Assembly: GCA_027315345.1 (NCBI GenBank)
Contig: DAHUYE010000044.1
Span: 1 to 64,000, forward strand
Reading direction: 5' to 3'
Source: Actinomycetota bacterium
Lineage (GTDB): Bacteria > Actinomycetota > Acidimicrobiia > Acidimicrobiales > JAJPHE01
Length of the DNA: 64,000 nt
Of this stretch, positions 1 to 64,000 are shown one piece after another (the stretch's first letter is position 1; each line of letters starts with the position of its first letter). Position numbers and translations under genes: made by a program. The notes beneath the pieces are model-generated. The model was not told the origin of the DNA. It saw nothing but the letters and a program-made list of their open reading frames with translations, and searched no databases.

Positions 1-549
1 CACGTCCACGAAGCTGGTGGCATAGAAGGTGTTGCGGGTCCGGGAGGCGGCCAGCATCTTGTGTTCGTCCACGCCCAGGGCGCTAACCCTGCCCAGGCGA
101 GCCGGGTCCTCCACCAGAGGGGTGCCGTGGCGGGTCACCGCCGCCATGGCCGTGGCCCAGCCCACCCCGAAGTCCCGGGCCACCGAAGCCACCGAGGAGC
201 CCTGCTCACCCACCCGTCGGCAGATGTCCTTGGCCGCCCGGGTGGTCAGGCAGTCCTCGACCAGCGCGGAATCCTCGCTGAAGGTCTTGGTCTCACAGTC
301 GGCCTCGGGACAGACCCAGCGCCGCTTGGCCCACACCAGGCGGACCGGTCTTCCTCCGGCGGGCAGGTCCCGGATCTGGATCCTCGTCCGCCCATGGCCC
401 ACGGCCCGGGTGCCACACGCCCCACAGCCCACCGGCGCCGGCCGGGTCTGGACCGAGATGAAGACCTCACCGGCCTCCTCGGTCATGGCCAGCACCTCGA
501 AACCGTCCATCCCCAGCAGTGCGGTGGCGCCAGCATTACCGTTTGTCAT
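1..549 (-). CDS. ISL3-family transposase, N-terminal part (runs off the window)
   Basis: This DDE transposase would catalyse movement of the surrounding insertion sequence. The visible 183 residues show the expected order: an N-terminal zinc-ribbon with CxxC near residues 42-45 and C-x4-C near 80-85, then a helix-turn-helix region (residues ~105-145, including SVASVARDFGVGWATA), then the start of the catalytic core with GVDEHK, whose Asp is the first of the DDE triad. The ATG at 547-549 gives an intact N terminus. The rest of the protein is outside the window, so whether the gene is functional cannot be judged. Confidence 0.88.
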   Translation of the reverse strand, partial: MTNGNAGATALLGMDGFEVLAMTEEAGEVFISVQTRPAPVGCGACGTRAVGHGRTRIQIRDLPAGGRPVRLVWAKRRWVCPEADCETKTFSEDSALVEDCLTTRAAKDICRRVGEQGSSVASVARDFGVGWATAMAAVTRHGTPLVEDPARLGRVSALGVDEHKMLAASRTRNTFYATSFVDV

Positions 550-676
550 TGTCCCGTGTCCTTCGCAGTCGAGCAGTTCGGAAGACCGCAAGACTCGGGG
601 GCCACGGGGCCCAAGTGGTGGATCTATAGGCAGATCACCGAGTTGACACCGCCCCACAGCTCAACGCGAAGAGCCC
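1..676 (-). mobile_element. ISL3-family insertion sequence, one end only
   Basis: The segment holds the first 183 codons of an ISL3 transposase and, about 125 bp upstream of its start, a terminus reading GGGCTCTTCGCGTTGAGC on the minus strand from 676. That GGCTCTTCGC-type end is characteristic of ISL3 terminal inverted repeats. The bases just outside are A/T-rich (CAATATAAC), as this family prefers. The other end and the 8-bp target duplication lie beyond the window's left edge. The element interrupts the reading frame at 635-1492, whose last 13 or so codons are IS sequence. Confidence 0.85.
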
Positions 677-1492
677 GTTATATTGCTGGCCGCCCGCCTC
701 GGTGACCTCGGTTCCATCAGCGACACGGATGGAACCCAGGCCAGTGAGGCGGCTGACCAGGATCCTGATCTGGGAGGGATCCAGCGGGGCGGGATGCGCG
801 TCCCGACACTGGAGGGCATAGAGCAGCTCGGCTCGCACGAGGTTCGACAAAGGCGCCAGGGAGAACTGGTGTGCTCCGAGCTTCGGGCTCTGGCGCGCCG
901 CCCAAGTCGTGACATCCTCGAGGCCGTTCCGGCGGGCATCTTGGCGGAAGCGGCCGACGTGGAACCGGCACAGTCCCGGTCGGCTGCGTCGCTCCCGTTC
1001 GCAGCCGTCCACCAGGCAGGCCGCACGCCTGGCGAAGCCGACGGCGTGGGCGACGAAGTCCTCGAAGCTGGTGCTGGCTTGCTCGCGCTCCCAGACGCGC
1101 AGATGACGCAGGCAGAGGTCCTGGCAGTGGAGATCGCTTTCACAGTCACCCACGACGCAGCGCGGGGGGACCAATGCCCGCACGCCAGCCCTCTCGGGCG
1201 AGACATCGAAGTCCTCCTCCGAGCGATCTGAGTCCGACAGTGCCCGTCGACACGCATCGCAGCGCCCGTTGTGCCGGCGCGTCGTAGCCGGGCACCCCGG
1301 GCTGCGACAGGACCAGGCCCGGGTGCGGGGGTTGTCCAGGTCCCCGGTGAACAGCCAGATGCCTTGGTCCCACTCGCCCGGCCTCCAGCGGGGATCGATG
1401 TGAGCCTCGAGCCAGGTCAACCACTCGGCGTCGGCGGGCGGAATCGGCCGGGGAGTCCCAGACCGGACCAGCGACAGGGCGGCGGGCCTCAT
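635..1492 (-). pseudogene. Tn554 TnpB-like recombinase, N-terminal fragment cut by the ISL3 element
   Basis: The open frame encodes 285 residues, but only about 272 are native; codons downstream of position 676 belong to the ISL3 terminus and supply an accidental TGA. Three tandem Cys/His motifs are visible: C62-x4-C67-x10-C78-x2-C81, C112-x4-C117-x9-C127-x2-H130 and C159-x4-C164-x10-C175-x2-H178. No catalytic recombinase domain is present, as expected if it lay downstream of the insertion. The ATG overlaps the stop of the upstream tyrosine recombinase (ATGA), the layout of tnpA-tnpB in Tn554-like elements, so I read it as the N-terminal region of the partner recombinase. The TnpB assignment is inference; the disruption is seen directly. 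Confidence 0.62.
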
Positions 1493-2658
1493 CGAGAGGG
1501 CTTTCCGGCGGCCACCGCCTCCACCGCCCGGCGGCGGTCTTCATCTCTGGCGTGCAGGTACACCAGCGTGGAGGCGGGACTTACATGACCCAACAGATCC
1601 TGGACTACATCGAGGTCGACCCCGGCCCGCACCCAGTTGGTGGCCGCAGTCTGGCGCAGCATGTGGGGCCGTAGATCGAAGCCCACCTGGCGGGCCAGGC
1701 GCTCGAAGAAGCCCTTGGCCCCCCGGTAGGTCATCGGTCCACCGAAGGGCGCGTGGTAGAGGTCGACCAGAACCATGTCGGTGTCATCCTCGGGGAGGAT
1801 CTGGGACCGCTCGAAGGCGTAGTCGGCGTAGGTGGACAGGACCACATCACTGGCGGGAACGGTGCGGGGGTAGCGGGACTTGGCCAGGGCTCCGTTGGGG
1901 TTGAGCCGGTGACGGACGTGCACGTGTGGCCCCACCACGCCACAGCCGAGTGTCCGGGAGTCGGGCAAGAAGTGCATGTCCCCCCGACGCAGGCCGAGGG
2001 CTTCGCCGATGCGCAGGCCAGTGTCATGCAGCAGTTGGACCATGAAGGCCTCTCGTGGCCCACGACAGGCGCCGAAGGCCGCCGCTGACTGATCGGCGCT
2101 CAACGCCTCGGGGAAGGCGGTCTGGGCCCGGGCACGCACCTGGCGGGCTCGCACGGTGCGGAACTGGCCCCGCTCACCGGGGTCGAACCCGGCGGGCAGG
2201 AAGGCCATCCAGCGGGGCTCGACCAGCTGGTCGGCCACCCGGGCGCCGACCCGCCCGGTCCGGGCGCAGAAGCGGAGGAACTCGCAGACGGCGATGAGGA
2301 TGGCGTCCACGGTCCCTCCCCGGCGGTAGCCGGTCCGGCCCGGCGTCATCTCCACCCAGGCCTTGAACCGGGCCAGGTCGGCCAGACCGATCGTTTTCCA
2401 GTCGACCCCGGTGGCCGAGCACCAGCTCAAGAACATGGCGGTCCGACTGGCGTAGACCCGGATGGTGTTGGGCGACCGGTCAGCGCCGTGGAGACCCCAG
2501 CAGAACTCGGTGGCCTCGGCGTGGATGACCAGGTAGGGGTCCAGCACCACCCAGCGCACCGAACCGTCGGCGGGCGAGACGGCCCGCTCGGCCTGGAAGC
2601 GATGCTCAGCCTCCGGTCTCTGTTCCTCGGTGGACCACTCCAGGTCCTCGGTGGTCAT
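1489..2658 (-). CDS. Tyrosine recombinase/integrase, Tn554 TnpA-like
   Basis: A 389-residue site-specific tyrosine recombinase that cuts and rejoins DNA through a phosphotyrosine intermediate. The SAM-like core-binding domain spans roughly residues 40-135 and the catalytic domain ~185-375. All catalytic residues are present: R216 (TGLRIGEAL), K260, H332 and R335 (HMLR), H358 (LLGHVSPAS) and the nucleophile Y367 (TLVYLHA). The frame is intact, so the enzyme could be active. It is translationally coupled (4-bp overlap) to the interrupted Cys-rich partner downstream. Pairing with a large second recombinase gene is typical of Tn554-type transposons, which need both proteins; loss of the partner may have immobilised the element. 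Confidence 0.9.
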   Translation of the reverse strand: MTTEDLEWSTEEQRPEAEHRFQAERAVSPADGSVRWVVLDPYLVIHAEATEFCWGLHGADRSPNTIRVYASRTAMFLSWCSATGVDWKTIGLADLARFKAWVEMTPGRTGYRRGGTVDAILIAVCEFLRFCARTGRVGARVADQLVEPRWMAFLPAGFDPGERGQFRTVRARQVRARAQTAFPEALSADQSAAAFGACRGPREAFMVQLLHDTGLRIGEALGLRRGDMHFLPDSRTLGCGVVGPHVHVRHRLNPNGALAKSRYPRTVPASDVVLSTYADYAFERSQILPEDDTDMVLVDLYHAPFGGPMTYRGAKGFFERLARQVGFDLRPHMLRQTAATNWVRAGVDLDVVQDLLGHVSPASTLVYLHARDEDRRRAVEAVAAGKPSR

Positions 2659-2724
2659 TGCCTTGAAGTATCAGACTTCCGGGCATCGAACGGGTGGACC
2701 GTCCGACGCGGTAGCAATCGAGCT

Positions 2725-3063
2725 ATGCCCTCCCAGCAGGAACGACGGAGCCAGCACCAGATCATGTCCGAGATCGCCAAGCTCGGCTTCTGCTTGCCCG
2801 GCAGCCTGGTGACTCGTAGTTCGCGCTGTGGCAGCCTGACCTGCGCCTGCCACAGCGACCCTGGCCGGCTGCATGGGCCCTACCTGTCCTGGACCCGCAA
2901 GGTCGACGGCAAGACGGTCACCCGCAACCTGAGCCCGGACCAGGTCGATCGCTATCGGGCATGGTTCGACAACGCCAAGCGACTACGTCAGCTGGTCGGC
3001 GAGCTGGAGGAGCTGTCGGTGAGCGTGGCGGCCGAAGCCGAAGGATGGAACTCACCTCACTGA
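2725..3063 (+). CDS. DUF6788-like small protein associated with mobile elements
   Basis: The 112-residue product contains a Cys-rich stretch (SSRCGSLTCACHSD) followed by HGPYLSWTRK and a C-terminal helical segment with RLRQLVGELEELS. This pattern matches the small DUF6788 family often found beside transposases; function is unknown and I assign none. I chose the ATG at 2725, giving a protein without the low-quality upstream extension; the ATG at 2764 is an alternative. It is divergent from the tyrosine recombinase with 66 bp between starts, so both promoters must lie there. It may be cargo or an accessory factor of the same element. Confidence 0.6.
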   Translation: MPSQQERRSQHQIMSEIAKLGFCLPGSLVTRSSRCGSLTCACHSDPGRLHGPYLSWTRKVDGKTVTRNLSPDQVDRYRAWFDNAKRLRQLVGELEELSVSVAAEAEGWNSPH

Positions 3064-3135
3064 GGATGAGCCCTGATTCGGCTTACGTGACCCACGTGCC
3101 CTGCAACTGCCAGATAACAGTGAGTCACGAGAGCT

Positions 3136-4161
3136 TCAGGCTACGTAGCTCATGTCCCTCAGGGGCATATGGGCAGGGGAGATAACGCCGGTGTGTTTGA
3201 GGTCATGTGGACGCAACGGTTCCAGATCTGCGGCGCGAACGGCCGGACGCCAGCTGAGCCTGCGGAAGTCCGAGGCGTAGAGGGGCCGCTCGCCGCTCGG
3301 ACCGAAGACATAAGTCATTCCGGGCTGGCGCACCAGGTGGTCGCGCAACTCGGACACGATCGAGTCCGGCAGGGTCATCGACCGCCGCCCCGCCTTGGTC
3401 TTCGGGGGCCCCTCAAGGACCCGGCCCCGGACCTGCACGGCGTTGTTGGCGATCCGGATCGTTCCGACCTCCAGTTCTTGGTCCACCCGACGCAGGCCGG
3501 CCGCTTCGCCGATCCGCAAAGTGGCCCAAGCCATCACCAGGACCATCGCCCGGTACCGGGGATCGATGCTGTCCGCCAGGCGTTCCAGCTCGGCCGGGGT
3601 GAGGAACCGGCCTTCGTGGCGGACCAACCGCGGGAGCCGCACTCCGGTCGCCGGAGTGATGCCAATAACTCCACGGTCGACGGCGGAGCGCAGTAGTTGG
3701 TCCATGACCGTGAAGGTGCGTCGCACGGTGGCGGGCGCCATCCGCTCCGCGAGTTGATCGACCCACTCCTGCACGTCCGCCCGATCGAGCCGCCCCAGTT
3801 GGGCCGCACCGAAGAAAGGCAGGACGTCACGGTCCAGCGCCTGGCGGTCCCGGATCCTGGTCGACGGTCGGTGCCCTTGGCGCTGCTTCCACCAGAGCTC
3901 GGCGAAGTCGGTGACTGTCTGACGGCCGGCCTGGCGATCCGGCCGATGTAGAGCTTGGGTCTTGCCCTGGAACTCCGCCAAGGCCTGACCGGGCCCTGGA
4001 AATCGGGGGTCGCCGCCGGGTCTGGGCGACCAGGCCGGATCAACCTCTGCTGAAGGGGACGGGGGTCCGGGGACTGTCTTTCTCGCCAGGCGCTGGCCAG
4101 CTGGGCGCTCAAGCCTTGCGGAGTTCCACCGGCCGTGGCCCACGGAGGTCAGACCCGCCAT
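3136..4161 (-). pseudogene. Phage-type tyrosine integrase, C-terminally truncated remnant
   Basis: Residues ~80-150 form the core-binding domain of a phage integrase and ~185-325 the start of the catalytic domain. R216 (ATLRIGEAAGL), the beta-hairpin Lys region (PKTKAGRRS) and box-II His319 (HDLKH, with Lys in place of the usual Arg) are present. Homology stops right after HDLKHTGV at about position 3183; the second His and the nucleophilic Tyr are missing and 15 unrelated residues lead to a stop. The first ~60 residues are Pro/Arg-rich and look out of frame, and the start overlaps the serine recombinase end by 13 bp. It cannot be an active recombinase; it is probably debris from a rearrangement at the island edge. 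Confidence 0.75.
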
Positions 4162-5594
4162 AGGACCTCCACCCGGTCAAGATCGACCGTCTTGCTTCCG
4201 CGCCGAGATGCTGGCTTGATTCGTACCTCGGCGATGACAGCCTGGAGGATGGCGCGCTGACGGGTGAAGGGCAGGTCGGGCCAAAGCACGTCAACAGGAG
4301 CGGGGTCTCGTGCCAGGTCGGCGACGGCCTTCTCCTGCAGGTCCCGAGCCAGTTCGGCCTCGGCCGCCTCGCGACGGGCGGCCAGCGCCTCCCGGGCCTC
4401 TAGCCATTCGCTCCTCGTTATCCGTTCGGCGGCCCAGTCCTGGGCCAACTCCTTGAGCTTGGAGTCCACGGCGCTCAGTTCCCTGGCCAGATCACGGCTC
4501 GGAGCGGGCAGGCCAGGCCGACGGCGCTCGTCCAGGGCGGGGGAGGAGAGGCGGTAAATGACCTGGGCCACGACGAAGTCCTCGACGGGTTGCATGGCGA
4601 TCGTGATACCGCCGCACTGAGGACGGCCCGGTCGTTTAGTGCACCTCAGCCGAAGGCGTTCGCCCACGGGGACGGGCTCCAACTTGCATCCGCAGAGACC
4701 GCAGGTCCCCAATCCCCGGAGCAGGATGCTTCGGGGGGCGTTCGGTCCCGGTCTGCCGGCGGATGCCCTAAAGCGCGCGCGTACCTGCTCCCAGGCGGCC
4801 CGGTCGATCAGGGCGGGCCAGAGCGCCTCACCTACCACCTCACCGCGATGCTGGCGTAGCCCGGCGATGCGCGGGGCCAGGAGGATGTTCCGCAGGGTGG
4901 CGTCGCTCCACAATTTGCCCGTCGGCGTTCGATGACCAGCTCGGTTCCAGGACCGGACGATCGAGAGGAGCCCCTCCCCGGACAGGAACCGGTCTGTTGC
5001 CTGGCGGACGAGCGCGGCCTCCTCCTCCTGAACGGTGACCCGGTCGTACTCGTATCCGAAAGGCCGGTGGTTGTTCCGGCCGCTCGGGCGGCCCTGGGCG
5101 GCGTGTCGGGCCTTCATGTCCCGCAGACGGGCTTCAGTCTTCTTCGACTCCTCCCGGTCCATTGTGGCCCGGATCCCGAGCTCGAACTCCGACATGAAGC
5201 CGGACCCTGGGATGAGGACGAAGCGGTCCAGGTCCAGCCCCGCCTCCTCGGCGGCCTCGAAGAGCGGAGCCCACCCGGGTCCGCCGCCCCGGGATAGCCG
5301 GTCGGTCTTGTAGGCGATCACGGTGTCAACTTCGCCAGATCGGAGCAACTCGAGGACCTCAGGGAAGCGTGGCCGGAGCCGGCCCCGCTCCGTGTAAGCC
5401 GAGGTTGACGGAGGCTCCAGGATGACGTGGCGGACCTCGATCCCGAACTGGTCCGCGGTGGCCTGGCATGCCTTTGTCTGTGTGTCCAGGGACTCGCTCA
5501 GCTCGCGCGTCTTCGACTGACGGCCGTAAACGACTCCCGTCCGGATTGGAGTGACCGGGACACTCCGCCTCCTCCTCGCTGCCGCGACCCCCAT
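4149..5594 (-). CDS. Large serine recombinase (site-specific integrase)
   Basis: A phiC31-type large serine recombinase that would integrate and excise the island. The N-terminal resolvase domain contains VYGRQSKTRELSESLDTQ with the nucleophilic Ser, then YKTDRLSRG. It is followed by a recombinase domain (GRNNHRPFGYEYD and on), a zinc ribbon (CGLCGC, then C-x9-C in the CTKRPGRPQC segment) and a C-terminal coiled coil rich in Ala, Glu and Arg. I prefer the ATG at 5594 (481 aa). The frame also extends to a TTG at 5630, but a TATGAT -10-like hexamer lies between them at 5613-5618. The frame begins exactly where dinG homology ends, so the gene sits at the attachment junction, as usual for these integrases. 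Confidence 0.9.
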   Translation of the reverse strand: MGVAAARRRRSVPVTPIRTGVVYGRQSKTRELSESLDTQTKACQATADQFGIEVRHVILEPPSTSAYTERGRLRPRFPEVLELLRSGEVDTVIAYKTDRLSRGGGPGWAPLFEAAEEAGLDLDRFVLIPGSGFMSEFELGIRATMDREESKKTEARLRDMKARHAAQGRPSGRNNHRPFGYEYDRVTVQEEEAALVRQATDRFLSGEGLLSIVRSWNRAGHRTPTGKLWSDATLRNILLAPRIAGLRQHRGEVVGEALWPALIDRAAWEQVRARFRASAGRPGPNAPRSILLRGLGTCGLCGCKLEPVPVGERLRLRCTKRPGRPQCGGITIAMQPVEDFVVAQVIYRLSSPALDERRRPGLPAPSRDLARELSAVDSKLKELAQDWAAERITRSEWLEAREALAARREAAEAELARDLQEKAVADLARDPAPVDVLWPDLPFTRQRAILQAVIAEVRIKPASRRGSKTVDLDRVEVLWRV

Positions 5595-5612
5595 GGTGCT
5601 GATGCTAGGCCC

Positions 5613-5618
5613 ATCATA
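5613..5618 (-). promoter_or_regulatory. Candidate -10 box for the serine recombinase
   Basis: TATGAT on the minus strand places a transcription start about 11 nt upstream of the ATG at 5594. No convincing -35 is visible at 16-18 bp, so support rests on the -10 match. It favours the ATG over the upstream TTG, which would lie outside the transcript. Confidence 0.35.
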
Positions 5619-5642
5619 GGTGTAAATCAAGTAGTAGCCGTG
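5618..5642. other. Chromosome/island junction inside dinG (probable att site)
   Basis: Reading dinG on the minus strand, family homology continues through VVVATAT and then meets a TGA at 5627-5629, where the integrase frame opens. Native DinG proteins continue with a helicase sequence. The recombination point therefore lies within these ~25 bp. The opposite junction, with the rest of dinG, is not in the window, so the exact core dinucleotide cannot be set. Confidence 0.65.
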
Positions 5643-5902
5643 GCCACCACCACCGGGCGGCCCGAGAGGATGGCCGGGACCAGATAGGCCAGGGATTTGC
5701 CCGTCCCGGTCCCGGCCTGGACCACGAGGTGGCGACGCGAACTGAGGGCCCGGCCGACGGCCTGGGCCATGTCCACCTGGCCGGGGCGGGCCTCACCCCC
5801 GCCCGGCAGGCCGGCGGTCACCCGGGCCAGGGTCGAGGTTATGGAGTCGTTCGGTGCCACCTCCGGAAGGTACCGGCCGGGGGTGACGGCCGGCGCGAGC
5901 AT
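5627..5902 (-). pseudogene. dinG: dinG-type helicase, 5' fragment split by the island
   Basis: Ninety-one codons encode the N terminus of a DinG/XPD-like superfamily 2 DNA helicase, including RPGQVDMAQAVGRAL and a Walker A motif QAGTGTGKSLAYLVPAIL (residues ~62-79), ending at GRPVVVATAT. DinG enzymes normally exceed 600 residues; the DEAH box, Fe-S cluster cysteines and second motor domain are absent. The frame terminates immediately at the serine recombinase junction, so integration inactivated the gene in this genome unless precise excision restores it. The start codon lies only 6 bp from that of the divergent DUF2277 gene. Confidence 0.85.
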
Positions 5903-5908
5903 AGGGTC

Positions 5909-6175
5909 ATGTGTAGAAGCATCGTGGTCCTGAGGGGCGAGGAGCCGGCCACCCCGGCCGAGGTGGAAGCGGCGTCCCGCCAGTACGTGCGCAAGGTGGC
6001 CGGCGCCCGGGTGCCCTCCAAGCCGAACGAGGCGGCCTTCGAGCGGGCCGTGGAGGAGGTGACCAGGGCGACCGCCCGCCTGCTGGAGGAGTGGGTCACC
6101 CCCAAAGGCTCCCGTCCTCCGGCCCTGGCCAAAAGCAGAGCGGTGGCCCGGGCCAAAGCCGTCGGAAGCGGCTGA
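5909..6175 (+). CDS. DUF2277 family protein
   Basis: An 88-residue protein beginning MCRSIVVLRG, with PATPAEVEAASRQYVRKVAG and PSKPNEAAFERAVEEV, the conserved pattern of DUF2277, a small family of unknown function. Length matches the family. The ATG at 5909 is chosen because MCRS is the family's usual N terminus; only 6 bp separate it from the dinG start on the other strand, so its promoter must lie within dinG or its transcript is leaderless. The last ~20 residues are a basic Ala/Lys/Arg tail. Confidence 0.8.
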   Translation: MCRSIVVLRGEEPATPAEVEAASRQYVRKVAGARVPSKPNEAAFERAVEEVTRATARLLEEWVTPKGSRPPALAKSRAVARAKAVGSG

Positions 6176-6202
6176 AAGGGTCTTTGGTTACCATTCCGGC
6201 CC

Positions 6203-6796
6203 GTGCCAGGGGGTCGGAGGCGGAGCAGTCTGATGGCAGTGGCGGTGGCGGCTGCCCTCGGAGTGGCCGGCTGCTCGTCATCGACAGCCAAGACAGCCCA
6301 CTCCGCCACCAGCAAGGCCGCGCCCACCACGGCCCCCACCGCCACTTCCACTACCGCCGCCGCGGCCACCAGTTCGACCAGTTCGACCAGCACCACCGTG
6401 CACGCCACCACCACCTCGAACACTGTGCACGTCACCACGACCACGGCCCCGCCCAGGACCGTCACGGCCGGGTCGTCGGACAACGGTCGAACCATCGACC
6501 TGCACGTGGGCGACACCCTCGAGGTGGTCCTGTCCGGCTGCGGGGGGTGCGGCTACCAGTGGGAGATGACCGGCCAGCCCAGCCCGGTCGTCTTCCGCTA
6601 CGAGGGTGAGTCGACCACCACCCCGACCAGCTCGACGGCGCCGGGGGCGGCCCCGATCGTCGGCAGCCCCGTCACCTACACCTGGACCTTCAAGGCCCTC
6701 TCGGCTCACTCCACCGGGTTCGTGGCCGGCTACTACCCGCCCAGCCAGAAGCAACCCACCCAGACCTACACCCTCCACCTGGTGGTCTCCTCCTAG
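6203..6796 (+). CDS. Lipoprotein with chagasin-like (I42) domain
   Basis: A 197-residue predicted lipoprotein. A hydrophobic signal (LMAVAVAAALGVAGC) ends in a lipobox with Cys at about residue 24, followed by a ~60-residue Ser/Thr/Ala linker, then a beta-rich domain starting at about residue 95. That domain has GRTIDLHVGDTLEVVLSG, GCGYQWEM (the Gly-Tyr-x-Trp loop of I42 inhibitors) and a late GFVAGYYPPS loop. I42 proteins inhibit papain-like cysteine peptidases, so an extracellular inhibitor anchored to the membrane is plausible. Start is GTG. A related domain occurs in the anti-sigma-like protein at 22288-23034. Confidence 0.7.
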   Translation: MPGGRRRSSLMAVAVAAALGVAGCSSSTAKTAHSATSKAAPTTAPTATSTTAAAATSSTSSTSTTVHATTTSNTVHVTTTTAPPRTVTAGSSDNGRTIDLHVGDTLEVVLSGCGGCGYQWEMTGQPSPVVFRYEGESTTTPTSSTAPGAAPIVGSPVTYTWTFKALSAHSTGFVAGYYPPSQKQPTQTYTLHLVVSS

Positions 6797-6878
6797 CCTC
6801 GGGCCTGTTCCGCCCGGGCCAAGCCGGCCCGGGGGCGGGTCCACCTCGGGGGCGGCGGCTCCGGGCCAGACTTCCGGG

Positions 6879-7643
6879 GTGCCGATACCCCCGGTTCGCC
6901 CACCCTGGGCGGAGTTGGTGGCCCGGTCGGCGGCGGAGCGGGGCCTGGCCGGGGCGGAGGTGGCCCGCCAGCTCGGGTTGAGCCCGGCGGCCTGGCGGGC
7001 CCGTCTCTCGGGCCGGGTGCGGCCCCTGACCTCCGAGCTGGTCCGCGTCGGCCAGCTCCTGGGCCTGTCCGCTGATGAGCTGATGGCGGCCGAGGTGGGA
7101 CCGGGAGGTCCCGATCTGGAGCTGCTGACCGAGCGGGACCGGAGTGTCTACCGGGCCAGTGCCGCTCTGGATGGAGGGGACGAACTGGCCGGCCTGGAGG
7201 ACGTGCGGGCTTTCGTCCATTCGGTCCTGTCCGGCCCGTGGTGGCAGCGGTGGGGCTCGGGGGTGACCGAGGTCGGCCTGGATCCGGCTCCCGGGCTGGG
7301 GGAGGGCGCTCCGGCCTGGCACGAGCCCCGGCTGGGTCAGGCCGGCGTCGCCCACGTTCTCCATCTGCCCCCGTGGTCCCGGCGGCCTGTCACCATCCTC
7401 CATGAGCTGGCCCACGTGGCCGCCCAACCCATCCTGTGGGCCAAGCCTCACGGTCCTCAATGGGCCCGGCTGTGGGTGGACCTGGTCGCCTCGGTCATGG
7501 GCCGCCCCGCTGCCCGCCGGCTGCGGGCCGCCCTGGGCGGGGAGGGAATCGGACTGGCCGGACCCAGCCGGGTGGCGGCCGAGTTGGCTCGGGGCCGCGC
7601 CGAACTGGAGAGGCTCCTCGGGATGGAGGGCGGGGAGGGGTAG
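6879..7643 (+). CDS. HTH domain fused to HELAH zinc metallopeptidase (TIGR04338-like)
   Basis: I place the start at the GTG of 6879 because the upstream extension overlaps the lipoprotein gene. Residues ~8-70 resemble an Xre-type helix-turn-helix (AGAEVARQLGLSPAAWRARL, then LGLSADEL). The rest resembles small actinobacterial metallohydrolases, with RSVYRASAALDGG, VRAFVHSVLSG and the zinc motif TILHELAHVAAQP (two His and the catalytic Glu) followed by HGPQWARLWVDL, whose His could be the third ligand. DNA-binding domain plus peptidase on one chain recalls ImmA/IrrE regulators, but the order and family differ. Target unknown. Confidence 0.65.
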   Translation: MPIPPVRPPWAELVARSAAERGLAGAEVARQLGLSPAAWRARLSGRVRPLTSELVRVGQLLGLSADELMAAEVGPGGPDLELLTERDRSVYRASAALDGGDELAGLEDVRAFVHSVLSGPWWQRWGSGVTEVGLDPAPGLGEGAPAWHEPRLGQAGVAHVLHLPPWSRRPVTILHELAHVAAQPILWAKPHGPQWARLWVDLVASVMGRPAARRLRAALGGEGIGLAGPSRVAAELARGRAELERLLGMEGGEG

Positions 7644-7675
7644 CTTCGCCGGGGACCGGTCGAGGTGAGGTGGTT

Positions 7676-8425
7676 GTGGCGGTGGGCATCGAAGGCATCG
7701 ACATGAGCCGGGTGCCCGCCCACGTCGCCTGCGTCATGGACGGGAACGGCCGGTGGGCGGAGAAGCGGGGCCTGGCCCGCACCGAAGGTCACGCCGCCGG
7801 GGAGGAGGCCCTCTTCGACACCGTCGAGGGGGCCCTCGAGGTCGGCCTGTCCTGGTTGACCGTCTACGCCTTCTCCACCGAGAACTGGTCCCGTCCCGTC
7901 GACGAGGTCCGCTTCCTCATGAACTTCAACGAGCAGATCCTCACCCGGCACCGGGACGACCTCAACGGAAAAGGCGTCCGTATCCTGTTCTCGGGCCGGC
8001 GCGACTGGCGGGTCCCCCGGCGCCTGCTCCGCCACATCGAGCAGTCCGAGGCCCTGACCGCGACCAACCGCCGGATGACCCTCAACTTCGCTTTCAACTA
8101 CGGGGGCCGGGCCGAGATCATCGACGCCGTGCGTCGACTGGTGGCCGACAATGTGGCGGTGGGGAAGGTCGATGACAAGGCCATCCGGGCCCGGCTGTAC
8201 CAGCCCGCTATGCCCGATCCCGATCTGGTGGTGCGGACCTCGGGGGAGTACCGCCTGTCCAACTTCCTGCTCTGGGAGGTGGCCTACAGCGAGATGATCT
8301 TCACGGACGTGCTCTGGCCCGACTTCCGCCGGGAGGACCTCTTCGACGCCATCCGGGAGTACCAGGGCCGGGACCGCCGCTTCGGCGGCGTACAGGCGAA
8401 GAAGCGGAGGGGCCGGGGGCGATGA
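7676..8425 (+). CDS. uppS: Isoprenyl transferase (undecaprenyl/polyprenyl diphosphate synthase)
   Basis: Cis-prenyltransferase that extends farnesyl diphosphate with isopentenyl diphosphate to make the lipid carrier for peptidoglycan. The family signature HVACVMDGNGRWAEKRG, with the catalytic Asp, is near the N terminus; further conserved blocks are YAFSTENWSRP, LNFAFNYGGRAEI and DLVVRTSGEYRLSNFLLW. About 249 residues is normal. The GTG at 7676 is preceded by a GAGG-type ribosome binding site; GTGs at 7670 and 7682 are alternatives. Its stop overlaps recO (ATGA), so the two are co-translated. Confidence 0.95.
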   Translation: MAVGIEGIDMSRVPAHVACVMDGNGRWAEKRGLARTEGHAAGEEALFDTVEGALEVGLSWLTVYAFSTENWSRPVDEVRFLMNFNEQILTRHRDDLNGKGVRILFSGRRDWRVPRRLLRHIEQSEALTATNRRMTLNFAFNYGGRAEIIDAVRRLVADNVAVGKVDDKAIRARLYQPAMPDPDLVVRTSGEYRLSNFLLWEVAYSEMIFTDVLWPDFRREDLFDAIREYQGRDRRFGGVQAKKRRGRGR

Positions 8426-9138
8426 GCCTCTACCGCGACCGGGGGGTGGTGCTGCGCACCATCCGGCTGGGCGAGGCCGACCGGATCGTCACCCTCATGA
8501 CCGAGGCCCACGGAAAGGTGCGGGCCGTGGCCAAGGGCGTGCGCAAGACCAAGAGCCGCTTCGGGGCCCGGCTCGAGCCCCTCGGCCACGTGGCCCTCCT
8601 GCTCTACCAGGGCCGGGAGCTGGACATCATCACCCAGGCGGATTCGGTCGAGCACTTCCGCAGCGTTCGGGAGGACCTCGAGGCGGTCACCATGGCCACG
8701 GCCATGCTGGAGGCGGTGGACCAGGTGGCCCAGGAACGGCAGTCCAACCCCCGCCTGTACGCCATGCTGGTCGGGGCCCTGCGGGCGCTGGCCTCGTCCC
8801 GCTCGACCATGGTGGTTCCCTCCTTCTTCCTCAAGCTGCTGGCCCTGGAGGGTTTCGAGCCCGTGCTGGACCAGTGCGCGTCGTGTGGAGCCGTCGCGGA
8901 GCTGGTCGGCTTTGACATCAACGAGGGCGGCGCCCTGTGCCGGCAGTGCCGGCGGGGCCCGGCGCTCAGTCCCGAGGCCCTCGGACTCATGACGAGGATC
9001 CTGGGTGGGGGCCTGTCCGGGGTTCTCTCCGAGCCGGACCCCCCCGGCGCCCACGACGTGTCGATCCTGGCCTCGCGGGCCATGGAGCACCACCTGGAGC
9101 GCCGGTTGCGCAGCCTGGGGGTCCTGGACCGGGCCTGA
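8422..9138 (+). CDS. recO: DNA repair protein RecO
   Basis: RecO helps load RecA on SSB-coated single-stranded DNA in the RecFOR pathway. The 238-residue product has the N-terminal OB fold (LYRDRGVVLRTIRLGEADRIVTLMTEAHGKV), a central helical domain and a zinc finger with CASC and CRQC. Length is typical. The start overlaps the uppS stop by 4 bp, a pairing common in actinobacteria. Confidence 0.95.
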   Translation: MSLYRDRGVVLRTIRLGEADRIVTLMTEAHGKVRAVAKGVRKTKSRFGARLEPLGHVALLLYQGRELDIITQADSVEHFRSVREDLEAVTMATAMLEAVDQVAQERQSNPRLYAMLVGALRALASSRSTMVVPSFFLKLLALEGFEPVLDQCASCGAVAELVGFDINEGGALCRQCRRGPALSPEALGLMTRILGGGLSGVLSEPDPPGAHDVSILASRAMEHHLERRLRSLGVLDRA

Positions 9139-9180
9139 AACCCTTCCGGGAGCGGGGAGGCGGCCCGGTATCCTCCCCGG

Positions 9181-10488
9181 ATGGCCCCGACCGACGATCT
9201 CATGGAACGCGTCGTCAACCTGTGCAAGCGGCGCGGGTTCGTCTTCCCTTCCAGCGAGATCTACGGCGGCTTCCGGTCCACCTACGACTACGGGCCGCTC
9301 GGCTCGCTCATGCTCCGCAATGTCCGGGACGCTTGGTGGCGCTCCATGGTCCAGCTGCGCGACGACGTGGTCGGCATCGACGCCGCCATCCTGTCCAGCC
9401 CGAAGATCTGGGAGGCGTCCGGCCACGTGGCCACCTTTACCGATCCGCTGGTCGATTGCCGGAAGTGCCACGAGCGGTGGCGGGAGGACCAGATCGAGGG
9501 GGTCTGCCCCAACTGCGGCTCGACCGACCTGACCGAGGCCCGCGCCTTCAATCTCATGTTCAAGACCTACGTGGGCCCGGTGGAAGCCGACTCCAACGTG
9601 GCCTATCTCCGCCCGGAGACGGCCCAGGGGATGTTCGTCAACTTCCTCAACGTCCTGCAGACCTCGCGCAAGAAGCCTCCCTTCGGGATCGCCCAGGTGG
9701 GCAAGTCGTTCCGGAACGAGATCACCCCGGGCAACTTCGTGTTCCGCACCCGTGAGTTCGAGCAGATGGAGATGGAGTACTTCGTGCCGCCGGGCGACGG
9801 GCCCAAGTGGTTCGAATACTGGTGCGAGGAGCGCATGAACTGGTACACCGGCCTCGGCGTGCCACCCGAGATGCTGCGCCTGCGGCACCACGAGACGGAT
9901 GAGCTGAGCCACTACTCCTCGGGCACGGCCGACATCGAATACGCCTTCCCATGGGGATGGGGTGAACTCGAAGGGATCGCCCAGCGCACCGACTTCGACC
10001 TGCGCCAGCACGCCGAGCACTCCGGGGAGAAGCTCGAGTACTTCGACCAGGCCACCGGGGAGCGCTACGTCCCGCACGTGGTGGAACCGGCGGCGGGGGC
10101 CACCCGGGCCATGATGATCTTCCTCCTGTCCTCCTACCAGGAGGACACGGTTGGGGGTGAGGCCCGTACCGTCCTGCGCCTGCATCCCCGCCTGGCCCCG
10201 TTCAAGGTGGCGGTGCTGCCGCTGTCCAAGAAGGAGCCCCTGGTGGAGCTCTCCCGTTCCGTGCTGGGCCGGCTCCAGCCCTACTTGCAATGCGACTATG
10301 ACGAGACCCAGTCCATCGGGCGCCGCTACCGCCGCCAGGACGAGATCGGCACCCCGCTGGCCATCACAGTGGACTTCGACAGCCTGGAGGACTCGGCTGT
10401 GACCATCCGGGACCGGGACACCACCGAGCAGTCCCGGGTGCCCATCGAGGATCTGACCCACGAGGTCTTCCGCCGCCTCGGGCTCTGA
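9181..10488 (+). CDS. glyS: Glycine--tRNA ligase, homodimeric type
   Basis: Charges tRNA-Gly with glycine. This is the alpha2 class II enzyme: residues 1-60 carry GFVFPSSEIYGGFRSTYDYGPLG, motif 2 is FRNEITPGNFVFRTREFEQ, and motif 3 includes EPAAGATRAMM. A C-terminal anticodon-binding domain starts near residue 335 (LAPFKVAVLPLSKK). A zinc-binding CRKCHERW...CPNCG insertion is present. At 435 residues it is slightly shorter than many homologues but complete. ATG start; ppdK follows after 61 bp on the same strand. Confidence 0.96.
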   Translation: MAPTDDLMERVVNLCKRRGFVFPSSEIYGGFRSTYDYGPLGSLMLRNVRDAWWRSMVQLRDDVVGIDAAILSSPKIWEASGHVATFTDPLVDCRKCHERWREDQIEGVCPNCGSTDLTEARAFNLMFKTYVGPVEADSNVAYLRPETAQGMFVNFLNVLQTSRKKPPFGIAQVGKSFRNEITPGNFVFRTREFEQMEMEYFVPPGDGPKWFEYWCEERMNWYTGLGVPPEMLRLRHHETDELSHYSSGTADIEYAFPWGWGELEGIAQRTDFDLRQHAEHSGEKLEYFDQATGERYVPHVVEPAAGATRAMMIFLLSSYQEDTVGGEARTVLRLHPRLAPFKVAVLPLSKKEPLVELSRSVLGRLQPYLQCDYDETQSIGRRYRRQDEIGTPLAITVDFDSLEDSAVTIRDRDTTEQSRVPIEDLTHEVFRRLGL

Positions 10489-10549
10489 CCGACCGCCGAC
10501 CGCCGGTCGTCCTAGGCTGACGGCCGGATCGTCCCCAGGAGAACCCGAC

Positions 10550-13189
10550 TTGCCCTACACCTTCGCTTTCGACCACAAGCACCGCCGGCCCCCGATGGCC
10601 ATGAAGGATCTCCTGGGGGGCAAAGGGGCCAACCTGGCCGAGATGACCTCGGTCCTGGGTCTTCCCGTTCCTCCGGGCTTCACCATCTCCACCGAGGCCT
10701 GCCGCGCCTACATGGAGTCGGGCTGGCCGGAGGGGCTGTCCGAGGAGGTGGCCAAGCACCGCCAGCGCCTGGAGAAGGCCATGGGCAAGCGCCTGGGGGA
10801 CCCGGCCGATCCGCTGCTGGTCAGCGTGCGTTCCGGGGCTGCCTTCTCCATGCCCGGGATGATGGACACTGTTCTCAACCTGGGCCTCAATGACGAATCG
10901 GTGGAGGGCCTGGCCAAGCAGACCAGCGATGAGCGCTTCGCTTATGACTCCTACCGCCGCTTCATCGCCATGTACGGGCGCATCGTGCTGGGCCTGGACG
11001 GAGGTCCCTTCGAGGAGTTGTTCGATGCCGCCAAGGAGCTGGCCGACACGCACTCCGATGCCGAGGTGCCCACCGAATTGCTGCGCTACCTGGTGCGTTC
11101 CTACAAGCAGATAGTCGAGCGCGAGACCGGTAAGCCTTTCCCCCAGGATCCCGACCAGCAGCTCCGGGGCGCCATCGAGGCCGTGTTCAGCTCATGGAAC
11201 TCACCGCGCGCCATCGCCTACCGGAACCGGGAACACATCGCCCACACGTTGGGCACGGCCGTGAACGTGCAGACCATGGTCTTCGGGAACCGGGATGAGA
11301 ACTCCGGCACCGGCGTCGGCTTCACCCGGGACCCGTCCACCGGGGCTCAGGGCGCCTATGGCGATTTCCTGGTCAACGCCCAGGGTGAGGATGTGGTGGC
11401 CGGCATCCGGAACACCGAGCCCCTGTCTGCTCTCGAGACCCGCTTCCCCAAGATCTACAAGGAACTGATGGGGATCTTCGAGCGGCTGGAGCGGCACTAC
11501 CGCGACATGTGCGACACCGAGTTCACCATCGACCAGGGCCGGCTGTGGATGCTGCAGACCCGGGTGGGCAAGCGCACCGGGGCCGCCGCCCTGCGGATGG
11601 CGGTGGAGATGACCAGGGACCGCAAGATCAAGCTGTCCAAGGAGGAGGCGGTCAAGCGGGTCACCGGGGACCATCTGGACCAGGTACTGCATCCCCAGTT
11701 CGCGTCCAGCGACATCAAGGTCCTGGCCAAGGGCCTCGGAGCCTCGCCCGGGGCAGCGGTGGGCAAGGCCTACTTCACCGCCGACGGCGCCGCCGGCGCC
11801 GCCGAGAAGGGCGAGAAGGTCATCCTGGTCCGCTCCGAGACCTCCCCCGAGGATGTTCACGGCATGATCGTCTCGGAGGGCATTCTCACCTCCCGGGGCG
11901 GCCTGGTCAGCCACGCCGCCGTGGTGGCCCGAGGCTGGGGCAAGCCGGCCGTGGTCGGCGCCGAAGCCGTCCGGATCACCCGCAACCAGTTCCGGGTCGG
12001 GGACACGGTCGTCAGTGAGGGTGACACCATCTCCATCGACGGCACCACCGGCCAGATCGTGCTGGGGGCGGTCAGCCTGTCGGCGCCCGAGCCGCCCGAG
12101 GAGTTCCACACCATCCTGGGCTGGGCCGACACCATCCGGGCCGGCAAGCTGGCCGTCCGGGCCAACGCCGACAACGGTGCTGACGCCGCCAACGCCCGCC
12201 AGTTCGGAGCCGAGGGGATCGGGCTGTGCCGGACCGAGCACATGTTCCTGGCCGAGGACCGCCTGCCCATCGTCAGGCGGATGATCCTGGCCGAGGGCGA
12301 GGACGAGGAAGCGGCCGCGCTGGAGGAGCTGCGTAAGGCCCAGAAGTCCGACTTCGAGGCCATCCTGGAAGCCATGGACGGCCTGCCGGTCACGGTGAGG
12401 CTGCTCGACCCGCCCCTCCACGAGTTCCTGCCCCCCACCGAGGAGCTGGCCATCAAGGAGGCCACCACCGGCCTGACCGATGAGGAGCGCAAGCTTTACG
12501 GCGCCGCCCTGTCCTGGCAGGAGACCAACCCCATGCTCGGCACCCGCGGTGTGCGCCTGGGGGTGCTCAAGCCGGGCCTCTACGCCATGCAGGTGCGGGC
12601 CCTGATGGAGGCGGCCGCCGCCCGGGCGAAGAAGGGGGGCAAGCCGGTGGTGGAGGTGATGATCCCCCTGACCGTGACCCGGGAGGAACTGGCCCTGGCC
12701 CGTTCCTGGGTGACCGACGCCATAGCCGCCGCCACCAAGGGGACCAAGGGCATCGATGTCACCATCGGGACCATGATCGAGACCCCCCGGGCGGCCCTGC
12801 GGGCCGATGAGATAGCCGAGGAAGCCGACTTCTTCTCCTTCGGGACCAACGACCTGACCCAGATGACCTTCGGCTTCAGCCGGGACGACGTCGAGGGCCG
12901 GATGATGACCGCCTACCTCGATGCCGGGCTGCTGCCCCGGAACCCGTTCGAAACCATCGATATCGGCGGGGTGGGCGAGCTGGTCCGGCTGGCGGCCAAG
13001 CGGGGCCGGGAGACCAAGCCCGGGCTCAAGCTGGGGGTGTGCGGTGAGCACGGTGGCGACCCGGAGTCGATCGCCCTGTTTGCCGCCGCCGGCCTGGATT
13101 ACGTGAGCTGTTCCCCCTTCCGGGTGCCCATCGCCCGGCTGGCGGCGGCCCAGGCCGTCCTGGGCTCCCAGGAGTACTCCACGGCCTGA
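10550..13189 (+). CDS. ppdK: Pyruvate, phosphate dikinase
   Basis: Interconverts pyruvate, ATP and phosphate with phosphoenolpyruvate, AMP and diphosphate. At 879 residues it has the full three-domain layout: an N-terminal ATP-grasp domain (LLGGKGANLAEM; SVRSGAAFSMPGMMDTVLNLG), the phosphohistidine swivel domain with TSRGGLVSHAAVVARGWGKP (catalytic His at about 454) and a C-terminal PEP-binding TIM barrel with FSFGTNDLTQM and GVCGEHGGDP carrying the catalytic Cys near 829. The start is TTG, supported by AGGAGAA 8 nt upstream and the family-typical N terminus. In a non-plant bacterium it probably serves glycolytic/gluconeogenic flux at PEP. Confidence 0.96.
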   Translation: MPYTFAFDHKHRRPPMAMKDLLGGKGANLAEMTSVLGLPVPPGFTISTEACRAYMESGWPEGLSEEVAKHRQRLEKAMGKRLGDPADPLLVSVRSGAAFSMPGMMDTVLNLGLNDESVEGLAKQTSDERFAYDSYRRFIAMYGRIVLGLDGGPFEELFDAAKELADTHSDAEVPTELLRYLVRSYKQIVERETGKPFPQDPDQQLRGAIEAVFSSWNSPRAIAYRNREHIAHTLGTAVNVQTMVFGNRDENSGTGVGFTRDPSTGAQGAYGDFLVNAQGEDVVAGIRNTEPLSALETRFPKIYKELMGIFERLERHYRDMCDTEFTIDQGRLWMLQTRVGKRTGAAALRMAVEMTRDRKIKLSKEEAVKRVTGDHLDQVLHPQFASSDIKVLAKGLGASPGAAVGKAYFTADGAAGAAEKGEKVILVRSETSPEDVHGMIVSEGILTSRGGLVSHAAVVARGWGKPAVVGAEAVRITRNQFRVGDTVVSEGDTISIDGTTGQIVLGAVSLSAPEPPEEFHTILGWADTIRAGKLAVRANADNGADAANARQFGAEGIGLCRTEHMFLAEDRLPIVRRMILAEGEDEEAAALEELRKAQKSDFEAILEAMDGLPVTVRLLDPPLHEFLPPTEELAIKEATTGLTDEERKLYGAALSWQETNPMLGTRGVRLGVLKPGLYAMQVRALMEAAAARAKKGGKPVVEVMIPLTVTREELALARSWVTDAIAAATKGTKGIDVTIGTMIETPRAALRADEIAEEADFFSFGTNDLTQMTFGFSRDDVEGRMMTAYLDAGLLPRNPFETIDIGGVGELVRLAAKRGRETKPGLKLGVCGEHGGDPESIALFAAAGLDYVSCSPFRVPIARLAAAQAVLGSQEYSTA

Positions 13190-13228
13190 TTGAGCCGGGC
13201 GGGGCCGGGGCGGGAGTACCGTCGATCT

Positions 13229-15094
13229 GTGGCGATCCTGGACGAGGACATCGCCCGGGTGCGGTCCGAGACGGACTTCGTGGCCGTGGCCAGCGAGCAC
13301 ATAGCCCTGCGCCAGCAGGGCCGCCGTTGGGTCGGCCTGTGCCCGTTCCACTCCGAGAAGACCCCCTCCTTCTCCCTCAACGCCGCCGAGGGGCTGTACT
13401 ACTGCTTCGGCTGCGGGGCCAAGGGGGACGTCATCAGCTTTGTCCGGGAGCTCGAGCACCTGGACTTCGTCGAAGCGGTGGAACGGCTGGCGGCCCGGAA
13501 CGGGATCCAGCTGCGCTACGACCAGACGGCGGGCGGACCGGACCGCCGCCGCCAGGGTGTGCTGACCGCCGCCATGGAGAGGGCGGTGGAGTACTACCAC
13601 GATCAGTTGTTGTCCGGGCCCGGGTCGGGGGCGGCCCGGCGCTACCTGCGGGACCAGAGGGGATACGACGGGGACGTCGTGCGCCGGTTCAAGATCGGCT
13701 GGGCCCCCGACCAGTGGGATGCGCTCTACCGGGAGCTGAAGCTGTCCGACGACGTCATGAAGGACACCGGTCTCGGTTACGTCAACGACCGCGGCCGCCG
13801 GCGCGACGCCTTCAAGGCCCGCATCATGTTCCCCATCTTCGACTCCGGCGGCCGACCGGTCGCATTCGGGGGGCGGATCCTCCCCGACGCCGCCTATGAA
13901 GGCCCCAAGTACAAGAACTCGGCCGAGTCGCCCATCTACTCCAAGAACCGCATCCTCTACGGCCTCAACTGGGCCAAGACCGGGATCGTGGATTCGGGCG
14001 AGGTGGTCGTCTGCGAGGGCTACACCGATGTCATCGGGATGTTCCTGGCCGGCGTGCCCCGGGCGGTGGCCACCTGCGGCACGGCCCTGGCCGATGGGCA
14101 CTTCCGGCTGCTCAAGAACTTCGCCCGCCGGGTGGTGCTGGCCTACGACGCCGACGCGGCCGGACAAGCCGCTGCCGAGCGGTTCCACGCCTGGGAGCGC
14201 GAGTACGAGATGGACATCACCGTGGCCGCCCTGCCCCGCGGCGCCGATCCCGGGGACGTGGCCCGCACCGACCCGGACGCCCTCCGCCGAGCGGTGGAAC
14301 AGGCCCAGCCGTTCATGCTCTTCCGGGTGGAGCGGGTCCTCGGTTCGCGGGATCTGTCCAGTCCGGAAGGAAGGGCGCGAGCCGCCGAAGAGGCGCTGTT
14401 GGTCATCTCTGAACACCCGCACCAGTTGGTCCGCGATCAGTACGTGACTCTGGTGGCGGAGCGGTGCCGGGTGGAAGTCGGGGAGTTGCGCCGGATGATG
14501 GCCAACCCCGAGTCGTTGCGGCGCATGCTGCCGGCTTCGGGCCCGTCGTCCCGGCGGGGCGGCGCCGGAACCGAAGGCGGCCAATCCGCCCGAGCGGATG
14601 GGTCCGGTCAGGAACGGGGTGCGGGCCGCGGCCGCCAGGCGCCGGCGCCCCGACGGAGCACGCTGGTGGAGCGCGATGCTCTGCGGCTGGCCGTGCACCG
14701 GCCCGAGGAAGTGGCTGACCGGTTGGAAGAAGCCCTCTTTGTCGATCCGCTTCATCAGTCGGCCTTCGTCCGCCTGGCCAACTCCACCACTCTGCACCAG
14801 GCCATCGAGGAGGCCGAGCCCGAGGTGGGCGCCCTACTGGCCCGACTGGCCGTGGAGGAGTCGGATGAGGACGCCGATGAGACGATGGCCACCCTGGTGT
14901 GGGCGGCCGCATCGCGCGCCGAGGTCGAGCTGCGCGCCGAGTCGAGAGCGTCGGAGGACAGATTTGCCGAGATCGCCCAGACACTGGGTTGGCTCAAATT
15001 GGAGATGGAGGCTCTGGCCGACCCCAATGAGAGGGTGGAGGCATCCCGGCGGCTGGTAGCGTGGCTGGCGGAACGAGGGGAGGGCGAAAATTGA
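13229..15094 (+). CDS. dnaG: DNA primase
   Basis: Synthesises RNA primers at the replication fork. The 621-residue protein has the N-terminal zinc-binding domain (CPFH...CFGC, residues ~38-62), the RNA-polymerase core with the TOPRIM motifs [14 protein letters not shown] and [14 protein letters not shown], and a helical C-terminal part that would bind the replicative helicase, after a Gly/Arg-rich linker. I choose the GTG at 13229 ([16 protein letters not shown]); the frame also reaches a TTG at 13190 abutting ppdK, but those residues lack family similarity. The stop overlaps the rpoD start (TTGA), giving the classic dnaG-rpoD macromolecular-synthesis pair. Confidence 0.95.
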
Positions 15095-16470
15095 GTGATA
15101 GCGCCATATCGCCTTCCATCGACTCCACCTTGTCACTGGAGGAATCGGTGGCGGCGGGCGGCGCAAAGTTCGCTCAGCTTTTGGCTGCCGGACGCGAGCG
15201 GGGCGTCCTCACCCAGGACGATCTGATGGCCGTCCTCGACCGCGTTGAACTCAGCGCCGCGCTTATCGATGCGGTGGTGGCCCGGGTCCGGGCGGAGGGA
15301 ATCGTCTACATCGATGACCCGGACGAGGGCGATCCTCTGATTGCCGATCCGGTGGCCGAGTTGCACGAACAGGTCGGTCTGGTGCCGGCCGTTCTGGACG
15401 AGGCCGAGGCGGAGCCCGTCGCCCAGTCTCTGGTGGAAGAGGACAAGCCCGACGCCGCCACATCGGCCGTGGTGAGCCCGGCCGTGCGGAGGCGCACGGG
15501 GGAACCCCGTAACGATGACGAGACCCGTGCCGGTGGGGCCGCCTTCGGTTCCGATCCGGTCCGGGCTTATCTGAAGGAGATCGGTAAGGTCGCCCTGCTC
15601 CGGCCCGACCAGGAAGTGTCCCTGGCTCGTCGGGTCGAGGCCGGCCTGCACGCCTCCGAGCGCATCAGCGCCCTGGAGGCCAACTTCGGGGAGCTGGCCC
15701 AGTCCGAGGTGCTGCAGGCCGAGGCGCTGGTGGTGGCCGACGGCCTGCAGGCCAAGGAGTTGCTGATAGAGGCCAACCTCCGCCTGGTCGTGTCGATCGC
15801 CAAGCGTTACCGCAACCGGGGCATGGCCTTTCTGGATCTCATCCAGGAGGGGAACCTCGGCCTGATGCGGGCCGTGGACAAGTTCGATTACACCAAGGGC
15901 TTCAAGTTCTCGACCTACGCCACCTGGTGGATCCGCCAGGCCATCACCCGGGCCATTGCCGATCAGGCCCGCACCATCCGCATTCCGGTGCACATGGTGG
16001 AGACCATCAACAAGGTGACCAGGATGCAGCGTTCCATGCTCCAGGAACTGGGGCGGGAGCCGACGGCCGAGGAGATCGGCCAGAAGCTGGAGATGACCGC
16101 CGAGCGCGTGCGCGAGATCCAGCGCATCGGCCAGGACACCGTTTCCCTGGAGCAACCCATGGGAGACGAGGACTTCAGCCTGTCCGACGTCATCGAGGAC
16201 GAGGACGCCGTCATGCCCCTCGATGCCGCCACCCGCAGCATGCTCAACGAGGCCATCAAGAACGCGCTGGATCAACTCAGCGACCGGGAGCAGGAGGTGA
16301 TGCGCCTCCGCTTCGGCCTGGACGACGGCCAGATGCGCACCCTGGAGGAAGTGGGCCGGGTCTTCGGAGTGACCCGGGAGCGCATCCGCCAGATAGAAGC
16401 CAAGACCCTGGCCAAGCTCCGCCATCCGATGCGGAGCCAACCGCTGCGGGACTACCTGGAAGAGCAGTAG
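15091..16470 (+). CDS. rpoD: Primary RNA polymerase sigma factor (sigma-70/RpoD)
   Basis: The housekeeping sigma factor. All regions are visible: 1.1-like N terminus ([20 protein letters not shown]), 1.2 ([16 protein letters not shown]), 2 with [17 protein letters not shown] and [17 protein letters not shown], region 3, and region 4 ending [21 protein letters not shown] choose the TTG at 15091, which overlaps the dnaG stop, has GGAGGG about 8 nt upstream and gives 459 residues; the GTG at 15061 is the alternative. Presence of region 1.1-like sequence and the dnaG linkage mark it as the essential group 1 factor. Confidence 0.95.
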
Positions 16471-16474
16471 CCGG

Positions 16475-16500
16475 CCCGCCGCTCCCGGCGGCGGGGTGTT
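16475..16500 (+). terminator. GC-rich hairpin after rpoD
   Basis: CCGCCG and CGGCGG arms flank a CTCC loop right after the rpoD stop, followed by GTGTTGTGG, a poor U-tract. It lies between convergent genes and probably ends the dnaG-rpoD transcript, though it is not a textbook intrinsic terminator. Confidence 0.5.
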
Positions 16501-16570
16501 GTGGCTCCCGTCGTTCCCCGCTCAGGCAGGGATGACGTCCGGCGTCGCCGGGAGGGAGGGGGTCAGCCGG

Positions 16571-16885
16571 TCAGGCCCCGACGCCGTTGAGGGTCACGGC
16601 CTTGCCGTTCGGGATGTCCCGGTGCACATGAACCCCGGTGATTGTGCCGGGGGGCGGGCTGGCCTGGTGGGAACCGCCTCTGACCCTGGCATCGACGGCA
16701 TCCCGGGCCCGCTCCAGGGTCAGGTCGATGACGGCCCTGGCCTTGCTCCCGACCGTGGTCACGGCCCCCGAACTGCCCGCCCGGTCCAGGAGGCGCCGGA
16801 GCTGGTCGTACCGGGCCCGGCCCGCCGCCGCCCCGAGGTAGTAGCCCACGCCCGCCCCGACCACCAACCCGGTCTTGAATCGCAT
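16571..16885 (-). CDS. Small membrane-anchored protein of unknown function
   Basis: The 104-residue product starts with a short hydrophobic Gly-rich segment (GLVVGAGVGYYLGAAAGRARYD) that could insert in the membrane, followed by an amphipathic helix (LRRLLDRAGSSG...ARAVIDLTLERARDAV) and a His/Pro-containing tail. The N-terminal pattern resembles YtxH-like small proteins, but similarity is too weak to name a family. It is convergent with rpoD. Confidence 0.55.
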   Translation of the reverse strand: MRFKTGLVVGAGVGYYLGAAAGRARYDQLRRLLDRAGSSGAVTTVGSKARAVIDLTLERARDAVDARVRGGSHQASPPPGTITGVHVHRDIPNGKAVTLNGVGA

Positions 16886-16957
16886 CCCCCGTTCATACCC
16901 CGTTATCCGTCCCCTGTGAAGGGCGGACCTGTTACAGCTGCCTGGAAGTCTCTGGAT

Positions 16958-17719
16958 ATGGGCTACCGGGGCAAGCTGGCCGAGCGGGCGGCGGCCCGGG
17001 AGTTGCGAGCCTCGGGCCTGACCCTGGCTGAGATCGCCTCCGGCCTGGGGGTCTCCCGGTCCTCGGCCTCGGTGTGGGTCAGGGACGTGGAACTGCCTGG
17101 GCCGATCCGGAGGCGCGGCCCCCGCCGGCGGGGCCCCAACGCCCTCCAGCGCCGGAAGGCGGCCGAGATCGAGGCCGGCCTGGCCTGGGGCCGGGAGGTG
17201 ATCGGGGAGCTGAGCGACCGGGACCTGCTCATAGCCGGGACTGCCCTCTACGCCGGGGAGGGGTCGAAGGCAGACGGGCGTGTCCGCTTCGCCAACACGG
17301 ACTCAGCCATGGTCGGCTTGTTCATGGACTGGCTACGACGCTTTTTCAACCCAGAAGAGGCCCGGCTCCGGGCCCGTGTCTATCTGCACCAGGGCCTTGA
17401 CCTGGCCGCAGCCCATCAGTTCTGGTCAACTGTTACAGGGCTTCCTTTGGGCCAGTTCGGGAAGCCCTACCGGGCCGTGCCCGACCCGAGTATCCGCATT
17501 TCGAAGCACCCGTTCGGCTGTGTGTACGTCTCTTACTCGTCATCTTTGGCGCATCGGCGGATCACGGGCCTGATGGAGGCACTGCTATCGTCGTCGTCGC
17601 ATCGTTCCGGGGTAGCTCAACTGGCGGAGCATTCGACTGTTAATCGAAGGGCTGTGGGTTCGAGTCCCACCCCCGGAGCCAGCGACGGACTCTTGCGGCA
17701 CGGTCCGTCACATTCGTAA
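16958..17719 (+). CDS. HTH plus LAGLIDADG-like protein; frame runs through tRNA-Asn
   Basis: From the ATG at 16958, residues ~1-50 form a helix-turn-helix (LTLAEIASGLGVSRSSASVWV), followed by a basic segment and a domain with LLIAGTALYAGEGSKADGRVRFANTD, MVGLFMDWLRRFF and AHQFWSTVTGLPLGQFGK, resembling LAGLIDADG homing-endonuclease-like folds seen in small actinobacterial regulators. The frame has no stop before tRNA-Asn; its last ~38 residues (GVAQLAEHSTVNRR...) are the tRNA read as protein. The native C terminus therefore seems lost or the overlap is real. DNA-binding role is inference. Confidence 0.55.
   Translation: MGYRGKLAERAAARELRASGLTLAEIASGLGVSRSSASVWVRDVELPGPIRRRGPRRRGPNALQRRKAAEIEAGLAWGREVIGELSDRDLLIAGTALYAGEGSKADGRVRFANTDSAMVGLFMDWLRRFFNPEEARLRARVYLHQGLDLAAAHQFWSTVTGLPLGQFGKPYRAVPDPSIRISKHPFGCVYVSYSSSLAHRRITGLMEALLSSSSHRSGVAQLAEHSTVNRRAVGSSPTPGASDGLLRHGPSHS
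17606..17681 (+). tRNA. tRNA-Asn (anticodon GTT)
   Basis: The cloverleaf is complete: acceptor TCCGGGG/CCCCGGA, anticodon GTT at 17639-17641 in a CGACTGTTAATCG arm, T-arm GTGGG-TTCGAGT-CCCAC, and an encoded CCA at 17679-17681. It decodes AAC/AAU. It lies inside the 3' end of the homing-endonuclease-like frame. Confidence 0.96.
17684..17709 (+). terminator. Hairpin between the two tRNA genes
   Basis: GACGGAC and GTCCGTC form a 7-bp stem three bases past the tRNA-Asn CCA, loop of 12 nt, no U-tract. It could act as a 3' processing or termination structure. Weak evidence. Confidence 0.35.
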
Positions 17720-17746
17720 GCGAACATATGTACCGTGTCTATCTCC

Positions 17747-17819
17747 GGGCCCGTAGCTCAGTGGTCAGAGCACCCGACTCATAATCGGAGGGTCGCAGGT
17801 TCGATACCTGCCGGGCCCA
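17747..17819 (+). tRNA. tRNA with CAT anticodon (elongator Met, or Ile2)
   Basis: Acceptor GGGCCCG/CGGGCCC, anticodon CAT at 17780-17782, T-arm GCAGG-TTCGATA-CCTGC, discriminator A; CCA is not encoded. The 5'-3' paired first position excludes initiator tRNA. Elongator Met and lysidine-modified Ile2 both carry CAT; the CGACTCATAATCG anticodon arm resembles E. coli Ile2, so identity is open. Confidence 0.9.
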
Positions 17820-17840
17820 CCCGTACCCGTCCGCATTGAT

Positions 17841-17881
17841 CCGGTTGATCCACGACGGATCGGCTCCGGTTGATACACGAC
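17841..17881. repeat. Two direct repeats CCGGTTGATMCACGAC
   Basis: CCGGTTGATCCACGAC (17841-17856) and CCGGTTGATACACGAC (17866-17881) match at 15 of 16 bases with a 25-bp period, in the 190-bp gap between the tRNA(CAT) gene and msrA. They could be regulator half-sites or a relic of recombination near the tRNA. Apart from them and the msrA ribosome binding site the gap shows nothing. Confidence 0.5.
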
Positions 17882-18009
17882 ACTGGTTCGGCTGATGCCT
17901 GACGCGCGGACCAATTTTGATCTGGGGATGTGGCTCGGGAAGTTGTAGTTCGTGGGAAGCTTGTGGTGCACGCCGGGGTTGTTAGGGATGTCCAGAGGAG
18001 GCTCATCCA

Positions 18010-18675
18010 GTGTTCTTCGACCGCCAGCACAAGACCCGCCTCATCGACGCCGGGGAGGCCCTGCCGGGCCGGACCCAGACGATGCGCCTGCCGGAGCGCC
18101 ACCTGGTGCTCGGCACTCCCATCGGCCCCCCGTTCCCCGAGAGGACCGAGCAGGTCGTCTTCGGGATGGGCTGCTTCTGGGGGGCGGAGCGGAAGTTCTG
18201 GACCCTCCCGGGCGTCTACACCACCGCCGCCGGCTACGCCGGGGGCTACACCCCCAATCCGACCTACGAGGAGGTCTGCAGCGCCCGCACCGGCCACACT
18301 GAGGCGGTGCTGGTGGTGTTCGACCCGGCCCAGGTCTCCTACGCCGAGCTGCTGCGGGTCTTCTGGGAGAGCCACGACCCCACCCAGGGAATGCGCCAGG
18401 GCAACGACGTCGGGACCCAATACCGCTCGGCCATCTACACCACGACCCGGGCCCAGGCCGCCGAAGCCGAGGCGTCCCGCCAGGCCTACGAGTCCGAATT
18501 GAAGGCGGCCGGCTACGACGGCATCACCACCGAGATCGCCCCGGCGGGACCCTTCTATTACGCCGAGGACTACCACCAGCAGTACCTGGCCGCCAACCCC
18601 GGCGGCTACTGCGGACTGGGCGGGACCGGTGTGTGTCTAAGTAACCCTCTCTCGGAGGCCGCCGAAGCCGGCTGA
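18010..18675 (+). CDS. msrA: Peptide-methionine (S)-S-oxide reductase
   Basis: Reduces methionine S-sulfoxide in proteins. The catalytic GCFWG motif is at residues 54-58 (Cys55), followed by [25 protein letters not shown] and [22 protein letters not shown], all standard MsrA blocks. Candidate resolving cysteines are in [12 protein letters not shown] near the C terminus. The GTG at 18010 has AGAGGAGG about 8 nt upstream. At 221 residues it belongs to the longer MsrA type with an N-terminal extension. Confidence 0.95.
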
Positions 18676-18693
18676 AGAACCGGTCGTGGTGTA

Positions 18694-18705
18694 TATCATA
18701 GGTGT
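18694..18705 (+). promoter_or_regulatory. Candidate leaderless promoter/operator for the antitoxin gene
   Basis: TATCAT at 18694-18699 fits a -10 box placing transcription start at the ATG of 18706. CATA...TATG arms around the start (18697-18708) form a short palindrome, the kind of site ribbon-helix-helix antitoxins bind to repress their own operon. No clear -35. Confidence 0.35.
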
Positions 18706-18942
18706 ATGCACCGCACCAACCTCTACCTGACTCCTGAACAGGAGAAGGCGCTGGATGCTCGGGCCCGGGATGCCGGGGTGTCCCGAAGCGCACTAGTCCG
18801 AGCGATCATCGACCAGGAGTTGTCGCGTCCCCGAATACCGGACAGCGAACTGGAGGAACTTTTCGGGACGTTCGCCGACAGCTACCAGCGCGCCGTCGCC
18901 GGGCTCTTCCATGATGACCCGGACCTGCGGATCGATCGTTGA
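18706..18942 (+). CDS. Ribbon-helix-helix antitoxin (VapB-like)
   Basis: A 78-residue protein with an N-terminal RHH fold (RTNLYLTPEQEKALDARARDAGVSRSALVRAIIDQEL, read as strand-helix-helix), which dimerises and binds DNA, followed by an acidic C-terminal region (SELEELFGTFADSYQ...DDPDLRIDR) that would wrap the toxin. The stop overlaps the downstream toxin start (TTGA), the usual antitoxin-toxin coupling. Confidence 0.82.
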   Translation: MHRTNLYLTPEQEKALDARARDAGVSRSALVRAIIDQELSRPRIPDSELEELFGTFADSYQRAVAGLFHDDPDLRIDR

Positions 18943-19331
18943 TCATCATCGATGACAAGCTGAGCCTCGACGCCCTGGCGGGCAGGCTGGTCGGCGCCGA
19001 GCCGGTAGCCACAACCTGGAGCTTTCACTACCGGCTCATGCGGGCGCTGCGAGATGAGACCCGTTGGGGTGTCCTCAGCCGAACCGCAACCGCCGAGGCG
19101 CTTCGGATTGCGGCCGATCCACCCGAGTCGCGGCTACGGGTATTGGATCCCCGCGCCGTCACGGAGGGCGCCGCCCAACTGGCCGTGCGCCATGGGCTCA
19201 ATGTTCTGGCCGCCGAGCTCATCGCTGCGGCCAAGCAGCATCACGCCGCCGTCCACCTGAGCGCTCCAAACGTGGGGCGCCACTGGTCAGAGGTGATGGA
19301 GGCCGAGGGGATCTCGCTGACCGTCATCTGA
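18939..19331 (+). CDS. PIN-domain-like toxin (VapC-type)
   Basis: The 130-residue product begins MIIIDDKLSLDALAG, consistent with a first beta-strand and acidic metal ligands, and continues with TTWSFHYRLMRAL, VLDPRAVTEGAAQLAVRHGLNVLAAELIAAAKQHHAAVHLSAPNVG. The order of blocks fits short actinobacterial PIN-like proteins, presumed Mg-dependent RNases held inactive by the antitoxin. The usual later Asp pair is less obvious than in classical VapC, so catalysis is uncertain; assignment leans on the RHH partner. Start is TTG, overlapping the antitoxin stop. Confidence 0.62.
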   Translation: MIIIDDKLSLDALAGRLVGAEPVATTWSFHYRLMRALRDETRWGVLSRTATAEALRIAADPPESRLRVLDPRAVTEGAAQLAVRHGLNVLAAELIAAAKQHHAAVHLSAPNVGRHWSEVMEAEGISLTVI

Positions 19332-19422
19332 CCGTCGGGCACGCGGTTGGAGCGCTGCGGACTCGGCGGGACGGGCGTCTCCTGCCCCACCGGTCTCACC
19401 GCGGCACCGCCAACCAGCTCGG

Positions 19423-20613
19423 TCAGGGGATGACCGAGGCCTCCTTCAACTCGATGATGCGGTCCCAGTCGTAGCCGAGTTCGAGGAGGATCTCCTCGGT
19501 GTGCTGGCCCAGCTCCGGACAAGGCCGGGACGGAGCCCAGCGGCTCTCGCTGAAGTCGACCGGACTGGCCACGACTTTGGCCGTCCCCTCCGGGACAGGT
19601 GCGTCGATGAACACCCCGTTGGCCTCGGCCTGGGGATCGCGGAGCAGCTCCTCGGTGGTCTGGACCGGAGCCCACCAGACGTCTTCCCGGTCGAAGATCG
19701 GCCCCCACTCGGCCAGCGTCCTCTCGGCGAATATCCCGTCCAGCATGGACACGATCTCCTCCGCCTTTCCCATCCGGTCCCGCAGGGTGGCGTAACCCTC
19801 CCGGCCGATCAGATCCTCCCGCCCGACCGCCCGCATGAGGTCGGGCCAGTGCCGGTCGCCCTCCAGCCCCAGTAGCCAGAACCAGCGACCCTCGGCGTCG
19901 GCGTAGGAGTTGAAGGCCGGGTTGATGCTGCGCTCCCGCCTCATGCCCACCGGGTTGGGCGCCCCGGAACGCAGGGAGAGGCTGGTGTCCCAACTCATCA
20001 CGAAGACCCCGGCCCGGAACAGCGAGGTGGACACCAGCTGGCCCGAGCCGGTCCGCTCCCGCTCGAACAGGGCGGCGGCCACCCCGGCGCAGAGGCCCAT
20101 GGCCGTGGTGTGGTCGCCCATGCCGCCCCGGGCGGCGGGGGGAATCTCGTGAGGGCGGGTCAGAGCGGCGGCCATGCCGGAGCGGGCCCAGAAACCGCCG
20201 AAGTCGTAACTGGCCCTGTCCTTCTCCGGACCCTCCGTCCCGTAGCCGGTCACGGAGGCGTAGACGAGACGGGGGAACCGCTCCCGCAGGCTGTCGTAGT
20301 CGAGGCCCCACCGATCCAGCACCCGCTGGCGGAGGTTGGTGAGGAACACGTCGGCCCCGGCGATCAGCTCGAGGGCGATCTCCAGGCCGGCTGGGGAACC
20401 CATATCCAGGGCCAGGCTGCGTTTGCCCCGGTTGTCCATCTCGAAGGCCCCGTTGATAGCGGCGTTTCCGTACAGACCGCGAAAGGGATCTCCTCCCGGG
20501 GCCTCGATCTTCACCACTTCGGCCCCCCAGTCGGCCAGCAAACCCCCGCAGGACGGCCCCGCCACCCATACGCCCAACTCGACCACTGTGATCCCCGTCA
20601 TCGGCCCGCTCAT
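19423..20613 (-). CDS. CaiB/BaiF family (class III) CoA-transferase
   Basis: Transfers CoA between acyl-CoA and a carboxylic acid through an aspartyl-CoA thioester. Typical blocks are ITVVELGVWVAGPSCGGLLADWGAEVVKIE, LDMGSPAGLEIALELIAGADVFLTNLR, YASVTGYGTEGPEKDRASYD and GGMGDHTTAMGLCAG, whose Asp is the expected nucleophile. I use the ATG at 20613 (396 aa); the frame extends to 20679 without similarity. It is divergent from a TetR gene 128 bp away, which may regulate it. The substrate cannot be told from sequence. Confidence 0.9.
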   Translation of the reverse strand: MSGPMTGITVVELGVWVAGPSCGGLLADWGAEVVKIEAPGGDPFRGLYGNAAINGAFEMDNRGKRSLALDMGSPAGLEIALELIAGADVFLTNLRQRVLDRWGLDYDSLRERFPRLVYASVTGYGTEGPEKDRASYDFGGFWARSGMAAALTRPHEIPPAARGGMGDHTTAMGLCAGVAAALFERERTGSGQLVSTSLFRAGVFVMSWDTSLSLRSGAPNPVGMRRERSINPAFNSYADAEGRWFWLLGLEGDRHWPDLMRAVGREDLIGREGYATLRDRMGKAEEIVSMLDGIFAERTLAEWGPIFDREDVWWAPVQTTEELLRDPQAEANGVFIDAPVPEGTAKVVASPVDFSESRWAPSRPCPELGQHTEEILLELGYDWDRIIELKEASVIP

Positions 20614-20741
20614 GGCTCCGATGCTGGCACGCCGGGAGGTGGTCGGGCCGGGTTGCGGGCAGCCGACCCCCGCTCGCAATAGTCTGGTCGGCGACTCGAA
20701 CGCCGTGGGGGACGGCCGAACCTCTCCGCTGGGATGATCAG

Positions 20742-21377
20742 ATGACCGCTGTCGATAAGACTCCCAAGGAGTCGGCGGGACGCCGCTCCCGGCTGCCGGC
20801 CCCCCTGCGCCGGGACCAGTTACTCGACGCCGCTCGGACGCTCGTGCTGGAGGACGGCACCGAGGCCGTCACCATGGAGTCGGTGGCCGCCGCCGGCGGG
20901 GTGTCGAAAACGCTGGGCTACGCCTACTTCGATAACCGCACCGAGCTACTGCTTGCCCTCTTCGATCGGGAGGTGGGCGAACTGCAGCGGCGGGCGGCAG
21001 CCGAAATGGCCGAGTCCCCCGGCCTGATGGACAAGCTGAGGGCGGCGGTGCGGGTCTGGTTCGATGTGGTCGCCTCCGAAGGGGGAGTGGCTTCGGTCCT
21101 GCTCCAGTCCAGCCAGTTGAGGGGCCGCCTGGGGGAGCGACGCCAGGCCGCCCTGCGCAGCATCGAGGAGCTCTACGGGCGTCAGGTGGCTGCCGAGTTC
21201 GGTGTGCCGGAGGAGCGGGCCGTGGTCGTCATGGCCGCCCTGATGGCCGCCCTGGGCGGGGTCATCGACCGCTGGACATCGACGGGAGAGCCCCGGGAGC
21301 TGGTCGAGTCGGTCTACCTGGAGATGGCCGACGCCTCCCTCCGCCAGCTGGTCCGCAGCGGCCGCCCCCGGCCCTAG
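20742..21377 (+). CDS. TetR family transcriptional regulator
   Basis: The 211-residue protein has an N-terminal HTH (RRDQLLDAARTLVLEDGTEAVTMESVAAAGGVSKTLGYAYFDNRTELLLALF, residues ~24-75) and a helical ligand-binding C terminus, as in TetR repressors. It is divergent from the CoA-transferase gene and may control it in response to an acyl-CoA or xenobiotic. Its TAG stop shares a CTAG palindrome with the stop of the convergent DUF4388 gene. Confidence 0.88.
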   Translation: MTAVDKTPKESAGRRSRLPAPLRRDQLLDAARTLVLEDGTEAVTMESVAAAGGVSKTLGYAYFDNRTELLLALFDREVGELQRRAAAEMAESPGLMDKLRAAVRVWFDVVASEGGVASVLLQSSQLRGRLGERRQAALRSIEELYGRQVAAEFGVPEERAVVVMAALMAALGGVIDRWTSTGEPRELVESVYLEMADASLRQLVRSGRPRP

Positions 21378-22210
21378 CCGTTGGCCGGGCGGACCTTGAA
21401 GCGCCCGCCCATGCGTCCCACCGCGGTCAGGGTGGCCCCCTCCGAGGCCGGGCTCCGGTCGGTGGGCTCCGGCTCGGCGCCGGCACCATCCTGAACCGCA
21501 TCAGACGGCTCCTCGTCCGCCGCTGACGGGGCTGCGTCCCCGACGGACTCAGCCGGGCCATCCGGTGCACCACCGAAGCGGGGGAGGCGCACCTTGGACA
21601 GGCCCGGGGTCCGGCCCCCGGGCGGGGCGATGCTCACCTTGGGCCGGGCGCTGACCTCGACCAAGCCCGCCGTGACCAACTCGGCCAGAGCGAAAGACAA
21701 CTCGAAGTGGCTGAGTCCGAGGGTGCGAGCCAGGGCGAGGCCATTTCGCCGGCCGTCCAGGGCGGCCAGTATGCGCCAGGACGAGCGGGAAACGGTCACC
21801 TCCGGGCTGGCCAGCTCGCTCACCAGCCGGGGCTGCACGTCCAGGGACGGGATGATGAGCTGGACCCGCTCCCACTCCTCGACCCGGCGCCGGGCTCCGG
21901 ACAGGACGGAGTCCACCGGGGCGTCGAGGTTCCGGCTCGAGGTGGGCACGGCGTTGGGGTGGAACTCGAAGCTGCCGTGGTCCCAGCGCAGCACCTCGAA
22001 GCAGGTCTCCTCCAGACGGGACCGGCTGTCGGCCACCCGGACCGGAATGCCGTGGTCGGAGGACTCGGCGTGGGTCAGCCGGCCTTCGGCCAGGTAGAGC
22101 TCCACCACGGCCGAGCCGCAGTGCATCCTCAGCTTCCCCGACTGGCGTTTGCGCGACAACATCCCGAGGACCTCGGGGAAATCGAGAGTGTCGAAACTGC
22201 CCTGCAACAT
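21374..22210 (-). CDS. DUF4388 (PatA-like N-terminal) domain protein
   Basis: The 278-residue protein begins LQGSFDTLDFPEVLGMLSRKRQSGKLRM, the DUF4388 signature, with AEGRLTHAESSD and WDHGSFEFHP typical of the domain. Residues ~125-190 look like a winged-helix region (SWRILAALDGRRNGLALARTLGLSHFELSFALAELVTAGLVEV). The C-terminal ~80 residues are low-complexity and acidic. DUF4388 proteins occur in gliding, signalling and small-GTPase modules; a regulatory or scaffolding role is likely but not specific. Confidence 0.78.
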   Translation of the reverse strand: MLQGSFDTLDFPEVLGMLSRKRQSGKLRMHCGSAVVELYLAEGRLTHAESSDHGIPVRVADSRSRLEETCFEVLRWDHGSFEFHPNAVPTSSRNLDAPVDSVLSGARRRVEEWERVQLIIPSLDVQPRLVSELASPEVTVSRSSWRILAALDGRRNGLALARTLGLSHFELSFALAELVTAGLVEVSARPKVSIAPPGGRTPGLSKVRLPRFGGAPDGPAESVGDAAPSAADEEPSDAVQDGAGAEPEPTDRSPASEGATLTAVGRMGGRFKVRPANG

Positions 22211-22287
22211 GGGATGGCTCCGTTTTCGCTGACGCCGATCCCATTGTGGCGTGTCCTGGCCGGGCGCGCGAGTCGGTCAAGGACGCT

Positions 22288-23034
22288 TTACCCGGTCACG
22301 TCCACGGTGATCGTCCAGAGCCTCACGAAGTCGGGGCAGGCCTGTCCGGCGGTGCAGATCGGCCGGGCTTGGGAGCTCACCCGGGTACTTCCGGCGGTCC
22401 GGGCCACGAACGTGGCCGAGGCGTCACCGCTGGTGGGATCGGCCGAGGAGGCTGTGCCCTCCAGCACGCCGGTATCCGCCGCTCGGGGCACGCTCCATTG
22501 CTGGGAGCGGCCACCCGAGAGGTGCACCTCCAGGGTCTGGCCGACGGTCATTGTGACCGTCCCGCCCTGGTCGGCCTGGGTCACGACCACCGGCGCCGAA
22601 CCGCCCGAGGTCCCACCCGGGGCGGACCCACCGCCGGCGCCGGCGCTGATACCGCCGGCCGCCCCGTCGGAACCGGCACTGAGCCCACCAGAGCCGGCAC
22701 CGAGCTCGCCGGAGCCGGCCCCGGCCGTCGAATGGGCAGCACCGCTCTCAGCCGAGCGGGAGGCGGTGGACAGGCTGGTGGTCGAGGTCCCGACCGCCAC
22801 AAGGGCAGCCACCGCCGCCGCGGCCCCGGCTACGACCAGGCCGGCCAGCCACCGGTTCCGGGCCGGACCGGGAGACCGGGCCCCGCCCAGGCGCTCCCGC
22901 CCCGACCGGGGGGACGGGATCCAGGCCTCGCGGAGGAAGGCGTCGGCGGCGGCCTCGGCGCCCAGCGAAGGCTGGTGGACGGAGGCGGCTTCCGACAGCC
23001 CCCGGCGGAGCCGGTTCTCGAGTTCGTCAACCAT
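22288..23034 (-). CDS. Anti-sigma-factor-like membrane protein with chagasin-like ectodomain
   Basis: From the ATG at 23034 the 248-residue product has a short cytoplasmic N terminus (MVDELENRLRRGLSEAASV), one transmembrane helix (WLAGLVVAGAAAAVAALVAVG, residues ~70-90), a ~65-residue Gly/Ser/Ala linker and a C-terminal beta-rich domain with GGTVTMTVGQTLEVHLSG, QQWSVP and a disulfide-capable pair (PICTAGQACPDF). That domain resembles the I42-like domain of the lipoprotein at 6203. The start overlaps the sigma gene by 8 bp, so I infer an anti-sigma partner; a zinc-binding HxxxCxxC motif is absent. Confidence 0.6.
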   Translation of the reverse strand: MVDELENRLRRGLSEAASVHQPSLGAEAAADAFLREAWIPSPRSGRERLGGARSPGPARNRWLAGLVVAGAAAAVAALVAVGTSTTSLSTASRSAESGAAHSTAGAGSGELGAGSGGLSAGSDGAAGGISAGAGGGSAPGGTSGGSAPVVVTQADQGGTVTMTVGQTLEVHLSGGRSQQWSVPRAADTGVLEGTASSADPTSGDASATFVARTAGSTRVSSQARPICTAGQACPDFVRLWTITVDVTG

Positions 23035-23623
23035 GGGCGGTCCCTTCCTCCCCCAGCCGGCGGCCCAGGGACGCCCGGGCTTTGGCCAGCTGGGATTTGA
23101 TGGTCCCCACCGAGCAGCCCAGGGCCCGGGCGATGTCAGCTTCGGGCAGGTCTTCGTAGTAGCGCAGGACCACCGCCGCCCGCTGTCGGGGCGGGAGGCA
23201 GCGCACGGCCGCGGCCACCCGGAGGGCCTCGTCAGGCTCGAGCCGGCCGGAAGCATCGGCGGCCTGGGTCTCGGTGTGGCGGAAGGTGATGGCGTTGACC
23301 CGGGCCTCCACCGAGCGGCGCCGGAGCCGGGAGCGGCACAGGTTGACCACGGCGGTGCGCAAATAAAGGTCGACCCGGTCCAACTCACCCAGGCGGGCCA
23401 GCCCCGCCGGCGTCCCGCACGTTCTCATGAACGCCTCCTGGACGACCTCCTCGGCGGCGGCGAAGTCACCGAGGATCAGGCCGGCCAGCCGGCACAACCC
23501 CACCCAGTGGGCGGCAAAGAGACTCCGCACCAGAGCATCGCCGTTCACCCCGCTCCCGTCCTCCGGGCGGCCGGCCACCTCGGGAGCCCCCATCAGGTCG
23601 CGGGGGAAGGATGTGACGCCCAC
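23027..23623 (-). CDS. ECF sigma factor (SigE-like family)
   Basis: A 198-residue extracytoplasmic-function sigma factor. Region 2 includes LFAAHWVGLCRLAGLILGDFAAAEEVVQEAFMR; region 4 includes LPPRQRAAVVLRYYEDLPEADIARALGCSVGTIKSQLAKARASL, a clear HTH. No extra C-terminal domain. It is translationally coupled to the membrane protein that overlaps its 3' end, suggesting membrane-signal control. The start could be the ATG at 23623 or MGAPE further in. Confidence 0.88.
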   Translation of the reverse strand: MGVTSFPRDLMGAPEVAGRPEDGSGVNGDALVRSLFAAHWVGLCRLAGLILGDFAAAEEVVQEAFMRTCGTPAGLARLGELDRVDLYLRTAVVNLCRSRLRRRSVEARVNAITFRHTETQAADASGRLEPDEALRVAAAVRCLPPRQRAAVVLRYYEDLPEADIARALGCSVGTIKSQLAKARASLGRRLGEEGTAHG

Positions 23624-23722
23624 ACCCTCACAGACGTACGAACCGGACCTGGGGTTGCCTGCCCGCCTGCCTGCCCATCCACGCTCCCCTTCCCGTCCGG
23701 GCGGACCCTATAGCGGCAAAAG

Positions 23723-23751
23723 TTGACTCATTTGGTCAGGAATGGTTCAAT
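23723..23751 (+). promoter_or_regulatory. Candidate promoter of the sulfur operon
   Basis: TTGACT (23723-23728) and TTCAAT (23746-23751) are 17 bp apart, giving a transcript start near 23758 and a ~48-nt leader. Strong spacing and -35, moderate -10. Confidence 0.55.
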
Positions 23752-23764
23752 GATCGATCCCCCC

Positions 23765-23784
23765 CCGGTCCCGGTCAGGACCGG
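23765..23784 (+). promoter_or_regulatory. 7-bp hairpin in the leader of the siroheme reductase gene
   Basis: CCGGTCC and GGACCGG flank the loop CGGTCA, 21 bp upstream of the GTG start. It could affect translation initiation; there is no U-tract and no recognised riboswitch. Confidence 0.4.
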
Positions 23785-23805
23785 AGCGTCCCCCGGAGTA
23801 GCAGA

Positions 23806-25437
23806 GTGGAGTTCCTCCGCCCCAACGTCGAGTTGAACGAGATCGAGCAGTGGAAGCTCGAGCGTCATCCGCTGGACGTCCGGGACGCCATCATCGAGCG
23901 TTACTCCATCGAGGGCCCCGCCGCCATCGGGCGGGTCGACGGGGAGCTGGAGCGGTTCAAGTGGGCCGGCCTCTACCCCCAGCGCCAGGGACCGGAGTGG
24001 TTCATGCTGCGGATCAAGGTCCCCGGCGGCGGGTTGAGCGTTGCTCAGGCCACCGAGATCGGCCGGATAGCCGATGAACTGGCCCGGGGCCCGGAGCCCC
24101 ATCCGGTCTGGGGGAGCGGGTACCTCGACATCACCACCCGTCAGAGCATCCAGATGCACTGGCTGTTGATCAAGGACATCCCCCGCATCTGGGATCGGCT
24201 GGAGTCCGTCGGCCTCACCACCGTCCAGGCCTGCGGTGACTGCTCCCGGAACGTGCTGTGCTGCCCGGTGTCGGGCGTGGATGCCGAGGAGGCCTTCGAT
24301 GCCTACCCGGTGGCGCTGGCCATATCCGACTACTTCACCGGCAACCGGGACTACGCCAACCTGCCCCGGAAGTTCAAGATCAGCGTCACCGGCTGCCTGG
24401 ATGACTGCGCCCAGGGCGAGATCAACGACATCGGCCTGCAGCCGGCCCGGCTGGACGACGGGACCCTGGGCTTCAACGTCCTGGTGGGCGGGGGACTCTC
24501 CGACGGGGCCCGCATGGCCACCGACATCGACGTCTTCGTGGACCGGGATCAGGCCGTGGAGATCACCCGGGCCATCGCCCAGCTCTTCGGGGAGCTGGGC
24601 AACCGCGGCAACCGGGGCGTGGCCCGCATGCGCTACCTGGTCCAGGAACTCGGCGGGGAGGGGTTCCGTACCGAGCTGGCCAAGCGGGCCTCCTTCGAGC
24701 TGCGCCCGGCCGGGACCAACCTGACCCGGAGCTACCGGGGCGACCATATCGGCGTCCACGCCCAGAAGGAGTCGGGCCTCTCCTACGTCGGGCTGAATGT
24801 CCCCGTGGGCCGGTTGCTGGGCCGGGATTTGGTGGAAGCGGCCCGGTTGGCCGAGCAGTACGGAGATGCTCGTATCCGGCTGGCCACCGACCAGAACCTC
24901 ATCCTCACCGGGGTGCGGACCGAGGTTCTCGAGGCGCTGCTGGCCGAACCGTTGTTGGTCACCTACTCACCCAAGCCGAAGGCCTTCGAGCGCGGGGTGG
25001 TGGCCTGTACCGGGAACGAGTTCTGCCGCTACGCGGTGGTCGAGACCAAGGTCCGCGCCCTGGAGTGGGCCCGTTACCTGGACGAGCGGATCACCCTGCC
25101 GGAGGGTGAGGTGGTGCGCATGCACTTCTCGGGCTGCTCCGCCTCCTGCGCCCAACCCCAGATAGGCGACATCGCCTTCCGGGGCGAGACGGCTCACGCC
25201 GGCGATCAGATCGTGGAGGCGGTCGACGTGGGCCTGGGGGGAAGTCTGGGGATCGACGCCGCCTTCATCGACTGGGTCGACGGGGCCCGGCCGGTGGACG
25301 AGGTGCCCGGGGCGCTGTTGAACCTCCTCACCCGCTTCCAGGCCGAGCACCGCCCGGGTGAGGCTTTTCACGAGTGGTGCCGGCGGCGGGACAACCAGGA
25401 GTTGCGCCAGGTCCTGGCCGAAGGAGCACGGGCGTGA
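23806..25437 (+). CDS. Siroheme-dependent nitrite/sulfite reductase
   Basis: Six-electron reductase of sulfite to sulfide or nitrite to ammonium using siroheme coupled to a [4Fe-4S] cluster. The 543-residue protein has both ferredoxin-like halves (FMLRIKVPGGGLSVAQATEIGRI; VPVGRLLGRDLVEAARLAEQYG), SGYLDITTRQSIQMHW, and cluster cysteines in CTGNEFC and CSASC in the C-terminal half. GTG start. Its stop overlaps the FrhB-like gene (GTGA). The sulfur-related neighbours favour sulfite as substrate, but nitrite cannot be excluded from sequence. Confidence 0.9.
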   Translation: MEFLRPNVELNEIEQWKLERHPLDVRDAIIERYSIEGPAAIGRVDGELERFKWAGLYPQRQGPEWFMLRIKVPGGGLSVAQATEIGRIADELARGPEPHPVWGSGYLDITTRQSIQMHWLLIKDIPRIWDRLESVGLTTVQACGDCSRNVLCCPVSGVDAEEAFDAYPVALAISDYFTGNRDYANLPRKFKISVTGCLDDCAQGEINDIGLQPARLDDGTLGFNVLVGGGLSDGARMATDIDVFVDRDQAVEITRAIAQLFGELGNRGNRGVARMRYLVQELGGEGFRTELAKRASFELRPAGTNLTRSYRGDHIGVHAQKESGLSYVGLNVPVGRLLGRDLVEAARLAEQYGDARIRLATDQNLILTGVRTEVLEALLAEPLLVTYSPKPKAFERGVVACTGNEFCRYAVVETKVRALEWARYLDERITLPEGEVVRMHFSGCSASCAQPQIGDIAFRGETAHAGDQIVEAVDVGLGGSLGIDAAFIDWVDGARPVDEVPGALLNLLTRFQAEHRPGEAFHEWCRRRDNQELRQVLAEGARA

Positions 25438-26657
25438 GCAAGACCTTCGACATCCGCCGCGAGATGAACGACATCACCGAGGCACCGGGTAAGACCTGGT
25501 TCTTCGAGCTGGCCGCCGGGGTCATCGACGCCGGCCGTTGCATCCAGTGCGGCACCTGCGTGGCCGCCTGTCCCTCCGACTCGATCGGAATCGGGACCCG
25601 GGGACTGCCGGCCCTGGTCAAGATGTGCACCGGCTGCTCGCTGTGCTGGGACTTCTGTCCCCGCGGCGGATTGCGTTACGAGACGACCTGGCCCGAGGAC
25701 GCCATGGTCGACGCCGGACCCGGACCCGTGATCACCGGTGACGGGGCCCGGGTTCACCTGGGCCAGGAGTTGGCCACCTATACGGCCCGGGTCAGTGAGC
25801 CGATCCCCGGTGCCCAGGACGGCGGGTTCGTCAGCGCCCTTCTCATCAGCCTGATGCGCCAGGGCCACATCAACGGCGCCATCCTGGCCCGGCCCAGCCC
25901 CACCGAGACCTGGAAGGGTGAGGCCTTCCTGGCCCGCGACCCCCATGACATCGAGACGGCAGCGGGAAGTTTCTACAACCAGACCATGGCCCTGGCTCAT
26001 CTGGATTGCAAGGGCCTGGGCCTCGAGCCCCGTATAGCCGTGGTGGGAACGCCCTGTGAGATTCAGGGGCTGCGCGCCCTGCAGGCCCGGGACTGGTACT
26101 GGGGCAAGTCCCACCCCGAGGCGGTGGTGGTCACCATCGCCCTGCTGTGCACCAAGAGCTTTGACTACACCGGCCTGATGCTGACCGAGCTACGGGACAA
26201 CCGGGGCATCGATCTTGACGACGTGGCCCGGGTGGACATCCTGCACGGGAAGCTGATGGTCGATGCCCACGACGGCACCCGCCTGGTGGACGAGCCCATC
26301 CGTGACTTCCACGGCGCATCGCTCAAAGGCTGTGACGAATGCGCCGACTTCCTCGGCCACGCCGCCGACATCTCGGTCGGCAGCGTCGGCAGCGCCGATG
26401 GCTACTCGAGCGTGATCATCCGGACCGAGGCCGGACAGAAGGCCTTCGATGCCGTCAAGCACCGCCTGGAGTTGCGGGAGCTGGACCGCCCCGAGGCTCT
26501 GCAGAAGCTGGAGAACATGGACAAGAAGACGGCCTTCGCCAGCCTGCCCCGGCCCTTCGACCCGGACGGCCCGATGTTCATCGACTACGCCGAGCACGTC
26601 TCCCTCTACGCCGGCACCGACCGGGAGCCGGCATGGATATCCAGCTCCAATGGCTGA
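25434..26657 (+). CDS. FrhB-like coenzyme F420 hydrogenase/dehydrogenase beta subunit family protein
   Basis: From the GTG at 25434 (407 aa), residues ~35-75 carry two ferredoxin-type clusters (CIQCGTCVAACPS; CTGCSLCWDFCP). The rest resembles the FAD- and F420-binding FrhB family: GGFVSALLISLMRQGHINGAI, PRIAVVGTPCEIQGLRAL, LLCTKSFDYTGL, and LKGCDECADFLGHAADISVGSVGS with further cluster Cys. Such proteins move electrons between F420H2 and ferredoxin-type centres. Overlap with the siroheme reductase suggests it is the electron donor subunit, a split counterpart of archaeal Fsr. Confidence 0.85.
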   Translation: MSKTFDIRREMNDITEAPGKTWFFELAAGVIDAGRCIQCGTCVAACPSDSIGIGTRGLPALVKMCTGCSLCWDFCPRGGLRYETTWPEDAMVDAGPGPVITGDGARVHLGQELATYTARVSEPIPGAQDGGFVSALLISLMRQGHINGAILARPSPTETWKGEAFLARDPHDIETAAGSFYNQTMALAHLDCKGLGLEPRIAVVGTPCEIQGLRALQARDWYWGKSHPEAVVVTIALLCTKSFDYTGLMLTELRDNRGIDLDDVARVDILHGKLMVDAHDGTRLVDEPIRDFHGASLKGCDECADFLGHAADISVGSVGSADGYSSVIIRTEAGQKAFDAVKHRLELRELDRPEALQKLENMDKKTAFASLPRPFDPDGPMFIDYAEHVSLYAGTDREPAWISSSNG

Positions 26658-26985
26658 GCTGGTCTTTCCGGCCGCCGGCTCCGTACTCCCATCACCCCCC
26701 GAGCCGACCGAACTGCGTCACCGGACCCGATCCGAAGCCGGGGAGGACCCGGCCCGGACCCGGGCCCGCCTGACCGAGGGGGAGTGGATCACCGAGTGGC
26801 TCTGGTCGGCTTGGGCTGCAGAGCTGGAGCCGAGCGGGGTCAGCCGGGACCAGCTTCGCCAGGAGGCCGGCCGCTGGTCCCGTGAGCTGTGGCTATGGGT
26901 GATGGGGGAGCGCCAGTGGGCGGAGGTGGGCGCCCTGATCTACGGCGGTCTGCTCAGGCGGGTGGCGCCCGGCGCCAGGCCATGA
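26650..26985 (+). CDS. Small protein of unknown function in the sulfur operon
   Basis: A 111-residue protein whose ATG lies 8 bp before the end of the FrhB-like gene and whose stop overlaps the next start. The N-terminal third is Pro/Arg/Glu-rich; the remainder is a Trp-rich helical segment (WITEWLWSAWAAEL, RWSRELWLWVMGERQWAEV). No family recognised. The conserved tight packing suggests it works with the reductase or the desulfhydrase-like enzyme. Confidence 0.6.
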   Translation: MAELVFPAAGSVLPSPPEPTELRHRTRSEAGEDPARTRARLTEGEWITEWLWSAWAAELEPSGVSRDQLRQEAGRWSRELWLWVMGERQWAEVGALIYGGLLRRVAPGARP

Positions 26986-27983
26986 GCCCGTCCCTCGAGA
27001 GCCGTATCGAACTCTGTCACGCCCCCACTCCACTGGAGCCCATGGACCGGCTGGGGGAGTGGCTGGGCCTGGCGCCCGGAACCTTGTGGGTCAAGCGCGA
27101 AGACTGCACCGGTCTGGCCGGGGGCGGGAACAAGGCCCGCAAGCTCGAGTATCTCTGCGCCGAGGCGCGGGCGGAGGGCTGCGACGTGCTGGTGACCGGG
27201 GGAGGGCGCCAGAGCAACCACGCCCGCAGCACGGCGGCCGCCGCCAACCGGCTGGGGCTGGGTTGCACGCTGGTCCTGGCCGGCACCCGGCCGGACCATC
27301 CCACCGGAAACGTCCTGCTGGACCAGCTGCTGGGCGCCGACCTCGTCTGGGCCGGGGACCTCGACTACTACGGTACCGAGGCAGCCATAACCGAGGCCTG
27401 CGACCGGTTGCGGGCCGCCGGCCGACGGCCCTACGCCGTGCCGGTGGGCGGGGCCAGCCCCGTGGGCACCCTCGGCTACGTCCGGGCCGGCCTCGAGTTG
27501 GTCGCCCAGCTTCCGGACCTCGACCTGGCCGTGGTGGCCGACGGCTCCGGGGGGACCCACTCTGGGCTGGTGGCGGCCCTGGGTGATCACCAGCGGGTGC
27601 TCGGGGTCGACGTGGGGACCAGGCCCGATCTGGATGACCGGGTTCCGGAGATGGCCCGGGCCGCCGCCGCCCTGGCCGGCCTGCCCGAGCCGGCCGGCCG
27701 GGTCCAGATCGACCACGACCGCATCGGGCCCGGCTACGGCGCCCCGACCCCCGAGACCCGGATAGCCCTGGATGCCGCCGCCCGCTGGGAAGGACTGCTT
27801 CTCGACCCCGTGTACACCGGAAGGGCCATGGCCGGTCTGATCCGGGCCGCCCGTGAGGGCCGGATCCGCTCCGGGCAGAAGGTTGTGTACATGCACACGG
27901 GAGGGACACCGGCGCTCTTTGCGGCTGGGTATGCGGAATGGATCGAGACGGGGGCCGGTTCGGCCGGTCCGCCGGTGCGGTGA
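26982..27983 (+). CDS. PLP-dependent D-cysteine desulfhydrase / ACC deaminase family enzyme
   Basis: The 333-residue fold-type II PLP enzyme has the family motif LWVKREDCTGLAGGGNKARKLEYL, with the Schiff-base Lys in GGGNKARK, then GGGRQSNHARSTAAAA and ADGSGGTHSGLVAAL (phosphate-binding loop). Family members release ammonia and pyruvate (plus sulfide) from D-cysteine, or deaminate ACC. Overlap with a sulfite reductase operon favours a sulfur substrate. ATG start, 4-bp overlap with the upstream small gene. Confidence 0.85.
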   Translation: MSPSLESRIELCHAPTPLEPMDRLGEWLGLAPGTLWVKREDCTGLAGGGNKARKLEYLCAEARAEGCDVLVTGGGRQSNHARSTAAAANRLGLGCTLVLAGTRPDHPTGNVLLDQLLGADLVWAGDLDYYGTEAAITEACDRLRAAGRRPYAVPVGGASPVGTLGYVRAGLELVAQLPDLDLAVVADGSGGTHSGLVAALGDHQRVLGVDVGTRPDLDDRVPEMARAAAALAGLPEPAGRVQIDHDRIGPGYGAPTPETRIALDAAARWEGLLLDPVYTGRAMAGLIRAAREGRIRSGQKVVYMHTGGTPALFAAGYAEWIETGAGSAGPPVR

Positions 27984-27992
27984 TCCGGAGGG

Positions 27993-28553
27993 TCAGTCCA
28001 TCCAGGTGGGCGCTGCCTCCAGCAGGAAGTGGCTCACGGCCAGGCAGCGGTCGAACGTCTCACACATGAGTTCCTCCCCGCCCAGCACCCGGGCCAGGGA
28101 TACCTGCTGGTGGGCGACGATGTTGAGCCGCCGCTCCGGCGCATCGGTGGCCGAGGCGAACGAGTCGATGGCCGAGGCCTCCAGGGGCAGCTCGATCCCC
28201 CCGACCCCGGCCAGGTCGATGGCCAGGCGGAGCAGGTCGGGGCCCTTGGGCAGGGGAGGCAGGGCCCAGGTGAAGTCGAGCGGGAAGTGGAACCGGTCGG
28301 GCGGCTCCTCGTCCTCGGGCAGGTCGACCACCAGGTCCTCGAAGGACAGCAGGACCCGCGGGTCGACTTCCAGGGCCAGGTGCAGGTCGATCGGCCCTCC
28401 GCAGCCCTCCTCGGGGTGCAGGTCGACCTCCCAGACCTGTCGGAGCGAGTAGGTCTCCACGAAGTGCCGCTCATCGTGCACGTGGAAACCGTGGTCCACG
28501 GCATGGTCCTTGAGCTCGGCCACGTAGCCGGCCACGTCTATCACCGCCACCAC
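27993..28553 (-). CDS. Hypothetical 186-aa protein
   Basis: Not recognised. The sequence is acidic and His-containing, with VWEVDLHPEEGCGGPIDLHLALEVDPRVLLSFEDLVVDLPEDEEPP and a C-terminal helical part ending HFLLEAAPTWMD. No signal peptide or membrane segment. It has good codon-like composition (strong third-position G/C) and lies convergently 9 bp from the PLP enzyme gene. Confidence 0.6.
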   Translation of the reverse strand: MVAVIDVAGYVAELKDHAVDHGFHVHDERHFVETYSLRQVWEVDLHPEEGCGGPIDLHLALEVDPRVLLSFEDLVVDLPEDEEPPDRFHFPLDFTWALPPLPKGPDLLRLAIDLAGVGGIELPLEASAIDSFASATDAPERRLNIVAHQQVSLARVLGGEELMCETFDRCLAVSHFLLEAAPTWMD

Positions 28554-28641
28554 CAGAGCCTACGGCCGCGGCCGGCCTGGTCGGGTCCCCGGGCCGGATC
28601 CCCGGGCCGGATCCCTCCGGCCGGGCCGGTAGCCTCCGGCG

Positions 28642-29385
28642 GTGGAGGAGTCGAGGCTGCTGGAGGTTCTGGGGGAGGCGGCCGGGGCGGTGAGGACCGC
28701 CCTGAACACGGTCACCGACTGGGGGATGTCGGGCCAAAAGGAGGACCAGTACAGCCTGGACCTGACCGCCGACGCCGCTGCCCTGGAGGTCCTCCACCAG
28801 GCCGGCCTTGGAGTACTTAGCGAGGAGTCGGGCCTCACTCAGGGCGGTGCCCCCCTGCTGGCCGTGCTGGACCCGGTGGACGGATCCACCAACGCCTCCC
28901 GGGGCGTCCCGTGGTACGCCACCAGCATCTGCGTCCTCGATGAGGAAGGTCCGCTGGCGGCTCTGGTGGTCAACCAGGCCAACGGCTGGTGCTACCAGGC
29001 GGTTAGGGGGGCCGGCGCCACCCGGGACGGCGGGTCGATCGGCCCTTCCGGGGCGGTCGGACTGGAGCACGCCCTAGTCGGGGTATCCGGCCTGCCGACG
29101 GGGTCGCCCCCCTGGTGGCAGACCCGGGCCCTGGGTGCCGCCGCCCTGGACCTCTGCGCCGTGGCCGAGGGCCAGCTGGACGGTTTCTGCTCCTACGGCA
29201 CCGAGGGTCTGGGGCCCTGGGACTACCTGGGGGGCCTGCTGGTCTGCCAGGAGGCCGGGGTCGTGCTGGCCGAGGCAGGGGACCTCGACCTGGTGGTCCG
29301 GGATGCTGCCGCCCGGCGGCACCCGGTGGCGGCGGCCACGCCTGAGCTGCTCGACCGGATGGTCCGATTTCGGAAAATAAGTTGA
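28642..29385 (+). CDS. Inositol monophosphatase family protein
   Basis: Mg-dependent phosphatase of the IMPase/SuhB/CysQ superfamily. The 247-residue protein has LSEESG (metal-ligand Glu), LDPVDGSTNASRGVPWYATSI (motif A DPxDGT-like) and YGTEGLGPWDYLGGLLVCQEAG (motif B WDxxxG). Substrate could be inositol phosphate, a sugar bisphosphate or PAP; sequence does not decide. GTG start. Its stop codon lies within the candidate -35 box of whiB7. Confidence 0.85.
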   Translation: MEESRLLEVLGEAAGAVRTALNTVTDWGMSGQKEDQYSLDLTADAAALEVLHQAGLGVLSEESGLTQGGAPLLAVLDPVDGSTNASRGVPWYATSICVLDEEGPLAALVVNQANGWCYQAVRGAGATRDGGSIGPSGAVGLEHALVGVSGLPTGSPPWWQTRALGAAALDLCAVAEGQLDGFCSYGTEGLGPWDYLGGLLVCQEAGVVLAEAGDLDLVVRDAAARRHPVAAATPELLDRMVRFRKIS

Positions 29386-29410
29386 CGGCCAAACGGAACC
29401 GTTGTTTGCT
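29374..29410 (+). promoter_or_regulatory. Candidate whiB7 promoter with A/T-rich AT-hook site
   Basis: AAAATAAG (29374-29381) sits immediately upstream of a TTGACG -35 (29382-29387). WhiB7-type regulators bind such A/T-rich tracts through their AT-hook just upstream of the -35. The -10 at the expected spacing (TTTGCT, 29405-29410) is weak. Confidence 0.45.
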
Positions 29411-29465
29411 TATCGGAGCCGGCCCCAGGGTCGGCTGGACCGCCGATACCCCGTAGGAAGACGGA

Positions 29466-29630
29466 ATGCGCACAGTCACCTGGTTCACCATGAAGCCGAT
29501 GGGCCGACTCGGTGACGTGGCGCGCGCTCGCGGCTATGCCGCAGCTACGTCCAACCGGTCCGCCAACCACGGTTGTTTCATCGACACCACCGTGCGGCCG
29601 AGGGGCTCCTGTGGAGGTTCAACTGGCTAG
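29466..29630 (+). CDS. Leader ORF (uORF) upstream of whiB7
   Basis: A 54-codon ATG-initiated frame begins MRTVTWFTMKPMGRLGD and ends GSCGGSTG, wholly within the 350-bp gap before whiB7. An imperfect hairpin (CTGGC/GCCAG with outer GGTT/AACC, 29616-29640) spans its stop codon, and a strong terminator follows 30 bp later. In mycobacteria and Streptomyces the whiB7 uORF couples ribosome stalling to antitermination. The peptide is not expected to have its own function; coding status is inferred from position. Confidence 0.6.
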   Translation: MRTVTWFTMKPMGRLGDVARARGYAAATSNRSANHGCFIDTTVRPRGSCGGSTG

Positions 29631-29660
29631 AGCCAGAACCACCGCAGGAAGAGGCCCCAA

Positions 29661-29690
29661 GGCCGCCGGCACCAGCCGGCGGCCTTTTTG
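29661..29690 (+). terminator. Intrinsic terminator/attenuator upstream of whiB7
   Basis: GGCCGCCGG (29661-29669) pairs perfectly with CCGGCGGCC (29675-29683), 5-nt loop, followed by TTTTTG. It lies 47 bp before the whiB7 start and after a leader ORF, so it would stop transcription unless antitermination occurs. Confidence 0.85.
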
Positions 29691-29736
29691 TTTGCCCGGG
29701 GGGGCAGCCCCCAAACCACCGAAAGGGGACGGCGAC

Positions 29737-30054
29737 ATGATCGCCCAGCAGGACCTGGAAACAAGAATCGAAGAATGGGACCCACCGGTCGACTGGACCG
29801 CGGCCGCCTGCCGGGCTGAGGGCGGCTCCCTCGTGGACCTGTTCTTCTCCGAGCAGCTGGACGACATCGCCCGGGCCAAGTCGATCTGCACCGCCTGCCC
29901 GGTGGTGGAGCCCTGCCTGGCCGGGGCCCGGGAGCGGCGCGAGCCCTGGGGAGTCTGGGGCGGCCAGCTGTTCATGAACGGGGTGATCCTTCCCTACAAG
30001 CGGAAGCGGGGAAGGCCCCCCAAGCACCTGTCGGTGGCCGCTCTGGGCGCCTGA
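29737..30054 (+). CDS. whiB7: WhiB family Fe-S transcription factor, WhiB7-type
   Basis: A 105-residue WhiB protein. The four [4Fe-4S] ligands are C25, C51, C54 and C60 (CTACPVVEPC), followed by the sigma-contact GVWGG turn at 72-76 and an AT-hook-like KRKRGRPPK tail (90-96). The AT-hook distinguishes WhiB7, which activates antibiotic-resistance genes with SigA. The upstream uORF, terminator and A/T-rich promoter element support that identity. WhiB2-like proteins can have basic tails, so subfamily is likely, not certain. Confidence 0.8.
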   Translation: MIAQQDLETRIEEWDPPVDWTAAACRAEGGSLVDLFFSEQLDDIARAKSICTACPVVEPCLAGARERREPWGVWGGQLFMNGVILPYKRKRGRPPKHLSVAALGA

Positions 30055-30157
30055 TGGCGACAGAGGCCGGCCGGCAGATCGGTGGCAGCCAGGGTGGACC
30101 GGCTCGGACCGGCCGCCCGGCTGCTGCCGCGGGGCACCCGGGGGGAGGGCTGGACTC

Positions 30158-30778
30158 CTAGGAGGGGTGGGCGGACCGCTCGGCCCGTACCGCCCGCAGG
30201 CGGTGGGCGAAGAACACGGCCACGATGACCACGGCCACGGCGGTGGCCACGTAGCCGGCGTCCTTGAAGTCGTTGAGGAGCTTGCTCCAGCTCGCCCCCA
30301 GGGCGTAGCCCATGAGGGTCAAGCCCACGCACCAGATCGAGCAGGCGATGGTGGTGAAGAGGAGGAACTTGGCCAGGGTCATCTCGGCCACGCCGGCCAC
30401 TACCGACACGAAGGACCGCACCAGGGGGATGAAGCGGCCGAAGAGGACGGCTGACTCCCCGAAGCGGTCGAACCAGGCTTCGGCCCGGTCCAGATCCTTG
30501 TGGGTGAGCAGGAGGTACTTGCCCACCCGGTCGACCAGCGCCCGGCCCCCGAAGCGGCCGATGGCATAGCCGATGGACGAACCGGCCACATCTCCGATCG
30601 AGGCCACGATGGCGACCAGGACGATGTCCAGATGGTCGTGGCGCCCGGTCAGGTGCCCGCTGGCCAGGGCCCCGGCGTAGGCCATCGCCAATTCCGAGCC
30701 CACCGGGATGCCCAGGGCGGAAAGCGTCGTGATGATGAAGAGGGCCAGGTAGCCCCACGTGGCGAGAAAATGCTCCAT
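30158..30778 (-). CDS. DedA family membrane protein
   Basis: The 206-residue integral membrane protein has the DedA/SNARE-associated core: ALGIPVGSELAMAYAGALA, GDVAGSSIGYAIGRFGG, FGRFIPLVRSFVSVVAGVAEMTLAKFLLFT and a final WCVGLTLMGYALG helix, with the conserved acidic residue and FxRFIPxVR Arg. DedA proteins act in lipid-carrier (undecaprenyl phosphate) or phospholipid flipping and envelope homeostasis. About five to six membrane segments. Standalone gene. Confidence 0.9.
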   Translation of the reverse strand: MEHFLATWGYLALFIITTLSALGIPVGSELAMAYAGALASGHLTGRHDHLDIVLVAIVASIGDVAGSSIGYAIGRFGGRALVDRVGKYLLLTHKDLDRAEAWFDRFGESAVLFGRFIPLVRSFVSVVAGVAEMTLAKFLLFTTIACSIWCVGLTLMGYALGASWSKLLNDFKDAGYVATAVAVVIVAVFFAHRLRAVRAERSAHPS

Positions 30779-30871
30779 CGAAGTGCCTTCCTGGGCGGTG
30801 GGGTGGGCCGGGCCACACGGTAGAGGGTGGGCGACAGGGATGGAACGACGTGGCCCACCGCAGGCTGGTGG

Positions 30872-31222
30872 TCAGGCCCAGCCCAACTCCTTGAGCCGGT
30901 CGTCCCCGATCCCGAAATGGTGGGCGACCTCGTGGATGACGGTCTTGCGCACCTGTCGGACCAGGTCCTCCTCCGAGAAGCAGACCGAGGAGATGGTCTC
31001 CTGAAAGATGGTGATCCGGTCCGGCATGACCCCGGTGTAGGAAGCGGGGGTCCGCTGGGTCAGGGGAATCCCTTCATACAGACCGAACAGGCTGCGGCCG
31101 TCGGATGACCGGTTCTCCACTACCACGACCACGTTCTCCATGGTCCGGCCCAGGAAATCCGGCAGGGAGTCGAGCGACTCGGCTACCAGCTCCTCGAAGC
31201 GCTCCCCGGAGACCTGGATCAC
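30872..31222 (-). CDS. Minimal zincin metallopeptidase family protein
   Basis: A 116-residue protein with VIHEVAHHFGIGDDRL, a HExxHxxGxxD zinc motif (two His, catalytic Glu, Asp as third ligand) close to the C terminus, and ITIFQETISSVC before it. This matches the small actinobacterial metallopeptidase family (DUF1025-like), cytoplasmic, of unknown physiological substrate. ATG start; the gene precedes tRNA-Val on the other strand. Confidence 0.85.
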   Translation of the reverse strand: MIQVSGERFEELVAESLDSLPDFLGRTMENVVVVVENRSSDGRSLFGLYEGIPLTQRTPASYTGVMPDRITIFQETISSVCFSEEDLVRQVRKTVIHEVAHHFGIGDDRLKELGWA

Positions 31223-31395
31223 CTCCCCAACGGTACGGGTCTCCGGCGTGGGCGGGGCCAGAGATCGGTTCCGGCCGGGGACCCGTCCGGTATGGGGCCC
31301 GAGCGGGCGCCGCCCTAAGATGGCGGGCGCCCTGCGGGGGGCGACCCGGCCGACGATGAGGCCACCCCGGCTCCCTGGTCAGGGGCCATATTTCC

Positions 31396-31469
31396 GGGCG
31401 TTTAGCTCAGTTGGTTAGAGCAGCTGGCTTACAACCAGCAGGTCGGGGGTTCGAGTCCCTCAACGCCCA
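31396..31469 (+). tRNA. tRNA-Val (anticodon TAC)
   Basis: Acceptor GGGCGTT/AACGCCC, anticodon TAC at 31430-31432 in a GCTGGCTTACAACCAGC arm, T-arm GGGGG-TTCGAGT-CCCTC, discriminator A. CCA is not encoded. Decodes GUA/GUG. Confidence 0.95.
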
Positions 31470-31588
31470 CTGAAGCAGGAACCTGGTCGGAGCATCCTCG
31501 CGACCTTGGACTCTCGGTTGGAGGCGATGGCGAAAAGGAGAGCACGCACCGCCTCCTCGTCGGGTCCGTCGCCCCTATTGGCCACGCC

Positions 31589-32152
31589 CTAGATTGCCCG
31601 ACCTGACGGTTCGGACGACGCCAGCGGAGAATACTCGAGCTTTCCTTCCCGACTCGCCTGTTCGACCATCAAGGCGACCGCCTCGGGATCAGCTGGTGGG
31701 TCGAGAACGAGATGGCGACCGTCGATCTGAGCGTTGAGGAACTCTGCGTGCATCTTCCGTGTTGCCGCCTCGTCCCTGAAGCCGTGACCGCGACGGGAGG
31801 CAACCCGGCGGACGCACTCTTCGACATCCGGCAGCAGGATGACGTAATCGAGGCCGTCCAGGTTGGTCTCCCTGAAGAAGGTCGAAAGTAGCCATGGTCC
31901 GACCACACCGTCATACACGGTGAAGTACCCACCCGAGGCGTAGTGGCCGGCGGCCGATGCTGCCGCCCGGGTGACGACCTCGTTCTGCCTCCCGGACTCG
32001 GTCAACCAGGGTGCGATCGCTCCGCCTGCCAAGAAGCCGAAGAAGGCGTCTCCGCTGACGAGCGCGCTGAGCTCCGCCCGTTCTGCCAGCACCCCCGCCA
32101 CCGTCGATTTGCCAGCCCCGGGTGGTCCACTGATCACCAGTAGTCGGCCCAC
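31589..32152 (-). CDS. P-loop kinase-like ATPase (AAA_33 family)
   Basis: From the GTG at 32152 (187 aa) the protein opens with LLVISGPPGAGKST, a Walker A loop at the N terminus as in small nucleoside/antibiotic kinases, then an Asp-containing strand VILLPDVEECVRRV and an Arg-rich lid region RRGHGFRDE. The frame extends upstream of 32152 into the GGDEF gene on the other strand, but that part is not kinase-like. Substrate unknown; a related kinase lies at 34189. Confidence 0.7.
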   Translation of the reverse strand: MGRLLVISGPPGAGKSTVAGVLAERAELSALVSGDAFFGFLAGGAIAPWLTESGRQNEVVTRAAASAAGHYASGGYFTVYDGVVGPWLLSTFFRETNLDGLDYVILLPDVEECVRRVASRRGHGFRDEAATRKMHAEFLNAQIDGRHLVLDPPADPEAVALMVEQASREGKLEYSPLASSEPSGRAI

Positions 32153-32240
32153 GCAGGGGATTATGGCGGCTTGGCGGGAGCGGGGGCCTGACGTCGGGCG
32201 GCAGGGGGCCGATATTGCCGGCCTGTTCTGTCCTGCCGGA

Positions 32241-32269
32241 TTGACATACGGTATGAGCCAACGTATATA
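32241..32269 (+). promoter_or_regulatory. Near-consensus leaderless promoter of the GGDEF-RHH gene
   Basis: TTGACA (32241-32246), exactly 17 bp, then TATATA (32264-32269), the best sigma-70 promoter seen in the window. Initiation 7 nt downstream falls on the GTG start at 32276, so the mRNA is probably leaderless. A perfect CATAC-G-GTATG palindrome (32245-32255) overlaps the -35 end and spacer, a natural operator position. Confidence 0.8.
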
Positions 32270-32275
32270 TATGTT

Positions 32276-32899
32276 GTGCCTATTACGACGGTCCGTAAGA
32301 TCACGGAGCGATCCCGGTTCCTGGAGGAGCTCGAGGCGAAGTTGCACCATGGCAACGCGCCACTGGCCCTGGCCCTGACCGACCTCGACGACTTCGCACA
32401 GATCAATGACGAGTACGGTCACGAGACCGGTGACGCCGTGCTGGCCGCCTGGGATCGGGTACTAGCCACCAACGCTCCAAAAGGGGCCTCGGTGGTCAGG
32501 TTGGGTGGAGATGAGTTTGTGCTGGTCCTCCCGGGGATATCGGCCGAGAACGCCGTGGTACTCCTGGAGGAGCTCCGCGGACATTTCTCGACCATGGCCG
32601 TCGAGGGGGTGGTCGCTGCGCTCACTGCCTCCGCCGGGATAGCCGCCAATCCGCCGCACGGAACCACGGCCGAGGACCTGTGGAGGGCCTCCGGCGAGGC
32701 GCTGATGCGGGCCAAGCGGGACGGACGCGACCGCATTGCTCTCTACGTCGAAGAGAAGATGATTCTCAAGAGCAACTACTACAGCAAGGCCAATCTAGAG
32801 CGGCTGGCCAAACTGTCGGCGGCTACCGATCGGACCGAGGCCAGCCTGCTACGCGAAGCCCTGGATGACGCCTTGTACAAGTACCGAGACGCCTTATAG
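32276..32899 (+). CDS. Diguanylate cyclase (GGDEF) fused to a C-terminal ribbon-helix-helix domain
   Basis: The 207-residue protein starts almost directly with a GGDEF domain: TDLDDFAQINDEYGHETGD (metal and substrate residues D36/D39, N44) and RLGGDEF at residues 75-81, so c-di-GMP synthesis from GTP is plausible. The inhibitory RxxD I-site is absent (PKGA at 68-71). Residues ~164-204 (KSNYYSKANLERLAKLSAATD then RTEASLLREALDDALYKY) match the strand-helix-helix pattern of CopG/Arc DNA-binding domains. There is no sensor domain or membrane segment. A DNA-binding cyclase, possibly autoregulating through the CATAC-GTATG palindrome, is my inference. GTG start fixed by the promoter. Confidence 0.82.
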   Translation: MPITTVRKITERSRFLEELEAKLHHGNAPLALALTDLDDFAQINDEYGHETGDAVLAAWDRVLATNAPKGASVVRLGGDEFVLVLPGISAENAVVLLEELRGHFSTMAVEGVVAALTASAGIAANPPHGTTAEDLWRASGEALMRAKRDGRDRIALYVEEKMILKSNYYSKANLERLAKLSAATDRTEASLLREALDDALYKYRDAL

Positions 32900-32971
32900 C
32901 GGGCCCCAGCCGACCGCGCCTGGCGGCGTCGTGGGCGACTGGCCTTAACCCTTGGCCGGGAGCGAGCGGGC

Positions 32972-33205
32972 CTACTCGATGCCGATCGTGACCCACTTCT
33001 CCAGCTGCCGCTTGGCTGCCACTCCATCCGGAGGAACCCGCAGCCAACCGGCCATTACTCGTCCCCGCATCTCCATCGGCTCTGCCTTGGATCGAGCCAC
33101 CAGGCGCTCCGACTGAGCCGGATCCACCCGAACGAGTAGGCCCCCTTGGCTGCCCGCGGCCACGGCCATGTGGCCGTTCACCAGGAAGGCGAGGCCACCA
33201 AACAT
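32972..33205 (-). CDS. TfoX N-terminal domain protein, apparent 5' truncation
   Basis: The 77 residues from the ATG begin MFGGLAFLVNGHMAVAA and continue with LLVRVDPAQSERLVARS, PMEMRGRVMAGWLRVPP and LEKWVTIGIE, the TfoX-like core. Family members usually have ~20 more N-terminal residues; the upstream codons do encode them (ELADRIRALISS...), in frame back to a TGA near 33278, but no ATG, GTG or TTG is available there. Either a rare CTG start is used, or the gene is damaged. Function of these small stand-alone TfoX proteins is unknown. Confidence 0.65.
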   Translation of the reverse strand: MFGGLAFLVNGHMAVAAGSQGGLLVRVDPAQSERLVARSKAEPMEMRGRVMAGWLRVPPDGVAAKRQLEKWVTIGIE

Positions 33206-33280
33206 CGTCTGTTTAGTCAGGCAGGTCCGCGACGAGATGAGGGCGCGGATCCGGTCGGCCAGTTCCTGGAGGAACCAATG

Positions 33281-34117
33281 TCAGCCGACCCGGTGGCCCT
33301 CCCCAATCTGGGGAAGCCGGGCCAGCTCGTAGGAGCAACTGGCCGTGCAACGGAAGGTTCCATCCTCGGAGAGCGGCCCGAGCCGGTCGGTGAGATCGCG
33401 TTCGAACTCCTCCGACTTGGCGCCGAGGGCCGCAGGGTTGAGCATCGAAGTCGAGTAGGCGAAGCCGATCAGGCTTTCGACCGTCCACTCCTGATGCGTC
33501 GTGTACTCGAACTTGCCGGTGTACTCGAGACCGGCCCGTTGCAGGACGAACTCATGAGGGTCATTTATGATGACCGACCCCCAGGTGGCCGGCACCCGGT
33601 GGGCCGTGCCGGCCTTGGCCATCCACTGGACGAACAGTTCCTGCAGAGCCAGCTGCCAGGGTTGGTCCCCCTGGGGTGGCGTGTCGGCCCAAATCAGCGC
33701 CGCTCCTCCGCTCGGCTGAAGCCACGATGCCAACCGGTCGGCCACGACCTGGCGCCTGAGCCGGTGGAACGCATTGCCGATGGTGACCAGCTCGAAGGTG
33801 CCGCGCAGTTCCACGGTCTCGGCTGAGCCTGCCACCCAGTGGATGTTTCCGGCCGCGGCGCCGGCTGCCTTGGCCCGGCCAAAGGCGATCGCCTCTTCCT
33901 CCTGATCCACCGCTACCACCTCCACGAAACTGGGTGCCAGAGGAAGGGCGATCTGGCCCGTCCCGCAGGCCAGGTCCAGCAGCCGGCCGTGGCCGGACGC
34001 CGGCAGCCGCCCGATCAGGTCCTCGAAGAGCGCCCGGGGGTACGGCGGCCGGTAGCGGTCGTAATAGGGCGCCGTGCCCCGATAGAGGTCGTTGGCGAAC
34101 TCGGGCTCACTGGTCAA
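33281..34117 (-). CDS. Class I SAM-dependent methyltransferase
   Basis: The 278-residue protein has YDRYRPPYPRALFEDL and the SAM-binding motif I RLLDLACGTGQIALPLA (residues ~45-62), the acidic VVAVDQEEEAI strand and motif IV-like ELVTIGNAFHRL. It belongs to the UbiE/Methyltransf_11 group that methylates small molecules; substrate unknown. Start at the ATG of 34117; divergent from the kinase at 34189. Confidence 0.85.
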   Translation of the reverse strand: MTSEPEFANDLYRGTAPYYDRYRPPYPRALFEDLIGRLPASGHGRLLDLACGTGQIALPLAPSFVEVVAVDQEEEAIAFGRAKAAGAAAGNIHWVAGSAETVELRGTFELVTIGNAFHRLRRQVVADRLASWLQPSGGAALIWADTPPQGDQPWQLALQELFVQWMAKAGTAHRVPATWGSVIINDPHEFVLQRAGLEYTGKFEYTTHQEWTVESLIGFAYSTSMLNPAALGAKSEEFERDLTDRLGPLSEDGTFRCTASCSYELARLPQIGEGHRVG

Positions 34118-34152
34118 CGCTCGGCGTTGGAGCAGGGCACCAGGGCAGGATA

Positions 34153-34182
34153 TTCAAAAAGCGGAAGGACACATGTTAGAAA
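34153..34182 (+). promoter_or_regulatory. Candidate leaderless promoter of the P-loop kinase gene
   Basis: TTCAAA (34153-34158), 18 bp, TAGAAA (34177-34182) predicts a start near the ATG at 34189. The A/T content is high for this genome, which supports it. Confidence 0.4.
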
Positions 34183-34188
34183 TCCGGC

Positions 34189-34716
34189 ATGGCGCGGTCG
34201 TCGACGCGGCTCGTACTGATCTGTGGGCTTCCAGCCGCAGGTAAGTCGACTCTGGCCCGGGAACTCGCCGGCAGGATTCCCGCCATACGGTTGAACAAGG
34301 ACGACTGGGTGGCACAGCTGGGCGGTGACGTGTGGGATGACGAGTTTCGAGTTCGCGTCGAACAACAGCTGTGGATTCTCACCCAGGCGCTCTTGGCCCA
34401 CGGCCAGAGTGTGATCCTGGAGTGGGGCCATTGGGGCCGGGCCGAAAGGGATGAGAAGCGGCTCGGGGCCAGGGATCTGGGGGTGGGCGTCGAGTTGCAC
34501 TACCTCGATGCACCTCTGGAGGAGTTGATCGAGCGAGCCGAGCGACGGAACATCTCGGGTGAATGGACCGCCGCACCGATCACCCGGGCTCACTTCGAGG
34601 AATGGGCCTCGATCTTCCAGGCGCCTGACGAGGAGGAGATCCGCTTGTTCGACCCACCCGCCTCCGAGGGCGGCGGTCCTGGAGCTCCATGCTCCGGTGG
34701 GCCGGCGGCGCGGTGA
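34189..34716 (+). CDS. P-loop kinase-like ATPase (AAA_33 family)
   Basis: The 175-residue protein starts LVLICGLPAAGKSTLARELA (Walker A), followed by IRLNKDDWVAQLGGD, VILEWGHWGRAERDEKR and LHYLDAPLEELIERAERRN, the layout of chloramphenicol-phosphotransferase/zeta-toxin-like small kinases. No antitoxin-like gene adjoins it. Substrate unknown; could phosphorylate a small molecule or antibiotic. Convergent with the S9 peptidase gene. Confidence 0.75.
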   Translation: MARSSTRLVLICGLPAAGKSTLARELAGRIPAIRLNKDDWVAQLGGDVWDDEFRVRVEQQLWILTQALLAHGQSVILEWGHWGRAERDEKRLGARDLGVGVELHYLDAPLEELIERAERRNISGEWTAAPITRAHFEEWASIFQAPDEEEIRLFDPPASEGGGPGAPCSGGPAAR

Positions 34717-34733
34717 CGACTGCGGCCGAAGGA

Positions 34734-36965
34734 TCAGTCCGGGCTGGAGGAGCCCATGAGATGACGGAGGAAGAATTCCGTCCGCCGGGACTCAAGGAAG
34801 GCCCGGTCCTCCTCCCGTCGTGGCATGTGGCGCTCCTCAGGAAAGATGAGGAGTTCATGCCGGATGCCGGCCGACACCAGGGCCTGAACCAGGCGGGCGG
34901 TGTGGCGGAAGTGCACGTTCTCGTCCACCAGGCCGTGAACGAGCATCAGGTGGCCTCGGACGGCACCGACATGGGTCATGACACTGCTCGACTCGTAGCC
35001 GGCCGAGTTATCGCCCGGCGTACCCATGTAGCGCTCGGTGTAGTGGGTGTCATAGCCGTCCCAGGAGGTCACCGGAGCCCCGGCTACGGCCACCGAGAAG
35101 ACGTCGGGGGCCCGGGCGAGGCAGAGGGCCGACATGTAGCCGCCATAGCTCCACCCGGTGATGCCGACCCGGGCCGGGTCCGTGATCCCCGCCGCCGCCG
35201 CCCATTGCACCCCGGCCACCTGGTCGGCCACCTCCAGGTCGCCCAGGTGACGGCTGACGGCGCCTTCGAACCCCAGCCCCCGCCGGGCCGAGCCCCGGTT
35301 GTCCAGAACGACCACCGCCAAGCCGAGAGCTCGTAGGCGTTGGATGCCCAGGTTGGCCGTCATCGACCAATCGTCGATCACCCGTTGGACATGCGGCCCC
35401 CCGTAGACGCTGACCACGGTCGGAGCCGGAACCTCGGCGGGGGCGTAGTAGGCGCCGTACAGCACTGAGCCATCGTCCGCCGGGGTGGTGAACCACTTCG
35501 GGGGATGTAGGGCCATTTCATCGATGCGGGTGTCGCGGCTGTCATGGATGGTCAGGATGGGCTCGCCCCCGGAGAGATCGCGTAGCGTCACGCTCGGCGG
35601 CTGGTCGAGGCTTGAGGCAGTGTCCGTGAACCGGCGGGTGCCGTGGTCGATGAGGACCTGGTGGTATCCACCAGCCGGAGTCAGGCGGCGGGGCTCACTG
35701 CCGCCCATCGACACCTCGTAGAGATGCCTCTGACGGGGATCGTCACGGTTCCCGCAGAACCACACTCGACCGGTCGCCTCATCCACGGCCTCCAGCGAGT
35801 CGACCACCCAGTCACCCTCGGTGAGTTGACGCTGGGGGGTTCCGTCGGGGTCGTGGAGCCACAGATGCCGGTAACCGGTTCGCTCGCTGGCCCAGATGAA
35901 GCCCCCCGAGTCGAGGGGGTGGAACATGTCGTGGAGGTTGATCCAGGGCTCGCCCTCCTCCACCCAGATCCGCTCCCGATCTGCGCTGGCCGGGTCGAAG
36001 CGCCACACATCCAGCCGGCGCTGGCCGCGGCTCTCCACCTGGGCTACGAGTCGCCCGTCGGGAGTCCAGTCCACCCGGGCCAGGTAGGCATCATCGGGCC
36101 CGAGGTCGAGCCAGTGGACTTCCGCTTCCGATGACCGGCCGCCGGCATCTCCGACCCGGACCACGCCCAGGCGGACCCTGGCATTGGCCTCACCAACAAA
36201 GGGGTATCGGTGGACCTCCTCGGCGGCATCACCCGTCAGGTCGGAGCCGAGATGAGCGATGCGCAGCGGCGCCACGCCGGACTCATCGACCTCGGTGAAG
36301 GCCAGCCAGGCGGCGTCTTTTGACCACCACATTCCGTGCTGGCGGTCCATCTCCTCCTGGGCGATGAACTCGGCCAAGCCGTAGGTGATCCCGGCGGCCG
36401 GATCCCCGGACTCGGTGATGCGCCGGACCTCGGAGGTGGCGACATCGAGTAGGTAAATGTCCCCGTCGCGTCCGAAGGCGACCGTCGACCCGTCCGGCGC
36501 CAGCCGGGGGTCCAGGACCGGCCCGGAGTCTGCATCGAGGATGGCGCGAGGTTCACCGGTGGGACCTTCCAACAGGTGCAGTCCGGCGCGGCTGGGAATG
36601 AGGAGGCGTTCGCCCTGCTCGGCCCACCAGTACCTGGTGACCCCGCCGGCCAGCTCGCGAGCCCGCTCCTTGCGCAGCTGCTCGTCCAGTGACAGTTCCT
36701 CCTGAGGTTCCTCACCGGGACCGAAGAGCTGGTGGGTGTCCCCGGAAGCCAGATCGACCACGAACAGCTGCTGGGTCAGCCCCCCCTCGGGATTGTGCAG
36801 ATAGGTCAACCAGGTGTCGTCGGCGCTGAAGGCGATCCGGGTCGGATAGGACATACCCGGAGCCGGGGCATGGGCGACGTCAGCGGCCCGGATGGCGGCC
36901 CCGGCCGATCCGGGCGCTGAGCGGGAAGGTGCCGGCGGGTCGGGTGGCGTCGGGTGGCTGGCCAT
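34734..36965 (-). CDS. S9 family prolyl oligopeptidase / dipeptidyl peptidase IV-like
   Basis: The 743-residue protein has an N-terminal beta-propeller of the DPP-IV type (residues ~40-480, with repeats such as RLAPDGSTVAFGRDGDIYLLD) and a C-terminal alpha/beta-hydrolase. The nucleophile is S606 in GITGWSYGGYMSALCLA; Asp in VHGLVDENVHF and His in FPEERHMPRREE complete the triad. A double-Glu motif (ITYGLAEFIAQEEMDRQHG) matches the substrate N-terminus anchor of DPP-IV enzymes. No signal peptide, so probably cytoplasmic. Confidence 0.92.
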   Translation of the reverse strand: MASHPTPPDPPAPSRSAPGSAGAAIRAADVAHAPAPGMSYPTRIAFSADDTWLTYLHNPEGGLTQQLFVVDLASGDTHQLFGPGEEPQEELSLDEQLRKERARELAGGVTRYWWAEQGERLLIPSRAGLHLLEGPTGEPRAILDADSGPVLDPRLAPDGSTVAFGRDGDIYLLDVATSEVRRITESGDPAAGITYGLAEFIAQEEMDRQHGMWWSKDAAWLAFTEVDESGVAPLRIAHLGSDLTGDAAEEVHRYPFVGEANARVRLGVVRVGDAGGRSSEAEVHWLDLGPDDAYLARVDWTPDGRLVAQVESRGQRRLDVWRFDPASADRERIWVEEGEPWINLHDMFHPLDSGGFIWASERTGYRHLWLHDPDGTPQRQLTEGDWVVDSLEAVDEATGRVWFCGNRDDPRQRHLYEVSMGGSEPRRLTPAGGYHQVLIDHGTRRFTDTASSLDQPPSVTLRDLSGGEPILTIHDSRDTRIDEMALHPPKWFTTPADDGSVLYGAYYAPAEVPAPTVVSVYGGPHVQRVIDDWSMTANLGIQRLRALGLAVVVLDNRGSARRGLGFEGAVSRHLGDLEVADQVAGVQWAAAAGITDPARVGITGWSYGGYMSALCLARAPDVFSVAVAGAPVTSWDGYDTHYTERYMGTPGDNSAGYESSSVMTHVGAVRGHLMLVHGLVDENVHFRHTARLVQALVSAGIRHELLIFPEERHMPRREEDRAFLESRRTEFFLRHLMGSSSPD

Positions 36966-37013
36966 GGGTGGCGGGCCAGGATAACGACTGGATGTAGCCG
37001 AACGGTTCTTTGC

Positions 37014-37301
37014 CTACTCCACGATTTCGCTGGTCTGGAGAACAGGGGCGATGGTGGTGTAGTTGGCCACATCGCCCAGGACCTCCCCGGTACCGGCCGA
37101 GCCCATGGCCGCCTGCAACGCCTCGGGCGAGTCGAACTTGAAGTGGACGGCGGCCACGTAGGGACCGTCCACGCCCTTGTCGATCTCGGCGCTCGGCAGG
37201 CCCCAGGCTCGCAGGCAAAGAGGGACGTGGGAGTTCCGGTAGTAGTCGTGATCGAAGGTGGCGCCCTCCGTGGTCGGGTAGAACACGCTCAATCGGATCA
37301 T
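37014..37301 (-). CDS. EthD-family small protein
   Basis: A 95-residue ferredoxin-like fold protein starting MIRLSVFYPTTEGATFDHDYYRNSHVPLC, with YVAAVHFKFDSPEALQAAMGS, the pattern of EthD/dimeric alpha-beta barrel proteins linked to ether or aromatic degradation. I use the ATG at 37301; the longer frame is antisense to the GNAT gene. Role unknown. Confidence 0.8.
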   Translation of the reverse strand: MIRLSVFYPTTEGATFDHDYYRNSHVPLCLRAWGLPSAEIDKGVDGPYVAAVHFKFDSPEALQAAMGSAGTGEVLGDVANYTTIAPVLQTSEIVE

Positions 37302-37487
37302 CTCGTTGTCCTTTGGCTCGTCCGGCGGGCCGAAGTATGTCAGCTGGCCGCGCCGAGCGGCCGGGCCGGCCGGGAGCGGTGCGGTTTTATGCAAACTGGC
37401 CCTGGCTCCGCCACCGGCGCAGGGACGGGTACTGGCAGGCTGATTCGGCGGTCCCCGATGTGGCGCCGGCCGTGTCAGGCTCGCAGC

Positions 37488-37910
37488 GTGGACCACTCCG
37501 TCAACGACCGGCTGGATGGCATCGACTGGAAGGCGGTCAAGCAGGACCTGGCCGACGACTACTTCGATAACGGCCGGTCTCCCGAGGCCTTGCGCCGCTC
37601 CTTCGAGGCCTCGGCCCACGTGGCCGTGTGCCGGGTGGGGGAGCGGGTGATCGGACTGGCCCGGCTCCTCTCCGACGGGGTGTGCAACGCCTATTTGGTT
37701 GACGTGTGGACAGCGTCCTCTCATCGGCGCCAAGGAGTTGCGCGGGCCATGGTGAGCGAACTGGCCGGCCGGGTGGCGGGCCAGCACATCGGCCTCCAGG
37801 TGGACTCGGAGCCGGGACGCGCCCTCTACCGCTCCCTCGGCTTCCGGCCCCAGCCGGAGTTCATGTCGATGGTGGTGGGCGCCTGGTTGGACAACGACGC
37901 CAACCGGTAG
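37488..37910 (+). CDS. GNAT family N-acetyltransferase
   Basis: The 140-residue protein has the acetyl-CoA binding segment VDVWTASSHRRQGVARAMVSEL (R/Q-x-x-G-x-A) and LQVDSEPGRALYRSLGFRP, hallmarks of GNAT acetyltransferases. GTG start at 37488. Substrate unknown. The end lies beside a 14-bp tandem duplication. Confidence 0.85.
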   Translation: MDHSVNDRLDGIDWKAVKQDLADDYFDNGRSPEALRRSFEASAHVAVCRVGERVIGLARLLSDGVCNAYLVDVWTASSHRRQGVARAMVSELAGRVAGQHIGLQVDSEPGRALYRSLGFRPQPEFMSMVVGAWLDNDANR

Positions 37911-37911
37911 C

Positions 37912-37939
37912 GATCAGACCGGCGGGATCAGACCGGCGG
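37912..37939. repeat. 14-bp perfect tandem duplication
   Basis: GATCAGACCGGCGG is repeated twice head to tail at 37912-37925 and 37926-37939 between convergent genes. The second copy contains the stop codon of the acyl-CoA carboxylase gene. Probably a replication-slippage product. Confidence 0.85.
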
Positions 37940-39454
37940 TACGCCGTGGCGCCGGGGGGGCATGTCCCGCTCCCAGGGCGAGGCCCCCGACAGCCTGGTC
38001 ACCAGCTCCCGGCGCAGATCCTCGAAGGGGACGATGGCATCGACCACCAGATCCGAACCCAGTCGCAGGATGTCGACGTCGGTCTCGTACTCCTCCCGCT
38101 TGGCCCGGACGAACTCGGCCCGTTCCTCGGGGTCACTCAGAGCGGCGATGCGGTTGGCGTAGACCGCGTTGACGGCCGCCTCCGGGCCCATGACCGCAAT
38201 CTTGGCCGTGGGCAGGGCGATGGTCGCCACCGGGTCGAAGGCGGGACCGGCCATGGCGTAGAGCCCGGCGCCGTAGGCCTTGCGTACCACCACGCAGACC
38301 TTGGGAACGGTCGCTTCCGTGACGGCGGTGATCATCTTGGCCCCGTGGCGGATGATGCCCTGTCGCTCGACCTGGGTCCCGATCATGAAGCCAGGTACGT
38401 CGGCCAGGAACACCAGGGGGATGTTGTAGGCGTCGCACATCCAGATGAACCGGGCGGCCTTGTCCGCCGAGTCGACAAAGAGCACCCCACCTTTGTGCTG
38501 GGGATTGTTGGCCACCACGCCGATGACGTGTCCCTCCAGGCGGGCGAAGCCGGTGACCAGTTCCGGTGCGAAGAGCGGCTTTATCTCGAACAGCGAGTCG
38601 GCGTCGACGATCCCGCTGATCACGTCGTGGATGTCATAGCCGGCCGACTCGGACTCAGGCAGGTCCTGCCGGGTCAGGGGGTGGGCGGGGCCGACGGCGG
38701 CCTCGGGAGTGGGGGATTCGCGCCAGTTGGCCGGGAGGTAGGAGAACAGCCACTGGGCTTGGGCGATGGCGTCGGCGTCATCGGTGGCCAGGTTGTCCCC
38801 GCAGCCCGAGACGGTGGCGTGCATGCGGGCGCCGCCCATCTCCTCCAGGGTCACCTTCTCACCCACCACCTCCTCGGCCATGCGGGGCGATCCGAGGTAC
38901 ATGGAGGCATTTCCCTCGACCATGATCACGACATCGCAGAAGGCGGGGATGTAGGCACCCCCGGCCGCCGAGGGGCCGAACAGGCAGCAGATCTGGGGGG
39001 CCCGGCCCGAGAGGCGCACCTGGTTGGCGAAGATCCGCCCCGCTCCCCGCCGGCCCGGGAACAGCTCGACCTGATCGGTGATCCGGGCGCCGGCCGAGTC
39101 GACCAGCCAGAACATCGGTAGTTCGTGGCGCAGGGCCACCTCGGTCATCCGGAGCATCTTCTCGACCGTCCTGGCCCCCCAGGAGCCCGCCTTGACGGTC
39201 GGGTCGTTGGCCACCACCACCACCGGTCGGCCCTGCACCCGGGCCGTCCCGGTCACCACCCCGTCGGCGGGCAGGTCAGCGGCGCCGGCATTGGCCAGCA
39301 GGCCGTCCTCGGCCCACGTCCCTTCATCGATCAGCAGGGCGATGCGGTCCCGGACGAACAGCTTGCTCTGGGCCGACAGCTTCCCGGCGTCGCGCTCCAG
39401 GTTGCCCCGCCGGGCCCGGTCCGCCGTCGCCGCCAGGCGGTCTGGTTCGCTCAT
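37928..39454 (-). CDS. Acyl-CoA carboxylase, beta (carboxyltransferase) subunit
   Basis: Biotin-dependent carboxyltransferase of 508 residues. Both crotonase-like halves are present, with FGPSAAGGAYIPAFCDVVIMVEGNASMYLGSP and LVFLADVPGFMIGTQVERQGIIRHGAKM, plus VVVRKAYGAGLYAMAGPAF. The ATG overlaps the stop of the acyl-CoA dehydrogenase gene. Next to an HMG-CoA lyase it may be the methylcrotonyl-CoA carboxylase beta subunit of leucine degradation; propionyl- or geranyl-CoA are alternatives. No biotin-carrier subunit gene is in the window. Confidence 0.88.
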   Translation of the reverse strand: MSEPDRLAATADRARRGNLERDAGKLSAQSKLFVRDRIALLIDEGTWAEDGLLANAGAADLPADGVVTGTARVQGRPVVVVANDPTVKAGSWGARTVEKMLRMTEVALRHELPMFWLVDSAGARITDQVELFPGRRGAGRIFANQVRLSGRAPQICCLFGPSAAGGAYIPAFCDVVIMVEGNASMYLGSPRMAEEVVGEKVTLEEMGGARMHATVSGCGDNLATDDADAIAQAQWLFSYLPANWRESPTPEAAVGPAHPLTRQDLPESESAGYDIHDVISGIVDADSLFEIKPLFAPELVTGFARLEGHVIGVVANNPQHKGGVLFVDSADKAARFIWMCDAYNIPLVFLADVPGFMIGTQVERQGIIRHGAKMITAVTEATVPKVCVVVRKAYGAGLYAMAGPAFDPVATIALPTAKIAVMGPEAAVNAVYANRIAALSDPEERAEFVRAKREEYETDVDILRLGSDLVVDAIVPFEDLRRELVTRLSGASPWERDMPPRRHGVPPV

Positions 39455-40596
39455 GGGGAGACCGGCAGGTCGAGACCCTTGGCGATCACCAGGCGTTGGA
39501 CCTCGCTGGTGCCTTCCCCGATCTCGAGCACCTTGGCGTCCCGGTAGAAGCGGGCCACCGGGTTCTCCTCCAGGAAGCCGGCCCCGCCGAAGATCTGGGT
39601 GGCGGCCCGGGTGGCGGAGACGGCCGTCTCGGTGGCGTAGAGCTTGGCCATGGCCGCCGCCTGCTTGTACGGACGTTGGTGATCCTTGAGCCAGGCCGCC
39701 CGCATCACCAGCCCGCGGGCCGCCTCCAGGGCCGTGGCCATGTCGGCCAGGGAGAAGGCCACGGCCTGGAACCTTCCGATGGGTCCTCCGAAGGCGTTGC
39801 GGGTCCGGGCGTAATCGCTGGCTGCGTCCAGGCAGGCCCGGGCGCAGCCGAGAGCCAGGGCGGCAATGGAGATCCGCCCGTCGTCGAGGGTGGCCAGGAA
39901 GTTCCGGTAACCGGAGCCCTCCTGGCCGAGCATGTTGTCCCTCGGGATGGCGCAGTCGGCCAGCACCAGGCCGTGGGTGTCACTGGCGTGCCAGCCCAGC
40001 TTCCGGTAGGCGGGCTCGACCTGTAGACCCGGAGTCCCCGCCGGCACCAGAAAGGCGGACACGCCGCCGTGGGCGTGGCGGGCCGTGACGGTGATGACCG
40101 AGGTGATGGGGGTACCGGAGTTGGTGATGAAGGCCTTGGCCCCGTCCAGCACCCACCCGTCCGGACCCTCCCGGACCCGGGTGCGCAGGGCGCCGGCATC
40201 GCTGCCGCCGTCCGGCTCGGTCAGGCCGAAGGCGGCCAGGGCCCGCCCCGTGGCCAGGTCGGGGAGCCAGGCCGACCGCTGGGCGTCATCCCCGAAGCGG
40301 TAGATGGGCACCGCCCCCAGGCCCACCCCGGCGGACAGGGTGATACCCACGGACTGGTCGGCCCACCCGATCTCCTCCACCGCCAGGCAGAAGGCGGTGA
40401 AACTGGCCCCGCTGCCTCCCCACTCCGGAGGTAGGACCAGCCCGAACAGGCCCAGGTCACCCATCTGGTGGACGACCTCCACGGGGAGACGGGCCTCTTG
40501 GTCCCACTGCTCGGCCCGGGGGGCGATCTCCTTACGGGCGAACTCCCTCACCACCTGCTGGAAGGCGGCGTCCTCTTCGGTTAGGTCAAAGTCCAT
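39451..40596 (-). CDS. Acyl-CoA dehydrogenase
   Basis: FAD enzyme of 381 residues from the ATG at 40596 (MDFDLTEEDAAFQ). Family blocks: GLFGLVLPPEWGGSGASF, AFGLTEPDGGSDAGALRTRV (FAD and substrate binding), DGAKAFITNSG, and the C-terminal QIFGGAGFLEENPVARFYRDAKVLEIGEGTSEVQRLVIAKGL. With the downstream carboxylase and divergent HMG-CoA lyase it could be isovaleryl-CoA dehydrogenase, but a citronellyl- or general short-chain enzyme is also possible. Confidence 0.88.
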   Translation of the reverse strand: MDFDLTEEDAAFQQVVREFARKEIAPRAEQWDQEARLPVEVVHQMGDLGLFGLVLPPEWGGSGASFTAFCLAVEEIGWADQSVGITLSAGVGLGAVPIYRFGDDAQRSAWLPDLATGRALAAFGLTEPDGGSDAGALRTRVREGPDGWVLDGAKAFITNSGTPITSVITVTARHAHGGVSAFLVPAGTPGLQVEPAYRKLGWHASDTHGLVLADCAIPRDNMLGQEGSGYRNFLATLDDGRISIAALALGCARACLDAASDYARTRNAFGGPIGRFQAVAFSLADMATALEAARGLVMRAAWLKDHQRPYKQAAAMAKLYATETAVSATRAATQIFGGAGFLEENPVARFYRDAKVLEIGEGTSEVQRLVIAKGLDLPVSP

Positions 40597-40653
40597 TGAG
40601 CTCCTGGCCGCCAGGCCGAGACATCCCTGGAGCGGAGTGTACGGTCGGACCGG

Positions 40654-41586
40654 ATGGTTCAAGACGAATGGCCGCGGGGGACCGCCCGGCGTTGGGCGGA
40701 GGGTGGGCCCTGGGTGGCCATACGAGAGGTGGGGCCCAGGGACGGACTACAGGTGGAAAGTCCTCTCCCGGTCGAGGCCCGGGTGGAGTTCATCCTGGAG
40801 TTGATCGAAGCCGGCCTGACCTGCATTGAGGTGGCCGCCTTCGTCTCGCCCTCCCGGGTTCCGTCCATGGCTGATGCTTCCGCGGTGCTGAAAGCTCTGC
40901 CCGCCGATCCCGAGGTGAGCTACTTCGCCCTGGTCCCCAATCTGCGTGGTGCCCAGATGGCCATGGAAGCCGGGGTCGGGGCCCTCACCGTCACCGTGTC
41001 CGCCTCCGAGTCCTATTCGGTGGCCAACGTCGGACGGGGCCGGGACGAAGCGTCGGGCGAGGTGGACCGGATCCTGGCCCTGGCCGCTGGCGTGGTGCCG
41101 GTCGACGTGGTCGTCTCCTGCGCCTTTGGCTACGCCGGTACCGATCCCGCCGACCTGGACTGGGTGGCCGCCCAGGCCCGGCGCTGGGCCGGTACCGGGC
41201 CGTGCTCCCTGACCCTGGCTGACACCACCGGGGAGGCCGGTCCTCCCGGCATCGAGGAGGCGGTGGAGCGGTTCGGGCCCGATTTCGGTCTGCACCTCCA
41301 CGAGACCAGGCGGACCGGGCTGGTCAACGCCTACGCCGCTTTGGAGGCCGGAGTGCGGCGCTTCGACACGTCCGTGGCCGGACTGGGCGGATCGCCCTTC
41401 GCCCACGGGGCGGCCGGAAACCTGGCCACCGAGGACCTGGTCCACCTCCTAGACCTCCTCGGTCTGGACACCGGGGTGAGACTGGACCGGCTGTTCGAGG
41501 CCTCCGGGCGGATCAGTCAGCTGCTCGGGCGCGACCCCACCGCCGTGGTCCGGAGCGGCCCGGCTGCCGGCCTGCGCCGGGCCTGA
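40654..41586 (+). CDS. Hydroxymethylglutaryl-CoA lyase
   Basis: Cleaves HMG-CoA to acetoacetate and acetyl-CoA. The 310-residue DRE-TIM protein has the N-terminal VGPRDGLQVE motif, GLTCIEVAAFVSPSRVPSMAD, the metal-ligand HLHETR region and FDTSVAGLGGSPFAHGAAGNLATED, matching bacterial MvaB-type lyases. It is followed 12 bp later by an acetoacetyl-CoA synthetase, so acetoacetate would be re-activated. Its start is divergent from the acyl-CoA dehydrogenase (57-bp gap). Confidence 0.9.
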   Translation: MVQDEWPRGTARRWAEGGPWVAIREVGPRDGLQVESPLPVEARVEFILELIEAGLTCIEVAAFVSPSRVPSMADASAVLKALPADPEVSYFALVPNLRGAQMAMEAGVGALTVTVSASESYSVANVGRGRDEASGEVDRILALAAGVVPVDVVVSCAFGYAGTDPADLDWVAAQARRWAGTGPCSLTLADTTGEAGPPGIEEAVERFGPDFGLHLHETRRTGLVNAYAALEAGVRRFDTSVAGLGGSPFAHGAAGNLATEDLVHLLDLLGLDTGVRLDRLFEASGRISQLLGRDPTAVVRSGPAAGLRRA

Positions 41587-41598
41587 AGGCGGGCCACC

Positions 41599-43557
41599 GT
41601 GGTCGAGCGCGGAGAGGTGCTGTGGTCACCCCGGGATCCGGCGCCGGCCCTGTCCGGATTCCGGGCCCATCTACAGCGCCAACACGGTGTCTCCTTCGGC
41701 TCCTACGGGGAGTTGTGGGCCTGGAGTGTGGCCAACCTGGCCTCCTTCTGGGCGGCGGTGTGGGATCACTTCGAGGTGATCGGGACCCGGACCGAGCGGG
41801 TGCTGGAGGGGGACCTTCCCGCCGCCCGGTGGTTCGGGGACGCGTCGGTCAACTACGCCCAGAACGCCCTGGCCCGGGCCGATCCGGGGGCGGCGGTGAC
41901 GGCCCTTTCCCAGGACCGCGACCCCGTCCGCCTCGATCGCCAGGCCCTCATCGACCTGGTGGGCGGGGTCCGGACCGGGTTGGTCCGCTTGGGCGTGGGC
42001 CGGGGCGACCGGGTGGCCGGTTACCTGCCCAACGGGGTGGAGGCGCTGGGGTGTTTCCTGGCCTCGGCCTCCTTGGGAGCGGTGTGGTCGTCCTGCGCCC
42101 CCGAGTTCGGGACCCGGGCCGTGCTGGACCGCTTCGGACAGATCCGCCCCCGGGTCCTGGTGGCCGTGGATGGCTACACCTACGGTGACCGTCGCATCGA
42201 CCGGACCCGGGAGGTGGCCGAGCTGGCCGGGGGCCTGCCCGGAGTGGAGACCGTGGTCGTCCCCCGGATGAGGGAGCGGCCCACCCTGGCCGGAGCCACC
42301 TCTTGGGAGGAACTCGTAGCCCATCCTGGTCCGTTGGACTTCGAGTTGGTTCCCTTTGATCATCCTCTCTACATCCTGTATTCCTCCGGCACCACCGGGC
42401 CGCCCAAGGCCATTGTCCACGGCCACGGTGGCATCCTCCTCGAGCACCTCAAGGCCCTGTGCCTGCACGCGGACATCCGACCCGGTGACCGCTTCTTCTG
42501 GTTCTCCACCACCGGCTGGATGATGTGGAACTTCCTGGTCTCGGGCCTGTTGGCCGGGGCCACCGTGCTGGCCTTCGACGGAAGCCCGACCTATCCGGGT
42601 CCCACCGCTCTGTGGGAAATGGCCGCCTCCGAGAGGCTCACCTACTTCGGCACCAGCGCCACTTTCATCACCGCCTGCCGGCGGGCCGGCCTGCGGCCCG
42701 GAAGCGACTGCGACCTGACCGCCCTGCGTACGGTGGGCTCGACCGGGGCCCCGCTCCCCGCTGCCGGCTACCGGTGGGTGTACGAGGCGGTCAAGAGCGA
42801 CGTCGTCCTGTCATCCATCTCCGGGGGGACCGACGTGTGCACGGCTTTCGTCGGCGGCAGCCCGGAGCTGCCCGTACGGGCCGGGGAGATTTCCTGCCGG
42901 TATCTGGGTGCGGCCGTGGAGGCCTTCGATTCCGACGGGCTGCCAGTGGTCGGACGGCAGGGGGAGCTGGTCGTGACCGCGCCTATGCCGTCCATGCCAG
43001 TAGGGCTCTGGGGGGACGCGGATGGGAGCCGCTATCGGGACACGTACTTCGGCACCTACCCGGGGGTCTGGCGCCACGGGGACTGGGTGACGATCTTCGA
43101 GGACGGCGCCTGCGTGATCACCGGGAGGTCCGACGCCACCCTCAACCGGGCCGGCGTGAGGATCGGGACGGCCGAGCTGTATGCCGTGGTGGAGTCCGTC
43201 CCCGGCGTGGCCGACAGCCTGGTCATCCACCTGGAGGACCCCGAGGGCGGTCCCGGCCGGCTCATGCTCTTCGTGGTGACCGACGCCGGCCACCCCTTCG
43301 ACGAGGCCCTGGCCGGGCGGATCAGGGAGGCGCTGCGCTCCGAACTGTCCCCCCGCCACGTGCCCGACTCCATCCAGGCGGTACCCGAGATCCCCAAGAC
43401 CCTCTCCGGTAAGAAGCTGGAGGTCCCGGTCAAGCGGATTCTCTCCGGGGAGCCCGCCTCCGCCGTGCTCGAACCGGGGGCGCTGGCCAATCCGGAGGCC
43501 CTTCAGGTCTTCCTCAACGGGCCCGGGACCGATGGCCTGGATACCCTGGGCCGATGA
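41599..43557 (+). CDS. Acetoacetate--CoA ligase
   Basis: AMP-forming enzyme that converts acetoacetate to acetoacetyl-CoA. The 652-residue protein has the adenylation P-loop YSSGTTGPPKAIVHGHGG, then WFSTTGWMMWNFLVSGLL, GSTGAPLPAAGYRWVY and the C-terminal GRSDATLNRAGVRIGTAE and TLSGKKLEVPVK with the catalytic Lys. Order and length match the AACS subgroup rather than acetyl-CoA synthetase. Start GTG. The stop overlaps the monooxygenase start (ATGA). Confidence 0.9.
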   Translation: MVERGEVLWSPRDPAPALSGFRAHLQRQHGVSFGSYGELWAWSVANLASFWAAVWDHFEVIGTRTERVLEGDLPAARWFGDASVNYAQNALARADPGAAVTALSQDRDPVRLDRQALIDLVGGVRTGLVRLGVGRGDRVAGYLPNGVEALGCFLASASLGAVWSSCAPEFGTRAVLDRFGQIRPRVLVAVDGYTYGDRRIDRTREVAELAGGLPGVETVVVPRMRERPTLAGATSWEELVAHPGPLDFELVPFDHPLYILYSSGTTGPPKAIVHGHGGILLEHLKALCLHADIRPGDRFFWFSTTGWMMWNFLVSGLLAGATVLAFDGSPTYPGPTALWEMAASERLTYFGTSATFITACRRAGLRPGSDCDLTALRTVGSTGAPLPAAGYRWVYEAVKSDVVLSSISGGTDVCTAFVGGSPELPVRAGEISCRYLGAAVEAFDSDGLPVVGRQGELVVTAPMPSMPVGLWGDADGSRYRDTYFGTYPGVWRHGDWVTIFEDGACVITGRSDATLNRAGVRIGTAELYAVVESVPGVADSLVIHLEDPEGGPGRLMLFVVTDAGHPFDEALAGRIREALRSELSPRHVPDSIQAVPEIPKTLSGKKLEVPVKRILSGEPASAVLEPGALANPEALQVFLNGPGTDGLDTLGR

Positions 43558-45503
43558 GCGAGAGAATGCCGGCTGTCACCGACTCGGACGAGGTCATCCG
43601 GGAGGCCCTCGAGTTCATCGACCCGCCTCTGCTGGCCGCCCTGGCCGCTCTCACCGGGGACGAGTCGATCCTGCGCGATGACCTGCGTCCCGATCTGTCC
43701 AACCCCTTGGATCCCACCGGGGGCTGGACGCCGGACAAGGTCGCTCAGGCCGCCGGGCTGGCCCTGGAGCTGATCGGCAGGTGGAGGGATGGCGGCTGTC
43801 CGCCGCCGGGGGAGCTGAGCCGGTCGACGCTGAGTCGGATCATGGCCTTCACGGTGGGCGGCTCGCTGCCGGAGGCCTATACCGAGTTGTTCGTGGAGGA
43901 ACTGGGCGGAGCCGGGGACGATCTGCGGGCGCCGCACTGGCGCAAGGAGGATGTGGCGCCCGAGCGCGACTTCACCGTGGCCGTGGTCGGGGCCGGCATG
44001 TCCGGCCTGCTGGCCGCCCACCGTCTCCACCAGGCCGGCGTCCCCTTCGTGATCCTGGAGAAGAACGAGGACGTGGGTGGGACCTGGTACGAGAACACCT
44101 ACCCGGGCTGCCGGGTCGACGTGGCCAACCACTTCTACAGCTACTCCTGTGCCCAGAATCCGGACTGGCCGGAGCACTTCTCCTCCCAGTCGGTCCTGCT
44201 CGATTACTTCCGCCAGTTCGCCCGGGACGGGGCCTTGAACGACCACATCCGCTTCTCCACCGAGGTGGTGGCGGCGGTGTGGTCGGAGCAGGACTGCGCC
44301 TGGGACCTGGAGCTGTCCGGGCCGGACGGGCCGGCGTCCCTGCGGGTCCAGGCGGTGGTGATGGCCCTGGGCCAGCTCAACCGGCCCCACCTGCCCGAGA
44401 TCCCCGGCCTGGCCGATTTCCGGGGTCCTTCCTTCCACTCCGCCCGATGGGACCACGGCGTCGATCTGAACGGAAAGCGGGTGGCGGTCATAGGCACCGG
44501 GGCCAGCGCCGCCCAGTTCGTACCGGTGGTGGCCACCCAGGCGGATCAGCTCACCATCTACCAGCGCACCCCCAACTGGCTGGTGCCGGTTCCTCACTAC
44601 CAGGAGGAGATCCCGGAGGGTAAGAGATGGCTGTTCCGCCACGTGCCGGGCTACAACCAGTGGTACCGGCTGTGGCTGTTCTACCGGACCTCGGACGGGT
44701 TGCTCCCGGCCACCGAAGTGGATCCGGCCTGGGGGGACGAGCGTTCGGTCGGGCTGGTCAACGATCTCATGAGGGCCTTCATGTCCGCCTACCTGGAGGA
44801 GCAGGCCGGGGGGGACCAGGAGCTGCTGGCCAAGACACTGCCTGGTTATCCTCCTTTCTCCAAGCGGATGCTGATGGACAACGGCAGCTGGTTCTCCACC
44901 CTCAAGCGGCCCAACGTGGAGCTGGTCACCGATCCCATCGAGAAGGTGACCCGAGCCGGGGTGGTGACCGCCGACGGTCAGGAGCGCCCCGCCGACGTCA
45001 TCGTCTACGGGACCGGCTTTCTGGCCTCACACTTTCTCAGCCCGGTGCGCATAGTCGGGCGGGGCGGGACGGAGATCCATGAGCACTGGGCCGGTGAACC
45101 CCGGGCCTACCTGGGCATGACCGTGCCGGGCTATCCCAACCTGTTCTGCATGTACGGGCCCAACACCAACATCGTGGTCAACGGGAGCATCATCTATTTC
45201 AGCGAGTGTGAGGTTCGCTACATACTCGGCTGCATCGAGCTCCTGCTGTCCGAGGGCCATGACGCCATGGATGTGCGGGAGGATGTCCACGACGCCTTCA
45301 ACATCGAGATCGATGAGGGCAACCTGCGCCGGGTGTGGGGAGCCGCCCACGTGAACACCTGGTACAAGAACGCCCAGGGCCGGGTCACCCAGAACTGGCC
45401 CTTCAGCCTCCAGGAGTACTGGGACCGCAGCCGCCGGCCCGATCCGTCCGAATACCGGTTCTACCAGGCGAGCCGTGAGCTCGAGCCAACCAAGGGAGCA
45501 TGA
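43554..45503 (+). CDS. Flavin-dependent Baeyer-Villiger-type monooxygenase
   Basis: Oxidises ketones to esters or lactones with NADPH and O2. The 649-residue protein carries an FAD Rossmann motif (VVGAGMSGLLAAHRL), the BVMO fingerprint FRGPSFHSARWD (F-x-G-x3-H-x3-W-D), and the NADPH motif VIGTGASAAQF. An N-terminal ~140-residue extension precedes the FAD domain, as in several type I enzymes of the phenylacetone/hydroxyacetophenone group. Coupled to AACS upstream and a small ABM-domain gene downstream; ketone substrate unknown. Confidence 0.88.
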   Translation: MSERMPAVTDSDEVIREALEFIDPPLLAALAALTGDESILRDDLRPDLSNPLDPTGGWTPDKVAQAAGLALELIGRWRDGGCPPPGELSRSTLSRIMAFTVGGSLPEAYTELFVEELGGAGDDLRAPHWRKEDVAPERDFTVAVVGAGMSGLLAAHRLHQAGVPFVILEKNEDVGGTWYENTYPGCRVDVANHFYSYSCAQNPDWPEHFSSQSVLLDYFRQFARDGALNDHIRFSTEVVAAVWSEQDCAWDLELSGPDGPASLRVQAVVMALGQLNRPHLPEIPGLADFRGPSFHSARWDHGVDLNGKRVAVIGTGASAAQFVPVVATQADQLTIYQRTPNWLVPVPHYQEEIPEGKRWLFRHVPGYNQWYRLWLFYRTSDGLLPATEVDPAWGDERSVGLVNDLMRAFMSAYLEEQAGGDQELLAKTLPGYPPFSKRMLMDNGSWFSTLKRPNVELVTDPIEKVTRAGVVTADGQERPADVIVYGTGFLASHFLSPVRIVGRGGTEIHEHWAGEPRAYLGMTVPGYPNLFCMYGPNTNIVVNGSIIYFSECEVRYILGCIELLLSEGHDAMDVREDVHDAFNIEIDEGNLRRVWGAAHVNTWYKNAQGRVTQNWPFSLQEYWDRSRRPDPSEYRFYQASRELEPTKGA

Positions 45504-45802
45504 TGGTCATAGTCAGCGGAGTGTTCGAGCTGGAGCCGTCGGAGCGGGACACCTTCCTGGCCGGACGGAGTGACGCCATGCGGCGCTCGAGGGCCGAAGC
45601 CGGCTGCCTGGAATACGTGTTCAGCGCCGATCCCCTGGAGCCAGGAAGGGTGGTGCTGTTCGAGAAGTGGGAGAGCAGCGAGGCCCTGGCCGCCCACATG
45701 GCCGGCATGCGGGAGTGGCCTCGCCCGGAGGGTCAGCCGGTGAGGCCGAAGTCGTCCTCGCTGGTGCGCTATGAGGTCAGCGGGGAGCAGAAGCTGGGCT
45801 GA
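45500..45802 (+). CDS. Antibiotic biosynthesis monooxygenase (ABM) domain protein
   Basis: A 100-residue ferredoxin-like barrel: VIVSGVFELEPSERDTFLAG, EAGCLEYVFSADPLEPGRVVLFEKWESSEALAAHMAG. Such proteins are small oxygenases or detoxifiers. It overlaps the monooxygenase gene by 4 bp. Its TGA abuts the leuA stop to form TGATCA. Confidence 0.85.
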   Translation: MMVIVSGVFELEPSERDTFLAGRSDAMRRSRAEAGCLEYVFSADPLEPGRVVLFEKWESSEALAAHMAGMREWPRPEGQPVRPKSSSLVRYEVSGEQKLG

Positions 45803-47506
<1,704 letters not shown>

Positions 47507-47540
47507 TCACTTTCCGGTCACATCGGGTACAGCGGGCAAC

Positions 47541-47568
47541 AAAAAACCTCCTGCGGGGTCGCAGGAGG
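47541..47568 (-). terminator. leuA attenuator terminator
   Basis: On the minus strand CCTCCTGCG and CGCAGGAGG arms (47560-47568 and 47547-47555 on the plus numbering) close a 4-nt loop and are followed by six U's (47541-47546). It lies between the leader peptide and leuA. Confidence 0.9.
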
Positions 47569-47572
47569 TCGA

Positions 47573-47602
47573 GTAGGCGAGCACCGGTAGGGTGCCCGCC
47601 TC
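47573..47602 (-). promoter_or_regulatory. Alternative (pause/antiterminator) hairpin in the leu leader
   Basis: GGCGGGCACC and GGTGCTCGCC form a 10-bp stem with one G-U pair just after the leader-peptide stop. Together with the downstream terminator it offers mutually exclusive folds depending on ribosome position. Confidence 0.6.
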
Positions 47603-47642
47603 AGGTAAGCAGGAGGATATCGGTGGCGAGGGTGGAACTCAT
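47601..47642 (-). CDS. leuL: Leucine leader peptide
   Basis: A 13-codon frame reads MSSTLATDILLLT and stops just before the paired hairpins. Three consecutive Leu codons (CTC, CTG, CTT) act as the leucine sensor: ribosomes stall there when Leu-tRNA is scarce. The Leu-codon segment (CCTCCTGC) is the same sequence as the terminator's 5' arm and could also pair with its 3' arm. The ATG is ~4 nt from the predicted transcript start. Confidence 0.8.
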   Translation of the reverse strand: MSSTLATDILLLT

Positions 47643-47652
47643 CTAGTCCCCA

Positions 47653-47683
47653 ATGCTAACCCGCTTCGGCCCGGAGCTGTCAA
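47653..47683 (-). promoter_or_regulatory. leu operon promoter
   Basis: TTGACA (47683 to 47678, reading minus strand) and TAGCAT (47658 to 47653), spacer 19 bp (18 bp for TTAGCA). Places the transcript start just ahead of the leader peptide. Confidence 0.55.
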
Positions 47684-47722
47684 TGGGCACGGCATCCGGG
47701 ACACGGCAACCGGTGCCGGCCG

Positions 47723-50110
47723 TCAGGATGAGGCGGCCATGCCCAGGATGGGGCGTACCAGCCGGATGGCGCCGGCTGAGCCCAGGAAGGCGGCGTCCCC
47801 GAAGCTGAAGATCCCGCCGTCGGAGGCGACCAGCCAGTAGCCGTCCCCGGAGGCGGTGGAGGCCATTCCGACCACGGGCTGGGCCAGGGCGGTGCCCTGC
47901 AGGTTGCCCAGCTGGGTGGCGTCACCCAGGGCGTACACGTTCCCGTCCGAGCCGGCCAGGCGCAGACCGGCATCATCGGGAGTGGCGGCCAATCCCACCA
48001 CCGGTGCGCTGAGAGTAGGGGCGGGCCCGAAGCTCGGCGCGTCGAAAGCCAGCACCGTCCCGGAGGCGGTGGCCAGCCAGTAGCCACCGGTGGCCGAGTC
48101 CGGAGCCATGCCCACCACCCGGGACAAGCCGATCTGGCCGCTCCCCGATCCGTGGAAGGTGGCATCCCCGAACGTGAAGATGCCCCCGTCGGCGGCCACC
48201 AGCCAGTAACCCCGGCCGTCCGGGGTGGCGGCCATGCCGACCACGGGCCGATTGAGCCGTTCGGCCCCGGTCGAGCCGTAGAAGGCCGCCGAGCCGTAGT
48301 CGAAGATGCCCCCGTCGGAGGCGACCAGGCGGTAGCCCGGACTACTGGTCCGGGTGGAGGTGATGCTGGAGCACAACTCCGAGGCCAGTACCGGGGCCAC
48401 CGGTGAGCCCAGCCCGCTGGCCATGTCGTAGCCGGGCGTGGCCGGGTAGAGGCCGTAGCGGCCGAGCAGGTCGTTGTTGCCCGACACGATGTCGTTGGTG
48501 GCGCCGGTGGCGATTGCCCCTCCGCCCACCTCGTAGAGGGTCGGGTTCAGGAAGCCCGCCGGCCCGGCCGGGCAGGTCTGGTTGGATAGCGCCACCAGGG
48601 CGGCCCAGACCGGGGAGGCCAGACTGGTCCCTCCCACCGAGGCCCATCCGGCCCCGGCGCAGTCCCCGGCCTCGCAGTAGAAGTAGTAGCCGTGGTTGGC
48701 GTCGGCCGAGGCGCTGACATCGGGCACCTCCCGGCAGTCACCCGAACCGGCCCCGCATGGGCTGCCCGAGGAGAGGGAACTGACCACGCCTTGCTGGTAA
48801 GCGGGCATGGCCCAGTCCTGGGAGATCCCACCCCCACCCGAGCCGCCTGAAGCGTTCCAGACCGTTTCATCCCGGGGAGACGCCGACACCAGGCTGGTGC
48901 CCCCGACACCCGTCACATAGGGCTGGCTGGCCGGGTCGTCCACCGCCAGTTCCGGATCCGGATTCACCCCGGCCTGGTAGCAGTCCTCCGAGCCGGAGTC
49001 GCCCGAGGCGGCCACCACCGTCTGGCCCTGGACGGCGGCCTCCTGGAAGAGGGTGTTCTCCCCCTCGACCATGGCCGGGGTGGTCAGGGGTTCGCACTGG
49101 CCCCAGCTGGTGGCCACCACCTGAGCCCGGTCCTGGCTGATGATGGCGGCGTAATTGTCATAGATGCCCTGGGCCGAGTCGGGGGCCTCGTAGACCTGGA
49201 TGTGCAGGTCGGGGGCCAGGCCCAGAAGGTTCTCGACGTCGGCGGTGGCCTCGGATGTACCTGAGCCGATGGAAGCGCCGCCATCGGTCAGGACCCGGGA
49301 CACGTCGGCGTCGTTGCCTCCGAAGCACGCGGTGTAGGCGGTCACGTCGCTGTCGGAGTAGTCGGCCAACTCGAAGCTGGCCACCGTCTGACCGGCTCCG
49401 CTGAAGCCGTTGTCATAGAGCGAGGTGAGCCCGTAGGCCTGGGCGATCTGGCTGGGCAGGTAGGCCGAGCCCGACCCGGCCGTCGGACAGGCCGATGAGT
49501 TCCGGGGGGAGGCGGGACTTCTTGCCCGCCCGGCCAGGGCCAGGTCATCCAGTCCGAGGACACCATCGGACCCGGCCGGAACGGTGGCGGGCGAGGTGTT
49601 GGCGAAGAACAGGCGCCCGTTCAGTCGCTCGCGCCCCAACGACACGCCGAAGGCCCGCTCCACCGTGGCGGCCGGGGCCTGGACGCTCAGGGAGAGGTGG
49701 TCGGCCGCCTCGGCTGTGACCGCCAGGCCGTCGGCCCGGAGCCGGGTCCGCAGGGCCGAGATCACCCCCGGGTCCCCACCGAAGCGCTCGGCAAACTGAC
49801 TCTCGCTCAGATAGGCCCCCCGCTTCCTCCCCCCGGGCTGAGAGACGGCCTGGGCCAGGGCGGCCAGCCCGGCCGGATCCCGGGAGGGCACCAGGACGCT
49901 GAGGCTGAGCGGCTGGGACGCCGGCACCGCACCGGCACCAACGCTGCCCCGGGGCAGTACGGCGGCGGCCTGCAGATGCGGGGCCAGAGTGGCTGTGGCC
50001 GTGGTCTGAGCCCCGGCCGGGGCGGGGGCCAGGGAGGCCGCCGCCGTCAGAACAGCCATGAGGGCGGCCAGGCCCAGCCCGGCCGCACGCTGGGCCCGAG
50101 GGTGGAACAT
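47723..50110 (-). CDS. Secreted S53 (sedolisin) peptidase with C-terminal propeller-like repeats
   Basis: From the ATG at 50110 (795 aa): signal peptide (residues 1-34), activation prodomain (~60-190), catalytic S53 domain with EATAD (Glu/Asp pair), SGDSGSED and GGTSLASPVWA (Ser), and the calcium loop NDIVSGNNDLLG...GYDMASGLGSP. After residue ~620 come about five ~45-residue repeats with the core GYWLVASDGGIFSFGDAAFLGS, likely a beta-propeller that binds a surface or substrate. Acid-acting extracellular endopeptidase by family. Confidence 0.9.
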   Translation of the reverse strand: MFHPRAQRAAGLGLAALMAVLTAAASLAPAPAGAQTTATATLAPHLQAAAVLPRGSVGAGAVPASQPLSLSVLVPSRDPAGLAALAQAVSQPGGRKRGAYLSESQFAERFGGDPGVISALRTRLRADGLAVTAEAADHLSLSVQAPAATVERAFGVSLGRERLNGRLFFANTSPATVPAGSDGVLGLDDLALAGRARSPASPRNSSACPTAGSGSAYLPSQIAQAYGLTSLYDNGFSGAGQTVASFELADYSDSDVTAYTACFGGNDADVSRVLTDGGASIGSGTSEATADVENLLGLAPDLHIQVYEAPDSAQGIYDNYAAIISQDRAQVVATSWGQCEPLTTPAMVEGENTLFQEAAVQGQTVVAASGDSGSEDCYQAGVNPDPELAVDDPASQPYVTGVGGTSLVSASPRDETVWNASGGSGGGGISQDWAMPAYQQGVVSSLSSGSPCGAGSGDCREVPDVSASADANHGYYFYCEAGDCAGAGWASVGGTSLASPVWAALVALSNQTCPAGPAGFLNPTLYEVGGGAIATGATNDIVSGNNDLLGRYGLYPATPGYDMASGLGSPVAPVLASELCSSITSTRTSSPGYRLVASDGGIFDYGSAAFYGSTGAERLNRPVVGMAATPDGRGYWLVAADGGIFTFGDATFHGSGSGQIGLSRVVGMAPDSATGGYWLATASGTVLAFDAPSFGPAPTLSAPVVGLAATPDDAGLRLAGSDGNVYALGDATQLGNLQGTALAQPVVGMASTASGDGYWLVASDGGIFSFGDAAFLGSAGAIRLVRPILGMAASS

Positions 50111-50132
50111 GTCGGCCTCCGAGGTCCTCAAC

Positions 50133-51878
50133 TCAGCCGGCGCGCTGGACGCTGACCGGCTCGGCCACCGGGCGGAGAGTGCCCACCTCGGCGCCGTCCT
50201 CCTCGTCCCGCCAGTGGTACTGGCCGCCCCGCAGCCACGACGCCACCGCCGCCACCAGGCAGGCCAGGATGGCGAAATCGAAGGCGGCGTGCAGGCCGGA
50301 GCGGAAGGGGCTGGAGATGAGGTTGGGGAAGAAGCTGCGCCCGACCAGGACGGCGGCCTGGCCGGGGGGCAGGTGGGCGAGGACGGAGGAGCCGACCAGG
50401 TGCTGCACCGGGCTGTAGCCCAGGAAGGCGCCGAAGAGGATCGACACCGGCGGAAGGTGGGACACCCGAGCGGCCACCGCCGCCGGTACACCGTGGGCGG
50501 TCAGGCCGGAGTACAGGCTGGAGGGCAGGGTGGACGCCAGCCCGGCGATCATCAGGCTGAAGAAGATCCCGATGGACAGGACCTGAGCCGAATTCTGGAA
50601 GGTGGAGTTCATGCCGGCGCCGGCGCCGCGGTGCTGGGGCGGCAGGCTGTTCATCACCCCGGCCCGGTTGGGGGAGGCGAACGCACCCATGGACAGCCCG
50701 TTCAGTAGTAACAGCAGGGCGAAGAGGATGTAGTTGAAGTTGGTGGGCAGGAACTCGAGCAGCAGGAAACTGGCCGCCGCCCCCAGCATCCCGCCCGTAG
50801 CGAAGGGCCGGGAGCCGTACCGGTCGGACAGGATCCCCGAGACCGGGCCGGCCAGGAGGAACCCGGCTGTGAGGGGCAGCATGTAGATGCCGGCCCATAG
50901 GGGAGTGGAGGAGAAGGAGTAGCCGTGGCGGGGCAGCCAGATTCCCTGCAGCCAGATGATGAGCATGAACATCAGGCCGCCGCGGCCCACCGCGGCCAGG
51001 AAGCTGGACAGGGTCCCGGCTGTGAAGGCACGGATGCGGAACAACTGCAGCCTGAACATGGGCGCCTTGGCCCGTAGCTCGATGAGGCAGAAGGCCAGCA
51101 GCAGGCCGAAGCCTGCCCCGAGTTCGGCGATGACCCGCGGACTGGACCACCCCATGGCGTGGGCACCGTAGGGCTCGATCCCGTAGGTGATGCCGATCAT
51201 GACCAGGATCAAACCCACGCCGAAGGTGAGGTTACCGGCCCAGTCGACCTTGGACCGGGTCCGCATGCCGCGGTCCTCCAGTTTGCGGTAGGCCCACACC
51301 GTGCCCAGTACTCCGAAGGGAACCGACACCAAGAAGACCAGGCGCCACTGGATGGGGGCCAGCACGCCCCCGAGCACCAGTCCCAGGAACGTCCCGCTGA
51401 TGGCGGCCACGTTGTTGATGCCGAGCGCCATGCCCCGCTGGTTCTCGGGGAAAGCGTCGGTGAGGATGGCCGATGAGTTACCGATGAGGAAGGCGGCCCC
51501 GAAGCCCTGGAAGATGCGCATCCCGACCAGCCACAGGGCGCCGGAGCGCCCGGTCATCCAGGTGATGGTGAGCAGGAGCGAGGCCAGGGTGTAGAGGGCG
51601 AAGCCCAGGTTGTACATCCGGACCCGGCCGAACATGTCGCCCAGCCGTCCGAGGCTGACGACCAGGACGCTGCTGACGACCATGTAGCTAAGGATCATCC
51701 ACAACAGGTAGAAGCTGTTGGACGGGATGAGCGGGTCCAGCTTGATCCCCTTGAAGATGTCGGGCAGGGCGATCAGGACGATGGACGAGTCGATGGTGGC
51801 CATGACCACGCCCAGGGTGGTGTTGAACAGGGCGATCCACTTGTAGTTGTCAGGCCGCTCGGCGCGCTCGGTCCGCAT
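50133..51878 (-). CDS. MFS transporter (14-TM drug exporter type)
   Basis: The 581-residue membrane protein opens with LFNTTLGVVMATIDSSIVLIALPDIF, the start of the DHA2 family, and has the loop motif VSLGRLGDMFGRVRMYNLG between TM2 and TM3 and many further hydrophobic helices. DHA2 proteins export toxic compounds using the proton gradient. Start ATG at 51878. It lies 22 bp upstream of the sedolisin gene on the same strand. Confidence 0.88.
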   Translation of the reverse strand: MRTERAERPDNYKWIALFNTTLGVVMATIDSSIVLIALPDIFKGIKLDPLIPSNSFYLLWMILSYMVVSSVLVVSLGRLGDMFGRVRMYNLGFALYTLASLLLTITWMTGRSGALWLVGMRIFQGFGAAFLIGNSSAILTDAFPENQRGMALGINNVAAISGTFLGLVLGGVLAPIQWRLVFLVSVPFGVLGTVWAYRKLEDRGMRTRSKVDWAGNLTFGVGLILVMIGITYGIEPYGAHAMGWSSPRVIAELGAGFGLLLAFCLIELRAKAPMFRLQLFRIRAFTAGTLSSFLAAVGRGGLMFMLIIWLQGIWLPRHGYSFSSTPLWAGIYMLPLTAGFLLAGPVSGILSDRYGSRPFATGGMLGAAASFLLLEFLPTNFNYILFALLLLLNGLSMGAFASPNRAGVMNSLPPQHRGAGAGMNSTFQNSAQVLSIGIFFSLMIAGLASTLPSSLYSGLTAHGVPAAVAARVSHLPPVSILFGAFLGYSPVQHLVGSSVLAHLPPGQAAVLVGRSFFPNLISSPFRSGLHAAFDFAILACLVAAVASWLRGGQYHWRDEEDGAEVGTLRPVAEPVSVQRAG

Positions 51879-51950
51879 CCCCACAGCATGTCTCCCCGAG
51901 CCCGAATAACCGAAACCGGCCCGGGAGGGCCCGCCGGTAGCCTCGGTCCG

Positions 51951-52265
51951 GTGAGGAGCACCTGGCTGTCGGGGCGGGCCCTGGCTCTGCACCTGACCGT
52001 GGTGGTGGTGGTGACCAGCTTCTGCCTGCTGGCCCGCTGGCAGGTCCACCGGGCCCTCTCCGGCAACACTCTGAGCTGGGCCTACGCCTTCGAGTGGCCC
52101 TTCTTCGCCCTCTACGCCATCTACATGTGGTGGCGGCTGCTCCACGACGCCGATGACGCCAATCCCCGCCTGGCCCGCCAGTCCGAGGAGGAGGCCCGGG
52201 CCCTGGAGGAGTACAACCGCTGGCTGGCCGAGCTCCACGCCGAGGACCGGCGTCGGGCTACTTAG
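51951..52265 (+). CDS. Small two-TM membrane protein
   Basis: The 104-residue protein has two hydrophobic segments (ALALHLTVVVVVTSFCLLARWQVHRAL and YAFEWPFFALYAIYMWWRLL) and a charged C-terminal helix (SEEEARALEEYNRWLAELHAEDRRR). It matches no family I can name; similar small actinobacterial proteins are of unknown function. GTG start at 51951; it overlaps the aquaporin gene tail to tail by 8 bp. Confidence 0.65.
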   Translation: MRSTWLSGRALALHLTVVVVVTSFCLLARWQVHRALSGNTLSWAYAFEWPFFALYAIYMWWRLLHDADDANPRLARQSEEEARALEEYNRWLAELHAEDRRRAT

Positions 52266-53094
52266 GATGCCCGGCCGTGTCCAGCCGGCCGATCCCCCCG
52301 GCGGAGGGAATTGTCGACCCCAGCACCGATCGGTAGCGGGTGTCATGGAAGAGCTTGGCCGACAACACCACCCCCGGGGAGACCGCCCATACTCCCGCCG
52401 CCACCAGCGAGCCGAGCAGGGGCCCGGCTACGTAGACCCAGTAGTCGTGCCAGTCCCCGCTCACCAGAGCCGGCCCGAAACTCCGGGCCGGGTTGAGGCT
52501 GGTCCCGGTGTAGGGCGCCCCCCACCAGACCAGCACCGCCACCGTCACCAGCACGGCCAGCGGCGTCCAGTGCATGGTGCGGCGGGAGGAGAGGAAGGCG
52601 TAGATGACCAGGACCAGGGTGGCCGTCATGGCCGCCTCGACCAGGAGCCCCTCCGCCGCGTTCAGCCCGTTGCCGGGCTGAGTCAGCCCGTCGTGCACCG
52701 AGGCGGCCCGACTGCCCCACAACGCCCGTACCGTCAGTGTTCCCAGGGTGGCCCCGATCAACTGGCTGACGGAGTATCCGGCCAGGTCGTGAGCATGCAC
52801 CTTGCCCTGCAGCCACATGGCGAAGGTGACGGCCGGATTCAGATGGGCGCCGCTGCGGCGGCCCAGAGGCGAGATGGTGACCAGGGCTCCGCTGGAGGCG
52901 AAGAGGAGCCCGGTGACCAGCAGGCGCCAGGATTGGGAGGGCAGGACCGAGGCCAGGGGGGAGTGAGGTGAGAAGTCGAAGCTGACCGCCGACAGTCCTC
53001 CGAGGACCAACAGGGCCGTTCCCGTCAACTCGGCCAGCCACTCGACGGTATGGAAGCCGGACTGGGGCCCTTGGCCGGGAGGGCGAGCAGGCAC
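52258..53094 (-). CDS. MIP family channel (aquaporin/glyceroporin)
   Basis: The 278-residue protein has the two NPA boxes (HLNPAVTFAMW near residue 90 and SLNPARSFGPAL near 210) and about six membrane helices. It conducts water or small solutes such as glycerol; selectivity residues cannot be placed with confidence. The C terminus overlaps the convergent small-protein gene. Confidence 0.92.
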   Translation of the reverse strand: MPARPPGQGPQSGFHTVEWLAELTGTALLVLGGLSAVSFDFSPHSPLASVLPSQSWRLLVTGLLFASSGALVTISPLGRRSGAHLNPAVTFAMWLQGKVHAHDLAGYSVSQLIGATLGTLTVRALWGSRAASVHDGLTQPGNGLNAAEGLLVEAAMTATLVLVIYAFLSSRRTMHWTPLAVLVTVAVLVWWGAPYTGTSLNPARSFGPALVSGDWHDYWVYVAGPLLGSLVAAGVWAVSPGVVLSAKLFHDTRYRSVLGSTIPSAGGIGRLDTAGHPK

Positions 53095-53099
53095 CCGCC

Positions 53100-53498
53100 T
53101 CAGGACCGGTTCGCCAGCCGGCGGATCACATCGGCGGTGTGGGCCGCCGATCCACCCTTTTCCAGATAGCCGACTGCCCCCAGGGCCAGCACATCCGACT
53201 CGGCGTAGGTGTGGTCGTGGCCGGACATGACCACCACCTTGGTCCCGGGGGAGGCGGCCAGCAGGGCCGGGATGGTGGCCCGTCCGTCCATGCCGGGCAT
53301 GTTGAGGTCGAGGATGACCACATCCGGGCGGTGCCGGCCGGCCAGGTCCACCGCCCCGGCGCCGTCGGCGGCTTCGCCCACCACGGCCATGTCCCCCTCC
53401 CGCTCCAGGCTCAGCCGCAGCATGAGGCGAATGTCCTCGGCGTCGTCAGCCAGCACCACCGTGATCCGTCCTACGGCAGGAGGATCGGCGGTGGTCAC
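53100..53498 (-). CDS. Stand-alone response regulator receiver (REC) domain protein
   Basis: From the GTG at 53498 (132 aa) the protein consists of one REC domain: ITVVLADDAEDIRLMLRLSL, phosphoacceptor Asp in VVILDLNMPGMDG, VVVMSGHD and YLEKGGSA with the conserved Lys. No output domain, so it may act through protein contacts or as a phosphate relay like CheY/Spo0F. The longer frame upstream is Pro/Gln-rich and antisense to the PBP gene, so I reject it. Confidence 0.85.
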   Translation of the reverse strand: MTTADPPAVGRITVVLADDAEDIRLMLRLSLEREGDMAVVGEAADGAGAVDLAGRHRPDVVILDLNMPGMDGRATIPALLAASPGTKVVVMSGHDHTYAESDVLALGAVGYLEKGGSAAHTADVIRRLANRS

Positions 53499-53585
53499 AA
53501 CCGGACAGAGTAGGACCGGGGACCGTTCCGGCCCTGAGCGCTGCCCGGGGTGGGGCGGCACGGTCCCGGGTACCCTCTGGCCGAG

Positions 53586-55805
53586 GTGAAGACGCGGGTC
53601 GGGCGCTTGTACATGGTGATCGGGCCGGCGGGGACGGTCCTGGCTCTGGGACTGGCTGCTCTCATTCTGCTGAGCCGGCTGGCTTTGGCCGGCACTGTGA
53701 GTCACTCCGCCGAACAGCCTGTCCGGCTCGGGTCACTGGCCCAGCCCTCGGTGGTTTATGACCGCGACGGCAACGTCCTGGCCGTTCTCGACGGCGGGGT
53801 CAACCGCACCCCGGTGCCCTTCTCGGCTATATCCAGGACGACGGTCAATGCCGTGTTGGCTGCCGAGGATCACCAGTTCTTCACTCACGGGGCCATCGAC
53901 GTGCGCTCCATCCTGCGGGCCGCCGCCACCGACCTGCGCCACGGTGGATCCCGCCAGGGCGGATCGACCATCACCCAGCAGCTGATCAAGAACACCGTCC
54001 TGACCTCCCAGAAGACGCTCAGCCGGAAGATCCACGAGGCCGTCGACGCCGTTCGTCTCCAGGATGAGATCTCGCGCGACCAGATCCTGGACGACTACCT
54101 CAACACCGTGTACTTCGGCAGCGGCGCCTACGGGGTCCAGGCCGCCGCCGAAGCGTACTTCGGTGTTCCCGCCGCCGGGCTGGGCCTGGCCCAGGCCGCC
54201 CTGCTGGCCGGCCTCATCCAGGACCCGACCGGTTACGACCCGCTGGTCTACCCGGCCCAGGCCCGGGCCCGTCGGGCCGTGGTGCTCGGCCTCATGCAAC
54301 GCTACGGATACATCACCGCCTCCGCCGGGCGCACCGCGGCGGCCGCTCCCCTCCCCACCGGTCTGCACAACGCCGCGCCGCCGTTGGGCCAGAACGGCTA
54401 CTTCGTGCAGGAGGTGACCGAGGCCCTGTTGTCCGATCCCAACCTGGGGGAGACGGCCAGCCAGCGCTACGGCCAGGTTTTCGAAGGCGGCCTGCGCATC
54501 ACCACTACCCTGGATCGGAAGATGCAAGCCGCCGCCGAGGCGTCGCTGAGCACCGAGTTGCCCAATACCGGTGGCCGCTTTACGGCCGCGGTGGTGGCGG
54601 TGGATCCGGACGGCGGGGGGGTCAGGGCGCTGGCCGACGGCACGGACTTCGCCGACATCAAGTACGACGTTGCCACCGGCCGGGGCGGCTCCGGGCGCCA
54701 GGTGGGTTCATCCTTCAAGCCCTTCGTGCTCATGGCCGCCATCTCCGAGGGCTACTCCCCGAACGATTACATCAACGGGTCCGGGCCCTGTCACATCGAC
54801 ATCCCCGGCTTCGCCCCTTACACGGCCGAGAACTACGAAGGCGAGGCCTTCGGCAGCATCAGCCTCACCGACGCCCTGGCCCATTCCGTCAATTGCGCCT
54901 ACCTACGGCTCGGGGCGGCGGTCGGGCTGGACAAGGTGGTGGACATGGCCCGCCAACTGGGCATCACCAGTCCCCTGACCGCCCTTCCATCGCTCCCCCT
55001 GGGTACGGAGGAGCTGACGCCGCTGCAGATGGCCTCGGCCTACTGCAGCATCGACGACGCCGGCATCCGCTACGCCCCCCACTTCATCCAGAAGATCACC
55101 GGCCCCGGGGGCCGGGTGATCGAGAACGATGGGAGTGCCGCCGGCCATCGGGTCGCCTCGGCGGCGGCGGCCGAGGAGACCACCGCCGCCATGGAACAGG
55201 TGGTGACCATTGGTACAGGGACGGCCGCGGCCGTGCCCGGTCGCCAAGTGGCCGGTAAGACCGGGACCACGTCGAACTTCGGGGACGCCTGGTTCGTCGG
55301 GTTCGCCCGCCAACTGTGCTCGGCGGTCTGGATGGGCTCTCCCACCGGCGTGGTTCCGATGGACGATGTTGACGGGACGGCCGTGGCCGGAGGGACCTTC
55401 CCGGCCCGGATCTGGCAGGCCTTCATGTCCACCGCCCTGGCCGGTCAGGTCGATGAGCCGCTCTCAGATTTGCTTCCGCCCGGCTTCGGCCGATCCAGCT
55501 ACATCGCCTGGCCCCCACCCAGTTATGTGGGCTACACCAACTACAACGGCACCTTCGCCGCCAATCCGGCCGGCGGCGGCGGAACGTCGACCGCTCCCAC
55601 CACTACCTTGGCCCCCGGAAAGTCCGGTTCCACCTCGACCACGGCCGGGTCCGGGACTTCGACCACCTCGACTCAGGGGGGCAGCGGCCCTCCCGGATCG
55701 GGCCCGCCCGGTTCCACCAGTCCGTCCACCAGCACTCCGTCCACCAGCACTCCGTCCACCACCAGCCCGCCAACCACCGGTTCACCCACCACCAGCTCAC
55801 CGTGA
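53586..55805 (+). CDS. Class A penicillin-binding protein (transglycosylase/transpeptidase)
   Basis: Polymerises and crosslinks peptidoglycan. From the GTG at 53586: one membrane anchor (VIGPAGTVLALGLAALILLSRLA), GT51 domain with EDHQFFTHGAIDVRSILRA (catalytic Glu) and RQGGSTITQQLIKN, then the transpeptidase with SSFKPF (SxxK Ser), SVNCAY (SxN) and KTGTTSNFGDAW (KTG). A ~100-residue C-terminal tail is Ser/Thr/Pro/Gly-rich, including tandem STSTPSTSTPST repeats, and is probably periplasmic/wall-spanning. Confidence 0.93.
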   Translation: MKTRVGRLYMVIGPAGTVLALGLAALILLSRLALAGTVSHSAEQPVRLGSLAQPSVVYDRDGNVLAVLDGGVNRTPVPFSAISRTTVNAVLAAEDHQFFTHGAIDVRSILRAAATDLRHGGSRQGGSTITQQLIKNTVLTSQKTLSRKIHEAVDAVRLQDEISRDQILDDYLNTVYFGSGAYGVQAAAEAYFGVPAAGLGLAQAALLAGLIQDPTGYDPLVYPAQARARRAVVLGLMQRYGYITASAGRTAAAAPLPTGLHNAAPPLGQNGYFVQEVTEALLSDPNLGETASQRYGQVFEGGLRITTTLDRKMQAAAEASLSTELPNTGGRFTAAVVAVDPDGGGVRALADGTDFADIKYDVATGRGGSGRQVGSSFKPFVLMAAISEGYSPNDYINGSGPCHIDIPGFAPYTAENYEGEAFGSISLTDALAHSVNCAYLRLGAAVGLDKVVDMARQLGITSPLTALPSLPLGTEELTPLQMASAYCSIDDAGIRYAPHFIQKITGPGGRVIENDGSAAGHRVASAAAAEETTAAMEQVVTIGTGTAAAVPGRQVAGKTGTTSNFGDAWFVGFARQLCSAVWMGSPTGVVPMDDVDGTAVAGGTFPARIWQAFMSTALAGQVDEPLSDLLPPGFGRSSYIAWPPPSYVGYTNYNGTFAANPAGGGGTSTAPTTTLAPGKSGSTSTTAGSGTSTTSTQGGSGPPGSGPPGSTSPSTSTPSTSTPSTTSPPTTGSPTTSSP
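55728..55765 (+). repeat. 15-bp tandem repeat in the PBP tail
   Basis: TCCACCAGCACTCCG recurs in tandem and encodes Ser-Thr-Ser-Thr-Pro units. Adjacent Ser/Thr-rich codons are irregular. Copy number may vary between strains. Confidence 0.75.
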
Positions 55806-56521
55806 CCGACGCCATCCACCGACTGCTCGAGATCCAGGAACAGGACACGCGGGGCGACCAGCTGCGCCATCGCCGTGAGCATCACCCGCTTCGCACCGAA
55901 CTGGCCGAGATCACCGGGGCGCTTACCGACCTGCGCCTCCGACACGAGGAGGCGGTCGGCCGACGTGATGCCATCCGCCGGCGCCAGGCCGACCTGGAGG
56001 CGGAGGTGGCCGCCAACAACGAGCGCCTGGCCGGGATCGAGCGGCGAATGTACTCAGGGGAGGTTTCCGCCCCCCGCGACCTTCAGGCCCTCTCCTCCGA
56101 GGCCGACGGCCTCCGGGCCCGCACCTCCCGCCTCGAGGATCTCGTCCTGGAGGCCATGGAAGAGGCCGAGCCGGTGGCGGCGGCCGTGGCCGCCCTGGAG
56201 TCGGAAGCCGGCTCCCTGTCGCGGCGCCGGGCCGAAGCCGAGGCCCAGTTGGGGGAGGAGGACGCCGTCCTGGGAGCGGAGGAGACCGACCACGTCCGGG
56301 CCCGGGCCGTCCTGGCCGAGGAGGTGCCGGCCGACCTGCTGCAGCGTTATGAACAACTCCGGGCCCGGCTGGGGGGCGTGGCGGTGGCCTCCCTCCACAA
56401 CGGCGCCTGCGGCGGTTGTCACCTGAGTCTGCCGGCCACCGAGCTGGACCGGATCCGTAAGGCGCCGCCGGACTCGCTCATCACCTGCGAGCAGTGCGGG
56501 CGGATCCTGGTCCGGCCGTGA
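55802..56521 (+). CDS. Zinc-ribbon coiled-coil protein (CT398-like, C4-type)
   Basis: The 239-residue protein is a long helical coiled coil (residues ~1-185, with repeated ELAEI, RLAGIERRMYSGEVSAPRDLQALSSE) ending in a zinc ribbon CGGCHLSLP...CEQCGRIL. This is the actinobacterial homologue of the C4-type zinc-ribbon family (bacterial CT398-like), which binds nucleic acid or secretion factors; specific role unknown. GTG start overlaps the PBP stop. Confidence 0.88.
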   Translation: MTDAIHRLLEIQEQDTRGDQLRHRREHHPLRTELAEITGALTDLRLRHEEAVGRRDAIRRRQADLEAEVAANNERLAGIERRMYSGEVSAPRDLQALSSEADGLRARTSRLEDLVLEAMEEAEPVAAAVAALESEAGSLSRRRAEAEAQLGEEDAVLGAEETDHVRARAVLAEEVPADLLQRYEQLRARLGGVAVASLHNGACGGCHLSLPATELDRIRKAPPDSLITCEQCGRILVRP

Positions 56522-56546
56522 CCCGGCCGGCCTCCCTTCCGTCACC

Positions 56547-57146
56547 GTGCTGATCCTGGTCCGGCACGGCCGCACCGCCGTCAACGCCTCCGGCCGGCTT
56601 CAGGGCCGGGCCGATCCGCCCCTGGACGAAACCGGCCTGGCTCAAGCCGAGGCCCTCCGAGCGGTGCTGCCGGAGGGGGCGAGCATCATCAGCAGTCCTC
56701 TGGTGCGGGCCCGCCAGACGGCCGAAGTGGTGGCCGGCGGCCGGCCGGTCGAGGTCGACGGACGCTGGGTGGAGCTCGACTACGGGGACTGGGACGGCCT
56801 TCCGTTGGACGGGGTCCCGGCCTCGGAGTGGGCCCGCTGGCGCTCGGACCCCTCCTTCCGGCCCCCCGGGGGCGAGTCCCTGACCGAGTGCGGAGCCCGG
56901 GTCAGGCTCGCCTGTGAGGACCTGTCCGACCGGGCCCGGTCCGGGGACGTGGTCGTGGTCAGCCACGTTTCTCCTATCAAGGCGGCGGTGGCCTGGGCGC
57001 TTGGGGTCGGGGACGAGAGCTCGTGGCGGATGTTCCTGGGGGTGGCGGCCGTCTGCCGGGTGGCGGTCACGGACCGGGGCCCGAGCCTGCGCAGCTTCAA
57101 CGAGCTGGGACATCTGCCCACCCCTTCACAATCGGTTATCCGCTGA
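56547..57146 (+). CDS. Histidine phosphatase family protein (phosphoglycerate-mutase-like)
   Basis: The 199-residue protein begins LILVRHGRTAVNASGRLQGRADPPLDETG, with the catalytic His in RHG, then SPLVRARQTAEVV, the acidic WVELDYGDWDG and the second His in VVVVSHVSPIKAAV. It dephosphorylates an unspecified small phosphate ester; in actinobacteria such proteins include bifunctional RNase H/alpha-ribazole phosphatase relatives. The start is GTG or ATG near 56547. Confidence 0.88.
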   Translation: MLILVRHGRTAVNASGRLQGRADPPLDETGLAQAEALRAVLPEGASIISSPLVRARQTAEVVAGGRPVEVDGRWVELDYGDWDGLPLDGVPASEWARWRSDPSFRPPGGESLTECGARVRLACEDLSDRARSGDVVVVSHVSPIKAAVAWALGVGDESSWRMFLGVAAVCRVAVTDRGPSLRSFNELGHLPTPSQSVIR

Positions 57147-57185
57147 GACTCACTCCGTTAACACGCCGGGCGTAGCGTCTTGGTC

Positions 57186-57863
57186 ATGAGCCGACTGGTA
57201 CTCAGGATCTGGCTGCCCGACCGCCCCGGAGCCCTGGGGGCCGTGGCCAGCCGGGTCGGCGCCATACGGGGTGACGTGGTGGGCATCGAGGTCGTAGAGC
57301 GCGACGGCGGGGTGGCCGTGGACGATCTGGTGGTCGATCTGCCCAGCGATGACCTGATCGAACCCATGCTGGCCGAGGTCCGCCAGGTGGACGGGGTGCG
57401 CATCGAGGACATTCACCCCGATTCGTCCGCCCCGGCCGATCCCACCCGGGCCGCCTTCGAGTCGGCCTGCGCCCTGATGAAGGCCGAGGACCTGGAGGAA
57501 CTGGCCCGCCTTACCGTCGATCAGGCCGGCCGGTTGGTCGGCGCCGACTGGGTCTGCCTGCTGGATCAGGCCGGCCAGGTGGTGGCCGGCAGCGGCACTG
57601 TTCCCCACGCCTCCTGGCTGGGCGCCTTCCGGGACGGGGTAAAGGGGGGCGGCGCGGACGGACCCCCCGATCCCGTCTGCCTGGAGGTGACCGGTCCGGA
57701 GTGGGACCTGGTGATCGGCCGCCAGTCCCGGGCCCTGCGGGGCCGGGAGCGGGACCGGGTCCTCGGTCTGGCCGGCCTGTCGTCGGCCCGGTGGATCGAG
57801 TTGGGCCGCCGGCAGGCCCGGCGTATGCACCCCAGCGGTGCGAGCAAGGCCCAGACGGCCTGA
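57186..57863 (+). CDS. ACT domain protein
   Basis: The 225-residue protein starts SRLVLRIWLPDRPGALGAVASRVGAIRGDVVGIEVVERDGGVAVDDLVVD, an ACT domain (ligand-binding, usually amino acids), followed by a second region (~95-215) resembling a GAF-like sensor fold. Likely a stand-alone regulator or metabolite sensor; ligand unknown. ATG at 57186. Confidence 0.75.
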   Translation: MSRLVLRIWLPDRPGALGAVASRVGAIRGDVVGIEVVERDGGVAVDDLVVDLPSDDLIEPMLAEVRQVDGVRIEDIHPDSSAPADPTRAAFESACALMKAEDLEELARLTVDQAGRLVGADWVCLLDQAGQVVAGSGTVPHASWLGAFRDGVKGGGADGPPDPVCLEVTGPEWDLVIGRQSRALRGRERDRVLGLAGLSSARWIELGRRQARRMHPSGASKAQTA

Positions 57864-57987
57864 AGTCCGAGGCCCGTGCCGGGCCCCGGCGTGCTGACCG
57901 GGGAATGTTGCACGAGCAAGTAATGTTGGACCGAGTGCCGCTCAACGCCGGGGACGTCCCGGCGCTGGTGGGCGCACTGGAGACGAC

Positions 57988-58944
57988 ATGCCTGCCATCA
58001 CCGTCGAGGACAACCTCAGCCTGACCCCGGTCCCCAAGTCCGGCCCTGGGGCGGTGGAGCGCCCCCTGCGGTCGGTCACCACCGCTCCCTCCGGATTCGA
58101 AGGGGAGGGCTTCCCGGTGCGGAGGGCCTTTGCCGGAGTCGATCTGGCCGACCTGGATCCGTTCGTGCACATGGACCAGATGGGCGAGGTGGACTATGCC
58201 CCGGGGGAGCCCAAGGGCACGGCCTGGCATCCCCATCGCGGTTTCGAGACGGTCACCTACATGATCGACGGCCAGATGGCCCACCAGGACTCCAACGGGG
58301 GCGGCGGGCTGATCACCAACGGGGACACCCAGTGGATGACGGCGGGAGCCGGCATCCTGCACATCGAGACCCCGCCTGAGTACCTGGTGGCCAGCGGCGG
58401 CCTGTTCCACGGCTTCCAACTGTGGGTGAATCTGCCCGCCGAGGACAAGATGGCGGCGCCCCGCTACCAGGACATCCGGGCCGGGGAGGTTGGCCTGTTG
58501 AGCTCGCCCGACGGGGGCGCCCTGGTCAGGGTCATAGCCGGAGACGTGGCCGGCCACGCCGGCCCGGGCGTCACCCACACTCCGATCACTCTCGTACACG
58601 CCACCCTGAGCCCGGGGGCGTCGTTGAGCCTGCCCTGGCGGGCCGACTTCAACGCCCTGGCCTATGTTATGGCTGGCCGGGGTCACTTCGGCCTGGCCCG
58701 GGCCGAGGTGCGGACCGGCCAGCTCGGCGTCTTCGGGGCGGGCGACACCCTGACCGTCTCGGCCGCCGCCCAACAGGACGGCTCCAGCCCGACCTTCGAC
58801 GTCCTCCTCCTCGGAGGGCGCCCCATCCGCCAGCCAGTGGTGGCCTACGGGCCCTTCGTCATGAACACCAAGGCCGAGATCGCCCAGGCCATGGAGGACT
58901 TCCGGGCCGGGCGGCTGGGCACCATCCCGGCCCAACCAGCCTGA
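57988..58944 (+). CDS. Pirin family protein
   Basis: The 318-residue bicupin has the pirin motif HPHRGFETVTYMIDGQMAHQDSNGGGG with three metal-binding His plus Glu, and a second cupin (LSPGASLSLPWRADFNALAYVMAGRG). Members are iron proteins; some have quercetinase activity or act as regulators. Start ATG at 57988. Function in this organism unknown. Confidence 0.92.
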   Translation: MPAITVEDNLSLTPVPKSGPGAVERPLRSVTTAPSGFEGEGFPVRRAFAGVDLADLDPFVHMDQMGEVDYAPGEPKGTAWHPHRGFETVTYMIDGQMAHQDSNGGGGLITNGDTQWMTAGAGILHIETPPEYLVASGGLFHGFQLWVNLPAEDKMAAPRYQDIRAGEVGLLSSPDGGALVRVIAGDVAGHAGPGVTHTPITLVHATLSPGASLSLPWRADFNALAYVMAGRGHFGLARAEVRTGQLGVFGAGDTLTVSAAAQQDGSSPTFDVLLLGGRPIRQPVVAYGPFVMNTKAEIAQAMEDFRAGRLGTIPAQPA

Positions 58945-58977
58945 GCCCGGTCGCGCCTGGGCCCGGCCGGCCGGGCC

Positions 58978-60075
58978 TCACCGCTCCAGGGCGTCGAGCA
59001 CGGCTGCCCGCCAACGGCGCAGGTCCGGGTAGTGCTCGGCCGGGGTGTTGCCCAGCCGGACCACCACCGCGTCGAGGGCGGGACAGATGACGATGCACTG
59101 ACCGGTGTAACCGCTGGCCCAGAAGGTGCCCCGGCCATCCTCGACCACCCACCAGTGGGCGCCGTAGACGGACCCGTCCTCCGGATCGACGGAACGGGGC
59201 CGCCGGCCGTGGTCCACCCATCCCTCGGGCACCACCCGGTCAGAACCCCATCGCCCATCTCTTAGGTACAGGTAGCCGAACCGGGCCCAGTCCCGGGCGG
59301 TGGCGTAGGCGTAGCTGGAGGCCACCCAGTGGCCGGCGGCATCGAAGCCGAGGCGGGCCGAGCTCATCCCGATCGGCCCGAACAGTCTCTCCCCGGCGAA
59401 GGCCACCATCTCCGCCTCGCCCCCCACCACCCCGGCCAGGGCGGCGGACAGCAGGTTGCTGGTGCCACTGGAGTAGTTGAAGACCCGACCGGGTGGGTGG
59501 CGAAGGGGACGGTCGGCGGCGAAGGCGACCACGTCCTCCTGGCCAGGCCCGAAGAGCATGGCGATGGTGTCGGACACCCGGTCGTCCACGTAGTCCTCGT
59601 TGAAGTCGATCCCGTCGCGCATCTCCAGCAACTGCTGGACCGTGATGAGCCGGCGCCGGTCGTCATCGGGGGCGGGCGTTCCCTGGACCGTCCAGGCGAT
59701 CCCCTCCGGGGGGGCGTCGAGGGCCAGGCGGCCGGATGCCACCGGCTCGCCCAGCAGGGCGTGCAGGACGGATTTGGCCATGGACCAGGACAGCAAGGGC
59801 GTCTCGGGGGTGACCGGTTCGGCCGGCCGGTCGAAATGGGGAAGGGCCCCGCCGTAGCGCTCGGCCACCAGCCGCCCGCCTTGGATGACGACCACCGCGT
59901 AGGTCTCGGCCAGCGGCCCGCCCGGGTCCATGGCCGCGTCCAGGACCGGTCCCAACCCCGCCGGGGCCGGCCCCTCGGCCCACTGGAGCGTGGGCCAGGC
60001 CACTCCCGGGGGCTGGGCCGGCAGCGGGGTCAGGGGCGCACCCGGGTCGAAGCCGGGACCGGTTTCATCGCTCAC
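58978..60075 (-). CDS. Serine hydrolase (beta-lactamase/EstB-like family)
   Basis: The 365-residue protein carries the SxxK nucleophile in LSWSMAKSVLHAL, the Tyr motif in FNYSSGTSNLLSAAL and a HG-like segment near WSGYTGQCIVI, the arrangement of the class C beta-lactamase-like serine hydrolases. Esterase or peptidase activity is more likely than antibiotic resistance. No signal peptide. The ATG overlaps the amidohydrolase stop. Confidence 0.88.
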   Translation of the reverse strand: MSDETGPGFDPGAPLTPLPAQPPGVAWPTLQWAEGPAPAGLGPVLDAAMDPGGPLAETYAVVVIQGGRLVAERYGGALPHFDRPAEPVTPETPLLSWSMAKSVLHALLGEPVASGRLALDAPPEGIAWTVQGTPAPDDDRRRLITVQQLLEMRDGIDFNEDYVDDRVSDTIAMLFGPGQEDVVAFAADRPLRHPPGRVFNYSSGTSNLLSAALAGVVGGEAEMVAFAGERLFGPIGMSSARLGFDAAGHWVASSYAYATARDWARFGYLYLRDGRWGSDRVVPEGWVDHGRRPRSVDPEDGSVYGAHWWVVEDGRGTFWASGYTGQCIVICPALDAVVVRLGNTPAEHYPDLRRWRAAVLDALER

Positions 60076-61519
60076 GGTGGACGATTCTTCCTCCTATGAC
60101 CGTGGCCGCCACGGCCGCTCCACTTCCGCCTCGGACGGCCTCGGCCACCGGACAGCCCAGGACGAACAAGTCAGCCGGCCCGCCCACCTCGACCCGGCGC
60201 ACCCGGCCCAGGTCCAAGGGGTCGCTCAGGAACCACCCCAGCGCCGTCGGCGCCCCGACCGCCTCAGAGGGCCCCCAGGCCCGGCCGGCGGCGCTGCGGC
60301 GCTGAACAGCTGCCTGCATGGCCACCCAGGGGTCGGCCGGGCCGAAGGGGGCGTCGGTGCCGGCCGACACCGTGATCCCGGCCTCGACCAGGGTCCGAGC
60401 CCGGTAGAGATGGGGCTGGTCTTCGGCTTCGACATCGGCCAGGTACTCCTCCCCCCGCTGGACGACGAAGCCGGGATTGGTCACTACCGCCAGGCGCAGC
60501 CGGCCGATGACCGGCACCGCCTCTCCGGGGATGACCGACCCGTGCTCGATGCGGTCCCCGGGCCGCGGGCCGGCCTCGTCCAGGGCGGCCAGGGTCAGGA
60601 AGAGCTGGGCCCGGGTCACGCAGTGGACGGCCACCGCCCGCCCGGCCCGGTGGACCCGCCGGAAGCGGCGGGTGAGTTCCTCCAGTCCGGGCAGGGAGTC
60701 ATCGTCGAGGAGGAACTTGGCCGGCCCCCAGGCCAGGCCGGGAGCATCCGCCTCCCCTCCGGTCGGGGCCATGACCACCAAGCGCTGGGCCAGCCGTCCC
60801 CGCCTCCGCTGGCCGTCCAGCCACTCCACCGCCGCCGGGGTGGGCTCGGGGCCGGCCTCGGTGAAGCCGGTGACCCCGGCTCGGGCGGCCCGGGCGCTCA
60901 CCTCGGCCAGGTCGATAGGGGCGGGGGGGACCCGGGTCGCCAGCCAGTCGTCCAGGCGAAAGAGCCGTCCCGTCGGCCGGCCGTGCCGGTCCCGCTCCAC
61001 CCCGGCGTGGTGAGGCAGCTCGGCGCCCAGAGCGGCCAGCCCGGCGCTGTTGAGCATCCAGAGGGCGCCGGAACGGTGCTGCACCCGCACCGGCCGGTCC
61101 CGGACCAGCCCATCGAGGCCGTATCGGTCCAGGGGCCCGGCCACCGAGTCGTGATATCCGACCGCCCGGATCCAGCCCGAACCGGGCTGGCTCAGGGCCC
61201 GGGCCAGCCCGGCGACGTCCCGGACCGTGGGAGGCCCGGCCTGGACCGAGTCCAGAGCGGCGGCGGCGGCCCGGAGATGGACGTGATGGTCATGCAGACC
61301 GGGCAGGATCAGCCCCCCGGCCGCGTCCAGGGTCTCCTCGGCCGGCCCGCCGGCGCCGGCGCCGGCCCGGTGGGGCTCGACGGCCGCCACCCGCCCGGCC
61401 CGGGCGGTGAGGTCGACGGCCGGGCCCCCCTCCTCCAGCCGGGCGTCGGTGATGAGCAGTACCCCGGCGGCGTTACTCTCGCCCGGGTGAGTCCCGAGCC
61501 CGCCCCGCCGGTCCGTCAT
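60065..61519 (-). CDS. Amidohydrolase family protein (YtcJ-like)
   Basis: From the ATG at 61519 (484 aa) this is a metal-dependent hydrolase with the HxH motif in GLHDHHVHLRAAAAAL, later metal-ligand His in AVAVHCVTRAQLFL and RIEHGSVI, and the catalytic Asp in GTDAPFGPADPW. Family members hydrolyse amide or imide bonds; substrate unknown. The ATG lies inside the divergent MFS gene, so the two 5' ends overlap by 33 bp. It is followed by the serine hydrolase with an 11-bp overlap. Confidence 0.88.
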   Translation of the reverse strand: MTDRRGGLGTHPGESNAAGVLLITDARLEEGGPAVDLTARAGRVAAVEPHRAGAGAGGPAEETLDAAGGLILPGLHDHHVHLRAAAAALDSVQAGPPTVRDVAGLARALSQPGSGWIRAVGYHDSVAGPLDRYGLDGLVRDRPVRVQHRSGALWMLNSAGLAALGAELPHHAGVERDRHGRPTGRLFRLDDWLATRVPPAPIDLAEVSARAARAGVTGFTEAGPEPTPAAVEWLDGQRRRGRLAQRLVVMAPTGGEADAPGLAWGPAKFLLDDDSLPGLEELTRRFRRVHRAGRAVAVHCVTRAQLFLTLAALDEAGPRPGDRIEHGSVIPGEAVPVIGRLRLAVVTNPGFVVQRGEEYLADVEAEDQPHLYRARTLVEAGITVSAGTDAPFGPADPWVAMQAAVQRRSAAGRAWGPSEAVGAPTALGWFLSDPLDLGRVRRVEVGGPADLFVLGCPVAEAVRGGSGAAVAATVIGGRIVHRER

Positions 61520-62992
61520 GGCCGCATTCTGGCTCTGGCCTGTCTGGCCCAGTTCATGGTGGTGCTCGACGTGTCCATCGTCAACGTGGCGCTGCCGTCC
61601 ATCCGGGGGGACCTCCACTTCTCCGCCTCCGGGTTGCAGTGGGTGGTCAACGCCTATGTCCTGACCTTTGCCGGGTTCCTGCTGCTGGGTGGAAGGGCGG
61701 CCGACCTGTTCGGGCGCCGGCGCATCTTCGTGCTCGGCCTGGGCCTGTTCTCCCTGGCCAGCCTGGCCGGTGGACTGGCCGACAGCGCCAACATGCTGAC
61801 TGCGGCCCGGGCTGCCCAGGGCCTGGGCGGGGCCATCCTGTCCCCGGCCACCCTGACCATCATCATGACCACCTTCGATGAGGGGGCGGCGCGCAACCGG
61901 GCCCTCGGTACGTGGAGCTCGGTGGCCGGCGCCGGAGGAGCCGCCGGGGGGATCCTGGGCGGTGTGCTGACCAACTACCTGTCGTGGCGGTGGGTCCTGT
62001 TCGTCAACGTCCCCATCGGGGCGGTGGCCATAGCCGCCGGGCTGGCCTACCTGACCGAGGGCCGCCGCCCCGTCCGGGCCCGCAGCCTCGACGTGGCCGG
62101 GGCCATCACCGTCACGGCCGGCCTGGCCGCCCTGGTCTACGCCATCGTCAACACCGCCAGCGTCCCCTGGGGCTCGGCCCGGACCCTCGGCGTGCTGGGC
62201 GGCGCGGTGGTGCTGCTGGGGGCCTTCGTGGTGATCCAGATGCGCTCGGCCGCCCCGTTGGTCCCGCTTTCCCTGTTCCGGAGCCGGCCCCTGGCCGCCG
62301 CCAACGTGGTGATGCTGCTGACCGGGGCCATCTTCTTCTCCTTCTGGTACTTCCTGTCCCTCTACATGCAGAGCGTGCTCGGCTACAGCCCGATCAAGGC
62401 CGGCCTGGCCTTCCTGCCCATGGCCGTCAGCATCATCCTCGGGGCCCAGGTCAGCTCGAGGTTCATGGGCCGTCTTGGGGCCAGGCCCATCCTGGTGGCA
62501 GGGATTCTGATGTCAGCCGGGGGCTTCTTCTGGATGGGTCATCTGAGCCTGCACAGCCCCTACACCGGCGCCCTGCTCGTCCCGGGCATCCTGGTCTCGG
62601 TGGGGGTGGGTCTGTGCTTCACGCCCCTGGCGGCGGTGGCGACCTCGGGAGTTCACTACACCCAGGCCGGGCTGGCCTCGGGCCTCCTCAACACCTCGCG
62701 GCAGGTGGGCGGTTCCATCGGCCTGGCCGCCTTGGCCACCCTGGCCGCCGACCGGACCCACGCCCTGGTGCGGGGCGGAGCCGCCACCGCCGTGGTCAAT
62801 GGAGCCCAGCCGGCGGCGGTGGGCCGGGCCCTCACCTCCGGCTATGACCGGGCCTTCCTGGTCGGCGCCCTGGTCAGCCTGGTGGCGGCCGCCGTCGGCC
62901 TCACCATCCCCGACATCCGCCGCCGGAATCCGGCGGCCGAGCCAGCCCGGACCGCGGTCGGGGCCCCCACACCGGTAGGAGTCATGGAATGA
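61487..62992 (+). CDS. EmrB/QacA-type (DHA2) MFS exporter
   Basis: The 501-residue protein starts at GTG 61487 and begins HGRILALACLAQFMVVLDVSIVNVALPSI, the DHA2 family's first helix; LLLGGRAADLFGRRRIFVLGL is the conserved loop. About 14 membrane segments predicted. Exports lipophilic cations or other toxic compounds. Stop overlaps the downstream 32-codon gene (ATGA). Its 5' end overlaps the divergent amidohydrolase. Confidence 0.9.
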   Translation: MSPEPAPPVRHGRILALACLAQFMVVLDVSIVNVALPSIRGDLHFSASGLQWVVNAYVLTFAGFLLLGGRAADLFGRRRIFVLGLGLFSLASLAGGLADSANMLTAARAAQGLGGAILSPATLTIIMTTFDEGAARNRALGTWSSVAGAGGAAGGILGGVLTNYLSWRWVLFVNVPIGAVAIAAGLAYLTEGRRPVRARSLDVAGAITVTAGLAALVYAIVNTASVPWGSARTLGVLGGAVVLLGAFVVIQMRSAAPLVPLSLFRSRPLAAANVVMLLTGAIFFSFWYFLSLYMQSVLGYSPIKAGLAFLPMAVSIILGAQVSSRFMGRLGARPILVAGILMSAGGFFWMGHLSLHSPYTGALLVPGILVSVGVGLCFTPLAAVATSGVHYTQAGLASGLLNTSRQVGGSIGLAALATLAADRTHALVRGGAATAVVNGAQPAAVGRALTSGYDRAFLVGALVSLVAAAVGLTIPDIRRRNPAAEPARTAVGAPTPVGVME

Positions 62993-63087
62993 AGATCCCG
63001 CCCAAGCCCGCCGCCCTGGTTGGCGCCCTGGCCACCATGGCCGGTGTCTGGTGGTTCGCCCTCCGGCCCCGCCGCAAGCGGCGCTGA
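62989..63087 (+). CDS. 32-residue single-pass membrane peptide
   Basis: MKIPPKPAALVGALATMAG then VWWFALRPRRKRR: a positive N terminus, a ~17-residue hydrophobic core and a strongly basic C-terminal tail. The ATG overlaps the exporter stop (ATGA), so it is translationally coupled. Such peptides sometimes stabilise or tune a transporter; that role is inference. Not found by length-based gene callers. Confidence 0.6.
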   Translation: MKIPPKPAALVGALATMAGVWWFALRPRRKRR

Positions 63088-63092
63088 GCGTC

Positions 63093-63872
63093 GTGGGGGC
63101 GGCCTTCTTCACCCGCCAGGCCGACCAGCTGGTTCCCTCCCCGGATGCGCGCAGCCCCTGGTCCGACCAGATGCTGCACGGCCGGCTGCTGGCCGCCCTG
63201 GCTGCCCGGGCCGTGGAGGGCGAGGTGCTGGAGGAGGGAATGGTCCCGGTGCGCCTCACCATCGACCTCTTCCGGGCCGCCCCGATGTCCCCGGTCAGCG
63301 TCTCCACCACCGTGGTGCGCGACGGGCACCGGGTGAAGATGGCCGAGGTGGGCATCACCTGCGAGGGGCGGGAGGTGGCCCGGGCCAGTGCCCTCATGAT
63401 CCGGGGCGGTCCTCCGGTGGCGGGGCGGGTGTGGGGCCCCGACCCCTGGGACGTACCCGATCCGGAATCCCTCCCGGCCGCCCCCGACCCCGCCGACGGG
63501 CGGCGCTTCCCCATGGACATCCGCATGGCCGGCTCCGGGGGCTTCGGCACCTACTCCCGCAAGCGGGCCTGGGTGCGGGAGGTCAGGGAACTGGTCGAAG
63601 GCGAGCAGCCCAGCCCCTTCGTGCGGGCCGCCGGCGCCGCCGATCTGGCCAACCCTCTCTCCAACTCCGGCGAAGGCGGCCTCGGCTTCATCAACGCCGA
63701 CCTCTCCGTTTACCTGGCCCGGCTGCCTGAGGGGGAGTGGTTGGGCCTCGACGTGACCACCCACACCAGCGAGGGAGCCGTGGCGGTGGGGGGCTGTGAT
63801 CTCTACGACCGCCGGGGCCGCATCGGCACGGCCACGGTGGCGGCCGTGGCCAACCCCCGCCTCGGCTTCTGA
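63093..63872 (+). CDS. Acyl-CoA thioesterase-like (double hot-dog) protein
   Basis: From the GTG at 63093 (259 aa): ARSPWSDQMLHGRLLAALAARAVE, VPVRLTIDLFRAAPMSPVSVSTTVVRDGHRV, then a second half with VREVRELVEGEQPSPFVRAA, NADLSVYLARLPEGEWLGLDVTTHTSEGAVAVGGCDLYDRRG. This is the two-hot-dog thioesterase family (TesB/DUF-like) common in actinobacteria. Hydrolyses acyl-CoA; chain-length preference unknown. Begins 6 bp after the small membrane peptide. Confidence 0.85.
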   Translation: MGAAFFTRQADQLVPSPDARSPWSDQMLHGRLLAALAARAVEGEVLEEGMVPVRLTIDLFRAAPMSPVSVSTTVVRDGHRVKMAEVGITCEGREVARASALMIRGGPPVAGRVWGPDPWDVPDPESLPAAPDPADGRRFPMDIRMAGSGGFGTYSRKRAWVREVRELVEGEQPSPFVRAAGAADLANPLSNSGEGGLGFINADLSVYLARLPEGEWLGLDVTTHTSEGAVAVGGCDLYDRRGRIGTATVAAVANPRLGF

Positions 63873-64000
63873 CGCCCTCCGGACCGGACGGGCGGGGGGC
63901 CCGGGCCGCCCTGGCCGTCGGCCGTCTCGTTCCCGCCTCTACGGCTGGGGGACGGCCCGCAGCTTCCGGAGTCAGCTCCAGCCGGGCGGAGTGACCGCGG
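63873..64000. other. Terminal 128 bp with no feature called
   Basis: High-G+C sequence with no frame supported by motifs on either strand. It may be intergenic or the end of a gene reaching beyond the window. Confidence 0.4.

Follow-up and report, generated by a model that had tools for sequence, protein, structure and literature searches.

Here we show by computational analysis that the DNA under study (a stretch of 64,000 nucleotides, hereafter the window) encodes a 207-residue protein in which a GGDEF domain is fused to a small C-terminal tail, most likely a ribbon-helix-helix (RHH) domain, and that the fusion, the presumed DNA-reading strand of the tail and a predicted operator at the gene's own promoter are all conserved in related genomes. 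We propose that this protein is a stand-alone diguanylate cyclase that represses its own gene: its RHH tail would bind the AT-rich palindrome on the -10 element of its own leaderless promoter, a reading to which we assign a probability of about 0.7. The features of the window that bear on this proposal are as follows.

32241..32246, plus strand: -35 element TTGACA (sequence; TTGAC conserved in orthologues)
32245..32255, no strand: imperfect palindrome CATACGGTATG, a possible weak second operator site (sequence; not conserved in orthologues)
32260..32275, no strand: predicted operator AACGTATATATATGTT, over the -10 element and abutting the start codon (conservation, leave-one-out matrix)
32264..32269, plus strand: -10 element TATATA, separated from the -35 element by a 17-bp spacer (sequence)
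32276..32899, plus strand: GGDEF-RHH fusion gene, GTG start, 207 aa, predicted leaderless (ORF, Pfam, alignment, AlphaFold model)
32276..32746, plus strand: GGDEF domain, residues 1-157 (Pfam PF00990, alignment, Foldseek)
32747..32896, plus strand: linker (VEEKM) and predicted RHH tail, residues 158-207 (alignments, AlphaFold, Foldseek, VIA-align)

A GGDEF domain with a conserved C-terminal tail

The N-terminal part of the protein matches the GGDEF profile (Pfam PF00990) over residues 9-153 with E=1.8e-29 and 103 bits, against a cut-off of 23.8, and its best Foldseek match is 3ign (E=1.3e-14). In the alignment, the window protein retains D36, N44, D53, GGDEF at 77-81 and K147; the roles of D36, N44, D53, GG[DE]EF and K147 in metal binding, guanine binding and catalysis are presumably those known from PleD. 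With the metal, guanine and catalytic residues all kept, the domain looks active, as an earlier reading made from the sequence alone had claimed, and we infer that the window protein is catalytically competent. The same reading had found no RxxD inhibitory site, and this is borne out: P68 and A71 stand where R and D would be expected.

The short linker VEEKM joins this domain to a tail of about 45 residues with an RTEASLLREAL-like sequence. The tail matches the Antitox_RHH, RHH_3, RHH_1 and RelB-like profiles (Pfam/NCBIfam), all below the curated cut-offs (21.4 against 27.2 for Antitox_RHH, 12.8 against 20.5 for RHH_1 and, with the tail of L082, 19.8 against 21.6 for RHH_3). Of the strand-helix-helix arrangement expected for residues 164-204, the two helices are modelled with confidence by AlphaFold (171-184 and 188-202, the right lengths for RHH), whereas the strand, expected at 161-167 or about 162-169 (KSNYY, 165-169), is not resolved in the monomer model, where it would have no partner strand. 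Foldseek searches with the tail model returned the RHH domains of PutA (best) and CopG first, followed mainly by further RHH proteins (CopASO, MatP, Arc, CdbA, ParD and AmrZ), with homeodomains lower; these matches are weak (E of about 1 and above, query TM-scores mostly 0.5-0.66). VIA-align of the tail to the same RHH proteins gave Z of about 4-5.4, and a search of the tail profile against PDB sequences gave no match. Because the profile scores are sub-threshold and the Foldseek E-values are near 1, the fold assignment is an agreement of several weak results; taken together with the autoregulatory operator described below, these signals make RHH much the most likely fold of the tail. The register of the strand is uncertain because K165 and N167 occupy RHH-strand positions that are usually hydrophobic.

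Searches of related genomes uncovered ten further fusions within the phylum, nine complete and one (L084) ended by a contig edge. L082, L083, L084, L112, L118, L119, L123 and L124 belong to the same order as the window, L113 to another order of the class, and L125 to another class of the phylum. Fusions were present in 9 of the 397 sampled genomes of the order and in 2 of the 396 sampled across the phylum (both counts include the window's own genome; apart from broad scans in which ordinary GGDEF proteins predominate, the sampling was confined to one phylum). When the ten complete fusion domains were placed in a tree with 30 further GGDEF domains, they grouped as a single clade (support 96/91): the fusion has a single origin. 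Together with the PF00990 match and the tail model, these relatives confirm the 207-residue GGDEF-RHH fusion noticed in the sequence-only reading, more strongly than that reading could know.

Other candidates were rejected as members of the family. Among 80 GGDEF relatives found in a contig scan (the best 30-45% identical), the ten with matches reaching furthest into the tail, beyond about residue 180, and L103 carry EAL-type continuations in place of an RHH tail. L114 encodes instead a stand-alone RHH_1 protein (L114:1492-2135) beside a PIN gene; its sequence includes RTEASIIREA and matches the tail at 44% identity across 39 residues. A VapBC-like pair of this type (RHH_1 plus PIN-domain gene) may be the kind of source from which such tails derive.

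Within the fusion family, the GGDEF domain evolves faster than the tail, with a mean pairwise identity of 0.51 versus 0.70. The strand motif KSNYY is invariant in the alignment (11 of 11 members), and comparison of the tails of the close pair L112 and L118 yields dN 0 and dS 0.18. From residue 150 onward there are no indels, except for three C-terminal residues missing in two members, and the spacing from the last GGDEF strand to the RHH helices is constant across the family.

The catalytic domain is less uniform. D36, N44, D53, GGDE[FY] and K147 are kept in seven of the ten complete members, among them the window protein, and the remaining three show altered GGDEF residues in the alignment: AGDAY replaces GGDEF in L125, L113 has SGDEW plus a change of D53 to T, and L083 has D53 changed to N, both of the latter changes at the guanine-recognition position. 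We take position 53 to be the base-specificity position, which differs in the cGAMP-making Hypr enzymes. The three variants hint at a change of nucleotide specificity or a loss of catalysis inside the family. Because 3 of 10 members are altered in this way, cyclase activity may not be the common function of the family; their variation points either to a change of product or to a role in sensing that has outlived catalysis, and nucleotide sensing may outweigh synthesis in importance.

These observations lend an appreciable, if tentative, probability to an alternative in which the protein is a nucleotide-sensing autorepressor, with the GGDEF domain serving chiefly as a GTP or c-di-GMP sensor of RHH binding and synthesis being weak or vestigial. 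Such a role would fit the retention of tail and operator even in the AGDAY-bearing L125, the substitutions of the base-recognition residue D53 in L083 and L113, and the faster change of the GGDEF domain, and c-di-GMP-binding domains, active or inactive, are known on DNA-binding proteins (PdeL, PMC5052742). However, pure sensors would have no need to keep the active-site residues that are intact in the window protein and six further complete proteins of the family, and AGDEF and SGDEF enzymes can be active, so that a degenerate first position alone does not abolish activity (PMC3974145).

A conserved palindrome at the fusion promoter

The sequence-only reading had described a TTGACA-17-TATATA promoter with initiation on the GTG. 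Both elements are present, and their spacing predicts +1 at 32276, the G of the GTG start codon, upstream of which inspection of the sequence revealed no apparent ribosome-binding site. That the gene is leaderless, as had also been proposed, gains support from the orthologues, in most of which the start codon lies 0 nt from the operator. A promoter scan that demands T at the sixth -10 position misses this promoter for that very reason.

In all 10 genes with sequenced upstream DNA, a RACATATATATGTY-like palindrome precedes the coding sequence, and in 9 of the 10 its position is over the -10 element, with 0-6 bases between its end and the start codon. It abuts the start codon in seven of them (the window, L112, L118, L113, L119, L123 and L124) and ends six bases before it in L082 and L083; the distant L125 has two copies at its promoter, further from a start codon that is preceded by a Shine-Dalgarno-like sequence. 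TTGAC lies shortly upstream of the palindrome in all nine class-level members that were read, window included, and L125 has TTTACA at -35. When each locus was scored with a leave-one-out matrix built from the other members, the site at the fusion's own promoter was the best 14-mer in every locus, and that of the window ranked first among about 128,000 14-mers. As the fusion is kept in other genomes and the operator is the best site of each locus, the combination of the two is more than chance.

The operator had previously been placed over the -35 element and spacer. The palindrome there, CATACGGTATG, does exist, but its lack of conservation rules it out as the main operator, and the conserved palindrome lies on the -10 element (32260-32275). 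At most, CATACGGTATG would be a weak second site, a role made possible by the second operator-like copies found upstream of the main site in L083 and L113 (about 15 bp) and in L125 (about 16 bp). The earlier interpretation is thus supported in part: the conserved predicted operator at the gene's own promoter favours the autoregulation that it proposed, at a different position.

We next consider how private this site is to the fusion. A strict pattern, RYRTATATAYRY, was searched in all eleven carrier genomes and found in 8 of the 11, in seven of these exclusively at the fusion's own promoter. Strict matches were lacking in G012, G044 and G426; the first and last of these have an own-promoter site with one mismatch, and in G044 the promoter falls beyond the contig end. 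Strict operator matches are therefore nearly absent elsewhere in the carrier genomes. More sites appear in these genomes when two mismatches are allowed, so other targets are possible. The single extra strict match in the window's genome (G000 contig C10:19973-19984; L128:1501-1512) lies at the start of a TacA1-type RHH antitoxin gene, which also seems to be leaderless and has a GNAT gene behind it, a possible case of cross-recognition or convergence of RHH operators. As a control, a search of 395 genomes of the class for the promoter-plus-palindrome pattern detected it in 3 of 3 carriers versus 12 of 392 non-carriers. None of the 12 non-carrier matches precedes a GGDEF gene; the genes that follow them are unrelated, among them those for an ABC ATPase, a solute-binding protein and a GntR regulator, and the matches look like background.

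The protein could also be an ordinary cyclase that is dimerised by its tail without binding DNA, the palindrome then reflecting no more than an AT-rich promoter or serving a different regulator. Any promoter is expected to have an AT-rich -10 element, the RHH matches are under the family cut-offs, and DNA binding by the tail is a prediction. This explanation nevertheless seems quite improbable to us, given that the presumed reading strand KSNYY is invariant and that the palindrome is longer than any -10 element, ranks first in each locus, is nearly private to fusion promoters and is kept in a different class.

Variable neighbours and no partner gene

The gene neighbours of the fusion vary from genome to genome, and no conserved or toxin-like neighbour was found at the window locus or at those of the orthologues. 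As the neighbours differ, the fusion is a stand-alone gene, and as none of them is conserved, its own gene is the only common target predicted. In the window, a divergent AAA_33-type kinase-like gene (31589-32422, minus-strand frame, start codon uncertain) shares the intergenic region; its regulation by the fusion protein is possible, but this neighbour is not conserved. A tRNA-Val (TAC) gene lies at 31396-31470, some 0.8 kb ahead of the fusion, and neither an integrase nor any other mark of an element was seen nearby. A WhiB-family transcription factor is encoded at 29512-30054, by which the genome would belong to the Actinomycetota or close to them. The tail had no match in viral contigs or in plasmid and phage records, and so, as far as seen, the fusion is not a gene of mobile elements.

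It is against this background that a toxin-antitoxin-like or defence module, in which an antitoxin-type RHH autoregulator is joined to a GGDEF domain that serves as the toxin or produces a signal, has to be judged. Antitoxin RHH profiles are those closest to the tail, the nearest stand-alone relative found adjoins a PIN gene (L114), and the one strict operator match that the window's genome has outside the fusion promoter falls at the TacA-GNAT promoter. Yet a partner gene is absent beside every copy, the searches of mobile-element sequences came back empty, and no defence family was recognised beyond a weak similarity to the Cas10 palm, which is a trait of GGDEF domains generally. We regard such a module as very improbable.

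A proposed autorepression circuit and its known relatives

In the self-repressing cyclase that we favour, the RHH tail would dimerise the protein and bind the predicted operator on the -10 element of its own promoter. Because a dimer sitting on the -10 and +1 positions would keep RNA polymerase off, autorepression is the natural reading, with the protein probably acting as an autogenous repressor that switches off its own transcription and the circuit holding the enzyme at a low set level. Synthesis of c-di-GMP requires two GGDEF domains together. Given the constant length of the tail linker, RHH dimerisation would bring these domains into a pair, a task for which other cyclases have receiver or coiled-coil dimerisers, and dimers might pair in turn on tandem half-sites, again bringing two GGDEF domains together.

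GTP or c-di-GMP in the GGDEF site would be the likeliest signal to loosen or tighten repression, and such nucleotide gating of DNA binding is speculative. A direct coupling, in which the nucleotide state (GTP bound, c-di-GMP made) sets promoter occupancy or operator DNA assembles the active cyclase dimer as an allosteric activator, we consider less likely than not. As a rule, a second-messenger enzyme is under the control of sensor domains attached to it, and its effects pass through separate receptors. In the fusion, 207 residues apparently serve as sensor, enzyme and transcription factor at once, and there is in essence a single conserved target, the promoter of the gene itself. If nucleotide state and DNA binding were coupled, the fusion would be a minimal, testable case of cyclic-dinucleotide synthesis and transcription linked by direct feedback. 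It would also represent a c-di-GMP circuit in a lineage for which the papers searched describe nothing similar.

The sequence-only reading knew of no cyclase with an RHH output. Searches of open-access full texts turned up no fusion of a diguanylate cyclase to RHH, and within that scope this part of the claim stands; DNA-binding c-di-GMP enzymes as such have a precedent in PdeL. Canonical cyclases (PleD, WspR, DosC) share the GGDEF fold and active-site residues with the fusion, which, unlike them, is without a sensor or receiver domain and an RxxD I-site and carries the RHH tail instead. RHH antitoxins of the VapB, RelB and TacA type resemble it in the RTEASLLREAL-like tail and in the AT-rich palindromic operator at their own start, whereas the fusion lacks a toxin partner and has its RHH C-terminal to an enzyme domain. 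CdbA of Myxococcus xanthus is a DNA-binding RHH protein that binds c-di-GMP (PMC7156744), a tie to the nucleotide that it would have in common with the fusion; its structure (6sbw) is among the tail matches with Z 4.6. CdbA residues S10, Y12 and R30 fall on S166, Y168 and R186 of the fusion (offset 156), and K8 and R27 are unmatched (L164 and A183). CdbA differs from the fusion in lacking a GGDEF domain, in using the RHH itself to bind c-di-GMP and in being nucleoid-associated.

The closest parallels in logic are PutA and PdeL. The trifunctional proline utilization A protein is an RHH-enzyme autorepressor of its own operon (PMC5293562), so that in both PutA and the fusion one chain joins an enzyme to an RHH domain, an autogenous repressor in PutA and probably also here, and the PutA RHH is the best Foldseek match of the tail. 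Of the PutA-type features, the architecture and a predicted operator are present and homologous enzyme domains are absent; the enzymes are unrelated, the RHH is N-terminal in PutA and C-terminal in the fusion, and PutA controls the put regulon, whereas the fusion's own promoter is the only common site found. The fusion would work like PutA, yet it is not a PutA. The trigger phosphodiesterase PdeL (YahA) of E. coli combines HTH and EAL domains, binds a palindrome at its own promoter and activates its own gene (PMC5052742). It shares with the fusion a c-di-GMP-metabolising domain, a DNA-binding domain and a palindrome in its own promoter, but pairs EAL with a LuxR-type HTH and activates itself from a far-upstream site. 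The fusion pairs GGDEF with RHH and has its predicted operator on the -10 element, and from this position repression would be expected; were synthesis and DNA binding coupled, it would be the mirror image of PdeL. The finding is a new combination of known principles, most likely a dedicated autorepressor-cyclase in which PutA-type and PdeL-type logic are combined.
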